Shown here: one piece after another, positions 1-37,108 of the stretch | How the letters are laid out: every line of letters begins with the position of its first letter | Position numbering within the stretch: the stretch's first letter is position 1 | Assembly: GCF_003860125.1 (NCBI RefSeq) | Contig: NZ_RQYL01000029.1 | Span: 1-37,108, forward strand | DNA length: 37,108 nt | DNA from: Fretibacterium sp. OH1220_COT-178 | GTDB lineage: Bacteria; Synergistota; Synergistia; Synergistales; Aminobacteriaceae | Direction of reading: 5' to 3' | Notes under the pieces: generated by a model | Database searches by the model: none | Told to the model about the DNA's origin: nothing | What the model saw: only the letters and a program-made list of their open reading frames with translations | Program-made: the position numbers and the translations under genes

Positions 1-184
1 GCGGGTAGTCGCAAAACTCCGTAACGCCGGCGACCCTGTCCCCCTGTCCCAGATCGAACAGGATCTCCGTCCCGACCGGCGACAGGGAGACGATACGGGC
101 CGGGGCCGCGGAGGCGGAGGCAACGAACAGGAGCAGCAAGGATAGCGCAACATAAAAACGCCTATGAACACGCATCAAGAACAT
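1..184 (-). CDS. Periplasmic substrate-binding protein, BtuF/FepB-like (N-terminal part)
   Basis: Only the first 61 codons are inside the window; the gene continues past the left edge. The start ATG (182-184) follows a strong AAGGAGG on the minus strand with about 6 nt spacing. The product opens with a basic segment and a hydrophobic signal peptide ending in an Ala/Ser-rich cleavage region (VASASAAPA). The mature start then reads RIVSLSPVGTEILFDLGQGD, followed by RVAGVTEFCDYP. This is the hallmark opening of Peripla_BP_2 proteins, which bind cobalamin, haem or ferric siderophores outside the membrane and hand them to a BtuCD-type ABC importer. The Cys-Asp-Tyr-Pro segment is typical of the BtuF/cobalamin and iron-chelate subgroup. 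The ligand cannot be decided from this fragment. The cobU/cobS genes 17 kb away make cobalamin attractive but are not proof. Confidence 0.85.
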   Translation of the reverse strand, partial: MFLMRVHRRFYVALSLLLLFVASASAAPARIVSLSPVGTEILFDLGQGDRVAGVTEFCDYP

Positions 185-406
185 GAAATCCCTCCTTGTC
201 TGTTGGAGCTCTACTCGGGAAACAGGTGCCACCGCTCTCAAACGGGACTTTTCCATTCTATCATTCAAACTTCTGCTTCTATCGGTATGTTTTTGAAAAA
301 TTTCAATGTCGGAAAAAACGCAACTATGCTGTCCCACAAAGCAGGTGATGCCTCTTGGGTGATATGCCATATATAAGCAGACAAATTGTTAGGTGGAGGT
401 AAGCGG

Positions 407-691
407 ATGTCTAAGGTCTCGCCAAGATACACGGAGGACTTCAAGAAGAGTATCGTCAGTTTGTATCACAATGGGAAGACACAAAGGCAGTTGCACGAGG
501 AATACGGTGTATCTCCAAACACTTTGGCTCGTTGGATCAAAGCCTATTCGGAGGTCAAACTCGACGACAATACCGTCATTACTGCCAAGCAGGTCAAGGC
601 TCTACAGAAGCGCAACGCCTTGCTCGAAGAGGAGAATCTCATCTTTAAAAAAGCGATTGCCATATTCATGCCACACTCAAACAAAGATTAG
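407..691 (+). CDS. IS3-family transposase OrfA (HTH subunit)
   Basis: The product is 94 aa starting MSKVSPRYTEDFKKSIVSLY, with an AGGTGGAGG Shine-Dalgarno just upstream of the ATG. The N-terminal half is the HTH_Tnp_1 fold (GKTQRQLHEEYGVSPNTLARWIKAY), which binds the terminal repeats. The second half has the heptad-like leucine-zipper stretch VKALQKRNALLEEENLIFKK used for multimerisation. Near the 3' end lies an A6G run (647-653). In this family such a run supports a -1 ribosomal frameshift that makes the OrfAB fusion, and the orfB frame here is indeed -1 relative to orfA. A TTG 21 nt upstream is in frame, but the ATG has the better ribosome site. OrfA itself looks intact. Confidence 0.85.
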   Translation: MSKVSPRYTEDFKKSIVSLYHNGKTQRQLHEEYGVSPNTLARWIKAYSEVKLDDNTVITAKQVKALQKRNALLEEENLIFKKAIAIFMPHSNKD

Positions 692-1581
692 AGGCCATCC
701 ATAAACTCCGAAACGAGCATTCCATCAAGACCCTGTGCCGGGTACTTAGAGTCAATCGGAGTTCTTACTACAAGCATTTTTTCAGTCCGGCCGCACCCAG
801 GCCCCTCGAAAATCAGGATATCCGCGGGAAGATTCTCAGTCTTTACACCCGCTCGGACAAACGGCTCGGTGCTCATAAAATGTGTTGTCGCCTCAAGACG
901 GAATATGGCATAAAGATCAGCGTGGGACGAGTGTACCGCCTGATGCGGGGAATGCAGCTGCCCAGAATGTCGACAGAAAAACCACCGTTTACGCACCGAC
1001 ATCCGCAGCAGGACAGCGCCCCTTGCAGGAACATCTTTAAACAGCAATTCAATCCTCAGGAGCCTGATCGCGTCTGGGCGAGCGATATCACCTATGTCCG
1101 CACGGATAAAGGGTTTCATTACATTTGCGTTGTTCTGGATCTTTTTTCGCGAAAAGTCATTGCGTGGCGTGTCAGCTGCAAAGCGGACACATAATTCGTA
1201 GTGGACACGGTGGAAGAGGCGCATCTCAAACGGGGGCAGCCGCAGTCGGTGCTGTTTCATTCTGACCGGGGACCTCAGTATACCTTGGAGCAATTTCGAC
1301 GCTTTCAATTTCGACGCTTTTTGGATGAGCGCAACATCGTGCAGTCTTTCTCTGCACCGGGCTGCCTGTACGATAATGCGGTTGTGGAGTCCTTCTTCAA
1401 ATTTTTCAAGAAAGAGGAGCTGAACCGGAGGCGTTTTCGTAACCAGGGGGAACTCAAGCGTTCCGTATTTGTGTCCATCGAGGGCTTTTACAACCCCAAG
1501 AGGCTCCATTCCGCCAATAGCAATCTCTCTCCAGACGAAAAGGAGGCCGTGTTTAAAAAACAGACATCTCTCCTTCCTTGA
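649..1581 (+). pseudogene. IS3-family transposase OrfB, interrupted by in-frame stop
   Basis: Read in the -1 frame from the A6G site, the sequence gives a full rve-type DDE integrase. It begins TLKQRLEAIHKLRNEHSIKT. The first catalytic Asp is in WASDITYV, the second in HSDRG, and the Glu in NAVVESFFKF. A TAA at 1192-1194 interrupts it between SCKADT and FVVDTVEEAHLKRG. Both halves are in the same frame, so this is a nonsense change and not a frameshift. A second lesion is the perfect 15-bp tandem duplication at 1291-1320, which doubles QFRRF. The catalytic residues survive but lie on opposite sides of the stop, so the element should not transpose on its own unless the stop is read through. 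Confidence 0.85.
1291..1320 (+). repeat. 15-bp perfect tandem duplication inside orfB
   Basis: The unit caatttcgacgcttt occurs at 1291-1305 and again at 1306-1320. It adds five codons (QFRRF) in frame, between the second catalytic Asp and the catalytic Glu of the transposase. Replication slippage is the likely origin. Related transposases normally have a single copy of this segment, which is family knowledge and was not aligned here. Confidence 0.9.
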
Positions 1582-2392
1582 TTGCTTCGCTTTTTGTGTC
1601 CGTTTTCTTGACTATGGTCCAGTCAACGACGCCCACGGCGGCAGCTCGTTCCGGTTCAGATCCACGCTCGACACCCCTTTCCCTGTCCCTTGTCCTGACG
1701 ATCCGCTCCACCTTGTCCAGCACTTCCCGGCTCAGGCGGTTGACGGTATTCCCCAGTTCCATCATCGAGGCTTCGTCCAGCCCCGTCACCGCGCTGAAGT
1801 TCAAGGCCTCGGCCTCTCTGGGATCCAGTCCGCACCGCACCAAAAGATACCAAGTTATGCAGCTATAGGCAAACTCTTTAGAATTTTCTCTATTTACTGC
1901 ATCGCCATTGTACAGGGCAAAACGATTTTTTTCAAGGTCCTCGGACATGTTTTTTGCCATGCCCTGAAGGAGGTGGGACAGACCGAGAGGGTCGGGCTCG
2001 ACGCCGCAGCTCGCGGCCAGGAGCTCTGCCGTGCTCCGGGCCTCCTCCGGACGGACCCGCCAGATGTAGGGAGGCGCGTCGTTCTCGTGCCCTCTGGCGG
2101 GGTGCGTATCGCCCACGTCGAAGACATGCCGCAGGGCCTCTCCATCCAGCAGCTTGATGCTCTTCTGTCCTTTGTTGACCCATCGGTGGAAGCGCTTGTT
2201 CCACAGGTCCATTTCGGCGCAGGCTGTGGCCTCCGGGCGCTGCTTGTAGATGAGAAGCTGGTCCTGAAAGGCATACTTGTGGTTCCGAGCCGCGCAGGTC
2301 AGGAACGCCGCCCAGGCTTCCTCGCTTGTTCGAATCTCTTGTTTGACTTCGTTAAATTTCCGTATCGTCTCCCGAAGCGTCGTCTCCGCCAT
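1553..2392 (-). CDS. Truncated large conjugative-element protein (ArdC/LtrC-like N-terminus), C-terminus supplied by the IS
   Basis: The ORF is 279 aa, but only about the first 255 residues are its own. From about residue 256 the frame runs through the IS right end and stops inside the IS. The N-terminal part contains WAAFLTCAARNHKYAFQDQL, LIYKQRPEATACAEMDLWNK and RWVNKGQKSIKLLD. This is the ssDNA-binding-like ArdC/LtrC head that opens the very large polyvalent proteins of conjugative elements (often over 1000 aa with helicase or methylase parts). The rest of the protein is missing. Its ATG (2390-2392) lies 2 nt beyond the relaxase stop, so the two genes are probably co-transcribed and translationally coupled. 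Whether the fragment is stable or functional is unknown. Confidence 0.7.
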   Translation of the reverse strand: MAETTLRETIRKFNEVKQEIRTSEEAWAAFLTCAARNHKYAFQDQLLIYKQRPEATACAEMDLWNKRFHRWVNKGQKSIKLLDGEALRHVFDVGDTHPARGHENDAPPYIWRVRPEEARSTAELLAASCGVEPDPLGLSHLLQGMAKNMSEDLEKNRFALYNGDAVNRENSKEFAYSCITWYLLVRCGLDPREAEALNFSAVTGLDEASMMELGNTVNRLSREVLDKVERIVRTRDRERGVERGSEPERAAAVGVVDWTIVKKTDTKSEAIKEGEMSVF

Positions 2393-2394
2393 GT

Positions 2395-5058
2395 TCAGCG
2401 CTCCTGTTCCCGCTCAGGATTACGGCGTCCCCGTTCCCGGGCCGGGGCCGTTCGGCCCTCCACGCGAAGGAAATACGCCCGGTACGGCTCGGCCTTGCCG
2501 AGCTGAATCGTACCCCTCGGGCCGAAGACGAAGTTTTCCGCCGTCTCCCGGGCATACCGCTCCCAATTCCGGTAACGGTATTTCGCCGCGAACTCCCCGG
2601 CCGTCATGTTCCTGCGGCGCATCTCGGGTCCGTTCCGCTCCAGCGCCGACCGGACCTGACCGGCCGTATGTCCCGTCACCCGCATCCGGATCCCTATCAT
2701 CCCGTCCACCTGCGAGCAGTCCATCGCACCGCCGAAACGACCGGCGATGTCCTCGTAATGCCTCCAATACGCCCCGTCAGGGTCGCACGTCTCGTACTCC
2801 GTACCCCCGAGCAGATCCCGGACCTTCCTCATCGCCGCAGCCGCCCTCACGCACCGTATCTCCTTCCCGACGGCCTCCAGCTCCAAAAGCGCTTTTCCGC
2901 ACAAGCCTCCCTCCGCCTCGACCAGACACGTCGGAGGGTAGCTCCCATCCTCACGGCGGTGTTGGGGCTTGAAGTTGCCGAACGGCGGCAGCCGATGGGC
3001 ATGGACGGCGCCCGAGAGCTTCGGGTCCCCATAACGCTCGTTCAGGAGCTTCGTCAGCCTGTTGGCCGCCTCTCGCTCCATTTCGGGGTCGTCCCCCGAC
3101 TTCGGCACGGTCAGGATGGCCTGAAAGCTGCCCGGAGAGGATTCGACGACACAGGCGGGACGGTAGCCGTCTTCCTTGAGCTGTTTCAGTTTCTCCGAGG
3201 TCAGGTCGTCGACCAGGATGTGGTGCCTGTCCCGGCTCAGGGGCACGACGTTGATGTTCTTCCGGTTTCGGGCGTACCGCTCCAGAAGCCACAGCCTGTC
3301 CCGAACCTCCTCTGCCGTCCTGCCGTCCAGCCCGCCCTTGTCCCGGTCCAGGATGAACGCACGGCTCCCGTCCTCGCGGAACTCCGTCACGACGATACGG
3401 AAGCGCTCGGCCCCGACGGCCTCGGCATAGCGCCCGAAGATCTCCGTCTTTGCCCGAAGCCCGCCTCCCTCTTCCCGGTTCATCCTTCTTTCCTCCTCGA
3501 CCGCCTTACCCAGGTCCGGATTGGAGATCTTCAGCCCGTGCCGGGCGGCCGCCCTCACGCAGAGCCTGCGGTATTCCTCGTCCGTCCCGTTGATCCGGAC
3601 GCTTCCCCATTTCTGGCAGGCCAGCTGCATGGCCGCAAGGATCGCGGCCTCGTCGCGGTCGTTCTTCAGCACGATCCGACGCCCGCAGTCGATGAAATCC
3701 GCATGGCCCGGACGGCGGCAGTAGGCGACGGCAAACGCGGACCTCACGGCAGCGTAGTCCCGGATGTCGGCGGACCGGGTGCTCTCCGGAACGCCCCTCC
3801 GTTCTCCCGTCAGGACCGCCCGGCCGGGGTACCGGTAGTGCAGGAACGGCCCCTCGTCATCCAGGGCCTCGAGCCAGCGTCGGAAGCCGGGGAAACGCCC
3901 CTTGAAGCCAAAACCTTCCCGAAGCTCGGCCGTCTGCCGGCGGTGCTCGTCCCTCAGGTCCAGCTTCTCGGCCAGGTGACGCGCCGCCAGAAGGCTGCGC
4001 CGCTGGTTCAGTTCCCTCCCTCTGCCCCTCCAGCTGCCGCCCCTCCACAGAGACTCGCGCTCCGCCCTCTGCGCCCGCCACAGCCTCTCGCGCTCCTGCC
4101 TCTGGGATGCCTTCAGCTCCCGGAGCCTCCAGCTCCGCTCCTCCATACAACGGCGTCTCTGCTGTACGTAAGCCCGCCAGGAGCGCTCCACCTCCGGCTC
4201 CCCGGCAATGCGGTCCGCAGGGCGTTCCCGAAGCTCCGCCGGCTCCACGCCGTACGCACGAAACTCGCCCAGACGGGTGACCAGGCGCGAGAAACTGCAT
4301 GCACGGTCCGCCTGAGACGTCTTGACGAACGCATCCCCGATCCGCAGGACCGCCCCGCTTCCCTTCCGCTCGAAACGGATGCCCTCCACGGCCAGCCGCT
4401 CATGCAGCTCCGCCCAGCTCACGGCCCTCAGGAGGATGGGGGCAGCCGTCTCCCTGGCGATGCGCTCCGCGCTCTTCGTCCCGGTGTGCGCCTCGATGTC
4501 GCGAGCCTTCTGAGACATCCCAGGGATTTTTCTCCCCCTCTTCTCGACGATGTCGCCCTCCGGCGTAACGAAACAGCGCCCGGATTCCTCGACCTCCCAG
4601 CCCTGCGCCAGCTCTATCCTCCGTGCCGCGCGCTCGAGGGCCTTGTACGTCCAGTTTCCGGCGGGTTGAATGGCCCGCCCGGTCTCCGGGTCGATGCGGT
4701 TCACCGCAACGTGGACATGGAGGTTCCGCGTATCGCCCTGCAGTGCCCAGAGGGCCTGGCAGTCCCCGAGGTCCAGTTCGCTCAGGGCGATCTTCACGGC
4801 CTCGTCGGCCTGTTCACTTGTGGGTATTTCCATCTCGCGCCAGGAGAGGATGAAGTGGAAGGCCGGGTCCTTGCATCGGACGTTTTCCGTCGCAAGCGCC
4901 TCCATCTCCACGAAGGCCGTGTCGGGGGAGGAGAGGTTCTGCATCCCCACGTGGAGCACGCTCCCGGCCCCGTGCCCCGTGACGCCCAGGCAGTAGTCCG
5001 TGAGGGCCTTGAAGCTCGTCCTGCCGTCCCGTCGCTTCGGGGGAACCTTGGCGATCAC
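2395..5058 (-). CDS. MobP-type relaxase fused to LPD7 and RepB-primase-like domains
   Basis: This is an 887-aa mobilization protein starting at GTG 5056-5058. That start overlaps the mobC stop in a GTGA junction, so translation is probably coupled; the frame continues upstream, but that part only shadows mobC. Residues 1-200 are a VirD2/MobA relaxase. They include HFILSWREME and the metal-binding HxHxxxN motif (HVHVAVN, 114-120). It should nick one strand at oriT and stay attached to the 5' end. Residues about 290-380 are very rich in Arg, Glu and Trp and probably helical. About 430-520 resembles LPD7 (DYAAVRSAFAVAYCRRPGHADF, shown here only as a landmark). About 545-715 resembles the RSF1010 RepB-type primase (VVTEFREDGSRAFILDRD, then HRLPPFGNFKPQH). 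Such fusions can prime the transferred strand in the recipient. The primase activity is inferred from the domain and was not tested. Confidence 0.85.
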   Translation of the reverse strand: MIAKVPPKRRDGRTSFKALTDYCLGVTGHGAGSVLHVGMQNLSSPDTAFVEMEALATENVRCKDPAFHFILSWREMEIPTSEQADEAVKIALSELDLGDCQALWALQGDTRNLHVHVAVNRIDPETGRAIQPAGNWTYKALERAARRIELAQGWEVEESGRCFVTPEGDIVEKRGRKIPGMSQKARDIEAHTGTKSAERIARETAAPILLRAVSWAELHERLAVEGIRFERKGSGAVLRIGDAFVKTSQADRACSFSRLVTRLGEFRAYGVEPAELRERPADRIAGEPEVERSWRAYVQQRRRCMEERSWRLRELKASQRQERERLWRAQRAERESLWRGGSWRGRGRELNQRRSLLAARHLAEKLDLRDEHRRQTAELREGFGFKGRFPGFRRWLEALDDEGPFLHYRYPGRAVLTGERRGVPESTRSADIRDYAAVRSAFAVAYCRRPGHADFIDCGRRIVLKNDRDEAAILAAMQLACQKWGSVRINGTDEEYRRLCVRAAARHGLKISNPDLGKAVEEERRMNREEGGGLRAKTEIFGRYAEAVGAERFRIVVTEFREDGSRAFILDRDKGGLDGRTAEEVRDRLWLLERYARNRKNINVVPLSRDRHHILVDDLTSEKLKQLKEDGYRPACVVESSPGSFQAILTVPKSGDDPEMEREAANRLTKLLNERYGDPKLSGAVHAHRLPPFGNFKPQHRREDGSYPPTCLVEAEGGLCGKALLELEAVGKEIRCVRAAAAMRKVRDLLGGTEYETCDPDGAYWRHYEDIAGRFGGAMDCSQVDGMIGIRMRVTGHTAGQVRSALERNGPEMRRRNMTAGEFAAKYRYRNWERYARETAENFVFGPRGTIQLGKAEPYRAYFLRVEGRTAPARERGRRNPEREQER

Positions 5059-5363
5059 CGGGCCACCCTCCTCTCCAGTTCCCGTGCGCAGGCCGTCAGC
5101 GCTCCTATCGCCTCGGCGGTCCTGGCGCTGTACGTTCCACGCGTCTCGTTGTGGATGTGCTTCAGGAGCCCGCCCAGCCGGCGCAGCTCCGCGAGCACCC
5201 GCAGGTCCGTCTTCGGCACCACGCGCCGTCCGAAGAGACGCCGGCGCAGGTACTCCGACAGCGAGAGCGCCGCAGCGTCGGCCTGCTCCGACGCGTCCGC
5301 GTACTCCCGCTCCGTCAGTCTGGCGTAGATGCGCCTCGGGCGCCGCTGTTTTTCCTGTGTCAT
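5055..5363 (-). CDS. mobC: MobC-like relaxosome accessory protein
   Basis: The product is about 102 aa, MTQEKQRRPRRIYARLTERE onward. It has an N-terminal ribbon-helix-helix-like segment (RIYARLTEREYADASEQADA) followed by SLSEYLRRRLFGRR and RVLAELRRLGGLLKHIHNET. That pattern is the MobC/NikA family, small proteins that bind oriT DNA and load the relaxase. The stop codon overlaps the relaxase GTG. An in-frame GTG at 5378 is a possible earlier start, but its purine-rich site is too close. Neither start has an ideal Shine-Dalgarno. An inverted repeat immediately upstream (5385-5404) could be its binding site or an autoregulatory operator. Confidence 0.8.
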   Translation of the reverse strand: MTQEKQRRPRRIYARLTEREYADASEQADAAALSLSEYLRRRLFGRRVVPKTDLRVLAELRRLGGLLKHIHNETRGTYSARTAEAIGALTACARELERRVAR

Positions 5364-5384
5364 GTCGTCTCGCCGCACTCCCTA

Positions 5385-5404
5385 CGCACTCCGGCGGGAG
5401 TGCG
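5385..5404. promoter_or_regulatory. Inverted repeat upstream of mobC (operator/oriT candidate)
   Basis: CGCACTCC (5385-5392), a 4-nt spacer and GGAGTGCG (5397-5404) form a perfect 8-bp inverted repeat 22 bp before the mobC ATG. In MobP systems oriT and MobC sites usually lie just upstream of mobC. The role is inferred from position. Confidence 0.4.
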
Positions 5405-5429
5405 GGGCCGAAAAGGGGTTGCAGGGGGA

Positions 5430-5562
5430 TAACTCCGTTTCCCAATCATTTGTAGGCAAGGCGGCTTTTGCGAACCGCGGCGAAGGCGTACATAACAGTA
5501 CGTCGAGCAAGGTGAGCAAAAACAACGAAGCATACGAAGGATTTGGAATCGGAATAAGTCCT
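5430..5562. repeat. Long imperfect palindrome, MITE/REP-like element
   Basis: The segment from about aactccgtttcccaatc to ggaatcggaataagtcc folds back on itself with arms of roughly 60 nt around the centre gtacataacagtac. Matching arm pieces include CCAATC/GATTCCAA-type ends, GCTTTTGCGAACC against GGTGAGCAAAAAC, and GGCGTAC against GTACGTC. There is no credible coding content. Such elements are usually dispersed, non-autonomous repeats. Here it sits between mobC and the candidate oriT region. Arms and ends were matched by eye. Confidence 0.5.
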
Positions 5563-5637
5563 CTTGCTGCCGTCCGGGGCCAGAGCCCCGGCAAGCAGGG
5601 CGCGAGAGAAGGACACCGGTCCGCCGATTGCGCCGAT

Positions 5638-5682
5638 GCGCTTGTCCGGCAAGCCACGCCAGTGGATTTGTCGGACAAGCGC
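5638..5682. other. 11-bp perfect inverted repeat, candidate oriT or attenuator stem
   Basis: GCGCTTGTCCG (5638-5648) and CGGACAAGCGC (5672-5682) are exact inverted copies. They flank a 23-nt loop that itself holds a small CCACGCCAGTGG palindrome. A further CTTGTCCCGCGC follows directly. There is no T-run, so a simple terminator is unlikely. Its position upstream of mobC and the relaxase favours an oriT-type structure. The nic site is not identifiable by eye. Confidence 0.4.
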
Positions 5683-5704
5683 CTGCTTGTCCCGCGCTTT
5701 ACTT

Positions 5705-5948
5705 CGTGGTGAAGTGTATCAGCGATGGATTGGAGGTAAACCCTTATAAGGTCCTCGTTCAGGCGTCACAAAGACCTCAGGGACACACGAAAGCCCCGCC
5801 CGGGCTTCGTAAAGGCTTCGGGAAAGGTCGGCAGGCCTCGTGAAGGCCTCGCATCTTCTTCACGGGACCTCGTAAAGGGCCGCTTTGTCAACTCGTATGA
5901 ATACGGCTGCTATCCTGCCGTCAGACGTCCTGGGGAGGAGGTGAAACC
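5705..5948. other. Repeat-rich non-coding control region of the IME
   Basis: This stretch has no convincing gene. It holds CCTTATAAGG, a perfect 10-bp palindrome (5742-5751). It has an ACGAA(A)GCCC/GGGCTTCGT hairpin near 5790-5815. Degenerate direct repeats of the form CTTCGTAAAGG, CCTCGTGAAGG and CCTCGTAAAGG follow between about 5807 and 5880. A CGTGAAG/CTTCACG inverted pair lies in the same area. Iteron-like repeats next to mobilization and replication-type genes suggest an origin (oriV or oriT) or regulator sites. Which one is not decided by sequence reading. Confidence 0.35.
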
Positions 5949-6104
5949 ATGGAGGACAAGGAAAAGAAGGCTCTGCAAAGAGCTCTGGCCGAGATTCGCT
6001 CCCGGCCCCCGGTGGGCCGCCGCCGACGGCCCCACGATTTCAGCTCCGTCGTCAGAACTCTGTTCCGCGAAATCTCCGAACTCAGACCGTCCTGGAAGCA
6101 CTAG
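5949..6104 (+). CDS. Small basic protein of unknown function (51 aa)
   Basis: The ATG at 5949 is preceded by an excellent GGGGAGGAGG Shine-Dalgarno with 7 nt spacing. The 51-aa product is MEDKEKKALQRALAEIRSRP, then PVGRRRRPHDFSSVVRTLFR, then EISELRPSWKH and a TAG stop. It is strongly charged, with an Arg cluster at 24-27 and a likely helix at each end. I recognise no family. It is the first gene on the plus strand after the control region and lies ahead of the AlbA_2 gene, so it belongs to the IME. DNA binding is plausible from its charge but only a guess. Confidence 0.6.
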   Translation: MEDKEKKALQRALAEIRSRPPVGRRRRPHDFSSVVRTLFREISELRPSWKH

Positions 6105-6168
6105 ATTCCCTCGGTACTCAGCATGAAAATCTCGGGATCGAAAGCTCCGCTGACGGCGACAAAGACTG

Positions 6169-6174
6169 TATAAT
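6169..6174 (+). promoter_or_regulatory. Candidate -10 element (TATAAT) before the AlbA_2 gene
   Basis: The sequence CTGTATAATGG (6166-6176) holds a perfect TATAAT about 50 nt before the gene start. The identical 11-mer occurs on the minus strand upstream of the integrase (11766-11776). No good -35 box is seen, so it may need an activator. Confidence 0.4.
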
Positions 6175-6224
6175 GGCATGACTCGGATATCATCCAGTCT
6201 TCAAGCATTGGGAGGAGGCACTCC

Positions 6225-7742
6225 ATGATCGTCGACGAAAAGCGTATTCTCGACCTGATAAAACGCGGCGAGGGAATTTCACTGGAGTTCAAATCCTCCT
6301 GTCGCCAAATCAATCGTGATGTTTACGAGACGATATGTGCCTTCCTGAACAGAAACGGCGGCACTTTGCTGTTGGGCGTCCGAGACTCGGGCGAGATCGT
6401 TGGCGTCGAAGCCGAGGCCGTGGAAGGGATCAAAAAAGATTTCGTCAACACGGTGAACAACCCGCAAAAGCTCAATCCCCCCGCCTATCTTTCGATCGAT
6501 GAGGTTTCCCTCCAAGGGAAAACCCTCCTGCATGTCTACGTCCCGGAGAGCTCCCAGGTGCATCGCTGCAACGGACGCATCTACGACCGTAACGAGGACG
6601 GCGACCTCGACATCACGGACCAGACCCCACAGGTCGCTCGGCTTTACCAACGCAAGCAGAGCACCTACACCGAGAACACGGTATATCCCCATATCGGATT
6701 GCAGGACCTCAGGAAGGACCTCATCGAGCGCTGCCGTAAAATGGCGGCAGCATGGACGGCCGGGCACCCCTGGAGCCAGATGGATGATGCCGAGCTGGTC
6801 CAGAGCGCACAGCTCATGCAGACCGACCCGCAAACGCTCCAGCGCGGCGTGACCCTGGCCGGCGTTCTCCTGCTCGGCGGCGACAACCTCATACTCTCGA
6901 CCCTGCCCCATCACCGAACCGACCTCATCCTGCGCAAGGTGAACCTCGACCGCTACGACGACAGGGATCTCGTCCGCACCAACCTGATCGACAGCTACGA
7001 CCGTATCATCGCCTTCGTTCAGAAAAACCTGCCGGATCCCTTTTATTTGGAGGGGGTCGAACGCATCAGCGTCCGCGACACGATCTTTCGTGAGGTGGCC
7101 TCAAACATCCTCATCCACCGGGAATATACCAGCGCCTTTCCGGCCAAGCTGATCATCGAATATGGCCGGGTCCGCACGGAAAATGCCAGCCGGGCCCATG
7201 GCTTCGGCCTTTTGGACCCGTCTAGTTTCAGCCCATATCCCAAAAATCCAGTCATTGGAGCTTTTTTCAGGGAAATTCATCGTGCGGATGAGTTGGGTTC
7301 CGGCATGCGAAGGATGCTGCGTTACGGCAAAACATATGGCGGAGCAGACCCCGAGATGATCGAGGGGGACATCTTCCGTATCGTTGTCAGCGTCCCCGAA
7401 TTCAGTGGCATCGCCCACCGAGAGTTTTATTCCGAAGCTGCCGGCACCCAGTCGGCACCCAGTCGGCACCCAGTCGGCATCCAGTCAGCACCCAGTCAAG
7501 CCCAATACAAGATCCTGGTTTACTGTCTTGAAGAACGCTCTTTTTCCGAGTTGTTGGGGCTTTCGGGAAGGAAAGACCGTACCAAATTCCGAAGGCAGGT
7601 CCTGACGCCCATGCTCGACGCCCGATGGCTCGAGAGGACCATTCCCGACAAGCCCACCAGCAGACAGCAAAAATACAGGTTGACCGAGGCCGGGAAGGCC
7701 CTTCTGAAAAACCTGGAGAACGGGCAGGGGACAGAGGCATGA
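6225..7742 (+). CDS. AlbA_2 (Schlafen-type) DNA-binding / HATPase_c_4 ATP-binding protein
   Basis: This is a 505-aa protein with a strong GGGAGGAGG site before ATG 6225. Residues about 14-130 are the AlbA_2/Schlafen-like domain (GISLEFKSS, AFLNRNGGTLLLGVRD). Residues about 270-400 resemble the HATPase_c_4 module (FREVASNILIHREYTS, ADELGSGMRRML). The last 75 residues look like a winged helix (FSELLGLSGRKDRTKFRRQV, WLERTIPDKPTSRQQKYRLT). These proteins are common on mobile elements and are annotated as putative regulators; some relatives take part in defence, but the role here is unknown. The linker between the ATPase-like part and the winged helix is encoded by five 11-bp tandem repeats (7443-7497). 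Because 11 is not a multiple of 3, gain or loss of one unit would change the frame of the C-terminal domain. Confidence 0.85.
   Translation: MIVDEKRILDLIKRGEGISLEFKSSCRQINRDVYETICAFLNRNGGTLLLGVRDSGEIVGVEAEAVEGIKKDFVNTVNNPQKLNPPAYLSIDEVSLQGKTLLHVYVPESSQVHRCNGRIYDRNEDGDLDITDQTPQVARLYQRKQSTYTENTVYPHIGLQDLRKDLIERCRKMAAAWTAGHPWSQMDDAELVQSAQLMQTDPQTLQRGVTLAGVLLLGGDNLILSTLPHHRTDLILRKVNLDRYDDRDLVRTNLIDSYDRIIAFVQKNLPDPFYLEGVERISVRDTIFREVASNILIHREYTSAFPAKLIIEYGRVRTENASRAHGFGLLDPSSFSPYPKNPVIGAFFREIHRADELGSGMRRMLRYGKTYGGADPEMIEGDIFRIVVSVPEFSGIAHREFYSEAAGTQSAPSRHPVGIQSAPSQAQYKILVYCLEERSFSELLGLSGRKDRTKFRRQVLTPMLDARWLERTIPDKPTSRQQKYRLTEAGKALLKNLENGQGTEA
7443..7497 (+). repeat. Five-unit 11-bp tandem repeat within coding sequence
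   Basis: The unit GGCACCCAGTC occurs at 7443, 7454 and 7465. Variants follow at 7476 (GGCATCCAGTC) and 7487 (AGCACCCAGTC). The repeat is read through all three phases and encodes the linker TQSAPSRHPVGIQSAPSQ. A change of one unit would put the downstream winged-helix domain out of frame, since the unit length is not divisible by three. Confidence 0.95.
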
Positions 7743-7858
7743 AGCGAAGCCCGGACACACATTCCCTGCGCCATAATCCGGAACTTCCGAGGCACGCTCC
7801 AAAGTTCATGACACTTCCGCGCTGACGGCCGGGGGAATGCTCATTCCGGAGATTCTTC

Positions 7859-8635
7859 TCATCCGGGGTCGTAGAATCCCTCACTGACAAGCCAGTCACG
7901 GAGACAGGGAAGACGGCCTTCTTCTCCCTTGCCGACGAGCTTCTCCGCCTCTTTCTCGAAAATGTCGAACCGCCGACGAACAGTCCTCAAACGCCTCTCC
8001 GTCTCCCTTTGCGATATCCCGACGGGGAACAAGGCCAGAAAAGCCTTGCGGGCTTCACCCCGATACTGCTTGCAGGGGGTATGTTCCCAGAGCTCCGTAA
8101 AGACATCCTGAAGCATGGGACTGTCGATCTCATCCGGTTCGGACTCTGTTTCCTTTTCGTCTTCTCTGTCCTTTTTTCTTGTGTCATAGTGTTCTTGTCT
8201 TTTGGGTATAGTTCTCTGGGTATAGTTTCCGGCTCTTTCGGACCCGACCTCGCAATCCGTCGGAGCCGACCTGTCGGACGCCGATCCGACGTCGGCATCC
8301 TCAGGGCCGACGTCCCCGGAGCCAACCTCGGCTCCGTCATCGCCACACTCCTCGATACGGAACGGCAAAGAGTAAAGCGTACGGTCGAACTCCCTGCTCC
8401 CCGGTATCAGGCGCTGCTGTCGGGTAACGTATCCGGCCCTCTCCAGGCGCTGAAGGGCACGTTTGGTCGTGGCCAGGGACACCCCGGCACGCTCCGCGAG
8501 CCTCGAGAGGCTCGGCCAGGCTTCGCCGAAAGCGTTCACGAAGGTGTCCAGCGCCGAATAGACCACTATGTCCAGGGCCCTCAGACTCTCGTCCCCGAAC
8601 ATCTCCAGAGGAATCATCGCAAATTTCCTGTCCAT
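7859..8635 (-). CDS. HTH_36-type replication/initiator-like protein
   Basis: The product is 258 aa, starting MDRKFAMIPLEMFGDESLRA at ATG 8635. That start has an AGGGGGG site; the frame runs further upstream without one. Residues 20-85 form a winged helix (SALDTFVNAFGEAWPSLSRL, AERAGVSLATTKRALQRLER, AGYVTRQQR), the HTH_36 fold seen at the N-terminus of plasmid and phage replication initiators and DnaD-like proteins. A low-complexity acidic linker follows, with repeated (D/E)VGS pieces, then a Lys/Glu-rich stretch. The C-terminal 90 residues contain TELWEHTPCKQYRGEARKAF. Its place between the relaxase region and the excisionase/integrase genes suggests a role in replication or maintenance of the excised IME. 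That role is inferred. Confidence 0.65.
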   Translation of the reverse strand: MDRKFAMIPLEMFGDESLRALDIVVYSALDTFVNAFGEAWPSLSRLAERAGVSLATTKRALQRLERAGYVTRQQRLIPGSREFDRTLYSLPFRIEECGDDGAEVGSGDVGPEDADVGSASDRSAPTDCEVGSERAGNYTQRTIPKRQEHYDTRKKDREDEKETESEPDEIDSPMLQDVFTELWEHTPCKQYRGEARKAFLALFPVGISQRETERRLRTVRRRFDIFEKEAEKLVGKGEEGRLPCLRDWLVSEGFYDPG

Positions 8636-8878
8636 CCGACTTGCCCCCCTACAGAGACTGCCATTTTTCAAAAGCCTTCCTTTGCATCGCGGAGATGCCC
8701 CACGCCCCAACAGCCGAGGCGATGCCACGGACGGAGCGATTTTTCCGTTTCAACAGATCTCGAAGAAAGGACTCGGGAGGAATCGTGAAGTGCTGTGACT
8801 TGATGACGCGGTGAATCCCTTATCCCCTGGCTAACCTCCTATGCACGATCTGCACCATAAATCTTTCGTCGTTCTTTT

Positions 8879-9085
8879 TCATCTGCCCTCTCCGTAGGCT
8901 CCCTTAGGGCGCGTACGGAGCCACTCCTCCACCTCGGTGGCATTCCAGCGGCTCGCCCTTCCCAGCTTCACCGGTAAGGGAAAATCCCGCTTCAGCCAGA
9001 GATAAACTGACGCACGGGAGACGTTAAGCCGTTCGGCCACTTCCGCTACCGTCAGCAGACGGTCTTCTTCATGGATGCCCGCCAT
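8879..9085 (-). CDS. AlpA/excisionase-family DNA-binding protein
   Basis: The product is 68 aa from ATG 9085 (MAGIHEEDRLLTVAEVAERL). A GGGAGG lies 10 nt upstream of that start, while the longer frame reaching 9136 has no ribosome site. The core is LLTVAEVAERLNVSRASVYL, then WLKRDFPLPVKLGRASRWNA and TEVEEWLRTR. This is the MerR-like winged helix of Phage_AlpA/HTH_17 excisionases. Such proteins bend DNA at attachment sites and can switch integrase toward excision, or act as activators. It is divergent from the zinc-finger gene and shares an AT-rich control region with it. Confidence 0.8.
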   Translation of the reverse strand: MAGIHEEDRLLTVAEVAERLNVSRASVYLWLKRDFPLPVKLGRASRWNATEVEEWLRTRPKGAYGEGR

Positions 9086-9207
9086 TTCCAAGTTCCCTCC
9101 CAACTCCTCAAGATTGGTCGATATTGACAACATCATGAGAATATCATAGGCTTATGACAAATATCAACATCATTTAACCGTTATCATTTAGAGAGGGGAT
9201 ATTGTTA
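9086..9207. promoter_or_regulatory. AT-rich divergent control region with direct repeats
   Basis: The sequence between the excisionase start and the plus-strand zinc-finger gene is much more AT-rich than its surroundings. CAACATCAT occurs at 9128-9136 and 9165-9173, 37 bp apart. A TCATA/TATGA inverted pair lies between them. These may be operator sites for the excisionase protein. No clean -35/-10 pair was found. Confidence 0.4.
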
Positions 9208-10254
9208 TTGAAGACAATCGCCCAAAGATACGAGCTTTCGTTTGTATGGCACCGATCTCCAACCGGATACCGCTGGGAGGAGTGTGAACTGTGCGATCCA
9301 TGGGGTGAGCCCGTCAGGCTGTGGGGCAAGGAGAAAAAAAGAGAATTCGAAACGCTGCTCCATCCCCTCCCGGAGGGGCCGTTTCTTGTGGAACTCCATC
9401 CCGGATTACGATCGATGCCGTGGGAACCTCTCGCAAATCCGCTTCTCTTCGCCCAGTTTGCAGATCTTCAGCCGGACCAGGACGCCTTTATTGCCTGGGC
9501 GAACGGACATGGCAGATTGATCGACGTCGAGGCCCAGCAGGAGAATTACGTTTTTATCTTTCCCCGATACATCCCTTTCGAGGATGCGGACGTCGCTTTT
9601 CAGAGAGACAGGGGCGTTGGTATCACCGAAAAGGATGGGCGCTATTATCGCTGCACCCGAATCGATCCTCTGTCCTTCTGGCTTCAGGAATATCGCGAGC
9701 TGAGTTTCTGCGTGACGTTGTGGGAGCTGGCCCTCAAAAAGGATTCAAGGTTGAACGGAATACTGGAATGGTGTCCGGATACGGAACGAATCTACGTCAA
9801 CAAGATCTGGAAAGAGGCGCTGAACGACATCGATTTCGATAGACTGGCAAGGGATCCAGATTACGAACCGCGCTGCGGCGCCGGGCGCGACAGGCTGTAC
9901 GATCCTCGTCCGTCACACGTCGGCCCCGGAAAGGTCGACCTGATCAAGGCCGCTTTTCTGTACCTTCGGCAGGAGACAAACCGCAAACTGAAACAATATC
10001 CTCTGAACGTTCTTTTCCGGAGCACCCCGACCGGAGAACCGCACAAGGTCATCGAACCGAGCAGCCTGCTTTCGGCCATGTGGTATCAGTTCTTCCTGGC
10101 ACAGACTGGAGAAATAAAGCTGCGGAGGTGTGCGCTGTGCGGAAAATGGGAGAACATGGAGGGACATCGCACCACGTGGACCCGACACGCGGGGTGTGCG
10201 AACTACGACCGACTGAAACGCGCACGGCTGAAAAAACGGAGAATAAGCCCGTAA
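9208..10254 (+). CDS. Unknown protein with C-terminal CGNR-like zinc finger
   Basis: The product is 348 aa from TTG 9208. The AGGGG at 9194-9198 is well placed for that TTG and too close to the alternative TTG at 9202. Most of the protein is not recognised: it is rich in Trp, Tyr, Phe and acidic residues with no signal peptide or membrane segment. The last 50 residues hold RRCALCGKWENM, then TRHAGCANYDRLKRARLKKR. That is a CxxC plus His/Cys knuckle and a basic tail, like zinc-finger ends of CGNR/DUF6076-type proteins. DNA or RNA binding is likely for that part. It is the only plus-strand gene in the right half of the IME and converges with the integrase, so it is probably cargo or a regulator. 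Confidence 0.6.
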   Translation: MKTIAQRYELSFVWHRSPTGYRWEECELCDPWGEPVRLWGKEKKREFETLLHPLPEGPFLVELHPGLRSMPWEPLANPLLFAQFADLQPDQDAFIAWANGHGRLIDVEAQQENYVFIFPRYIPFEDADVAFQRDRGVGITEKDGRYYRCTRIDPLSFWLQEYRELSFCVTLWELALKKDSRLNGILEWCPDTERIYVNKIWKEALNDIDFDRLARDPDYEPRCGAGRDRLYDPRPSHVGPGKVDLIKAAFLYLRQETNRKLKQYPLNVLFRSTPTGEPHKVIEPSSLLSAMWYQFFLAQTGEIKLRRCALCGKWENMEGHRTTWTRHAGCANYDRLKRARLKKRRISP

Positions 10255-10367
10255 TCAAGCATTTCATGAGAAAAGCACCGCATAAATCTGCCATCAGACC
10301 AGGTTCTCATCTGTCGACAGAGAGTTTTCTTATTGGCGCCGTCATTAACGACAACGCTGCACTGCTC

Positions 10368-11615
10368 CTAAAAACTCTCCTGTTTTTCAGAAGCACAGGG
10401 AACAGCTTCAGCCCTAGAAGAAAAGCCTCTCAGCCCGTCCAGCCAGTCCGCCCAGGCCTGCATCATTTCTCTCCGTTCCGGCAATCTTTCCGCACGATTG
10501 TAGGCGGCTCTGACGCTGTTGCCTTCCACATGGGCAAGGCTCAGCTCGATGAGGTCGCTGTTCCAGCCCTGTTCATTCAGATTGGTTGAAGCGGTAGTCC
10601 GGAATCCGTGCGCCGTCATCTGCTCATTGGTATAGCCCATTGAGCGGAGGGCTACCCGCACCGTGTTCTCCGACATGGGAGTACTTTTGGAGGTGATTGC
10701 GGGAAAAACGAAACGGGAATCCCCACTCAGAGGTTCCAGAGCTTTCAGGATATCGATGACCTGGCGCGCCAGTGGAACGATATGAGCCCGTCGATTCTTC
10801 ATGCGGGTTTCGGATATGCGCCAAAGCGTTGCGCCGAAGTCCATTTCCTTCCATTCGGCCTTACGGATCTCTCCCGGCCTTTGGAACGTATAGAGCGAAA
10901 ACCACAGGGCGGCGCGTACGATGGGGCTTCCATTGTACGACGCGATGCGCGTCATCAGATCCGCCACGTCCTTCGGGGCCGTGAGAGCTCCAAAATGGCG
11001 TACCCGCCTTGGTTTCAAAGCCCCTTTGAGATTCATGGTGACATCGATCTCCGCGTCGCCCCTCGCGATGGCGAAACGCAGAACCTGACCCACGATCAGT
11101 TTGGATTTGTAAGCACTTTCCGGCGTTCTCTGCTCAATGGCCTGCAGCAGGCTCAGGACTGCCTGCGTCGAGATCTCACGAACCGGACACTCGCCTAGCC
11201 GGGGCAAAATGTAGACCCTCAACTTGTGCCTGACATCCGTGCAGTGGGAGGCCGACCAGGCTCCCGCCTGCTGTTGATACCACTCCTCGGCCACGCGCGC
11301 GAAGGTCATGGCCTTGATGGCCTCCACACGGGCGGCCTCCTCGCGCTCGGCGCGTTTTTTCTCCTGTGGGTTGACTCCCATTGCGAGCTCGTGCTTGAAA
11401 GCGTTTTTCAGCTTCCTCGCATCGGCAAGCCCAATGAGCGGGTACGGCCCAAGCCCCGCCCTCTTTTCTTTCCCATCCAGCCAGTAACGGAGCACCCAGC
11501 TTTTGGCCCCGCTCTTTTTCACCAGGAGCATAAGCCCATCGCCATCGGAGAGAGAGTAGTTGCCTCCATTTTCACGGGCTTTTGCATTTCGGACCGCCAT
11601 TTCTGTCAATGCCAT
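10368..11615 (-). CDS. int: P4-type tyrosine integrase
   Basis: The product is 415 aa from ATG 11615 (MALTEMAVRNAKARENGGNY), with GGGAGGGCAGAGAA ahead; an upstream in-frame extension lacks a ribosome site. Residues 1-90 are the DUF4102 arm-binding domain (SLSDGDGLMLLVKKSGAKSW, GLGPYPLIGLADAR). Residues about 105-190 are the core SAM-like domain. The catalytic domain has Arg246 (RPGEIRKAEW), His336 and Arg339 (HGFR), His362 (LAHVEG) and the nucleophile Tyr372 (AAYNRAE), so it should be active. Enzymes of this type usually insert elements at the 3' end of a tRNA gene. tRNA-Ser(GGA) lies just beyond, consistent with this being the integration end of the IME. Confidence 0.93.
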   Translation of the reverse strand: MALTEMAVRNAKARENGGNYSLSDGDGLMLLVKKSGAKSWVLRYWLDGKEKRAGLGPYPLIGLADARKLKNAFKHELAMGVNPQEKKRAEREEAARVEAIKAMTFARVAEEWYQQQAGAWSASHCTDVRHKLRVYILPRLGECPVREISTQAVLSLLQAIEQRTPESAYKSKLIVGQVLRFAIARGDAEIDVTMNLKGALKPRRVRHFGALTAPKDVADLMTRIASYNGSPIVRAALWFSLYTFQRPGEIRKAEWKEMDFGATLWRISETRMKNRRAHIVPLARQVIDILKALEPLSGDSRFVFPAITSKSTPMSENTVRVALRSMGYTNEQMTAHGFRTTASTNLNEQGWNSDLIELSLAHVEGNSVRAAYNRAERLPERREMMQAWADWLDGLRGFSSRAEAVPCASEKQESF

Positions 11616-11628
11616 TTCTCTGCCCTCC

Positions 11629-11787
11629 CGTATAACGATTTTGAACATGCCTGTGTATAACGAAAACCCACGCCGTATAACTCCAAGAGTCCACTAAAAC
11701 ATTGCAGGGACTATTGAAACGGGGTTTGACCGTATAACTCCCAAGGCTGTTCCGAGTTCTCAGCTCCATTATACAGTTTGTTATACG
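11629..11787. repeat. Repeated CGTATAAC boxes in the integrase leader (arm-site or operator candidates)
   Basis: CGTATAAC occurs at 11629, 11674 and 11731. TGTATAAC occurs at 11654, and an inverted GTTATACG at 11780. The copies at 11674 and 11731 extend to CCGTATAACTCC. They cover the region between the integrase start and the tRNA. Short repeats here are typical of integrase arm-type sites flanking attP, or of autoregulatory operators. Confidence 0.55.
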
Positions 11788-11842
11788 GTAGTCGATTTGA
11801 TTCAGGGATATTCCGGTAGATATCACCAGACAAGAGAAAAGC

Positions 11843-11870
11843 AAAAACCCCGCTTGTGAGCGGGGTTTTT
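11843..11870 (-). terminator. Bidirectional intrinsic terminator after tRNA-Ser(GGA)
   Basis: A perfect CCCCGCT/AGCGGGG stem with a TGTG loop is flanked by five A on one side and five T on the other. It can end transcription from both directions. It lies 30 nt after the encoded CCA of the minus-strand tRNA. Confidence 0.9.
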
Positions 11871-11900
11871 AACTTGGTCAGATTTCTGCGGAAATAAAAA

Positions 11901-11988
11901 TGGCGGAGACGTAGAGATTCGAACTCTAGGAGCATTGCTGCTCAGACGCTCTCCAAGCGCCCGCCTTCGACCACTCGGCCACGTCTCC
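11901..11988 (-). tRNA. tRNA-Ser (anticodon GGA)
   Basis: The acceptor stem GGAGACG pairs with CGTCTCC; discriminator G and CCA are encoded (CCA at 11901-11903). The anticodon stem GGCGC/GCGTC closes the loop TTGGAGA, giving anticodon GGA (UCC/UCU codons). A long variable arm (class II) and the T-loop GTTCGAATC are present. It is the likely integration neighbourhood of the IME. Confidence 0.95.
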
Positions 11989-12005
11989 GCAAAAACACGA
12001 GAGGT

Positions 12006-12011
12006 ATTATA
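12006..12011 (-). promoter_or_regulatory. -10 box for tRNA-Ser(GGA)
   Basis: TATAAT on the minus strand lies 17 bp upstream of the tRNA 5' end, preceded by GTG. The -35 region (about TTCCCT at 17 bp) is weak. Confidence 0.6.
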
Positions 12012-12109
12012 CACGCAACCCGCCATTCAGGGAAGGGGCAATTTTTGCTGTGCTGTAAAGTTTTCCTGAAGCGGCGAAAAACGGAGGGCACGGACATGGG
12101 CCCGGTGCC

Positions 12110-12862
12110 TCAAAAAACGTCGTCGTTTGTGGAAAATAGGGGAATCTCCGACAGAGACTCGAACCCGACGCTCTGATAAAAGGGAACGCCCGACGGCGTC
12201 GCCTGAAGCACGATCCGATCCCTTCCCTCGACGCGGGCGATCCTCACGATCTCCCTCATCATGGCGGTCGCCACGCCCCTTCGCCGGAAGAAGGGCAGAA
12301 CCGCGAAATAATACACCCCCACCCTGGAGGGGTCCAGAGCCACAAGAAAAGCGCCCGCATCCCGATCTCCGACACGGGCCGTCACAAGCCTCAAAGCCCC
12401 ATCCCGTCGCATCTCGGCGGCCAGTGCGGAAAAACTGTTGGGCGCACCGGCCTCGGCCCCGAAACCGAACCATACGGCATCGGCCCAACGCCCGGCCCCC
12501 GCATCGTCTCCGACCGGCTCGAACGCAACCCGCAGGCCATCCCTCTCCCCGAGTCCGTCGCACCCCCGATTCATGGCCAGCAGACGCCCCGCCTCCCGAA
12601 GACCCAACCGAATCAGACGCTCCTCGCCATCCCCCAGGAGGGGCCACACGAAAGGCAGACCGCACGTCTCAAAGAAACGGAGCGCGGACCGAACCGGCCC
12701 TTCATCCGAAATGCTCGCCGGAAAAAAAGCCCAGTTCTCCGAGGCCGCATCGGACCCGGTGGAAAGACAAAATCCTCCGCCCGCCTCCGCAACCAAGTCC
12801 ATGGAGCGGCAATGGGGCAGCCCCCTGAGCCGCCCCAAAAAGAACTCCAGGTTCTCCAGCAC
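12110..12862 (-). CDS. GNAT-family N-acetyltransferase
   Basis: The product is 250 aa, starting GTG 12862. The C-terminal half (about 110-240) has the GNAT core: LVTARVGDRDAGAFLVALD, then strand and P-loop VYYFAVLPFFRRRGVATAMM, with acetyl-CoA-binding R-x-x-G-V-A at about 193-197. LQATPSGVPFYQSVGFESL is the terminal part of the fold. The first 100 residues are an extra domain of unknown role, seen in some GNAT proteins with duplicated or degenerate folds. The substrate cannot be predicted. It lies 72 bp downstream of the SbcC-like gene on the same strand and may share its transcript. Confidence 0.8.
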   Translation of the reverse strand: MLENLEFFLGRLRGLPHCRSMDLVAEAGGGFCLSTGSDAASENWAFFPASISDEGPVRSALRFFETCGLPFVWPLLGDGEERLIRLGLREAGRLLAMNRGCDGLGERDGLRVAFEPVGDDAGAGRWADAVWFGFGAEAGAPNSFSALAAEMRRDGALRLVTARVGDRDAGAFLVALDPSRVGVYYFAVLPFFRRRGVATAMMREIVRIARVEGRDRIVLQATPSGVPFYQSVGFESLSEIPLFSTNDDVF

Positions 12863-12934
12863 TCCACCGCAACCTTTTGGCAGAGCTGCTCCCTCCTTTC
12901 ATCGCGCTCCCCGCAAAGGATGGATAAACCGGCA

Positions 12935-15900
12935 TCAATTCCGCAGGAGCACGCGCTCTCCATCCCCGCAAAACGCATTCATCAGCCCGGACATCTCCGG
13001 TTCGGCATTGCCAGGTCCACCATCCCAAACCCGCAGGTCCGTCCCCCCACTCAACCACCGGGACAGATCGCACAGCCCCCACGCCAAGGCCAACGACGCG
13101 GTCCGGCCCTCAGCCCCGGAAAGAGAGATAGGGTGGCCTTCACGTTCCAGCAGTACCGCCAAGGCATCGCCTCCACGAAGGAGACGGAGCGGATTTCCGC
13201 TCCTCGCAAGGCGGGCGTTGGCCCTTCTGAGGATGGACTCGAACGCCAGTCTGCGCACATACCCACGAAACGCGGCCTTTCGCTCCGAGGAATCTTCGGC
13301 GTTGAAAAAGACGCGGCGGCGGAGGGCATCTCCGTATTCCCTATAAATTTTTTCTCCCTCCGCATCCGACCCCATATCCAAGTAGAGGGTCCCAGCCCTG
13401 TCCAGCAATCTGGTTAGGTCCGTAAGCTCCCCGGCGGCTCCGGACGCAATCGACAGGCTTCGGAGCTCGGCCTGGGCAAATTTCGCATCGTCCTGAGCCC
13501 CGCCTATCTCAAAGCCGGCCCTCGAAAGATCCCTCAGACGGTCCTGCAGCTCCTTTCGATCCTCTTCCGGAAGACAGGCGGAGAGATAGTCGTCCTCGTT
13601 TCGAAACCCCTTGGCCAGCAGGAACTTGCCGAAGGCGATCTCCTCCTTCTGCACCAATTCCCGCCTCGTCGCCTGGCTTGTTTCCAGATCATGAAGACGG
13701 ATCATGACGCCTTCCAGACGATCCCGGCTTTCGTTTCTGGCCTCTCGACGCAACTCCAGTTGCCGACGCACATCCTCTACGGATTCCCTCATGCGGGCTT
13801 CTTCGACCTGAGGGTCCTTGGAGGCGAAGAGGACGACACGCTGCTGCTGCAGCGCATCCCGTTCCGTCTCCAGACGCTTGATCAGCTCCGCCTTGCTCCC
13901 GGCCTCGGCCTTGAGATCATCCCGTACCTTTTGCGTAGCGTTCAAGGCCGCCTGCTCCGTACAGAAAGTCCGCTCCAGCCCCTCCTTCTCCTCCTCCCTC
14001 CGCAGCCAGGAGGCGGAACGCGCCTCCAGAAGATCGAGCAGCTGACGGGGGTTCTCGTCCGGAAGGTTCTTGTAGCCGAAGAGGGAGATCTGGCCGATCA
14101 ATTCCCTGCGAATGCTGTTGAAGGACTCCTCGTGACCGCGAATCTCCTTCTCCAGCCGCTCGACCTCCGCCTGTTCCTTCTTCAACCCGGAGAGTGCCTC
14201 CTGATGGAAGCGCGTCAGTTCCTCCTGACTTCCCCGGATCCTCTCCAGCTCGTCCCGAGCGGCCAACAGTTCCCGTTCGGCCTCCTCCGCGGTTCCCAGC
14301 ACATCACGTGCCCTCTGCAGCTGGTCACGCGCCTTTTGGCGCGCCCGGTCCAGTTCCTCGAGGGGCGAAACCCCGATACCCAACTTCAAGCCCAGGGAGG
14401 CGACATCCTCGGTGATCGCGACGTCCAACAGGGCAAGTTCCCGGCCAAGCTCCTCCTCTCCCCGTCCGGCAGCGAGGATATCCTCCTCCAGACGGGCGGC
14501 CAGGGACTGGCGGGACACGAAATCCTCCTTCAGGGCCTCCAGATCCTTGGAGGCCTCGAGGAGTTGACGACGAGCCTCGTCCGAACTCGGCGTTGCACCG
14601 CCCGAATAGGGATGGGCCAAGGCCCCGCAGAGGGGACAGGGCGTCGAATCCTGAAGAAGATGGCGCATTTCGCCCATCTCGTCCACGCGCCGCAGCAGTT
14701 CCACCCGTTTCTCGAGCTGCTGCAGCCCAGCCTCCCCCCGCTCGATCCTGCCGGCCTGCTCGGCCTCCCTCATGCCCAGCTCTCTTCGCTCCAGCTCCAT
14801 CTTCAATCTCCGGTCCAGCAGCTCCCGCATCTCGTCCCGGAGCTCACGCTCCCGATGCAGGTTCGCCGCCAGACGGTCCATATCGCGGAGCCTCCGCTCG
14901 GAGGACGAACAGGATTCGCGCCACTCCTCCAGGCTCTTTCCCTTCAGGCTGGCCCCGAAAAACGCCTGTGCCCTCTCAAAGTTCTTCTCGACGACCCCGA
15001 ACCGGTGCGACATGTCCGAGAACATCGCCTGCCTGTCGTTCAGTGCGCTTTGGGCGTTCTGCCTCCCTTTAAGAGCCCTCTCGTACGCATCTTTCAGGGC
15101 GTGACGATTCTTCTGGGCTTGGGAGAAGAGGTCGAAACACTTACGGATTCCGCCCAACGCCCGGGACAATTTTTCATCGGCGGGAGTGCTCTGGAGGTGT
15201 TTTCGGACATCACGGAGTGCGATTCCCGTCTTTTCCAGTTCCGCTCGCTCCCGCTCCGCGCGGGCAGACGTTTCGCAAAGGGACTTCTCCATGGCCTGAA
15301 ACTGCTCCCGGGCCTCCTGCACCGCCTCCTGACGGTCACGGACCTGCAGGTCCAGATCGCGGACCGTCCGGAGCGTATCCGCAAGTCTTTTCTGTTGGAC
15401 GAGACGCTCCCGCAGGGTGGTCTCCGCGAGATTGTAGGCCTCCTCCGCAACCTGCATATCGGCCCGATAACGCGTCAGCTCGGTCTTCAGATTCAGCTGT
15501 TCGACCCGATCCCGCTCCTGCTCCTTCCGCAGCACCGTAAGCGCACGATGGGCTTCCGTAAGCTCGAGGGCCCGACGAGCCTGTTCCAAACGGCGGCGGT
15601 CCGGCGCGAAAAGCGCCATCTCCTTCTCCCAGTCCGCCTTCCTCCGTTCCAGGTCCCGCAGCTCCCTCTCGTTTCGGGCAAGCCGGTCCCCATACTGGGA
15701 GGTTCCGTCCATCCGGGACAAAGAGCCCTCCAGCTCCTCCAAATCGTGCAGGACCTCAGCCAACTCCCTCCTGAGCCTCTTCACGTTGCCGGCGACGGGA
15801 AGTTTGCCCTGAGCGCGTCTCTCCTCCTTCTCGGTTCTGTACTTCTCGTAAGCCAAAGAGGCGACTGCGCCGTACACGTCCTCCCCCAGCAGGGCATCCA

Positions 15901-16369
15901 AAATCGCAGCCCTGGCCCCGGGCTCCGCATTCAAGAATACGGAGAAATCTTCCGTCCGCAACTGGGACGAGCGCACAAAGGCTCCAAAGGAGATCCCCGT
16001 AAGGGCCTCGACCGAGCGGGACTCCTCCTGCAGCGCCGAATCGTCGCCGATCCGGTGCAATGTCCTCGACAGGAGTCCTTCGCCCCCCCGGTCCGGAGGA
16101 CAAGCGGCCCTGTATCGTTCAAGGGACGTCCCCTCGCCCCCCGATTCGAACAGCACCTCGAACCCATACGAGCCGACCCCGTCCGGGAGCGGCGGAAGGG
16201 AAGCGTCGCCGGACCGAGGGGCACGTCCATAAAGGAGCAGGCAGAGGATGTCGAACAGCGGGGCCCCGGCAAACGCATCGGCGACGAGAATACCGGAACC
16301 GGAGAGATCGAGAACGCGGTCATCCGAGAGATTTTCGGGGTGATTTCGCTTTATCCGAAGGATACGCAT
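12935..16369 (-). CDS. SbcC/Rad50-like coiled-coil protein with degenerate ATPase motifs
   Basis: The product is 1144 aa, starting MRILRIKRNHPENL at ATG 16369 (GGAGG about 13 nt upstream). Overall layout is that of SbcC: an N-terminal lobe with LLLYG and RSSQLRTEDFSVFLNA, two very long coiled coils, a zinc-hook CPLCG near residues 576-580, and a C-terminal lobe with the signature-like LSGAEGRTASLALAWGL near 1080. Key catalytic parts are altered. The Walker A position (about 27-40) reads GILVADAFAGAPLFD, without the GKS/T. The Walker B position (about 1115) reads LRVWDGGPG where family members have a D-E-G sequence. The protein also ends soon after this, without the expected H-loop region. The long ORF is nevertheless uninterrupted. 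No sbcD is adjacent in the window. It may be a structural, ATP-independent homologue or may be in early decay. Confidence 0.75.
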   Translation of the reverse strand: MRILRIKRNHPENLSDDRVLDLSGSGILVADAFAGAPLFDILCLLLYGRAPRSGDASLPPLPDGVGSYGFEVLFESGGEGTSLERYRAACPPDRGGEGLLSRTLHRIGDDSALQEESRSVEALTGISFGAFVRSSQLRTEDFSVFLNAEPGARAAILDALLGEDVYGAVASLAYEKYRTEKEERRAQGKLPVAGNVKRLRRELAEVLHDLEELEGSLSRMDGTSQYGDRLARNERELRDLERRKADWEKEMALFAPDRRRLEQARRALELTEAHRALTVLRKEQERDRVEQLNLKTELTRYRADMQVAEEAYNLAETTLRERLVQQKRLADTLRTVRDLDLQVRDRQEAVQEAREQFQAMEKSLCETSARAERERAELEKTGIALRDVRKHLQSTPADEKLSRALGGIRKCFDLFSQAQKNRHALKDAYERALKGRQNAQSALNDRQAMFSDMSHRFGVVEKNFERAQAFFGASLKGKSLEEWRESCSSSERRLRDMDRLAANLHRERELRDEMRELLDRRLKMELERRELGMREAEQAGRIERGEAGLQQLEKRVELLRRVDEMGEMRHLLQDSTPCPLCGALAHPYSGGATPSSDEARRQLLEASKDLEALKEDFVSRQSLAARLEEDILAAGRGEEELGRELALLDVAITEDVASLGLKLGIGVSPLEELDRARQKARDQLQRARDVLGTAEEAERELLAARDELERIRGSQEELTRFHQEALSGLKKEQAEVERLEKEIRGHEESFNSIRRELIGQISLFGYKNLPDENPRQLLDLLEARSASWLRREEEKEGLERTFCTEQAALNATQKVRDDLKAEAGSKAELIKRLETERDALQQQRVVLFASKDPQVEEARMRESVEDVRRQLELRREARNESRDRLEGVMIRLHDLETSQATRRELVQKEEIAFGKFLLAKGFRNEDDYLSACLPEEDRKELQDRLRDLSRAGFEIGGAQDDAKFAQAELRSLSIASGAAGELTDLTRLLDRAGTLYLDMGSDAEGEKIYREYGDALRRRVFFNAEDSSERKAAFRGYVRRLAFESILRRANARLARSGNPLRLLRGGDALAVLLEREGHPISLSGAEGRTASLALAWGLCDLSRWLSGGTDLRVWDGGPGNAEPEMSGLMNAFCGDGERVLLRN

Positions 16370-16527
16370 CAGAAGATCGAAGCCTCCTATCACCGAAATC
16401 AGCGTAGGGCAAGCTCGGGGCTTCCCGCCAAAACGGTGGAAAAACACGGTGGGAGGCACGAGACGTTCCGGCCTCCCCTTGCAGCCACTTGTTTCGTTAT
16501 CATTATAGCGTAACGCCGGCCACCGAT

Positions 16528-17091
16528 TCAGCCCCAAAGCACATCCGGCACAAGCGGGCTTCCCTTCTGTACATGGGGACAACCACAGGCGCATTCCACG
16601 GCGATGTCGGCCTCCTTGACCAAGACGACGTGAAGCTCGCCCAGGGCACGGAGGTAGGCCTCGGTCCCGGGATCGTAACGCACTCCGTCACAGAATAGGT
16701 CGTTCGACACAATCAGCAGATTCGCCACACGCGCCCTCAGAGACAGGACCGTCCGTCGAATCGTCCGTACAACCTCGTCCGCCTCCGCAGCCGGTCCGCC
16801 GTCGCCGAACAACTCGTTGGCCGTCCAGTTGCCCAGGCATTCCAAAAGCACCGTTGCAGAGCATGGCAACGAGGACAGGACGCCCTCCAGATCCTTCGGC
16901 CGCTCGATCGTCAAAAACCCCCGCTCCCGCCGCGCCGCCCTATGACGCTCGACGCGGCGGCTCATCTCCTCGTCCAGGATACGCGCCGTCGCGAGATACA
17001 CCCGCGGCCCCTCCGGGGAAAAAACCATCGCCGCACGCTCCGCCCACTCGCTCTTGCCGCTGCGCACCGCCCCCGAAACGAAGACGAACAT
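16528..17091 (-). CDS. cobU: Adenosylcobinamide kinase / adenosylcobinamide-phosphate guanylyltransferase
   Basis: The product is 187 aa from ATG 17091 with GGAGGG 6 nt upstream. The P-loop SGAVRSGKSEWAE lies at residues 6-18. The motif ATARILDEEMSRRVERHRAA carries the His (about residue 50) that becomes guanylylated in this family. LLECLGNWTANEL and LIVSNDLFCDGVRYDP follow. The enzyme phosphorylates adenosylcobinamide and then transfers GMP from GTP, giving adenosylcobinamide-GDP for CobS. The C-terminal part departs from the usual GIVP...R.FRD consensus; a separate short protein encoded at 18007 carries that consensus instead. It is divergent from cobS with a 145-bp spacer. Confidence 0.88.
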   Translation of the reverse strand: MFVFVSGAVRSGKSEWAERAAMVFSPEGPRVYLATARILDEEMSRRVERHRAARRERGFLTIERPKDLEGVLSSLPCSATVLLECLGNWTANELFGDGGPAAEADEVVRTIRRTVLSLRARVANLLIVSNDLFCDGVRYDPGTEAYLRALGELHVVLVKEADIAVECACGCPHVQKGSPLVPDVLWG

Positions 17092-17236
17092 CCCACGCCC
17101 TCCATCCACGAGGATCCTGTAAAATTGAAGCACCCCCCTCCGCCGAGCACACGGGCTCGCGGAGACGGGGCTTCGAAGCCGAATCGATCTTTCTTTGTTA
17201 CTTTCTATACAATGAGAAGGAGTCGACCCGTACCCC

Positions 17237-18001
17237 ATGGATATTATACGTTCCTTTCTGATCGCCTGCTCGTTTCTGACCGTCCTGCCCGTTCCGGGCC
17301 CGGACTGGACGGAGAGAAACACGCGTTTTTTCAACCTCGTGCTGCCCCTGGTGGGGCTGGTGCCGGGGACGGCCTGGCTTGCATCCTTCTCCATACTGTC
17401 GCTCTGGGAGGCATCCCCACTCCTTCGAGGGATTCTCATGGCCCTTATCGCTCTCGCCGTCACCGGGGGAATTCACAGGGACGGGCTCATGGATACCTGC
17501 GACGCGCTCTTTTCCCGACGGGATCGGGCGACGCGCCTCAGGATACTCTCGGACACCCATACCGGAGCCTTTGCGGTGATGGGCTGTACCGCCGTAACGC
17601 TGTTGCAGAGCGCCATCTTCGCGGAGCTTCTCGACCGTGCGACGCCCGGCGTTCCCTGGCCGCTCCTGGCCCTCGTCCCCGTCTGGTCCCGGCTGGGGCT
17701 CGGACTCTTGCTGAACGGCCTTCCGTTCGCCAAGGACGATGGGCTGGCCCGCACTCTGGGGACGGCGCAGAGTCCGCACCACAATCGCATCCTCACGTTG
17801 GGGGCGCTGGCGCTCTTCCTCCTGACGGCTTGGGGCGGGGGGGCTCCGGCCCTGGCCGTCCCCGCGGTCTGGCTCACCGCGTTCCTGCTCTGGCGGCATT
17901 GCTGCATGACGGTATTCGGCGGGATCACGGGCGACCTGCTGGGCGCGTTTGCGGAGCTATCCGAGACCGCGATGCTCCTGACCCTGACGATCGTGAGGTG
18001 A
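17237..18001 (+). CDS. cobS: Adenosylcobinamide-GDP ribazoletransferase (cobalamin synthase)
   Basis: This is a 254-aa integral membrane protein with about six to seven hydrophobic segments. The family motif GGIHRDGLMDTCDALFSRRD is at 77-96. It carries the His/Asp residues that bind Mg and form the active site. It joins alpha-ribazole(-phosphate) to adenosylcobinamide-GDP in the membrane and is the last step of nucleotide-loop assembly. The C-terminal CCMTVFGGITGDLLGAFAEL is also typical. GAAGGAG lies about 14 nt before the ATG, somewhat far. A possible -10 TATACA lies upstream near 17208, without a clear -35. The next gene starts 5 nt after the stop, so the genes form an operon. Confidence 0.92.
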   Translation: MDIIRSFLIACSFLTVLPVPGPDWTERNTRFFNLVLPLVGLVPGTAWLASFSILSLWEASPLLRGILMALIALAVTGGIHRDGLMDTCDALFSRRDRATRLRILSDTHTGAFAVMGCTAVTLLQSAIFAELLDRATPGVPWPLLALVPVWSRLGLGLLLNGLPFAKDDGLARTLGTAQSPHHNRILTLGALALFLLTAWGGGAPALAVPAVWLTAFLLWRHCCMTVFGGITGDLLGAFAELSETAMLLTLTIVR

Positions 18002-18006
18002 CGGCG

Positions 18007-18387
18007 ATGCACCTGATCCTCGGAGGGCGTCACATGGGCAAGCGCGCCTATGCCGAATCACTCTACGGGCGTTTTTCATCCGTCTGCGACCTGGGCCGCG
18101 AGGACCCCGAGGCCATGGCCGGCGCAGCGGTCGTGCTCAACCTTCAGGAGGGAGTCCGCTCCCTGATGGGACAAGACATCGACGTGAGGACGTTTTTTGA
18201 AGCCCGCATGGAGCACCTGCGTCAATCCGTCCTGATCGGAGACGAGATCGGGGGCGGTATCGTCCCCATGGAGCCGTTCGAACGGCGATGGCGGGACGAG
18301 ACGGGGCTTCTCTACCAAATTCTGGCTCGGGAGGCAACGATCGTCGACCGAGTCTGGGCGGGCCTCCCCACGCGTCTGAAGGGATGA
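18007..18387 (+). CDS. Short CobU-like protein (cobinamide kinase homologue)
   Basis: The product is 126 aa. It begins MHLILGGRHMGKRAYAESLYG, matching the CobU P-loop region but with GKR instead of GKS/T. Residues 78-126 read GDEIGGGIVPMEPFERRWRD, then ETGLLYQILAREATIVDRVW and AGLPTRLKG. That is the CobU C-terminal block missing in the 187-aa CobU at 16528. The middle third of CobU, including the guanylylated His region, is absent. It lies in the cobS operon (5-nt gap before, 4-nt gap after). Options are a partner of CobU, a dedicated regulatory or binding protein, or an unrelated kinase activity. None can be chosen from sequence alone. Confidence 0.7.
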   Translation: MHLILGGRHMGKRAYAESLYGRFSSVCDLGREDPEAMAGAAVVLNLQEGVRSLMGQDIDVRTFFEARMEHLRQSVLIGDEIGGGIVPMEPFERRWRDETGLLYQILAREATIVDRVWAGLPTRLKG

Positions 18388-18391
18388 GGAC

Positions 18392-19219
18392 ATGGGCCCC
18401 AAGTACGTGTTTTTCGACATCGACGGCACGCTGGTGAGCCACGTGGGGACCAGCCACATCCCCGGGGCCACGCGCAGGGCCGTAGCTCTGTTGCGGCAAA
18501 ACGGCCATATTCCCGCCATCGCGACGGCGCGCAGCTCCTTTCTGACCCACAGGGTCGCTCGAGAACTGGACATCGATCTTCTTGTTTGCTGCAACGGCGC
18601 CCATATTTTGAACGGCACGGAGGTCCTGAGTGCCTCCTGGATATCCGATGAAGCGCTCCGTCTCTTCCGGAGAGCCGCTCCATGTTGCTCCGACCATCCG
18701 GCGGCGATCGACGACCGCTATGTCTACACGGAAGATCAGGACCAAGAGTTCAGGGACTACCTCAACGGCCAGGCCGGCTACTCCTGCATCCGTCCGTTCA
18801 CGAGGCTGCATCGGGCTTTTCTGCTCTACGCCTTCTCTTCCGGCCCCTGGCTTCCCGCAGTCCTCGAGACCGCGAGCCAAGACCTCGCGCTCGAGCGAAC
18901 TCCGCATTTCACCGAGGCACGCCCGGCCGGGACGTCGAAGTGGGCGGGTATTCTGACGGTCGTACGGCGCTTCGGCGCCGCCCCCGGCGACGTCGTCGCC
19001 TTCGGAGACGGGACCAACGACGTGGAGATGCTGCGCAGTGCCTCCGTGGGGGTTGCGGTAGGGGGAGCGCCGGACACAATCAAGGCCGCGGCCGACCTCG
19101 TAACGAACGATATCGATGAAGGCGGCATTCTGAGGGCCTGCATCGATTTGGGGCTGATCGACGGGCCAAAGGACGAAGGGACACCAAACTTTATGGGGAG
19201 GAACGCATCATGCGGATAA
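18392..19219 (+). CDS. HAD-superfamily hydrolase, Cof type
   Basis: The product is 275 aa. Motif I is FFDIDGTLV (Asp9 nucleophile, Asp11), followed by IPAIATARSS (motif II) and GTSKWAGI (motif III Lys). Motif IV is VVAFGDGTNDVEMLRSA. This is the Cof/IIB subfamily, which dephosphorylates sugar phosphates, nucleotides or cofactors. Position in the cobS operon suggests it might act as the alpha-ribazole phosphatase or on a pathway phosphate, since no CobC is seen in the window. That assignment is inference. It overlaps the next gene by 10 nt, which signals co-translation. Confidence 0.85.
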   Translation: MGPKYVFFDIDGTLVSHVGTSHIPGATRRAVALLRQNGHIPAIATARSSFLTHRVARELDIDLLVCCNGAHILNGTEVLSASWISDEALRLFRRAAPCCSDHPAAIDDRYVYTEDQDQEFRDYLNGQAGYSCIRPFTRLHRAFLLYAFSSGPWLPAVLETASQDLALERTPHFTEARPAGTSKWAGILTVVRRFGAAPGDVVAFGDGTNDVEMLRSASVGVAVGGAPDTIKAAADLVTNDIDEGGILRACIDLGLIDGPKDEGTPNFMGRNASCG

Positions 19220-19806
19220 GTGTGACACGCAGGGAGGAACAACGGGTCGGCTCCTGGGCCGGAGGGACGACGACGCAGCTGGCCATCGGCCCGGAGGGAG
19301 CGGATTACGCCGCGCGTCGCTTCGAGTGGCGTATCAGCAGCGCCCGGGTGGACCTGGACGAATCCGACTTCACCCCGCTTCCCGGCTTTCAGCGTATCCT
19401 GATGATTTTGGAGGGCGCAGTGCACCTGACCCACGAGGGTATCCGCGAGGTTGACCTGGGCCCCTTCGAGCAGGACTCGTTCGAGGGGGCCTGGAAGACC
19501 CGAAGCCGTGGGCGCTGCGTCGACTTCAATTTAATGACCGCCAGGGGATGGAGTGGGGCCGTAGCGGCCCTGAGCCCTATCCCCGGAGCTCCCGTCTCAG
19601 TTCCGCTCGCCGGTGCGATCGAGGCGTTCTATTGTCTGCAGGACGCCGTCATCGTCACGATCGGCTCCGCCGGAGGAGGACATACGGAGCTCCTCGATCG
19701 AGGGGATTTTCTGCTCATCGAGTCCCCTGCACCGGAAGCGGTGCTCACCGTAACGACCCGGGAGGAAAGAACAGCAGGAGTGCATGCGACCCTGACCAGG
19801 ACATAG
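19210..19806 (+). CDS. HutD/Ves-family protein
   Basis: The product is 198 aa, beginning MRISVTRREEQRVGSWAGGT. It has the HutD (DUF886) pattern: W-x-G-G-T-T near the start, FEWRISSARVDLDESDFTPL, PGFQRILMILEGAVHLTHEG and RCVDFNLMTARG. The fold is a bicupin. HutD occurs with histidine-utilization genes and may bind formiminoglutamate or act as a brake, but its exact role is unsettled. Here it is not next to hut genes; it overlaps the HAD gene at the end of the cobS operon. Confidence 0.85.
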   Translation: MRISVTRREEQRVGSWAGGTTTQLAIGPEGADYAARRFEWRISSARVDLDESDFTPLPGFQRILMILEGAVHLTHEGIREVDLGPFEQDSFEGAWKTRSRGRCVDFNLMTARGWSGAVAALSPIPGAPVSVPLAGAIEAFYCLQDAVIVTIGSAGGGHTELLDRGDFLLIESPAPEAVLTVTTREERTAGVHATLTRT

Positions 19807-20119
19807 GTCCCGTTCCCATTTCCTGGAAACACAGCGATTCCCCTTCGCGAACGAAAAAATCATGTACTCAGGCCCCCACGCGACAGATCGAACGGCTGGG
19901 CGCCACATTCTGTCGTCAGATTACGGACTCGAATTTCAGAGATGCCTGACGGGGAGTAAAGCCGTTTACAGGCCGCATTGCCGCCTCTACAAATGAAGTT
20001 TCCAGCCGACTTATGGGGCCGACAATGGTTTTGCGAAGGACTTCATGATGTTCATTTTGCCTGCAGCCAAGCTGCATATCCGCAAAGGCCAAGGTAAAAT
20101 ATTATGAATTTATGTTTAT
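19807..20119. other. Intergenic region without recognised feature
   Basis: There is no convincing ORF with a ribosome site on either strand. Base composition becomes AT-richer toward the tRNA-Val promoter. No terminator with a T-run was found after the HutD gene. Confidence 0.5.
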
Positions 20120-20147
20120 TTGACAAGGACGAGCTCCTTGATATAAT
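20120..20147 (+). promoter_or_regulatory. Consensus sigma-70 promoter for tRNA-Val
   Basis: TTGACA (20120-20125) and TATAAT (20142-20147) are both perfect, with a 16-bp spacer. The -10 ends 25 nt before the tRNA. The spacer holds CAAGGA/TCCTTG, a 6-bp inverted repeat that could be an operator. Confidence 0.9.
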
Positions 20148-20172
20148 GTCTCACTGTCGGGCAAAATTACAG

Positions 20173-20247
20173 GGGTGGTTAGTTCAGAGGTAGAACGCTT
20201 CCTTGACACGGAAGAGGTCAGAAGTTCGATTCTTCTACCACCCACCA
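20173..20247 (+). tRNA. tRNA-Val (anticodon GAC)
   Basis: The acceptor stem GGGTGGT pairs with ACCACCC, with discriminator A and encoded CCA (20245-20247). Anticodon stem CTTCC/GGAAG closes the loop TTGACAC, giving GAC. D-arm and T-loop GTTCGATTC are normal. Confidence 0.95.
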
Positions 20248-20258
20248 CTGATAGCAAG

Positions 20259-20288
20259 GGTTTGGGAGTTTTTCCCGAACCTTTTTTG
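20259..20288 (+). terminator. Intrinsic terminator after tRNA-Val
   Basis: GGTTTGGGA pairs with TTCCCGAACC across a short T-rich loop and is followed by TTTTTTG. It starts 12 nt after the tRNA CCA. Confidence 0.85.
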
Positions 20289-20323
20289 TTTTGCTCAGAA
20301 TTCACTCGACAAAGAAGAAAACA

Positions 20324-20348
20324 AACGAGGCCCCCAAAGGACCTCGTT
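20324..20348 (-). terminator. Terminator of the cold-shock gene
   Basis: AACGAGG (20324-20330) and CCTCGTT (20342-20348) form a 7-bp stem. On the minus strand it is followed by TTTGTTTTC. It lies 45 nt beyond the csp stop. Confidence 0.7.
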
Positions 20349-20392
20349 GACGCTGACAAAATATCTGGAACTAAAAGGATTTGAGGAGAGGC

Positions 20393-20593
20393 TTAAATCT
20401 TTTCGACGTTGGCAGCCTGGGGACCCTTTTCGCCGTTCACGATCTCGAAAGACACCTTCTGGCCTTCAGCAAGGGTTTTAAATCCATCACCAAGAATGGC
20501 ACTGTAGTGAACAAAAACGTCTTTCCCTTCGTCAGCCGTAATAAAACCATACCCCTTGCTTTCGTTGAACCACTTCACGGTACCCTGAGCCAT
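20393..20593 (-). CDS. Cold-shock protein (CspA family)
   Basis: The product is 66 aa, [20 protein letters not shown] onward. RNP1 (KGYGFI) and RNP2 (VFVHYSAI) of the cold-shock OB fold are intact, and the length is typical. It binds single-stranded nucleic acid and melts RNA structure, acting as an RNA chaperone. TTAGGAGGC precedes the ATG with about 7 nt spacing. It is monocistronic, with its own promoter at 20650-20678 and a short leader of about 50 nt, so it lacks the long thermosensing leader of E. coli cspA. Confidence 0.97.
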
Positions 20594-20649
20594 TAAGAAA
20601 AGCCTCCTAAAACGAACAAAATTACCGACACTAAAGGCGGTGTATATAC

Positions 20650-20678
20650 AGATTACAGTGCTCGAAGAAATATGTCAA
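20650..20678 (-). promoter_or_regulatory. Promoter of the cold-shock gene
   Basis: On the minus strand TTGACA (20678-20673), a 17-bp spacer and TAATCT (20655-20650) form a good sigma-70 promoter about 57 bp before the ATG. Confidence 0.75.
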
Positions 20679-20828
20679 GGGGCACTTGTGTCTTTTGTCG
20701 TTGTTCAATGATAATGTCACCCTATAAGTGGCCAATGCCCCCCGCACGGCAGGTCTTTTTGGAGAATATCGCCACGGAGCAGGAGAGAGCGGCATTGTCT
20801 CAAAAGATTTCAAGCGCATCGAGGTCCT

Positions 20829-20966
20829 GGTTTATAGCCGAGGCTATAAACCACGCGTCGACAACGCGGCAACCATGCCGCCTGTCGACGTAAGCGACCG
20901 GCACGGCATCTGCGGCTTAAAGCCGCAGAGAGCCGGCCGTCTGCTTATGGGCCTCCGTCGCAGGCC
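20829..20966. other. Block of four adjacent strong hairpins, possible structured RNA or repeat
   Basis: Hairpin 1 is GGTTTATAGCC/GGCTATAAACC (20829-20852). Hairpin 2 is nested: CGTCGACA/TGTCGACG (20856-20890) with inner GCGGCA/TGCCGC. Hairpin 3 has outer CCGGC/GCCGG and inner CTGCGGCTT/AAGCCGCAG (about 20898-20936). Hairpin 4 is GGCCT/AGGCC (20950-20966). All stems are perfect at these cores. The region lies outside the csp transcript and before a convergently placed gene. An 83-codon frame crosses it but has no ribosome site or family likeness. The rest of 20594-21121 shows nothing else. Confidence 0.5.
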
Positions 20967-21121
20967 GATCATCTTATGAGGGCGGCATACTTTGCCTTCC
21001 AGAGGCATTCAGGCCCGACGTTTTCCTACGAGATACCGGTGTTCCTAGACACTTATTTCCTTCCAACCGAGGCTCTGAACCTGCACGGAAAAAGATTTAT
21101 TCTTTTTTCATCTCATCGATG

Positions 21122-22144
21122 CTATCTGTACAGGTATTGAACAGCCAAAAAGAATCCCAACAAGGCAAACCCCAGAAACGTAAAGAATATGAGATTTTCT
21201 CGCCCCGAGCTCTTGTTTTGCTTTTCAGGAAGAGGTGATTTTGTCCTCAGACGCAGGTCCTTATTTAGGGTCAAGAGTCCGCGCATTTCCTCGTTAATCG
21301 TTAAATAAATGTAAATTTTGTCCTCATGTTTCTCTATAGATTCGACGGGGAAAATCGAGGGTTGCTTCGTCGCCTTCAGAAATTGCTGCAACAGCCCCCC
21401 CGCACCGGTTCCGCTCGCTATCTGTACCTCCAGAAAATCGCCGGGAAGAAGCTCCGAAACGGCCTTGCCCCGTACCGGATCGATGAGGGGAAGACACTGA
21501 ACGAGGATCCCTGCAAAAGACGTTTCCTCCTCAAGAGGGACCTCATCCGCAGAGGAGGCTTCTTCAGACGCGGCCTCCTCCAGAATACTCGCTTCAACGA
21601 GCTCCTTACGGGTCAAAAGCTCGTACTCACAGGAAACCTCCAGGAAATAATGTGTGGCCCGTTCGTACCCCTTGCGAATGGTCTCCGCAACTCGAGGCAA
21701 AATCTGTGCCCTGTCGCAGGTTTTTGCCTGAAAGAACGCCACTCGGTCGGTGGCTGGAAAAAGCTCCGAAAACAAGGAGCTCAATTTCTCTCCCCAGACC
21801 CTGTCGTAGGGGCCGATGTGGGGAATGAGCTTGTTGAACGTCCGCCAATCCAGATTGGCCTTGAGGCTGGCTAGAGAATCCGAACGGGAAACCCAGAAGG
21901 TCTGGAAAAGAGCCTCGCCCGTCTCTCCCTCGAAAATCAGGCAGAAACCTCCACACAGGTCACCGCGCTTGGGGGTGAAAAACGTGTATTTAAGGGCGAG
22001 ATAGCTTGGGAGCGAGTCGTCAACGGAGGTTGCCTTCTGTTCCTCGACAGCGGACGCGGGACTTTCGACCGGCGAGGAGAGGGCCTCCGTTTCGATCTGA
22101 GATAAATCCGTCTTGTTTGCGTTCGGAGATGAAATTGAGGACAT
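21122..22144 (-). CDS. Unknown tail-anchored protein (340 aa)
   Basis: Start ATG 22144 follows AAAAGGAG with 8 nt spacing; an upstream in-frame GTG lacks such a site. The first 50 residues are Ser/Glu-rich and probably disordered. A folded region follows (LALKYTFFTPKRGDLCGGFC, LIFEGETGEALFQTFWVSRS). An acidic linker (EEAASEEASSADEVPLEEE) leads to a second region with VQCLPLIDPVRGKAVSELLP and GDFLEVQIASGTGAGGLLQQ. The protein ends in one membrane helix (NLIFFTFLGFALLGFFLAVQ) and YLYR, so it is probably inserted by its tail with the bulk in the cytoplasm. I recognise no family. It may be specific to the phylum. Confidence 0.75.
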   Translation of the reverse strand: MSSISSPNANKTDLSQIETEALSSPVESPASAVEEQKATSVDDSLPSYLALKYTFFTPKRGDLCGGFCLIFEGETGEALFQTFWVSRSDSLASLKANLDWRTFNKLIPHIGPYDRVWGEKLSSLFSELFPATDRVAFFQAKTCDRAQILPRVAETIRKGYERATHYFLEVSCEYELLTRKELVEASILEEAASEEASSADEVPLEEETSFAGILVQCLPLIDPVRGKAVSELLPGDFLEVQIASGTGAGGLLQQFLKATKQPSIFPVESIEKHEDKIYIYLTINEEMRGLLTLNKDLRLRTKSPLPEKQNKSSGRENLIFFTFLGFALLGFFLAVQYLYR

Positions 22145-22564
22145 GAGATCGGCTCCTTTTACGCTCAGCTCTCCAGCCACTCTGAATGAATCTCAATCCT
22201 AAAACAGGGAAAACCAGTTGCGGCATTCACCCAAACACATCCGTGCCTCTTACGAAACGCAACGACCCCTTGCTGCCAGCAAGGGTTCCAGACCAATCCT
22301 ACGTCGACAGATTTGCACTGCAAACAACATACGCAATCGCCTCAAGTTCTTTGCGACCCGACAAACCCTTTTATGACGACAAGACCCCGTTGAAACGAAA
22401 TTATACCTTGCTTCAGCCCTTCAAACGAGAAGGGCTCGGCCCCGGCACTTCTTTCCTGGACAACATCTCGAATGCCCCAAAGCGACGTTCAAGGGACATC
22501 CTTTTCTCCACGCACAGGCCCACAACGACAGGCGACGACGGAGAAATGGGCGTACTTCCCCTCG
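22145..22564. other. Intergenic region, possible promoter only
   Basis: There is no supported gene. A minus-strand TATAAT at 22405-22400 could be the -10 of the tail-anchored-protein gene, giving a leader of about 250 nt, but no -35 is clear. A hairpin CCCTTGCT/AGCAAGGG lies at 22267-22285 without a T-run, and AGCCCTT/AAGGGCT lies near 22415-22436. Confidence 0.4.
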
Positions 22565-22726
22565 CTATTTCACCGAAAAGCTTTTGGCGCTCCAAGACTT
22601 GCCTCGTTTCATCTCTCCGGCGATCAGCTCGAGATAGCGTCCGAAACAAGAGGGGCATCGCTTTGTGGAGGCGTTCGCCTCCGCTTCAAATTCCGTTTTG
22701 CATTGAATGCATCGAAACTTGGCCAT
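22565..22726 (-). CDS. Small zinc-ribbon protein (53 aa)
   Basis: The ATG at 22726 is preceded by a perfect AGGAGG with 6 nt spacing. The product is MAKFRCIQCKTEFEAEANAS, then TKRCPSCFGRYLELIAGEMK, then RGKSWSAKSFSVK. Cys6, Cys9, Cys24 and Cys27 form two CxxC knuckles of a zinc ribbon, followed by a basic tail. Similar mini-ribbons occur beside ribosomal and RNA-metabolism genes, and rpmF lies upstream on the same strand. The function is unknown; nucleic-acid or protein binding is likely from the fold. Confidence 0.75.
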   Translation of the reverse strand: MAKFRCIQCKTEFEAEANASTKRCPSCFGRYLELIAGEMKRGKSWSAKSFSVK

Positions 22727-23011
22727 GAAATCTCCTCCTATTCATCAGGTGAGCCCAAAGAAAGTCGCAGTCTTTTCATCCTGTTCTCGATCGGTTCAGG
22801 GAATCTTAATGATATCATAAATATCCTATTCAGGCCGTGTTGCCGGGCTGTGTTTCCGTGCACCCCCGATCGTTCGCAGACGACGGGCAGCGAGGCGGAT
22901 GTCTTCTCGTCAGTCGTCCGTCATCGTTTCGTTTGCGGCCGCCCGCCTATCGTCCATAATCGATTTAGAGGAACAAGACCTCGGCCGCCAGCAGGGTCCG
23001 GTCCAAAGCAA
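22727..23011. other. Intergenic region
   Basis: This spacer lies between the zinc-ribbon gene and the rpmF terminator. An AT-rich patch with TATGATATCAT near 22810-22820 could hold the zinc-ribbon promoter, but no clear -35 is seen. There is no supported gene. Confidence 0.4.
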
Positions 23012-23042
23012 GGGCCGAGGACGGATGCTCCATCCTCGGCCC
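23012..23042 (-). terminator. Terminator after rpmF
   Basis: GGGCCGAGGA pairs perfectly with TCCTCGGCCC around an 11-nt loop, 26 nt after the rpmF stop on the minus strand. The following T content is modest (TTGCTTT). Confidence 0.6.
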
Positions 23043-23067
23043 CGAACCGTCCGTGGGACAATCCCTT

Positions 23068-23259
23068 TTATTCGGCAGCCTCGACCTCCACAATCTTGCG
23101 CCCTTTGTAATGCCCACAGGAAGGACAGGCGCGGTAGGTCATCGTGACCTCCCCGCAGCGGGGGCAAGCCTGAGTGGCAGGCGCAGTGAGGGAACCCAGC
23201 CAATGCGCCTTCCGCTGCGCCGTACGGGCGTGGGAAGTCTTTCTTTTGGGTGTAGCCAT
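23068..23259 (-). CDS. rpmF: 50S ribosomal protein bL32
   Basis: The product is 63 aa, MATPKRKTSHARTAQRKAHW onward, with AAGGAGG before the ATG. The basic N-terminal tail and four zinc-binding cysteines (CPRC at 32-35, CPSC at 45-48) identify the zinc-containing form of L32. It binds 23S rRNA in the large subunit. The gene order yceD-rpmF is conserved across bacteria and usually forms one transcript; here yceD ends 76 bp upstream. Confidence 0.97.
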   Translation of the reverse strand: MATPKRKTSHARTAQRKAHWLGSLTAPATQACPRCGEVTMTYRACPSCGHYKGRKIVEVEAAE

Positions 23260-23335
23260 TTCTTGTTCCTCCTTCAAAAATCCTGAATTTTAAAATCAGG
23301 CTGTATCCAATATCTTCCACATCCGGAGATCCGGC

Positions 23336-23911
23336 TCAGGAATCCTGCTCGACCGAAAAACGACGCAAAACCTCCAGTCGAGGATCTCCTTCCACTCCGG
23401 AGCAGGTGCAGGGCCCCTTGTTGAGGTCAGCCCCACAACCCGGGCAAAGACCGGAACAATCTCCCTTGCAAAGCGGCTTGAGGGGCAAAAGCAGCAACAG
23501 GCTTTCCCAAACCTGATCGGATAAGTCCAAAGTCCGACCGAAAGCTTCCACCTCGACCGGCATGAAGCCCTCATCGGAAACCAATCGAGTGTCCTTGCCC
23601 AATTCAAGCCCAAGCAAAGAGTAAAGATACAACAATTCGTCCGATATTGCAAGCGAGGCTGGCTCGAGGCAACGCGCACATCTGCCGACGACGGGGGCAT
23701 TCAGAGAGAGCCGTACGTGCAGGAGCGCAGGTTCGAGCCATCGCACCTCAGCCGAGACGCGGCAGCCTTCGGGAAGCTGGAAGTGCTGTCCCTCGAAATC
23801 CACTCCTCCGGACATCGAAAGATGCCAGCTCTCCTCGACCACGGCCTCGGTATCGTTGCGAGGAGGCAGCGCGACGACGCAGCGCCAATCCCCGATCCTT
23901 TTTTCCATCAT
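23336..23911 (-). CDS. YceD/DUF177 family protein
   Basis: The product is 191 aa from ATG 23911, which has GGGAGG 5 nt upstream; an alternative in-frame ATG at 23938 also has a purine-rich site. Family features are GRCARCLEPASLAISDELLY in the middle, FGRTLDLSDQVWESLLLLLP, and the C-terminal CxxC pair CKGDCSGLCPGCGADLNKGP, then CTC. YceD proteins are linked to 23S rRNA accumulation and L32 expression. It lies between ackA and rpmF on the same strand. Confidence 0.9.
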   Translation of the reverse strand: MMEKRIGDWRCVVALPPRNDTEAVVEESWHLSMSGGVDFEGQHFQLPEGCRVSAEVRWLEPALLHVRLSLNAPVVGRCARCLEPASLAISDELLYLYSLLGLELGKDTRLVSDEGFMPVEVEAFGRTLDLSDQVWESLLLLLPLKPLCKGDCSGLCPGCGADLNKGPCTCSGVEGDPRLEVLRRFSVEQDS

Positions 23912-23977
23912 CTCGGCCTCCCCGCCCGACAGCCTCATTTCGTCCTCTGGAGCAAAGCGGAAAACCGCCTTGTCGAC

Positions 23978-25177
23978 CTATGCCTCGGAAACCAGACGCT
24001 TGGTGTCGCGGGCGATGACAAGTTCCTCATTCGTGGGGACCACCAACACGCGGACCTTGCTGCCCTCGGCGCCGATATCGGCTTCCTTGCCCCGCACATT
24101 GTTCTTCTCCCGATCGATCGAGATCCCCATGAACTCCAGTCCTTCGCAGACCATCGATCGGATCAGGGCGCTGTTCTCCCCCACTCCGGCGGTGAAGACG
24201 AGGACATCGATCCCTCCCATGGCCGCCGCATAAGCCCCGATGTACTTCCTGATCCCATAGGAAAGGACAGCAAGGGCCAGCTTGGAGCGGGCCTCGCCTC
24301 GGGCCGCCGCATCCTCGATATCCCTCAGGTCGCTGCTGAGACCGGAGACTCCAAGTATGCCGCTCTTCTTGTTCAGAAGGATGTCCACGTCCTTCACATC
24401 CAGCTTCTCGGCCTGGGCGATGAAGGGGATCAAGGCGGGGTCGATGTCGCCGCACCGGGTGCCCATCAGCACCCCCGCCAGCGGCGTGAACCCCATGGAG
24501 GTATCGACGGACCGGCCGCCGTCGACTGCGGTTATGGAGCTGCCGTTGCCGAGATGGCAGGTCACGATTTTCAGCTTTTCGATCGGCCTTCCCAGCATCT
24601 CGGCCGCACGGTGCGAAACGTAGTAATGGCTCGTACCGTGGAAGCCATAGCGCCGCACTTTATACTTCTCGTAATAGCCGTAGGGGATGCCGTAAATAAA
24701 CGCGTGTTCCGGCATGCTCTGATGAAACGCCGTGTCGAACACCCCGACCTGAGGCACGGAGGGCAGGACCTCGGAGACGGCCTCGATGCCCATGATGTTG
24801 GCGGGGTTGTGCAGGGGCGCCAGGGGAATGCAGTCCTTCAGAGCAGCCATGACCTTGGCATCCAGCCTGACGGAGGACGCGAACTTCTCGCCCGCATGGA
24901 CGACGCGGTGCCCAACCGCACTCAGCTCGTCGAGGGAGGAGAGCACCCCATGCCCCTTATCGAGCAAAGCCTCGATGACAAGTTTGATGCCCACCTTGTG
25001 ATCGGGAATGGAAGTCTCCTGAAGCACGGCATCCATCCCCGTCTTGGTGTGCTTGATCCGAGAACCGTCGATGCCGATTCGCTCCACCAACCCCTTGGCG
25101 AGAACGCTTTCCTTATCCATATCGAAAAGCTGATATTTCAGGGAGGAACTACCGCAATTGATGACCAGAATTTTCAT
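23978..25177 (-). CDS. ackA: Acetate kinase
   Basis: The product is 399 aa, the normal length. It starts [20 protein letters not shown]. The second motif is [20 protein letters not shown], followed by [40 protein letters not shown] and a C-terminal [13 protein letters not shown]. These cover the ATP and acetyl-phosphate sites of the acetokinase family. It makes ATP and acetate from acetyl phosphate, the energy-yielding end step in amino-acid fermenters. The ribosome site is weak. It is divergent from tmcAL (111-bp gap) and precedes yceD-rpmF, 66 nt from its stop to the yceD start. Confidence 0.97.
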
Positions 25178-25287
25178 GTTCCGCATACCTGCCCTTCGGG
25201 TCGGGAAACAGTCGTCATAACCATCTCCCATTGATTTTTTGCACGCCGCCCCCGGCAAGACTCGCCCGACGGCGTTATACTTATGCC

Positions 25288-26511
25288 ATGAACAGTCGAT
25301 ACATCAAGCCTCCCGTTGTCGGCATCGTCGCCGAATACAACCCCTTTCACAACGGCCACCGCTTGCACATGGAGGCCGCCAAGGCAAGCCTGCCCGGTGC
25401 AGTCTGCATCGTGGTGCTGTCGTCGAGCTTCACCCAAAGAGGTATCCCCGGTATCGTCGACAAATGGGCACGAGCCCGCATGGCCCTGCTCAACGGCGCA
25501 GACCTGGTGTTCGAGCTACCCTTTCTATTCGCCTGCAACGCGGCTCCGGAGTTCGGTGGAGGAGCAACGGACATTCTGGCACGCTCGGGCCTTGCAACCC
25601 ACATCGCCTTCGGCATGGAGGACAACGGCTACGATATCAGCACAATCCTAGATATTCTAATCCAGGAACCCGCCTCTTTCAAGCAGAGGCTGCAACAAGG
25701 GCTCGCTCACGGTCGTTCCTATCCCAAGGCCGCTGCAGAGGCACTGGAGAGCCTGCACCCCGGAAGCGCGGCTTTCCTCTCGTCCCCGAACAACGCCTTG
25801 GCCCTCTCCTACCTGCTTCATATCCACAGACGCGGCTACCCTCTGGCCCCCGTTCCCATACGGAGGAGCGGAGGCGGGTATCACGAACTCACCCCCGGTC
25901 CATTGTCGAGCGCAACAGCCATCCGGTCCGCCCTGCGGGAGTCATGGGACACGCCATGGACGAAGGAGGCCATGCCTCCGGCGACACGGGCAATCCTCGA
26001 CGAGGCAAAAACGATGGGCCGCCTTCGCCTCGATTCCGAACCCCTTTGGCCTCTGCTGCAGTTCCTTTTGCTGCACACTTCTCCCGAGGACCTGCGCCGC
26101 TTTGCGGGGATGGACGAGGGGATGGAGAACCTTTTCCTCAGGCATTACACGGTCGCGGCATCCTACGAGGACTTTATCGGACGTTGCGTCTGCGCACGCT
26201 ACACCCGTTCCCGCATCCAACGCCAGACCATCCGCCTTTTGGCCGGAGTGGACCGCTGGTCCGCCCTAGCCGTCTCCCGGACCGGAGTCCCATACATCCG
26301 TCTTCTGGGCTGTACCCCCAAAGGAAGGGAATTACTGCGGGAAAGAGGAAAACACTCCTCAATCCCCATCATCACAAGGCTGGCCGCAGCCAAGGGGCCT
26401 GTGGGCAAGCTCGTAGCCGACGCGGAGTTTCGAGCCTCGAAACTTTACGAACTCCTCATTCCCGAGCCCGACATGAGGCGCGAGGAACGGCAGAGACCCT
26501 GTTTCGAATAG
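25288..26511 (+). CDS. tmcAL: tRNA(Met) cytidine acetate ligase
   Basis: The product is 407 aa. The nucleotidyltransferase motif [20 protein letters not shown] is at 9-28. [40 protein letters not shown] and [10 protein letters not shown] follow, all typical of TmcAL/YlbM. The enzyme activates acetate with ATP and forms N4-acetylcytidine at the wobble position of elongator tRNA-Met. Its substrate acetate is the product of the neighbouring divergent ackA. No Shine-Dalgarno precedes the ATG, and a TATACT hexamer (25276-25281) ends 6 nt before it, so the mRNA may be leaderless. Confidence 0.95.
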
Positions 26512-26576
26512 ATACGGGAGGGATTACGCCGTTGGGAAAGTCTTTTCGGAGGGTATGAGCGGATCGGTACGCAAAA

Positions 26577-26609
26577 AAAGAACTGCATGACCGAGATCAG
26601 CAGTTCTTT
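26577..26609 (-). terminator. Intrinsic terminator shared by tRNA-Arg and tmcAL
   Basis: AAAGAACTGC (26577-26586) pairs with GCAGTTCTTT (26600-26609). On the minus strand it is followed by TTTTTTT, so it strongly ends the tRNA transcript. On the plus strand the T-run is shorter, but it can also serve tmcAL. Confidence 0.85.
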
Positions 26610-26647
26610 GATTTTACCCGAAACATTGGAATTCAATTGGCAAAATA

Positions 26648-26724
26648 TGGCGCGGCAGGCAGGATTCGAACCCACGACCTAAGGCTCCGTAGGCCTTCGC
26701 TCTATCCAGCTGAGCTACTGCCGC
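26648..26724 (-). tRNA. tRNA-Arg (anticodon ACG)
   Basis: The acceptor stem GCGGCAG pairs with CTGCCGC, with discriminator G and encoded CCA. Anticodon stem AAGGC/GCCTT closes CTACGGA, giving ACG (read as ICG after deamination). T-loop is GTTCGAATC. Confidence 0.95.
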
Positions 26725-26752
26725 GCATGACCAGGCACTTTGGTGAAAGTCC

Positions 26753-26846
26753 TGGCGGTGAGTGAGAGATTCGAACTCTCGATAGAGGTTTTAGCCCCTA
26801 TACTCGCTTAGCAGGCGAGTGCCTTCAGCCTCTCGGCCAACTCACC
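26753..26846 (-). tRNA. tRNA-Ser (anticodon GCT)
   Basis: The acceptor stem GGTGAGT pairs with ACTCACC, with discriminator G and encoded CCA (26753-26755). Stem CTCGC/GCGAG closes CTGCTAA, giving GCT. It has the long class II variable arm. A hairpin CCAGG-ACTTT/AAAGT-CCTGG (26731-26755) links it to tRNA-Arg and may guide processing of the joint precursor. Confidence 0.95.
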
Positions 26847-26865
26847 CCTTCAACGCACGAAGGAT

Positions 26866-26893
26866 ATTATAGCGTCTGAACGTCACTTGTCAA
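26866..26893 (-). promoter_or_regulatory. Consensus promoter for tRNA-Ser(GCT)-tRNA-Arg
   Basis: On the minus strand TTGACA (26893-26888) and TATAAT (26871-26866) are separated by 16 bp, ending 19 bp before the tRNA-Ser 5' end. Sequence and spacing match the tRNA-Val promoter in this window. Confidence 0.9.
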
Positions 26894-27111
26894 TCTCTCA
26901 TTTCAACCTCCTGATTTTTCATCCCGAAAAACCGGCCTTCCCCTCGTTCCCGCAAACTGCAGGGTCCCTCCGACTCATCTTGCGGTACAATAGCTCCCGA
27001 CGGCGGACTTTTCTTTATCTATGCCGCATCGTTCAAGAAAAAGTCCTGCCCGGACGGAATCGCCGAAGAGCCAAGAGAATTGATTCCGTTCGCCGCAGAA
27101 AGGGCTGGGAA

Positions 27112-28683
27112 ATGTTGCAGGAATCCTCCCGCATGGTGCGCCATGCAATGCTGATGATGGCCGGGACCCTGGTCAGCCGGGTGCTGGGCCTGGTCCGCGA
27201 GGTCGTCGTCGCCGCCTTTTTCGGGGCGACGCGAAGTCTCGATGCCTTCAACGTCGCCTACACTCTGGCCAACCTGGCCCGTCAGCTTTTGGCCGAGGGG
27301 GCCCTGTCCGCGGCATTTGTGCCCGTTTTTTCCCGCGCGCTCCTCGAGGGCCGGGAACGCGCCCTGTCCCTGGGCCGGCAGGCCATGACCGTTCTGATCG
27401 CGGCCTCCGGACTCATCGTGCTCCTCGGCATCTGGGGCGCTCCGTTGCTGACGCGTCTCATGGCCCCCGGATTCGACGCGGAAGCCATGGAGCTCACCAC
27501 CGCATTGACGCGCTGGATGTTCCCCTTCCTGCTCCTCATCTCCCTGGCCGCCTTGACGATGGGCGCGCTGAACAGCCTGGGCTCCTTTTTCATACCCGCG
27601 CTCGCCCCCGCGTTCAGCAACCTCACCTTCATCATCACGGCACCGTTCTTCGTCGCGCGCTGGGGCGTCCATGGCCTGACGCTCTCCGTGCTCTGCGGCG
27701 GAGCCATGCACTTTCTCAGCCAGTGGCTTTGGGGCTGGCATATCGGGGCCGTCCTCACACCGAGCCGGCCGGATCTGAGGGACCCCGACCTGCGCAAGAT
27801 GATGGCCCTCTTTCTCCCCTATGCCGCGGGGCTCTCCCTGAACCAGGTCAACCCGGTGATCAGCCGGATGCTGGGGTCCTTCCTCGAGGAGGGCAGCATA
27901 TCGGTCCTCAACTACGCCAATCGGGTTCTTCAGCTCCCCCTGGGGCTCTTCGTCATCGCGATCTCCCAGGCCGTACTGCCCCAGCTGGCCCGATCACGAA
28001 GCTCCGAGGACTTTACGGAAACCCTGAGGCACGCGCTCCGCTTTGCCCTCTTCATCGTCCTTCCGGCCTCGGTCGGGCTCATTCTCATCTCGCGCCCCTT
28101 CGTCCACCTGATCTTCGTGCGTGGGGCCTTCGACGAAAGGGCATGGGAGGCGACTTCGATCTGCCTGAGCCTCGGCATGCTGGGACTGCCCGGAATGGCC
28201 TGTTCCACCGTCGTGATGCGGGGGCTTTACGCGCTCTCCATGCCCCGCGCCGCCTTCACCACGACGCTGTTCAGCGTCTCCTCCACGGCGATGCTCTCGC
28301 TGGCTCTGATGTTCCCGATGGGCTACGCCGGCCTGGCGCTCGCTCCGAGCATCGCCTTCACCCTGTCCAGCCTGCTCGGGGCCCGGTATGTCCGAAGGAA
28401 ACTGGACCGACCGCTGGGCATCCTGACGCCCGGATGGGTTCTCGGAATCGCAGTTCCGCTTGTCCTGATGGGACTTTCCATCACGGCCTTCCAGGCCCTT
28501 TTGCCCTATCGGGCCCAGGGCGCGCTGGGGACGCGCGCTTTATGGTGTCTCAGCACGGTGCTGCTGAGTGCGTCAATCTACATTGTGGCGACAATGGCCC
28601 TGCGCTGCGAGGAGTGGCACTGGATTCGCGAGGCCGTCTCGCGAAAAAGAGGGGGGGGCTCCGCCCCCGGGCACTCCGATTAG
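27112..28683 (+). CDS. murJ: Lipid II flippase MurJ
   Basis: The product is 523 aa, starting MLQESSRMVRHAMLMMAGTL at ATG 27112; the frame is open further upstream, but that part has no conserved sequence. The MviN/MurJ signature is in SRVLGLVREVVVAAFFGATR and SLDAFNVAYTLANLARQLLA, then EGALSAAFVPVFS. About 14 membrane helices follow through the MOP exporter fold. It flips lipid II across the inner membrane for peptidoglycan synthesis, as expected in a diderm. A weak -10 (TACAAT, 26986-26991) lies upstream. The next gene follows 34 nt after the stop. Confidence 0.95.
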   Translation: MLQESSRMVRHAMLMMAGTLVSRVLGLVREVVVAAFFGATRSLDAFNVAYTLANLARQLLAEGALSAAFVPVFSRALLEGRERALSLGRQAMTVLIAASGLIVLLGIWGAPLLTRLMAPGFDAEAMELTTALTRWMFPFLLLISLAALTMGALNSLGSFFIPALAPAFSNLTFIITAPFFVARWGVHGLTLSVLCGGAMHFLSQWLWGWHIGAVLTPSRPDLRDPDLRKMMALFLPYAAGLSLNQVNPVISRMLGSFLEEGSISVLNYANRVLQLPLGLFVIAISQAVLPQLARSRSSEDFTETLRHALRFALFIVLPASVGLILISRPFVHLIFVRGAFDERAWEATSICLSLGMLGLPGMACSTVVMRGLYALSMPRAAFTTTLFSVSSTAMLSLALMFPMGYAGLALAPSIAFTLSSLLGARYVRRKLDRPLGILTPGWVLGIAVPLVLMGLSITAFQALLPYRAQGALGTRALWCLSTVLLSASIYIVATMALRCEEWHWIREAVSRKRGGGSAPGHSD

Positions 28684-28717
28684 CGCTTCCGACAACTCAA
28701 CCTCAGGAGGTCTTTTT

Positions 28718-29275
28718 ATGAGGAAAAACGCTATCAATCTGACGATTGTCCTTTTGTTCTGCGGCATTCTGCTCCAAACGCCCGCGTGGGGGCATGCGTC
28801 CAAGGGATGGAAAAAAGCCCTGGACGACCGGACCGTCCAAGTCTGGATCGACGCGCAGCGCCTGGACGACATCGTCCTGAACGCCCGTGCCGAGCTCAAC
28901 GTCACCTGGCTGCCTCAGTCTCTGCGAAAACGCCTCGATCGGGACCGCGACGTCCACGATTGGGTGGAGAGGGGATTGAGTTTCTATTACAGCACGAACG
29001 AGGAGACGAGGCGAAGGATGAAGGGGCGCGACATCCTGGCCCTGAACTACCGAGCCGTCAAGAACTGGACCTTCGACCCCACCCGGCTGACCGTCGGGGG
29101 ATACGCGGTGACCTCCGAGGACCTTCTGGGGCACCGAGACCTGCGCATCACGGGCGACCTGGCTCCCGGAACAGCGGGCACCCTGTACCTCTGCGTTCCC
29201 GCCCTGAAACCCAAGAGCAAGGTGGAGATCGTCCTGGAGGGGGACGGGGCGACGTTCGAGGTGCCCGCGAGATGA
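28718..29275 (+). CDS. Exported protein of unknown function (185 aa)
   Basis: CAGGAGG precedes ATG 28718. Residues 1-25 form a signal peptide (basic start, INLTIVLLFCGILLQT, cleavage near AWGHA). The mature part has no Cys and no further membrane segment. It contains VQVWIDAQRLDDIVLNARAE, WVERGLSFYYSTNEETRRRM and NWTFDPTRLTVGGYAVTSED, and ends with a beta-rich stretch. No family is recognised. The stop overlaps the tsaD start (ATGA), so the two genes are co-translated. A cell-envelope role is possible from the murJ neighbour but is inference. Confidence 0.8.
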   Translation: MRKNAINLTIVLLFCGILLQTPAWGHASKGWKKALDDRTVQVWIDAQRLDDIVLNARAELNVTWLPQSLRKRLDRDRDVHDWVERGLSFYYSTNEETRRRMKGRDILALNYRAVKNWTFDPTRLTVGGYAVTSEDLLGHRDLRITGDLAPGTAGTLYLCVPALKPKSKVEIVLEGDGATFEVPAR

Positions 29276-30315
29276 TCGGCGGCGGACCGCTCGGCGCGGA
29301 GGCGCTGACGCTGGGCATCGAGACGAGCTGCGACGACACGGGGGTCGCCCTGATCCGCGGGGAGCGCACGGTCGTCGCCGAACTGCTCTCCAGCCAGATT
29401 CGGGATCATGCCCGGTTCGGCGGCGTGGTCCCCGAGTTCGCGGCGCGCAAGCACCTGGAGAACCTGCTCCCCCTCGTCGACTCCGTCCTGCGCACCGCAA
29501 ACGTCTCGGGAAAGGATCTGGGCCTGATCGCCGTAACCCGAGGCCCCGGCCTGATGGGCTCGCTGATGGTGGGGGTCCAGGCGGCGCGAGCCCTCTCCCA
29601 GGCGTGGGGCGTCCCCGTGATCGGCGTCAACCATCTGGAGGGGCACCTCTTCGCCCCGATGGTCGACGCGGACGACCTGCGCCCGCCCTTTCTGTCCCTG
29701 ATCGTCTCGGGAGGCCATACGGAGATCGTCCGCGTGGACGCCCTGGGACGTTACGCACTGTTGGGCGAGACACGCGACGACGCGGCGGGAGAGGCCTACG
29801 ACAAGGCCGCCCGGGTGATGGGGCTCCCCTACCCCGGCGGCCCGGAGATCGACCGCATGGCGCGCGAGGGGGACCCCGGCGCCTTCGATTTTCCCGTGCC
29901 CCTCGAGCACACGAAGGAGATCGAGTTCAGCTTCAGCGGGCTGAAGACGGCCCTGCTCTGGCAGGTGAAGCGGCTGAACGAAGAGGGACGCGAGCTTCCT
30001 CTCCCCGACCTCTGTGCCTCGTTCCAGCGGGCTGTGACGAAGGCCCTGATCGCCAAGGTGAGCCTGGCCGTCCGCAAGACGGGCATCCGGTCGGTCACGG
30101 TGTCCGGCGGAGTGGCGGCCAACAGCGCCCTGCGGACGGCGCTGACGCACTCCAGGGAGGCCCGGCGGTGGCGCGCCTGGCTCCCCGGTTTTGGCCGATG
30201 CACGGACAATGCCGTCATGATCGCGGCGGCGGGCCGCAATGCGTGGAATCGGGGCGTCCGCAGCCCGAAGGACCTGACGCCCGACCCGTCGCTTGGGATC
30301 GGGGGGACGGACTGA
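29272..30315 (+). CDS. tsaD: tRNA N6-threonylcarbamoyladenosine transferase TsaD
   Basis: The product is 347 aa, typical length. The Kae1/TsaD motifs are LGIETSCDDTGVAL (13-26), RGPGLMGSLMVGVQAARALS, the metal-binding NHLEGH (His121 and His125), SLIVSGGHTEIV, GEAYDKAARVMGLPYPGGPE, FSFSGLKTAL, and the late DNAVMIA with the metal-binding Asp. It transfers the threonylcarbamoyl group to A37 of tRNAs reading ANN codons, with TsaB and TsaE as partners (not in the window). Start overlaps the preceding gene by 4 nt. Confidence 0.97.
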   Translation: MIGGGPLGAEALTLGIETSCDDTGVALIRGERTVVAELLSSQIRDHARFGGVVPEFAARKHLENLLPLVDSVLRTANVSGKDLGLIAVTRGPGLMGSLMVGVQAARALSQAWGVPVIGVNHLEGHLFAPMVDADDLRPPFLSLIVSGGHTEIVRVDALGRYALLGETRDDAAGEAYDKAARVMGLPYPGGPEIDRMAREGDPGAFDFPVPLEHTKEIEFSFSGLKTALLWQVKRLNEEGRELPLPDLCASFQRAVTKALIAKVSLAVRKTGIRSVTVSGGVAANSALRTALTHSREARRWRAWLPGFGRCTDNAVMIAAAGRNAWNRGVRSPKDLTPDPSLGIGGTD

Positions 30316-30422
30316 ACGCTTCGCCCGCCCCCTTCGGCCGTGGCCGCATTCCGACCGTTTCGTCCCACTGAGCCGGGAGGATGCCGGCCGCACACCATAA
30401 ATGAAAGTCGGGTGAGCCTGCA

Positions 30423-31376
30423 ATGCGGGAGAACCTTGCGCAAGCCCCTCCCCGCCCCTGGGTGCCGTTTCGGGAATTCATCGGGAACAACCCTTATCTG
30501 GGCTTTTTCAGGACGAACGACCTGACCGTCATCGTAAGCCGCAGGCCAGTCTCAATGTTGCCGGCCTCCTACAGGCACGAGAGCGTCCAGTTTTTCATCG
30601 CTCTTTCGCCGGTGCACGGCGGGTCCCGGGACGGACGGCCGATCTTCGTCCCCGGCGGAACCGTCTATCCCGTCAACGGCAGCCAGTCCCATGCGGTGAC
30701 CGAGCCGATCCCCAACGTCTCGTTCATCAGCCTCTATTTCAGATATCCCTTCTTCCAAAAGATGTGCCGCACCCTGCGCGGCAGCCCCGACACGGAGTTC
30801 GAGAACGGCCTGATCGAGTACGACGCCGAGCTCAAGGGGCTGATGCACGCGTTCTTTCGCGAGTACGGCGGAGGGCGGAGGGGCAATCCCTACATCGGCT
30901 CCGACGTGATGATCGGCAGCATCGTCACGCAGCTCGCGGTGTCCCTCATTCGCCGCCTGCGCTTCACCGCGGCGCCCGCCCAGGAACCGCAGGGCGCCTC
31001 GGAAATGGAGCGGGCCGTCGAGCATCTGAACGAGAACCCCGCCCCCTGCACCCTCTCGGAGCTCTCCCGAATGGTCAACGTGAATCGGTTCACCGTCCTG
31101 CGCAAGTTCCGCGAGCATACGGGCGTCACGCCCCACCAGTTTCAGATGACGGTCCGCATCCACAGGGCCATGGATATCCTGAAGGACCCTCATTTGCCTA
31201 TCGCCGAGGTCGGCGAACTCTGCGGTTTCTCCAACCCCAGCCACTTCGCGCGCGTATTCCGAAAAAAAACCGGGCTCTCCCCCACCGAATACCGCAGACA
31301 ATTTCTCTCTGACATGGCACGTCGGCAATCCAAGGCCCCTCAAAAAGTCAACAACGGAACAGCAAATGGGCAATAA
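30423..31376 (+). CDS. AraC-family transcriptional regulator
   Basis: The product is 317 aa. The N-terminal half resembles a cupin-like sensor domain (ASYRHESVQFFIALSPVHGG, FVPGGTVYPVNGSQSHAVTE). The C-terminal 110 residues hold two HTHs: CTLSELSRMVNVNRFTVLRK, FREHTGVTPHQFQMTVRIHR, and IAEVGELCGFSNPSHFARVF, RKKTGLSPTEYRRQF, the standard AraC signature. The ligand is unknown. Codirectional placement 186 bp before the Synergist-CTERM gene suggests it might control that gene. Confidence 0.92.
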   Translation: MRENLAQAPPRPWVPFREFIGNNPYLGFFRTNDLTVIVSRRPVSMLPASYRHESVQFFIALSPVHGGSRDGRPIFVPGGTVYPVNGSQSHAVTEPIPNVSFISLYFRYPFFQKMCRTLRGSPDTEFENGLIEYDAELKGLMHAFFREYGGGRRGNPYIGSDVMIGSIVTQLAVSLIRRLRFTAAPAQEPQGASEMERAVEHLNENPAPCTLSELSRMVNVNRFTVLRKFREHTGVTPHQFQMTVRIHRAMDILKDPHLPIAEVGELCGFSNPSHFARVFRKKTGLSPTEYRRQFLSDMARRQSKAPQKVNNGTANGQ

Positions 31377-31562
31377 CGGAACAGCCCCTTGGGCTTTGGC
31401 GTGGTAATCTGAGAGCGGCACAGAGGCTCATTCCTCTCCGGGCCTTTTCGGAACGGAGTTTTCCTATGTCAAAACCGGGGGGAATGTGTGCCCGGATGAT
31501 GCGGCCGTCGGGAAACGGACGTACGCATCACAGGCCATTTCGGAAAGGAGTAGGATGCCGTG

Positions 31563-32690
31563 ATGAGGAAGCATGCGAAGCGATTCGGGGGGATGTTGTC
31601 GGTTCTGCTCGTCTTGGCGGCTGCGTTCGTCGTGGGGACCGGTTCGGCGGCGAGCGCGGCGGAGTTCGGACTCCATTATACCTCCTCGGCAGGGCAGGAG
31701 GGATATGCGACCAGCGCCGTCGGCGTAACGACGGAGGTTTTGGTGCTCAAGGAGATGTTCTTGGGTGAGCGTGTGGACTTTCTGGCCTCGGACGATTGCA
31801 ACGCAGGCCTTTGGGCTCAAAGCTGGCGATTGGAATCTCTTGTCGAGGACAAGGTCAAATATGCCAGCGGCGGAGGGGGAATTGGCAAAGCATTCTTCCC
31901 CAACACCGCAAAGTCGGGCGAGGTGGGCAATCTTCTGCTTTGGGTAGCTTCAGCAACCCTTAATCCAGCGGACGTGACCTCCTTCGATCTGAAGGGGATC
32001 ACCGCGAAGAGCCCGCTTCAGGTGACACCGGACAAGGCGGCCATCGCCATCGACACGTCCGTGGCGTCGGAGGACAAAATCGTCGTGTCGATCACGCCGA
32101 AGAAGGGGGCGGTCAGCCAGGACCTCGAGGTCGCCGGCGTCTCCTTTGACTTCGATCCCGCAAAACTGGACGCGGCCAAGCTCACCCTCGCCTGGGACGG
32201 AGCGAAAAAAGAAATTCAGGCCAAGGCTCTGGATGCGGCCTATGTCGCCAAGAACGTCCCGGTGAAGGCTGAGGTCGGGTTCACGTTCGTCGGCTGCGAC
32301 AGCCAGGACTGGGCACTCTCCGAGGACGTGAACTTCACGGTCACGTCCGGGCCGGGGCATCCCGCGACCGTCACCGTGACGGCCACCGCGGGGGCCGGCG
32401 GCACCATCGCCCCGAGCGGTGCCGTCTCCGTAGCCTATGGGGCGGATCAGGCCTTTACGATCTCGCCGGACGTGGGGCAAAAGATCAAGGACGTGAAGGT
32501 GAACGGCGCCTCCGTCGGAGCAGTGCCCGCCTACACGATGAAGAACGTCACGGCCGACGGCTCCATCGAGGCCACCTTCGAGCCCTCCGGTGGCGGTGGG
32601 AGCGGTGGCGGTGGTGGCGGATGCTCCGCGGTTCACGCCGGACTGGCGATGCTCCTCGCCGTGCCGCTGTTGTTCCGCAAAAAGGACTGA
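31563..32690 (+). CDS. Surface protein with Synergist-CTERM sorting signal
   Basis: The product is 375 aa. An AAAGGAG lies upstream; GTG 31560 directly before this ATG is an equal alternative start. Residues 1-34 are a signal peptide ending ASAA. The middle carries Ig/cohesin-like strands (KSPLQVTPDKAAIAIDTSVA, VAGVSFDFDPAKLDAAKLTL). Residues about 265-340 are a bacterial repeat domain of the InlB-B type (TATAGAGGTIAPSGAVSVAY, GADQAFTISPDVGQKIKDVK). The end is a Gly-rich linker, GCSAVHAGLAMLLAVPLLF and RKKD: the Gly-Cys, membrane helix and basic tail of Synergist-CTERM proteins. It is expected at the cell surface. A ligand is not identifiable. Confidence 0.85.
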   Translation: MRKHAKRFGGMLSVLLVLAAAFVVGTGSAASAAEFGLHYTSSAGQEGYATSAVGVTTEVLVLKEMFLGERVDFLASDDCNAGLWAQSWRLESLVEDKVKYASGGGGIGKAFFPNTAKSGEVGNLLLWVASATLNPADVTSFDLKGITAKSPLQVTPDKAAIAIDTSVASEDKIVVSITPKKGAVSQDLEVAGVSFDFDPAKLDAAKLTLAWDGAKKEIQAKALDAAYVAKNVPVKAEVGFTFVGCDSQDWALSEDVNFTVTSGPGHPATVTVTATAGAGGTIAPSGAVSVAYGADQAFTISPDVGQKIKDVKVNGASVGAVPAYTMKNVTADGSIEATFEPSGGGGSGGGGGGCSAVHAGLAMLLAVPLLFRKKD

Positions 32691-32724
32691 TCCCGCTTTC
32701 CATCCTGCACAACCTCCCGTCTCT

Positions 32725-32769
32725 CCGAAAAGGACGCCCCCTGCGACAAGCAGGGGGCGTCCTTTTCGG
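32725..32769 (+). terminator. Very strong intrinsic terminator
   Basis: A perfect 20-bp stem begins CCGAAAAGGACGCC and pairs with its exact complement at 32750-32769 around the loop GACAA. The stem ends supply A and T runs, so it works in both directions. It ends the surface-protein gene and can also stop the convergent regulator gene. Confidence 0.92.
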
Positions 32770-32818
32770 AACCCCACGGGGCTCGAAGCGCCCACGCTCT
32801 CCAAGGGGCCCCCTTCCG

Positions 32819-34345
32819 TCACCCCATCCTGTCCCGAATGTCGTTCGCCATCTCCAGCAGCCTTCGCCTCACCATGGCCTGCTGCTTGCGGGCGGGCGGG
32901 ATCTTCCGCAGACACCATTCGAGCGCAGCGGACGCGGCGCGGACCATCACGTCCTCCCGTGAGAAGCGAATTCCCCAAGAGTCCATCTGGACCATCCACG
33001 CTCCTCCCCTGCACCAGCAATTGAGCCCGGGCAGCTGATTGTGATCCTCCTCGGACGCCAGAACGATTTGACGCCCGGGATTCCGCGTCATGGTACGGGC
33101 AACATGCTCGAGCCCACGGGCGTATTGGTCCAGATTGACCCTGACGGGCCGTCCCGCCATCAGGGTCAGACTGCAGCTTTCGAACCCGCCCTCCTCCATG
33201 CGGCGCTGCATCTCCTCCAACTGAAAAATGGAGATCGACAGGACCTTATCGGAACTGGTCCGACGCTCAAAAATCTCCTCGAGCAGCCGGTTCTCCCTGA
33301 GGCAGCGCCGGATCATCGCGGTGCTCACGCCGTTGTCGGACAAAATTTCCTCCAACAGCGCGGGATCCGTAGCCGCGAACACCGGGACGGGCAAAAAGGC
33401 GCATATCGGCCCATCCTGCCGGTCGGACTGCAGCAACTCGCCCAGAGAGGGCAGAAGCCGACTTTGAGAAAAATCCCTGAACAGGGGGCGGCTGGACGCC
33501 TGGACCATCTCGACGACCCGCTTGTGCTGCGCGATGGAGCGGGCATCGGAGAACACGGTGGTATCGCAATGCCCCGGCCCCATGGAGAGCCCCATGACGG
33601 AGCGGGCGTGCTCCAGGATGAAAAAGGAGAACCAGTGGACCTCCGCGTCGTAATACTCATGGTAGTGCCAGTCGACGTTCCGGTGAAAGAGAAGAGGGCT
33701 GCAAAACCGAAAGAAATGAAAAAACTGCTCGTGATAAACCGTGAAGTGGACGACGAAGGTAGCCCGAAAGCCGCGCTCGAGAAGCCGATAGAGCCGATCC
33801 TGCCAGCGGCGGACGTAATCCGGATCCTCCAGCAACCAGCGGTACTGCTCGCACTCGATGAAGATGATTCTCCCCGGCTCGGGCATCGCCTCGGCCAGAT
33901 CCAATACCTCGGAGATCGCGTCGCGCCTTCCCTCCCCCCCCTCATAGATAAGGACCTTCGCGACGCAGGCAGCCCTAGACACCTCCAGAAAGACGGGTTC
34001 CAGGGGCAGGGAGGCCCTGCTCAACAAAAAAGCCTGAAGCCGGGCCCGTATGGCTCCCTGCGTATCCAGGGCATCCAGGGGATTGAGCTCCTTCAGAATC
34101 TCGATGACGCGTGAAGCCCTCTCTTCATCCTCAAGCAGGAAAAAATCCAGGAGAGGCCCAAAATGTCCCGAGTGCTCGGACAAACGCCGCCGACCGCTCT
34201 TCCATTTGCTCACCAGGCTGGCATCGACGTGGAGATGCCTGGCGAGAACGGTCACGGGGACCCCCAATCGGGCCAACAGCAGCGCAAAGGGCGGTGAGTG
34301 ATCCGTTTGCGTTTTCCTTCTGTTTCCGGGCGGGTTCGGTGTCAT
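32819..34345 (-). CDS. Large HTH (XRE-like) transcriptional regulator
   Basis: The product is 508 aa from ATG 34345 (GAGG 9 nt upstream); ATG 34351 two codons earlier is possible but too near the GAGG. Residues about 20-55 hold an XRE-like HTH (FALLLARLGVPVTVLARHLH, VDASLVSKWKSGRRRLSEHS). The remaining 450 residues form a long sensor or effector region without clear motifs, rich in aromatic residues (YHEQFFHFFRFCSPLLFHRN, WHYHEYYDAEVHWFSFFILE). Similar 500-aa HTH proteins are seen in gut anaerobes next to catabolic genes. It is divergent from the hydrolase/hydantoinase operon with 494 bp between them, so it is the probable regulator of that operon. Confidence 0.75.
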   Translation of the reverse strand: MTPNPPGNRRKTQTDHSPPFALLLARLGVPVTVLARHLHVDASLVSKWKSGRRRLSEHSGHFGPLLDFFLLEDEERASRVIEILKELNPLDALDTQGAIRARLQAFLLSRASLPLEPVFLEVSRAACVAKVLIYEGGEGRRDAISEVLDLAEAMPEPGRIIFIECEQYRWLLEDPDYVRRWQDRLYRLLERGFRATFVVHFTVYHEQFFHFFRFCSPLLFHRNVDWHYHEYYDAEVHWFSFFILEHARSVMGLSMGPGHCDTTVFSDARSIAQHKRVVEMVQASSRPLFRDFSQSRLLPSLGELLQSDRQDGPICAFLPVPVFAATDPALLEEILSDNGVSTAMIRRCLRENRLLEEIFERRTSSDKVLSISIFQLEEMQRRMEEGGFESCSLTLMAGRPVRVNLDQYARGLEHVARTMTRNPGRQIVLASEEDHNQLPGLNCWCRGGAWMVQMDSWGIRFSREDVMVRAASAALEWCLRKIPPARKQQAMVRRRLLEMANDIRDRMG

Positions 34346-34839
34346 AGCCATCGACCTCGCTGATTCGAGCTCCGTTCATGCAAAAGACGCGGCACGATCC
34401 AGTCCGTGCATACTTTTATAATGCCCCTTGCCCCTCCTGTCAAGGGTTCGTCACAGGACACAACCCTGACAAAGCCTCTGAGGCCCTTCACAAACCTCCT
34501 GCCATGGGTTAGGATGTATCCGTCACAGGATGTCGATCGACAATTTCTCTAAAACAGAAAAAAGCAACCTGGTAAACTTTTCAAATTTCCACATGAAATT
34601 CGCGATGCCCTTCGCTGTCCGGAGGCGAAAGATCGTCGCACCAACCTCATGGGTCCACCGGGAGATACTCTTCAAGCAGCGCACAACCGTCCTTGCCATG
34701 GCGGCGGAGCTTCATAACCGCTCGAGAAACCAGTGTTTCTTGCTCTTTTCGTGAGCCTGAACCGACCGTTTTTCGGCACCACGGAACTTTCTATCGATTA
34801 CGGTTTCCGTAAACCAAATCAAACGATCGAGGAGTGATT
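34346..34839. promoter_or_regulatory. Divergent control region of the regulator and the hydantoin operon
   Basis: No gene is supported here. CGTCACAGGA occurs twice as a direct repeat (34449-34458 and 34521-34530, 72 bp apart). The first copy is inside an AGGGTT/AACCCT inverted pair. GCCTCTGAGGC lies between the copies. Near the operon start is the palindrome listed separately. A clear -35/-10 pair was not found on either strand. The layout suggests binding sites for the divergent HTH regulator. Confidence 0.45.
34798..34812. promoter_or_regulatory. Operator-like palindrome before the hydrolase gene
   Basis: TTACGG, a 3-nt spacer and CCGTAA form a perfect 6-bp inverted repeat. GGTTT/AAACC overlaps it as a second one. 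It ends 17 bp before the GAGGAG ribosome site, where a bound repressor would block transcription. Confidence 0.5.
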
Positions 34840-35580
34840 ATGATGGCGGAGAACAAGGATTATAAATTTGTGGACAAGTACGGCTTCAACGAGGAGCTTC
34901 TGAAGGAGGCCTTTGCCGAGGCCCGCAAGATCTACAAGGAGCGCGGCTTCATGCGCAAGATGGGAATGGGAAAGGCCCCGGCGATCACCACCGTCGACAT
35001 GGCCAAGGCCTGGATGAGCGAGGGACACGTGTTCACGTGCGACCACTCCAACGAGGTCTGCGCCGAGGCGCTCAAGGTCCTCGAGGCGGGAAGAAAGTCC
35101 GGCGTGCCGATTTTCCACACCACTACGGGCTACATTGGCGAGCGTCAGTGGGACCTTCCCCGCTGGGACGAGAAGATCCCGATGAGCGCGCTCGACATCA
35201 GCTCGCATTGGCTCGAGATCGATCCCAAGCTGAAGCCCCGCCCGGAGGAACCCGTCATCCATAAGAAGTACGCGTCCAACTTCTTCGGTACGCACCTGGC
35301 TCAGACCCTGACCTACCTGGGCGTGGACACCGTCATCGTCATGGGTGCGACCTCCTGCGCCTGCGTCCGCCACACCGTCATGGACTCCACCGGCTACGGC
35401 TTCAAGACCGTCATCCCCGAGGGGACGATCGGCGACCGTGTGCCCGGCGTCATCGAGTGGAACCTGTTCGACATGGAGGCCAAATTCTGCGATGTGGAGC
35501 CCGTCGACGTCGTCGTGAAGTACCTCGAGGGCATCGATCCCAGCGTTTACAAGAAGCCCGAGAGGAAATACGGCAACTGA
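34840..35580 (+). CDS. Isochorismatase-fold cysteine amide hydrolase (N-carbamoylsarcosine amidase-like)
   Basis: The product is 246 aa from ATG 34840; GAGGAG is 5 nt before it, and ATG 34843 is equally possible. The catalytic triad of the family is visible: Asp in TTVDMAKAW (residue 53), Lys in PVIHKKYASNFFGT (142/143), and Cys in GATSCACVRHT (175). The cis-peptide region is IVMGATSC. Members split carbamoyl or amide groups from N-carbamoyl amino acids, nicotinamide or isochorismate. The adjacent hydantoinase favours an N-carbamoyl amino acid such as N-carbamoylsarcosine or a D-carbamoyl amino acid. The substrate is inference. It is cytosolic, with no signal peptide. Confidence 0.85.
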   Translation: MMAENKDYKFVDKYGFNEELLKEAFAEARKIYKERGFMRKMGMGKAPAITTVDMAKAWMSEGHVFTCDHSNEVCAEALKVLEAGRKSGVPIFHTTTGYIGERQWDLPRWDEKIPMSALDISSHWLEIDPKLKPRPEEPVIHKKYASNFFGTHLAQTLTYLGVDTVIVMGATSCACVRHTVMDSTGYGFKTVIPEGTIGDRVPGVIEWNLFDMEAKFCDVEPVDVVVKYLEGIDPSVYKKPERKYGN

Positions 35581-35637
35581 ACCGGTTATCGGCAAGCGCC
35601 GCATCGCCACGTTGTGAGCGCTTCCGCCTTTCCCCAA

Positions 35638-35664
35638 GGGGGCGCCGCGCAGGCGCCCCCTTTT
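35638..35664 (+). terminator. Hairpin between the two operon genes (attenuator/partial terminator)
   Basis: GGGGGCGCC pairs with GGCGCCCCC around GCGCA and is followed by TTTTC. It lies 58 nt after the hydrolase stop and 41 nt before the hydantoinase start. It may lower downstream expression or stabilise the upstream mRNA. Confidence 0.7.
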
Positions 35665-35704
35665 CATCCGCTGCAAGCCTCAGGAAGAAAAGGAGATGAA
35701 ACGC

Positions 35705-37108
35705 ATGAGCCTCTTGATAAAGAACGGCACGATCGTCACCTCCGTCAACGAGTTCCAGGGCGATATCTACATCGAGGACGGCAAGTTCAAGGAGATAGGG
35801 ACCAAACTGGACGTGAAGGCGGACAAGGTGGTGGATGCCTCCGGCAAGTTCGTCTTCCCGGGCGGGGTGGACGAGCACGTTCACTACGGGTCCTTCGGGG
35901 GGCGTCTTTTCGAGACGACGGACGCCGCCGCGGTGGGCGGCACCACGACCATCATGGACTTCGCCCCCCAGGACAAGGACGTTCCCCTGCTGGAGGCCAT
36001 CCGCAGACAGGCCGCAAAGGCCGAGAACGTCGCCTGCGTGGACTACGGCTTCCACGGAATCATCATGGATCCCAAGGATTCCGTCTTCGAAGAGATCGAA
36101 CACCTTCCCGAGGTGGGGGTATCCTCCCTCAAGCTCTTCATGGCCTACAAGGGCACCAGTTTCTACTCGGACGACGAATCCATCCTCAAGGCCATGATGC
36201 TGGCGAAGAAGTTTGGGATCACCATGATGGTTCACGCCGAGAACGCCGACATGATCGCCGTGCTTCAGAAATATTATCTGGACCAGGGCAAAACGGATCC
36301 CGTCTATCATTACTATTCCCGTCCGCCCGTCGCCGAGGACGAGGCCACGAGCAGGGCCATCTATCTCGCAAAGATGGCGGACTGCCCGCTCTTCGTGGTG
36401 CACGTCAGCACGAAGGGAGCGATGGAGGCCATACGCGACGCCCACATCGCGGGGCAGCCCGTCTTCGGGGAGACCTGCACCCACTACCTGACCCTGACCA
36501 CGGATTGCCTGGCCAAGCCCGACTTCGAGGGGGCAAAATACGTTTGTTCTCCTCCCCTGCGCCCGCAGCTTCATCAGGACGCCCTTTGGGAGGCCGTGAG
36601 GGAGGGCTGGCTGATAGGAGTCGGCTCCGACCACTGCGCCCTCGACGGAGGCTACGAGATCACGAAGAAAAAGGGCATGGGCAACTTCGCCAAGATCCCC
36701 AACGGATGTCCGGGCGTTCAGGATCGCTTGGTTCTGCTTTGGACCTACGGGGTCCTGAAGGGAAAGATTACGCGCCAGAAGTTCGTCGATCTGGCCTGCA
36801 CCACGCCGGCGAAGATGTCGGGACTCTACCCCCGAAAAGGATTGATCGCCGTCGGATCGGACGCGGACGTAGTGGTTTTCGACCCCGATTTCAAGGGGAC
36901 GATCACCAACGCCACGAGCCTTCACGGCATAGACTACAGTCCCTTCGAGGGGTTCCCCATCCAGGGGCGCCCGGAACTGGTCTTCCTCCGGGGAAAGCTC
37001 GTGGCCGAGAAGGGAAAGTTCGTCGGAGAGAAGGGCAAGGGCGAGTGGGTGCGCAGCAAGCCCTATGCGCTCTGTTACGACTATTACAAACTTCAGGAAA
37101 AACTGCCC
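35705..37108 (+). CDS. D-hydantoinase / dihydropyrimidinase (reaches window edge)
   Basis: 468 codons are present with no stop before the edge; family length is about 460, so nearly all of it is visible. ATG 35705 has AAGGAG 9 nt upstream; the in-frame ATG 35696 is too close. Metal ligands of the amidohydrolase fold are in place: HVH at 58-60, the carboxylated Lys in FMAYKG (about 149), His in MVHAEN (177), His in VVHVSTK (233) and Asp in VGSDHCA (309). The enzyme hydrolyses the cyclic ureide ring of hydantoins or dihydropyrimidines to N-carbamoyl compounds. The upstream cysteine hydrolase could then remove the carbamoyl group. The true substrate is not known. Confidence 0.9.
   Translation, partial: MSLLIKNGTIVTSVNEFQGDIYIEDGKFKEIGTKLDVKADKVVDASGKFVFPGGVDEHVHYGSFGGRLFETTDAAAVGGTTTIMDFAPQDKDVPLLEAIRRQAAKAENVACVDYGFHGIIMDPKDSVFEEIEHLPEVGVSSLKLFMAYKGTSFYSDDESILKAMMLAKKFGITMMVHAENADMIAVLQKYYLDQGKTDPVYHYYSRPPVAEDEATSRAIYLAKMADCPLFVVHVSTKGAMEAIRDAHIAGQPVFGETCTHYLTLTTDCLAKPDFEGAKYVCSPPLRPQLHQDALWEAVREGWLIGVGSDHCALDGGYEITKKKGMGNFAKIPNGCPGVQDRLVLLWTYGVLKGKITRQKFVDLACTTPAKMSGLYPRKGLIAVGSDADVVVFDPDFKGTITNATSLHGIDYSPFEGFPIQGRPELVFLRGKLVAEKGKFVGEKGKGEWVRSKPYALCYDYYKLQEKLP

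Follow-up and report, generated by a model that had tools for sequence, protein, structure and literature searches.

Short tandem-repeat arrays accompany exchangeable winged-helix tails in Schlafen-type, defence-associated proteins

The window, i.e., the whole stretch of DNA analysed (37,108 bp, contig NZ_RQYL01000029.1 of Fretibacterium sp. OH1220_COT-178), contains a gene for a 505-aa protein which carries a short tandem array near its 3' end. The following features were assigned to the gene and its surroundings:

2395..5445, minus strand: relaxase - RepB primase of the surrounding mobilizable element (Pfam)
5055..5378, minus strand: NikA-like mobilization protein (Pfam)
6225..7742, plus strand: gene for the 505-aa Schlafen/AlbA_2 - GHKL-like ATPase - winged-helix protein (ORF, Pfam, homologues, AlphaFold, Foldseek)
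6270..6605, plus strand: SLFN_AlbA_2 domain, aa 16-127 (Pfam, E 5e-20; alignment; Schlafen and SAMD9 fold matches)
7068..7391, plus strand: GHKL/HATPase_c_4-like ATPase part, aa ~282-389 (weak Pfam match, conserved columns, weak Foldseek match)
7404..7484, plus strand: disordered linker, aa 394-420, pLDDT about 30, containing most of the array (AlphaFold)
7442..7497, plus strand: 11-bp tandem array, CGGCACCCAGT in 5.1 copies, translated GTQSAPSRHPVGIQSAPSQ (TRF, codon-shuffle control)
7509..7685, plus strand: PF21247 winged helix of subtype 3 ('DRTKF/NRTKF') (Pfam, clustering)
7859..8728, minus strand: HTH_36 protein, putatively replication-initiator-like (Pfam)
10368..11648, minus strand: tyrosine integrase with Arm-DNA-bind_3 and Phage_integrase domains (Pfam)
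11901..11988, minus strand: tRNA-Ser(gga), adjoining the integrase (ARAGORN)

The gene seems to travel as cargo on an integrative mobilizable element, since its neighbours are the NikA/relaxase-primase module, the HTH_36 protein and the tyrosine integrase located next to tRNA-Ser; the initial annotation of the locus, made from the sequence alone, had also placed it on a mobile element. Pieces of an IS3-type transposase (HTH_Tnp_1, rve) are found in several short ORFs at 386-1581, by the mobilization genes, and probably represent a decayed insertion sequence. A Pfam search of the neighbouring genes in the window gave no defence genes beside the 505-aa gene. The same genome has a further COG2865-type gene (G000:C23:3551-3715; L002, L167), the tail of which is GHKSVSGKL-like; it is continued in frame by QPESQPESLEEQVGALL, which resembles the beginning of a second, displaced cassette.

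Homologues of the 505-aa protein are 44-75% identical and occur across many phyla; no NCBIfam family covers it, and PADLOC returned weak partial matches to this protein alone. The AlphaFold model, computed from an input of 40 homologues with one plasmid-derived row excluded, has a mean pLDDT of 84 and confidently predicted domains. The best whole-length structural match in Foldseek is DIP2311 (PDB 3lmm; E about 1e-18), of the COG2865 group of RecG-C-terminal-like regulators, at a low identity of about 15%. The N domains of Schlafen 11, 5 and 13 and the tRNase domain of SAMD9 match the model partially. E16 and E21 are invariant and D54 is nearly invariant in the 40 aligned homologues; these candidate RNase residues may form the Schlafen active site, going by SLFN11 numbering. 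In the ATPase-like part, E290, N294 and H298 are invariant in the same alignment, HATPase_c_4 reaches 21.6 bits at aa 336-382 (under the gathering cut-off of 26 bits), and histidine-kinase catalytic domains are weak Foldseek matches. The C-terminal winged helix (pLDDT 83-93) was assigned to Fic-like_C (PF21247, aa 429-487) with 52.8 bits against a cut-off of 27, and it matches the Fic protein structure 4rgl in Foldseek.

The array at 7442-7497 is the top-scoring tandem array of the window (TRF: 5.1 copies, 93% matches, score 98), which agrees with the five units counted originally, and its position between the ATPase-like part and the winged helix was borne out by the Pfam layout. It consists of three exact units, followed by one copy with C>T and one with G>A, and lies entirely inside the ORF. 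The period-11 score of the ORF is 37, compared to a maximum of 8 among 300 codon shuffles; unrelated periods in the window score 7-15 and period 22, the double of 11, scores 28. The array is thus confirmed as genuine and far above chance. Like in simple-sequence contingency loci, in which a change of unit number inside an ORF alters the frame if the unit length cannot be divided by 3, gain or loss of one 11-bp unit was claimed to shift the frame and to remove the winged helix. The computed products support this: 431 aa after loss of one unit, 463 aa after gain of one, 452 aa after loss of two and 442 aa after gain of two, all without the winged helix, which is retained with three units more or fewer. 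It had further been pointed out that all three phases of the repeat are open. This is true, but carries no independent weight, because any ORF crossing at least three 11-bp units reads the unit in each phase.

Homologous loci were collected by a protein search in the phylum and from 84,980 species genomes (best 80 of 319 hits), viral contigs and a few plasmid records. The counted set comprises 111 non-redundant loci that cover the N-domain end; they come from many phyla and include archaea and phages. These loci were picked by N-domain similarity and, therefore, the array frequency holds for the subfamily sampled. All unit counts derive from assemblies, many of them metagenomic; clusters, array types, the subtype cut and frame scores are our own definitions, implemented in custom scripts. 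A homologue on a Pseudomonas plasmid was set aside as uninformative, as the protein stops before linker and tail. A scan of viral contigs with the window's tail alone as query yielded no relatives, and a gammaproteobacterial homologue found no match in a within-species comparison in E. coli.

Near-perfect DNA repeats were present in the linker of 94 of the 111 non-redundant homologues (the species-genome part being the best 80 of 319). The period was 12 bp in 79 of the 94 arrays and 11 bp in 15; in this set, basic periods of 9, 15 or 18 bp were not found, just 11, 12 and their multiples, and the N domains of the array-bearing genes contain no arrays. Of 499 comparable four-fold degenerate sites, 470 (94%) have the third base of the preceding unit, while 35% would be expected from the gene's own codon use; hence, the units are recent DNA copies. 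Since a 12-bp unit cannot shift the frame, frame switching is not a family-wide property. The general property of the family is the mutable array.

Codon usage in the 12-bp arrays differs strongly from that in the N domains of the same genes: CAA makes up 87% vs 36% of the Gln codons, TCA 62% vs 9% of the Ser codons and GGG 54% vs 15% of the Gly codons. An AGTC core recurs in two reading phases, 23 loci having one and 11 the other. Codon bias and two-phase core together point to common descent or to a DNA-level constraint acting across reading frames, and speak against independent slippage from unrelated codons. The two periods (loci L032-L121) are also close to one turn of the DNA helix. Arrays with PF21247-type tails occur on other AlbA_2/COG2865 subfamilies too (L129, L136, L150, L156), so that relatives in the wider COG2865 group share this arrangement; on Fic proteins, the PF21247 tail is mostly found without a clear array. 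In the homologue of a Mycoplasma phage (MW353172; L125:2696-3235), a near-perfect 219-bp duplication (98%), part of which is apparently winged-helix-like, is flanked on either side by 12-bp and 23-bp arrays. No description of the arrays was found in the open-access literature on repeat peptides, COG2865 or repeat-joined winged helices.

For comparison of arrays and tails, 86 tails were clustered and quick trees were computed, the winged-helix tree from about 55 columns. All eight homologues of winged-helix subtype 3, which is the window's own, have 11-bp arrays. Subtype 1 has GAHD-type units and subtype 2 mostly GAES/GAQS. By tail cluster, 6 of 7 tails with 'SRTGNFKKAL' were scored as GAHD-type and 11 of 17 in the 'GHKSVSGKL' cluster as GAES/GAQS-type, and the large 'LKDRxxF' cluster has TPQV/TGEV units, four of its members being 11-bp. 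The array type requires 28 changes on the N-domain tree, but only 11 on the winged-helix tree (shuffled mean 34 for both). The period requires 11 and 5 changes, respectively, against 12.3 for shuffled data on both trees, i.e., on the N-domain tree the period is distributed no better than random. Furthermore, pairs 85-90% identical in the N domain share a tail cluster in only 39% of the cases. On these tree comparisons, the array was shown to be co-inherited with the winged-helix subtype and not with the rest of the protein.

Among genes with N domains 82-96% identical, the winged helices are unrelated in some cases, and the breakpoints lie at the array or close to it. Two lentisphaerotal loci (L074/L079) are 87-100% alike up to and into the array (93-100% in its vicinity), 64-74% just past it and 83-97% at the conserved wing, a profile as in cassette replacement. 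L052/L055 (Chlorobiota) show the reverse pattern, with 73-93% ahead of the array and 97-100% once it has begun. L065 (Gammaproteobacteria) and L099 (Desulfobacteraceae) belong to different phyla and have different tails, but their N domains are 93% alike. For L066/L081, identity drops at or near the start of the linker, not clearly within the array. Mixed arrays are present in L048, L078, L097 and L079; L048 is a mosaic in which three 11-bp units of the GTKS type precede three 12-bp AGEV units, and in L078 and L097 several unit types are joined in one array. As judged from these alignments, exchange of tails was shown, with several of the breakpoints at the array.

Remnants of tails were observed next to some intact genes. 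A relic GPES-type array lies about 30-170 bp upstream of the gene in L074 (2834-2971) and L079 (2846), in L074 together with the end of a winged helix, and L088 has a winged-helix remnant directly downstream of the gene's own stop (3048-3158). In L116 (988-4449), a Fic protein, an HTH/nucleotidyltransferase-like ORF and a Schlafen-type protein are encoded in a row; the first and the third carry sister tails, each made up of repeat and winged helix.

Unit number differs between close relatives. The viral contigs L113 and L121 have three and two units of 12 bp, while 1140 bases of the N domain are 99.9% alike and 400 bases upstream are identical. L052/L055 have 4.2 and 6.4 units. Two other species of Synergistota (L157/L165; loci 96% identical) have three and two units of 11 bp before a winged helix of the window's kind, both copies being orphan tails, i.e., relics. 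Change is not always fast, since L007, L008 and L013 are 97% alike and have identical arrays. Of the 13 scorable 11-bp loci, 12 have the winged helix in frame, as do 63 of 67 12-bp loci (Fisher's exact test, P = 1). Under free drift of unit number, one third of the 11-bp loci would be expected in frame; the chance of at least 12 is 2e-5. Thus, in-frame alleles are maintained, intact alleles are the rule, and among the scorable 11-bp loci ON and OFF alleles are not both common. Tails out of frame via an 11-bp array were found in L094, in which removal of two units would restore the frame as read off the sequence, and in L152, a pseudogene-like relic. Three contigs (L006, L022, L102) stop inside the array, a weak hint at mixed lengths.

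A defence gene lies directly upstream in all ten homologues scanned (BrxC in six, SNF2-type helicases in two, HmaA and a type IIG restriction enzyme in one each), in line with the defence-type role suggested before; these upstream genes were hand-picked as long and adjacent and, therefore, no frequency can be derived. A same-strand ORF of at least 200 aa ends at the gene start in 23 of 77 loci. According to passages of a published survey (PMC12839542), proteins composed of Schlafen domain, minimal histidine kinase and wHTH are widely linked to BREX, occurring in BREX and BREX-related loci. They have the domain order described here, which fits the homologues behind BrxC; unlike them, the window copy is located on a mobilizable element without BREX genes. 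The term 'tandem repeat' does not occur in the text of that source, and its passages on these proteins do not mention tail exchange.

The observations on array, tail and frame are probably best explained (probability about 0.6) by the array acting as a joint prone to slippage, which connects a conserved effector half with a winged-helix cassette that can be exchanged, frame switching being secondary. The effector half would consist of the Schlafen-type nuclease and the GHKL-like ATPase. The array encodes a disordered linker which can grow or shrink unit by unit; it would also provide short repeated homology and travel with the cassette, and winged helices would be exchanged there between genes, in frame. 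The 11-bp type belongs to the winged-helix subtype of the window. As the frame of this tail is lost when one or two 11-bp units are gained or lost, ON/OFF control may arise as a by-product or serve as a secondary switch. We infer that the repeats themselves cause the tail exchange. The tail would presumably be the recognition or sensing part, and the protein an anti-phage RNase, i.e., an RNA-cleaving effector. A mutable linker combined with ordinary homologous or illegitimate recombination of tails would predict much the same picture. More tentatively, and at somewhat less than even odds, the same process may diversify the recognition tail of a defence protein family-wide: the near-identical 11/12-bp arrays with a shared AGTC-type core would be a built-in joint for recombination and length variation. 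Through it, effectors of the Schlafen, COG2865 and Fic types in bacteria, archaea and phages would swap their winged-helix tails without loss of frame, with relic tails or tails nearby as a source.

The locus had originally been read as a phase-variable switch; in its full form, this reading would have 11-bp slippage toggle the winged helix at high frequency as a selected bet-hedging device. Part of this stands, namely the frame arithmetic, the change in unit number (L113/L121, L157/L165) and the out-of-frame homologues L094 and L152, and the contig ends inside arrays could reflect mixed lengths. Switching as the purpose of the repeat, however, is unlikely: most arrays are of the 12-bp type, which cannot switch, 11-bp loci are in frame no less often than 12-bp loci, L152 and L157/L165 are relics, and the contig ends are few. 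Comparison of the C-termini of homologues revealed the two out-of-frame tails and tied the array to the winged-helix subtype, marking tail exchange. A frame switch is possible for the 11-bp subclass including the window, but the data give no indication that it occurs commonly. Rather doubtful is an account by passive slippage, in which a disordered linker tolerates repeats, array and tail correspond through linkage alone and the repeats have no role in exchange. The disorder of the linker in the AlphaFold model, the adjoining position of array and tail and the recent duplication of the copies are in keeping with it; it is harder to reconcile with the restriction to periods of 11 and 12, the likeness of the unit DNA across phyla (CAA and TCA excess, AGTC core in two frames) and the breakpoints at the array. 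The match between unit type and winged-helix subtype and the conservation of the DNA across reading frames would also be expected if the unit were a binding site of the gene's own winged helix, with autoregulation inside the gene. This is very improbable, and the unit as operator was rejected: in the 250 bp upstream of 67 genes it is not enriched beyond chance (best match 8.8 vs 8.6 in shuffled sequences, of about 12), and the clear upstream exceptions, L074 and L079, are relic tails.

In polymorphic toxins and in specificity exchange of the HsdS type, a conserved front is combined with an exchangeable recognition or effector end, and displaced relic ends lie beside the gene. The present family resembles these systems in its conserved front, exchangeable end and nearby relics, but here a short array prone to slippage forms the joint, and what is swapped is the winged helix of an intracellular protein. 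It differs from simple-sequence contingency loci in that most members have 12-bp units and out-of-frame alleles are rare. If the reading as a slippage-prone joint is correct, a large and little-studied group of defence-type proteins can swap its presumed sensing tail quickly while the effector is kept, by a logic comparable to the shuffling of specificity subunits, with a DNA repeat as the hinge. The array would then be a marker for exchanged tails and, therefore, sensing could be tested by comparing natural swaps on near-identical effectors such as L074/L079 and L065/L099.
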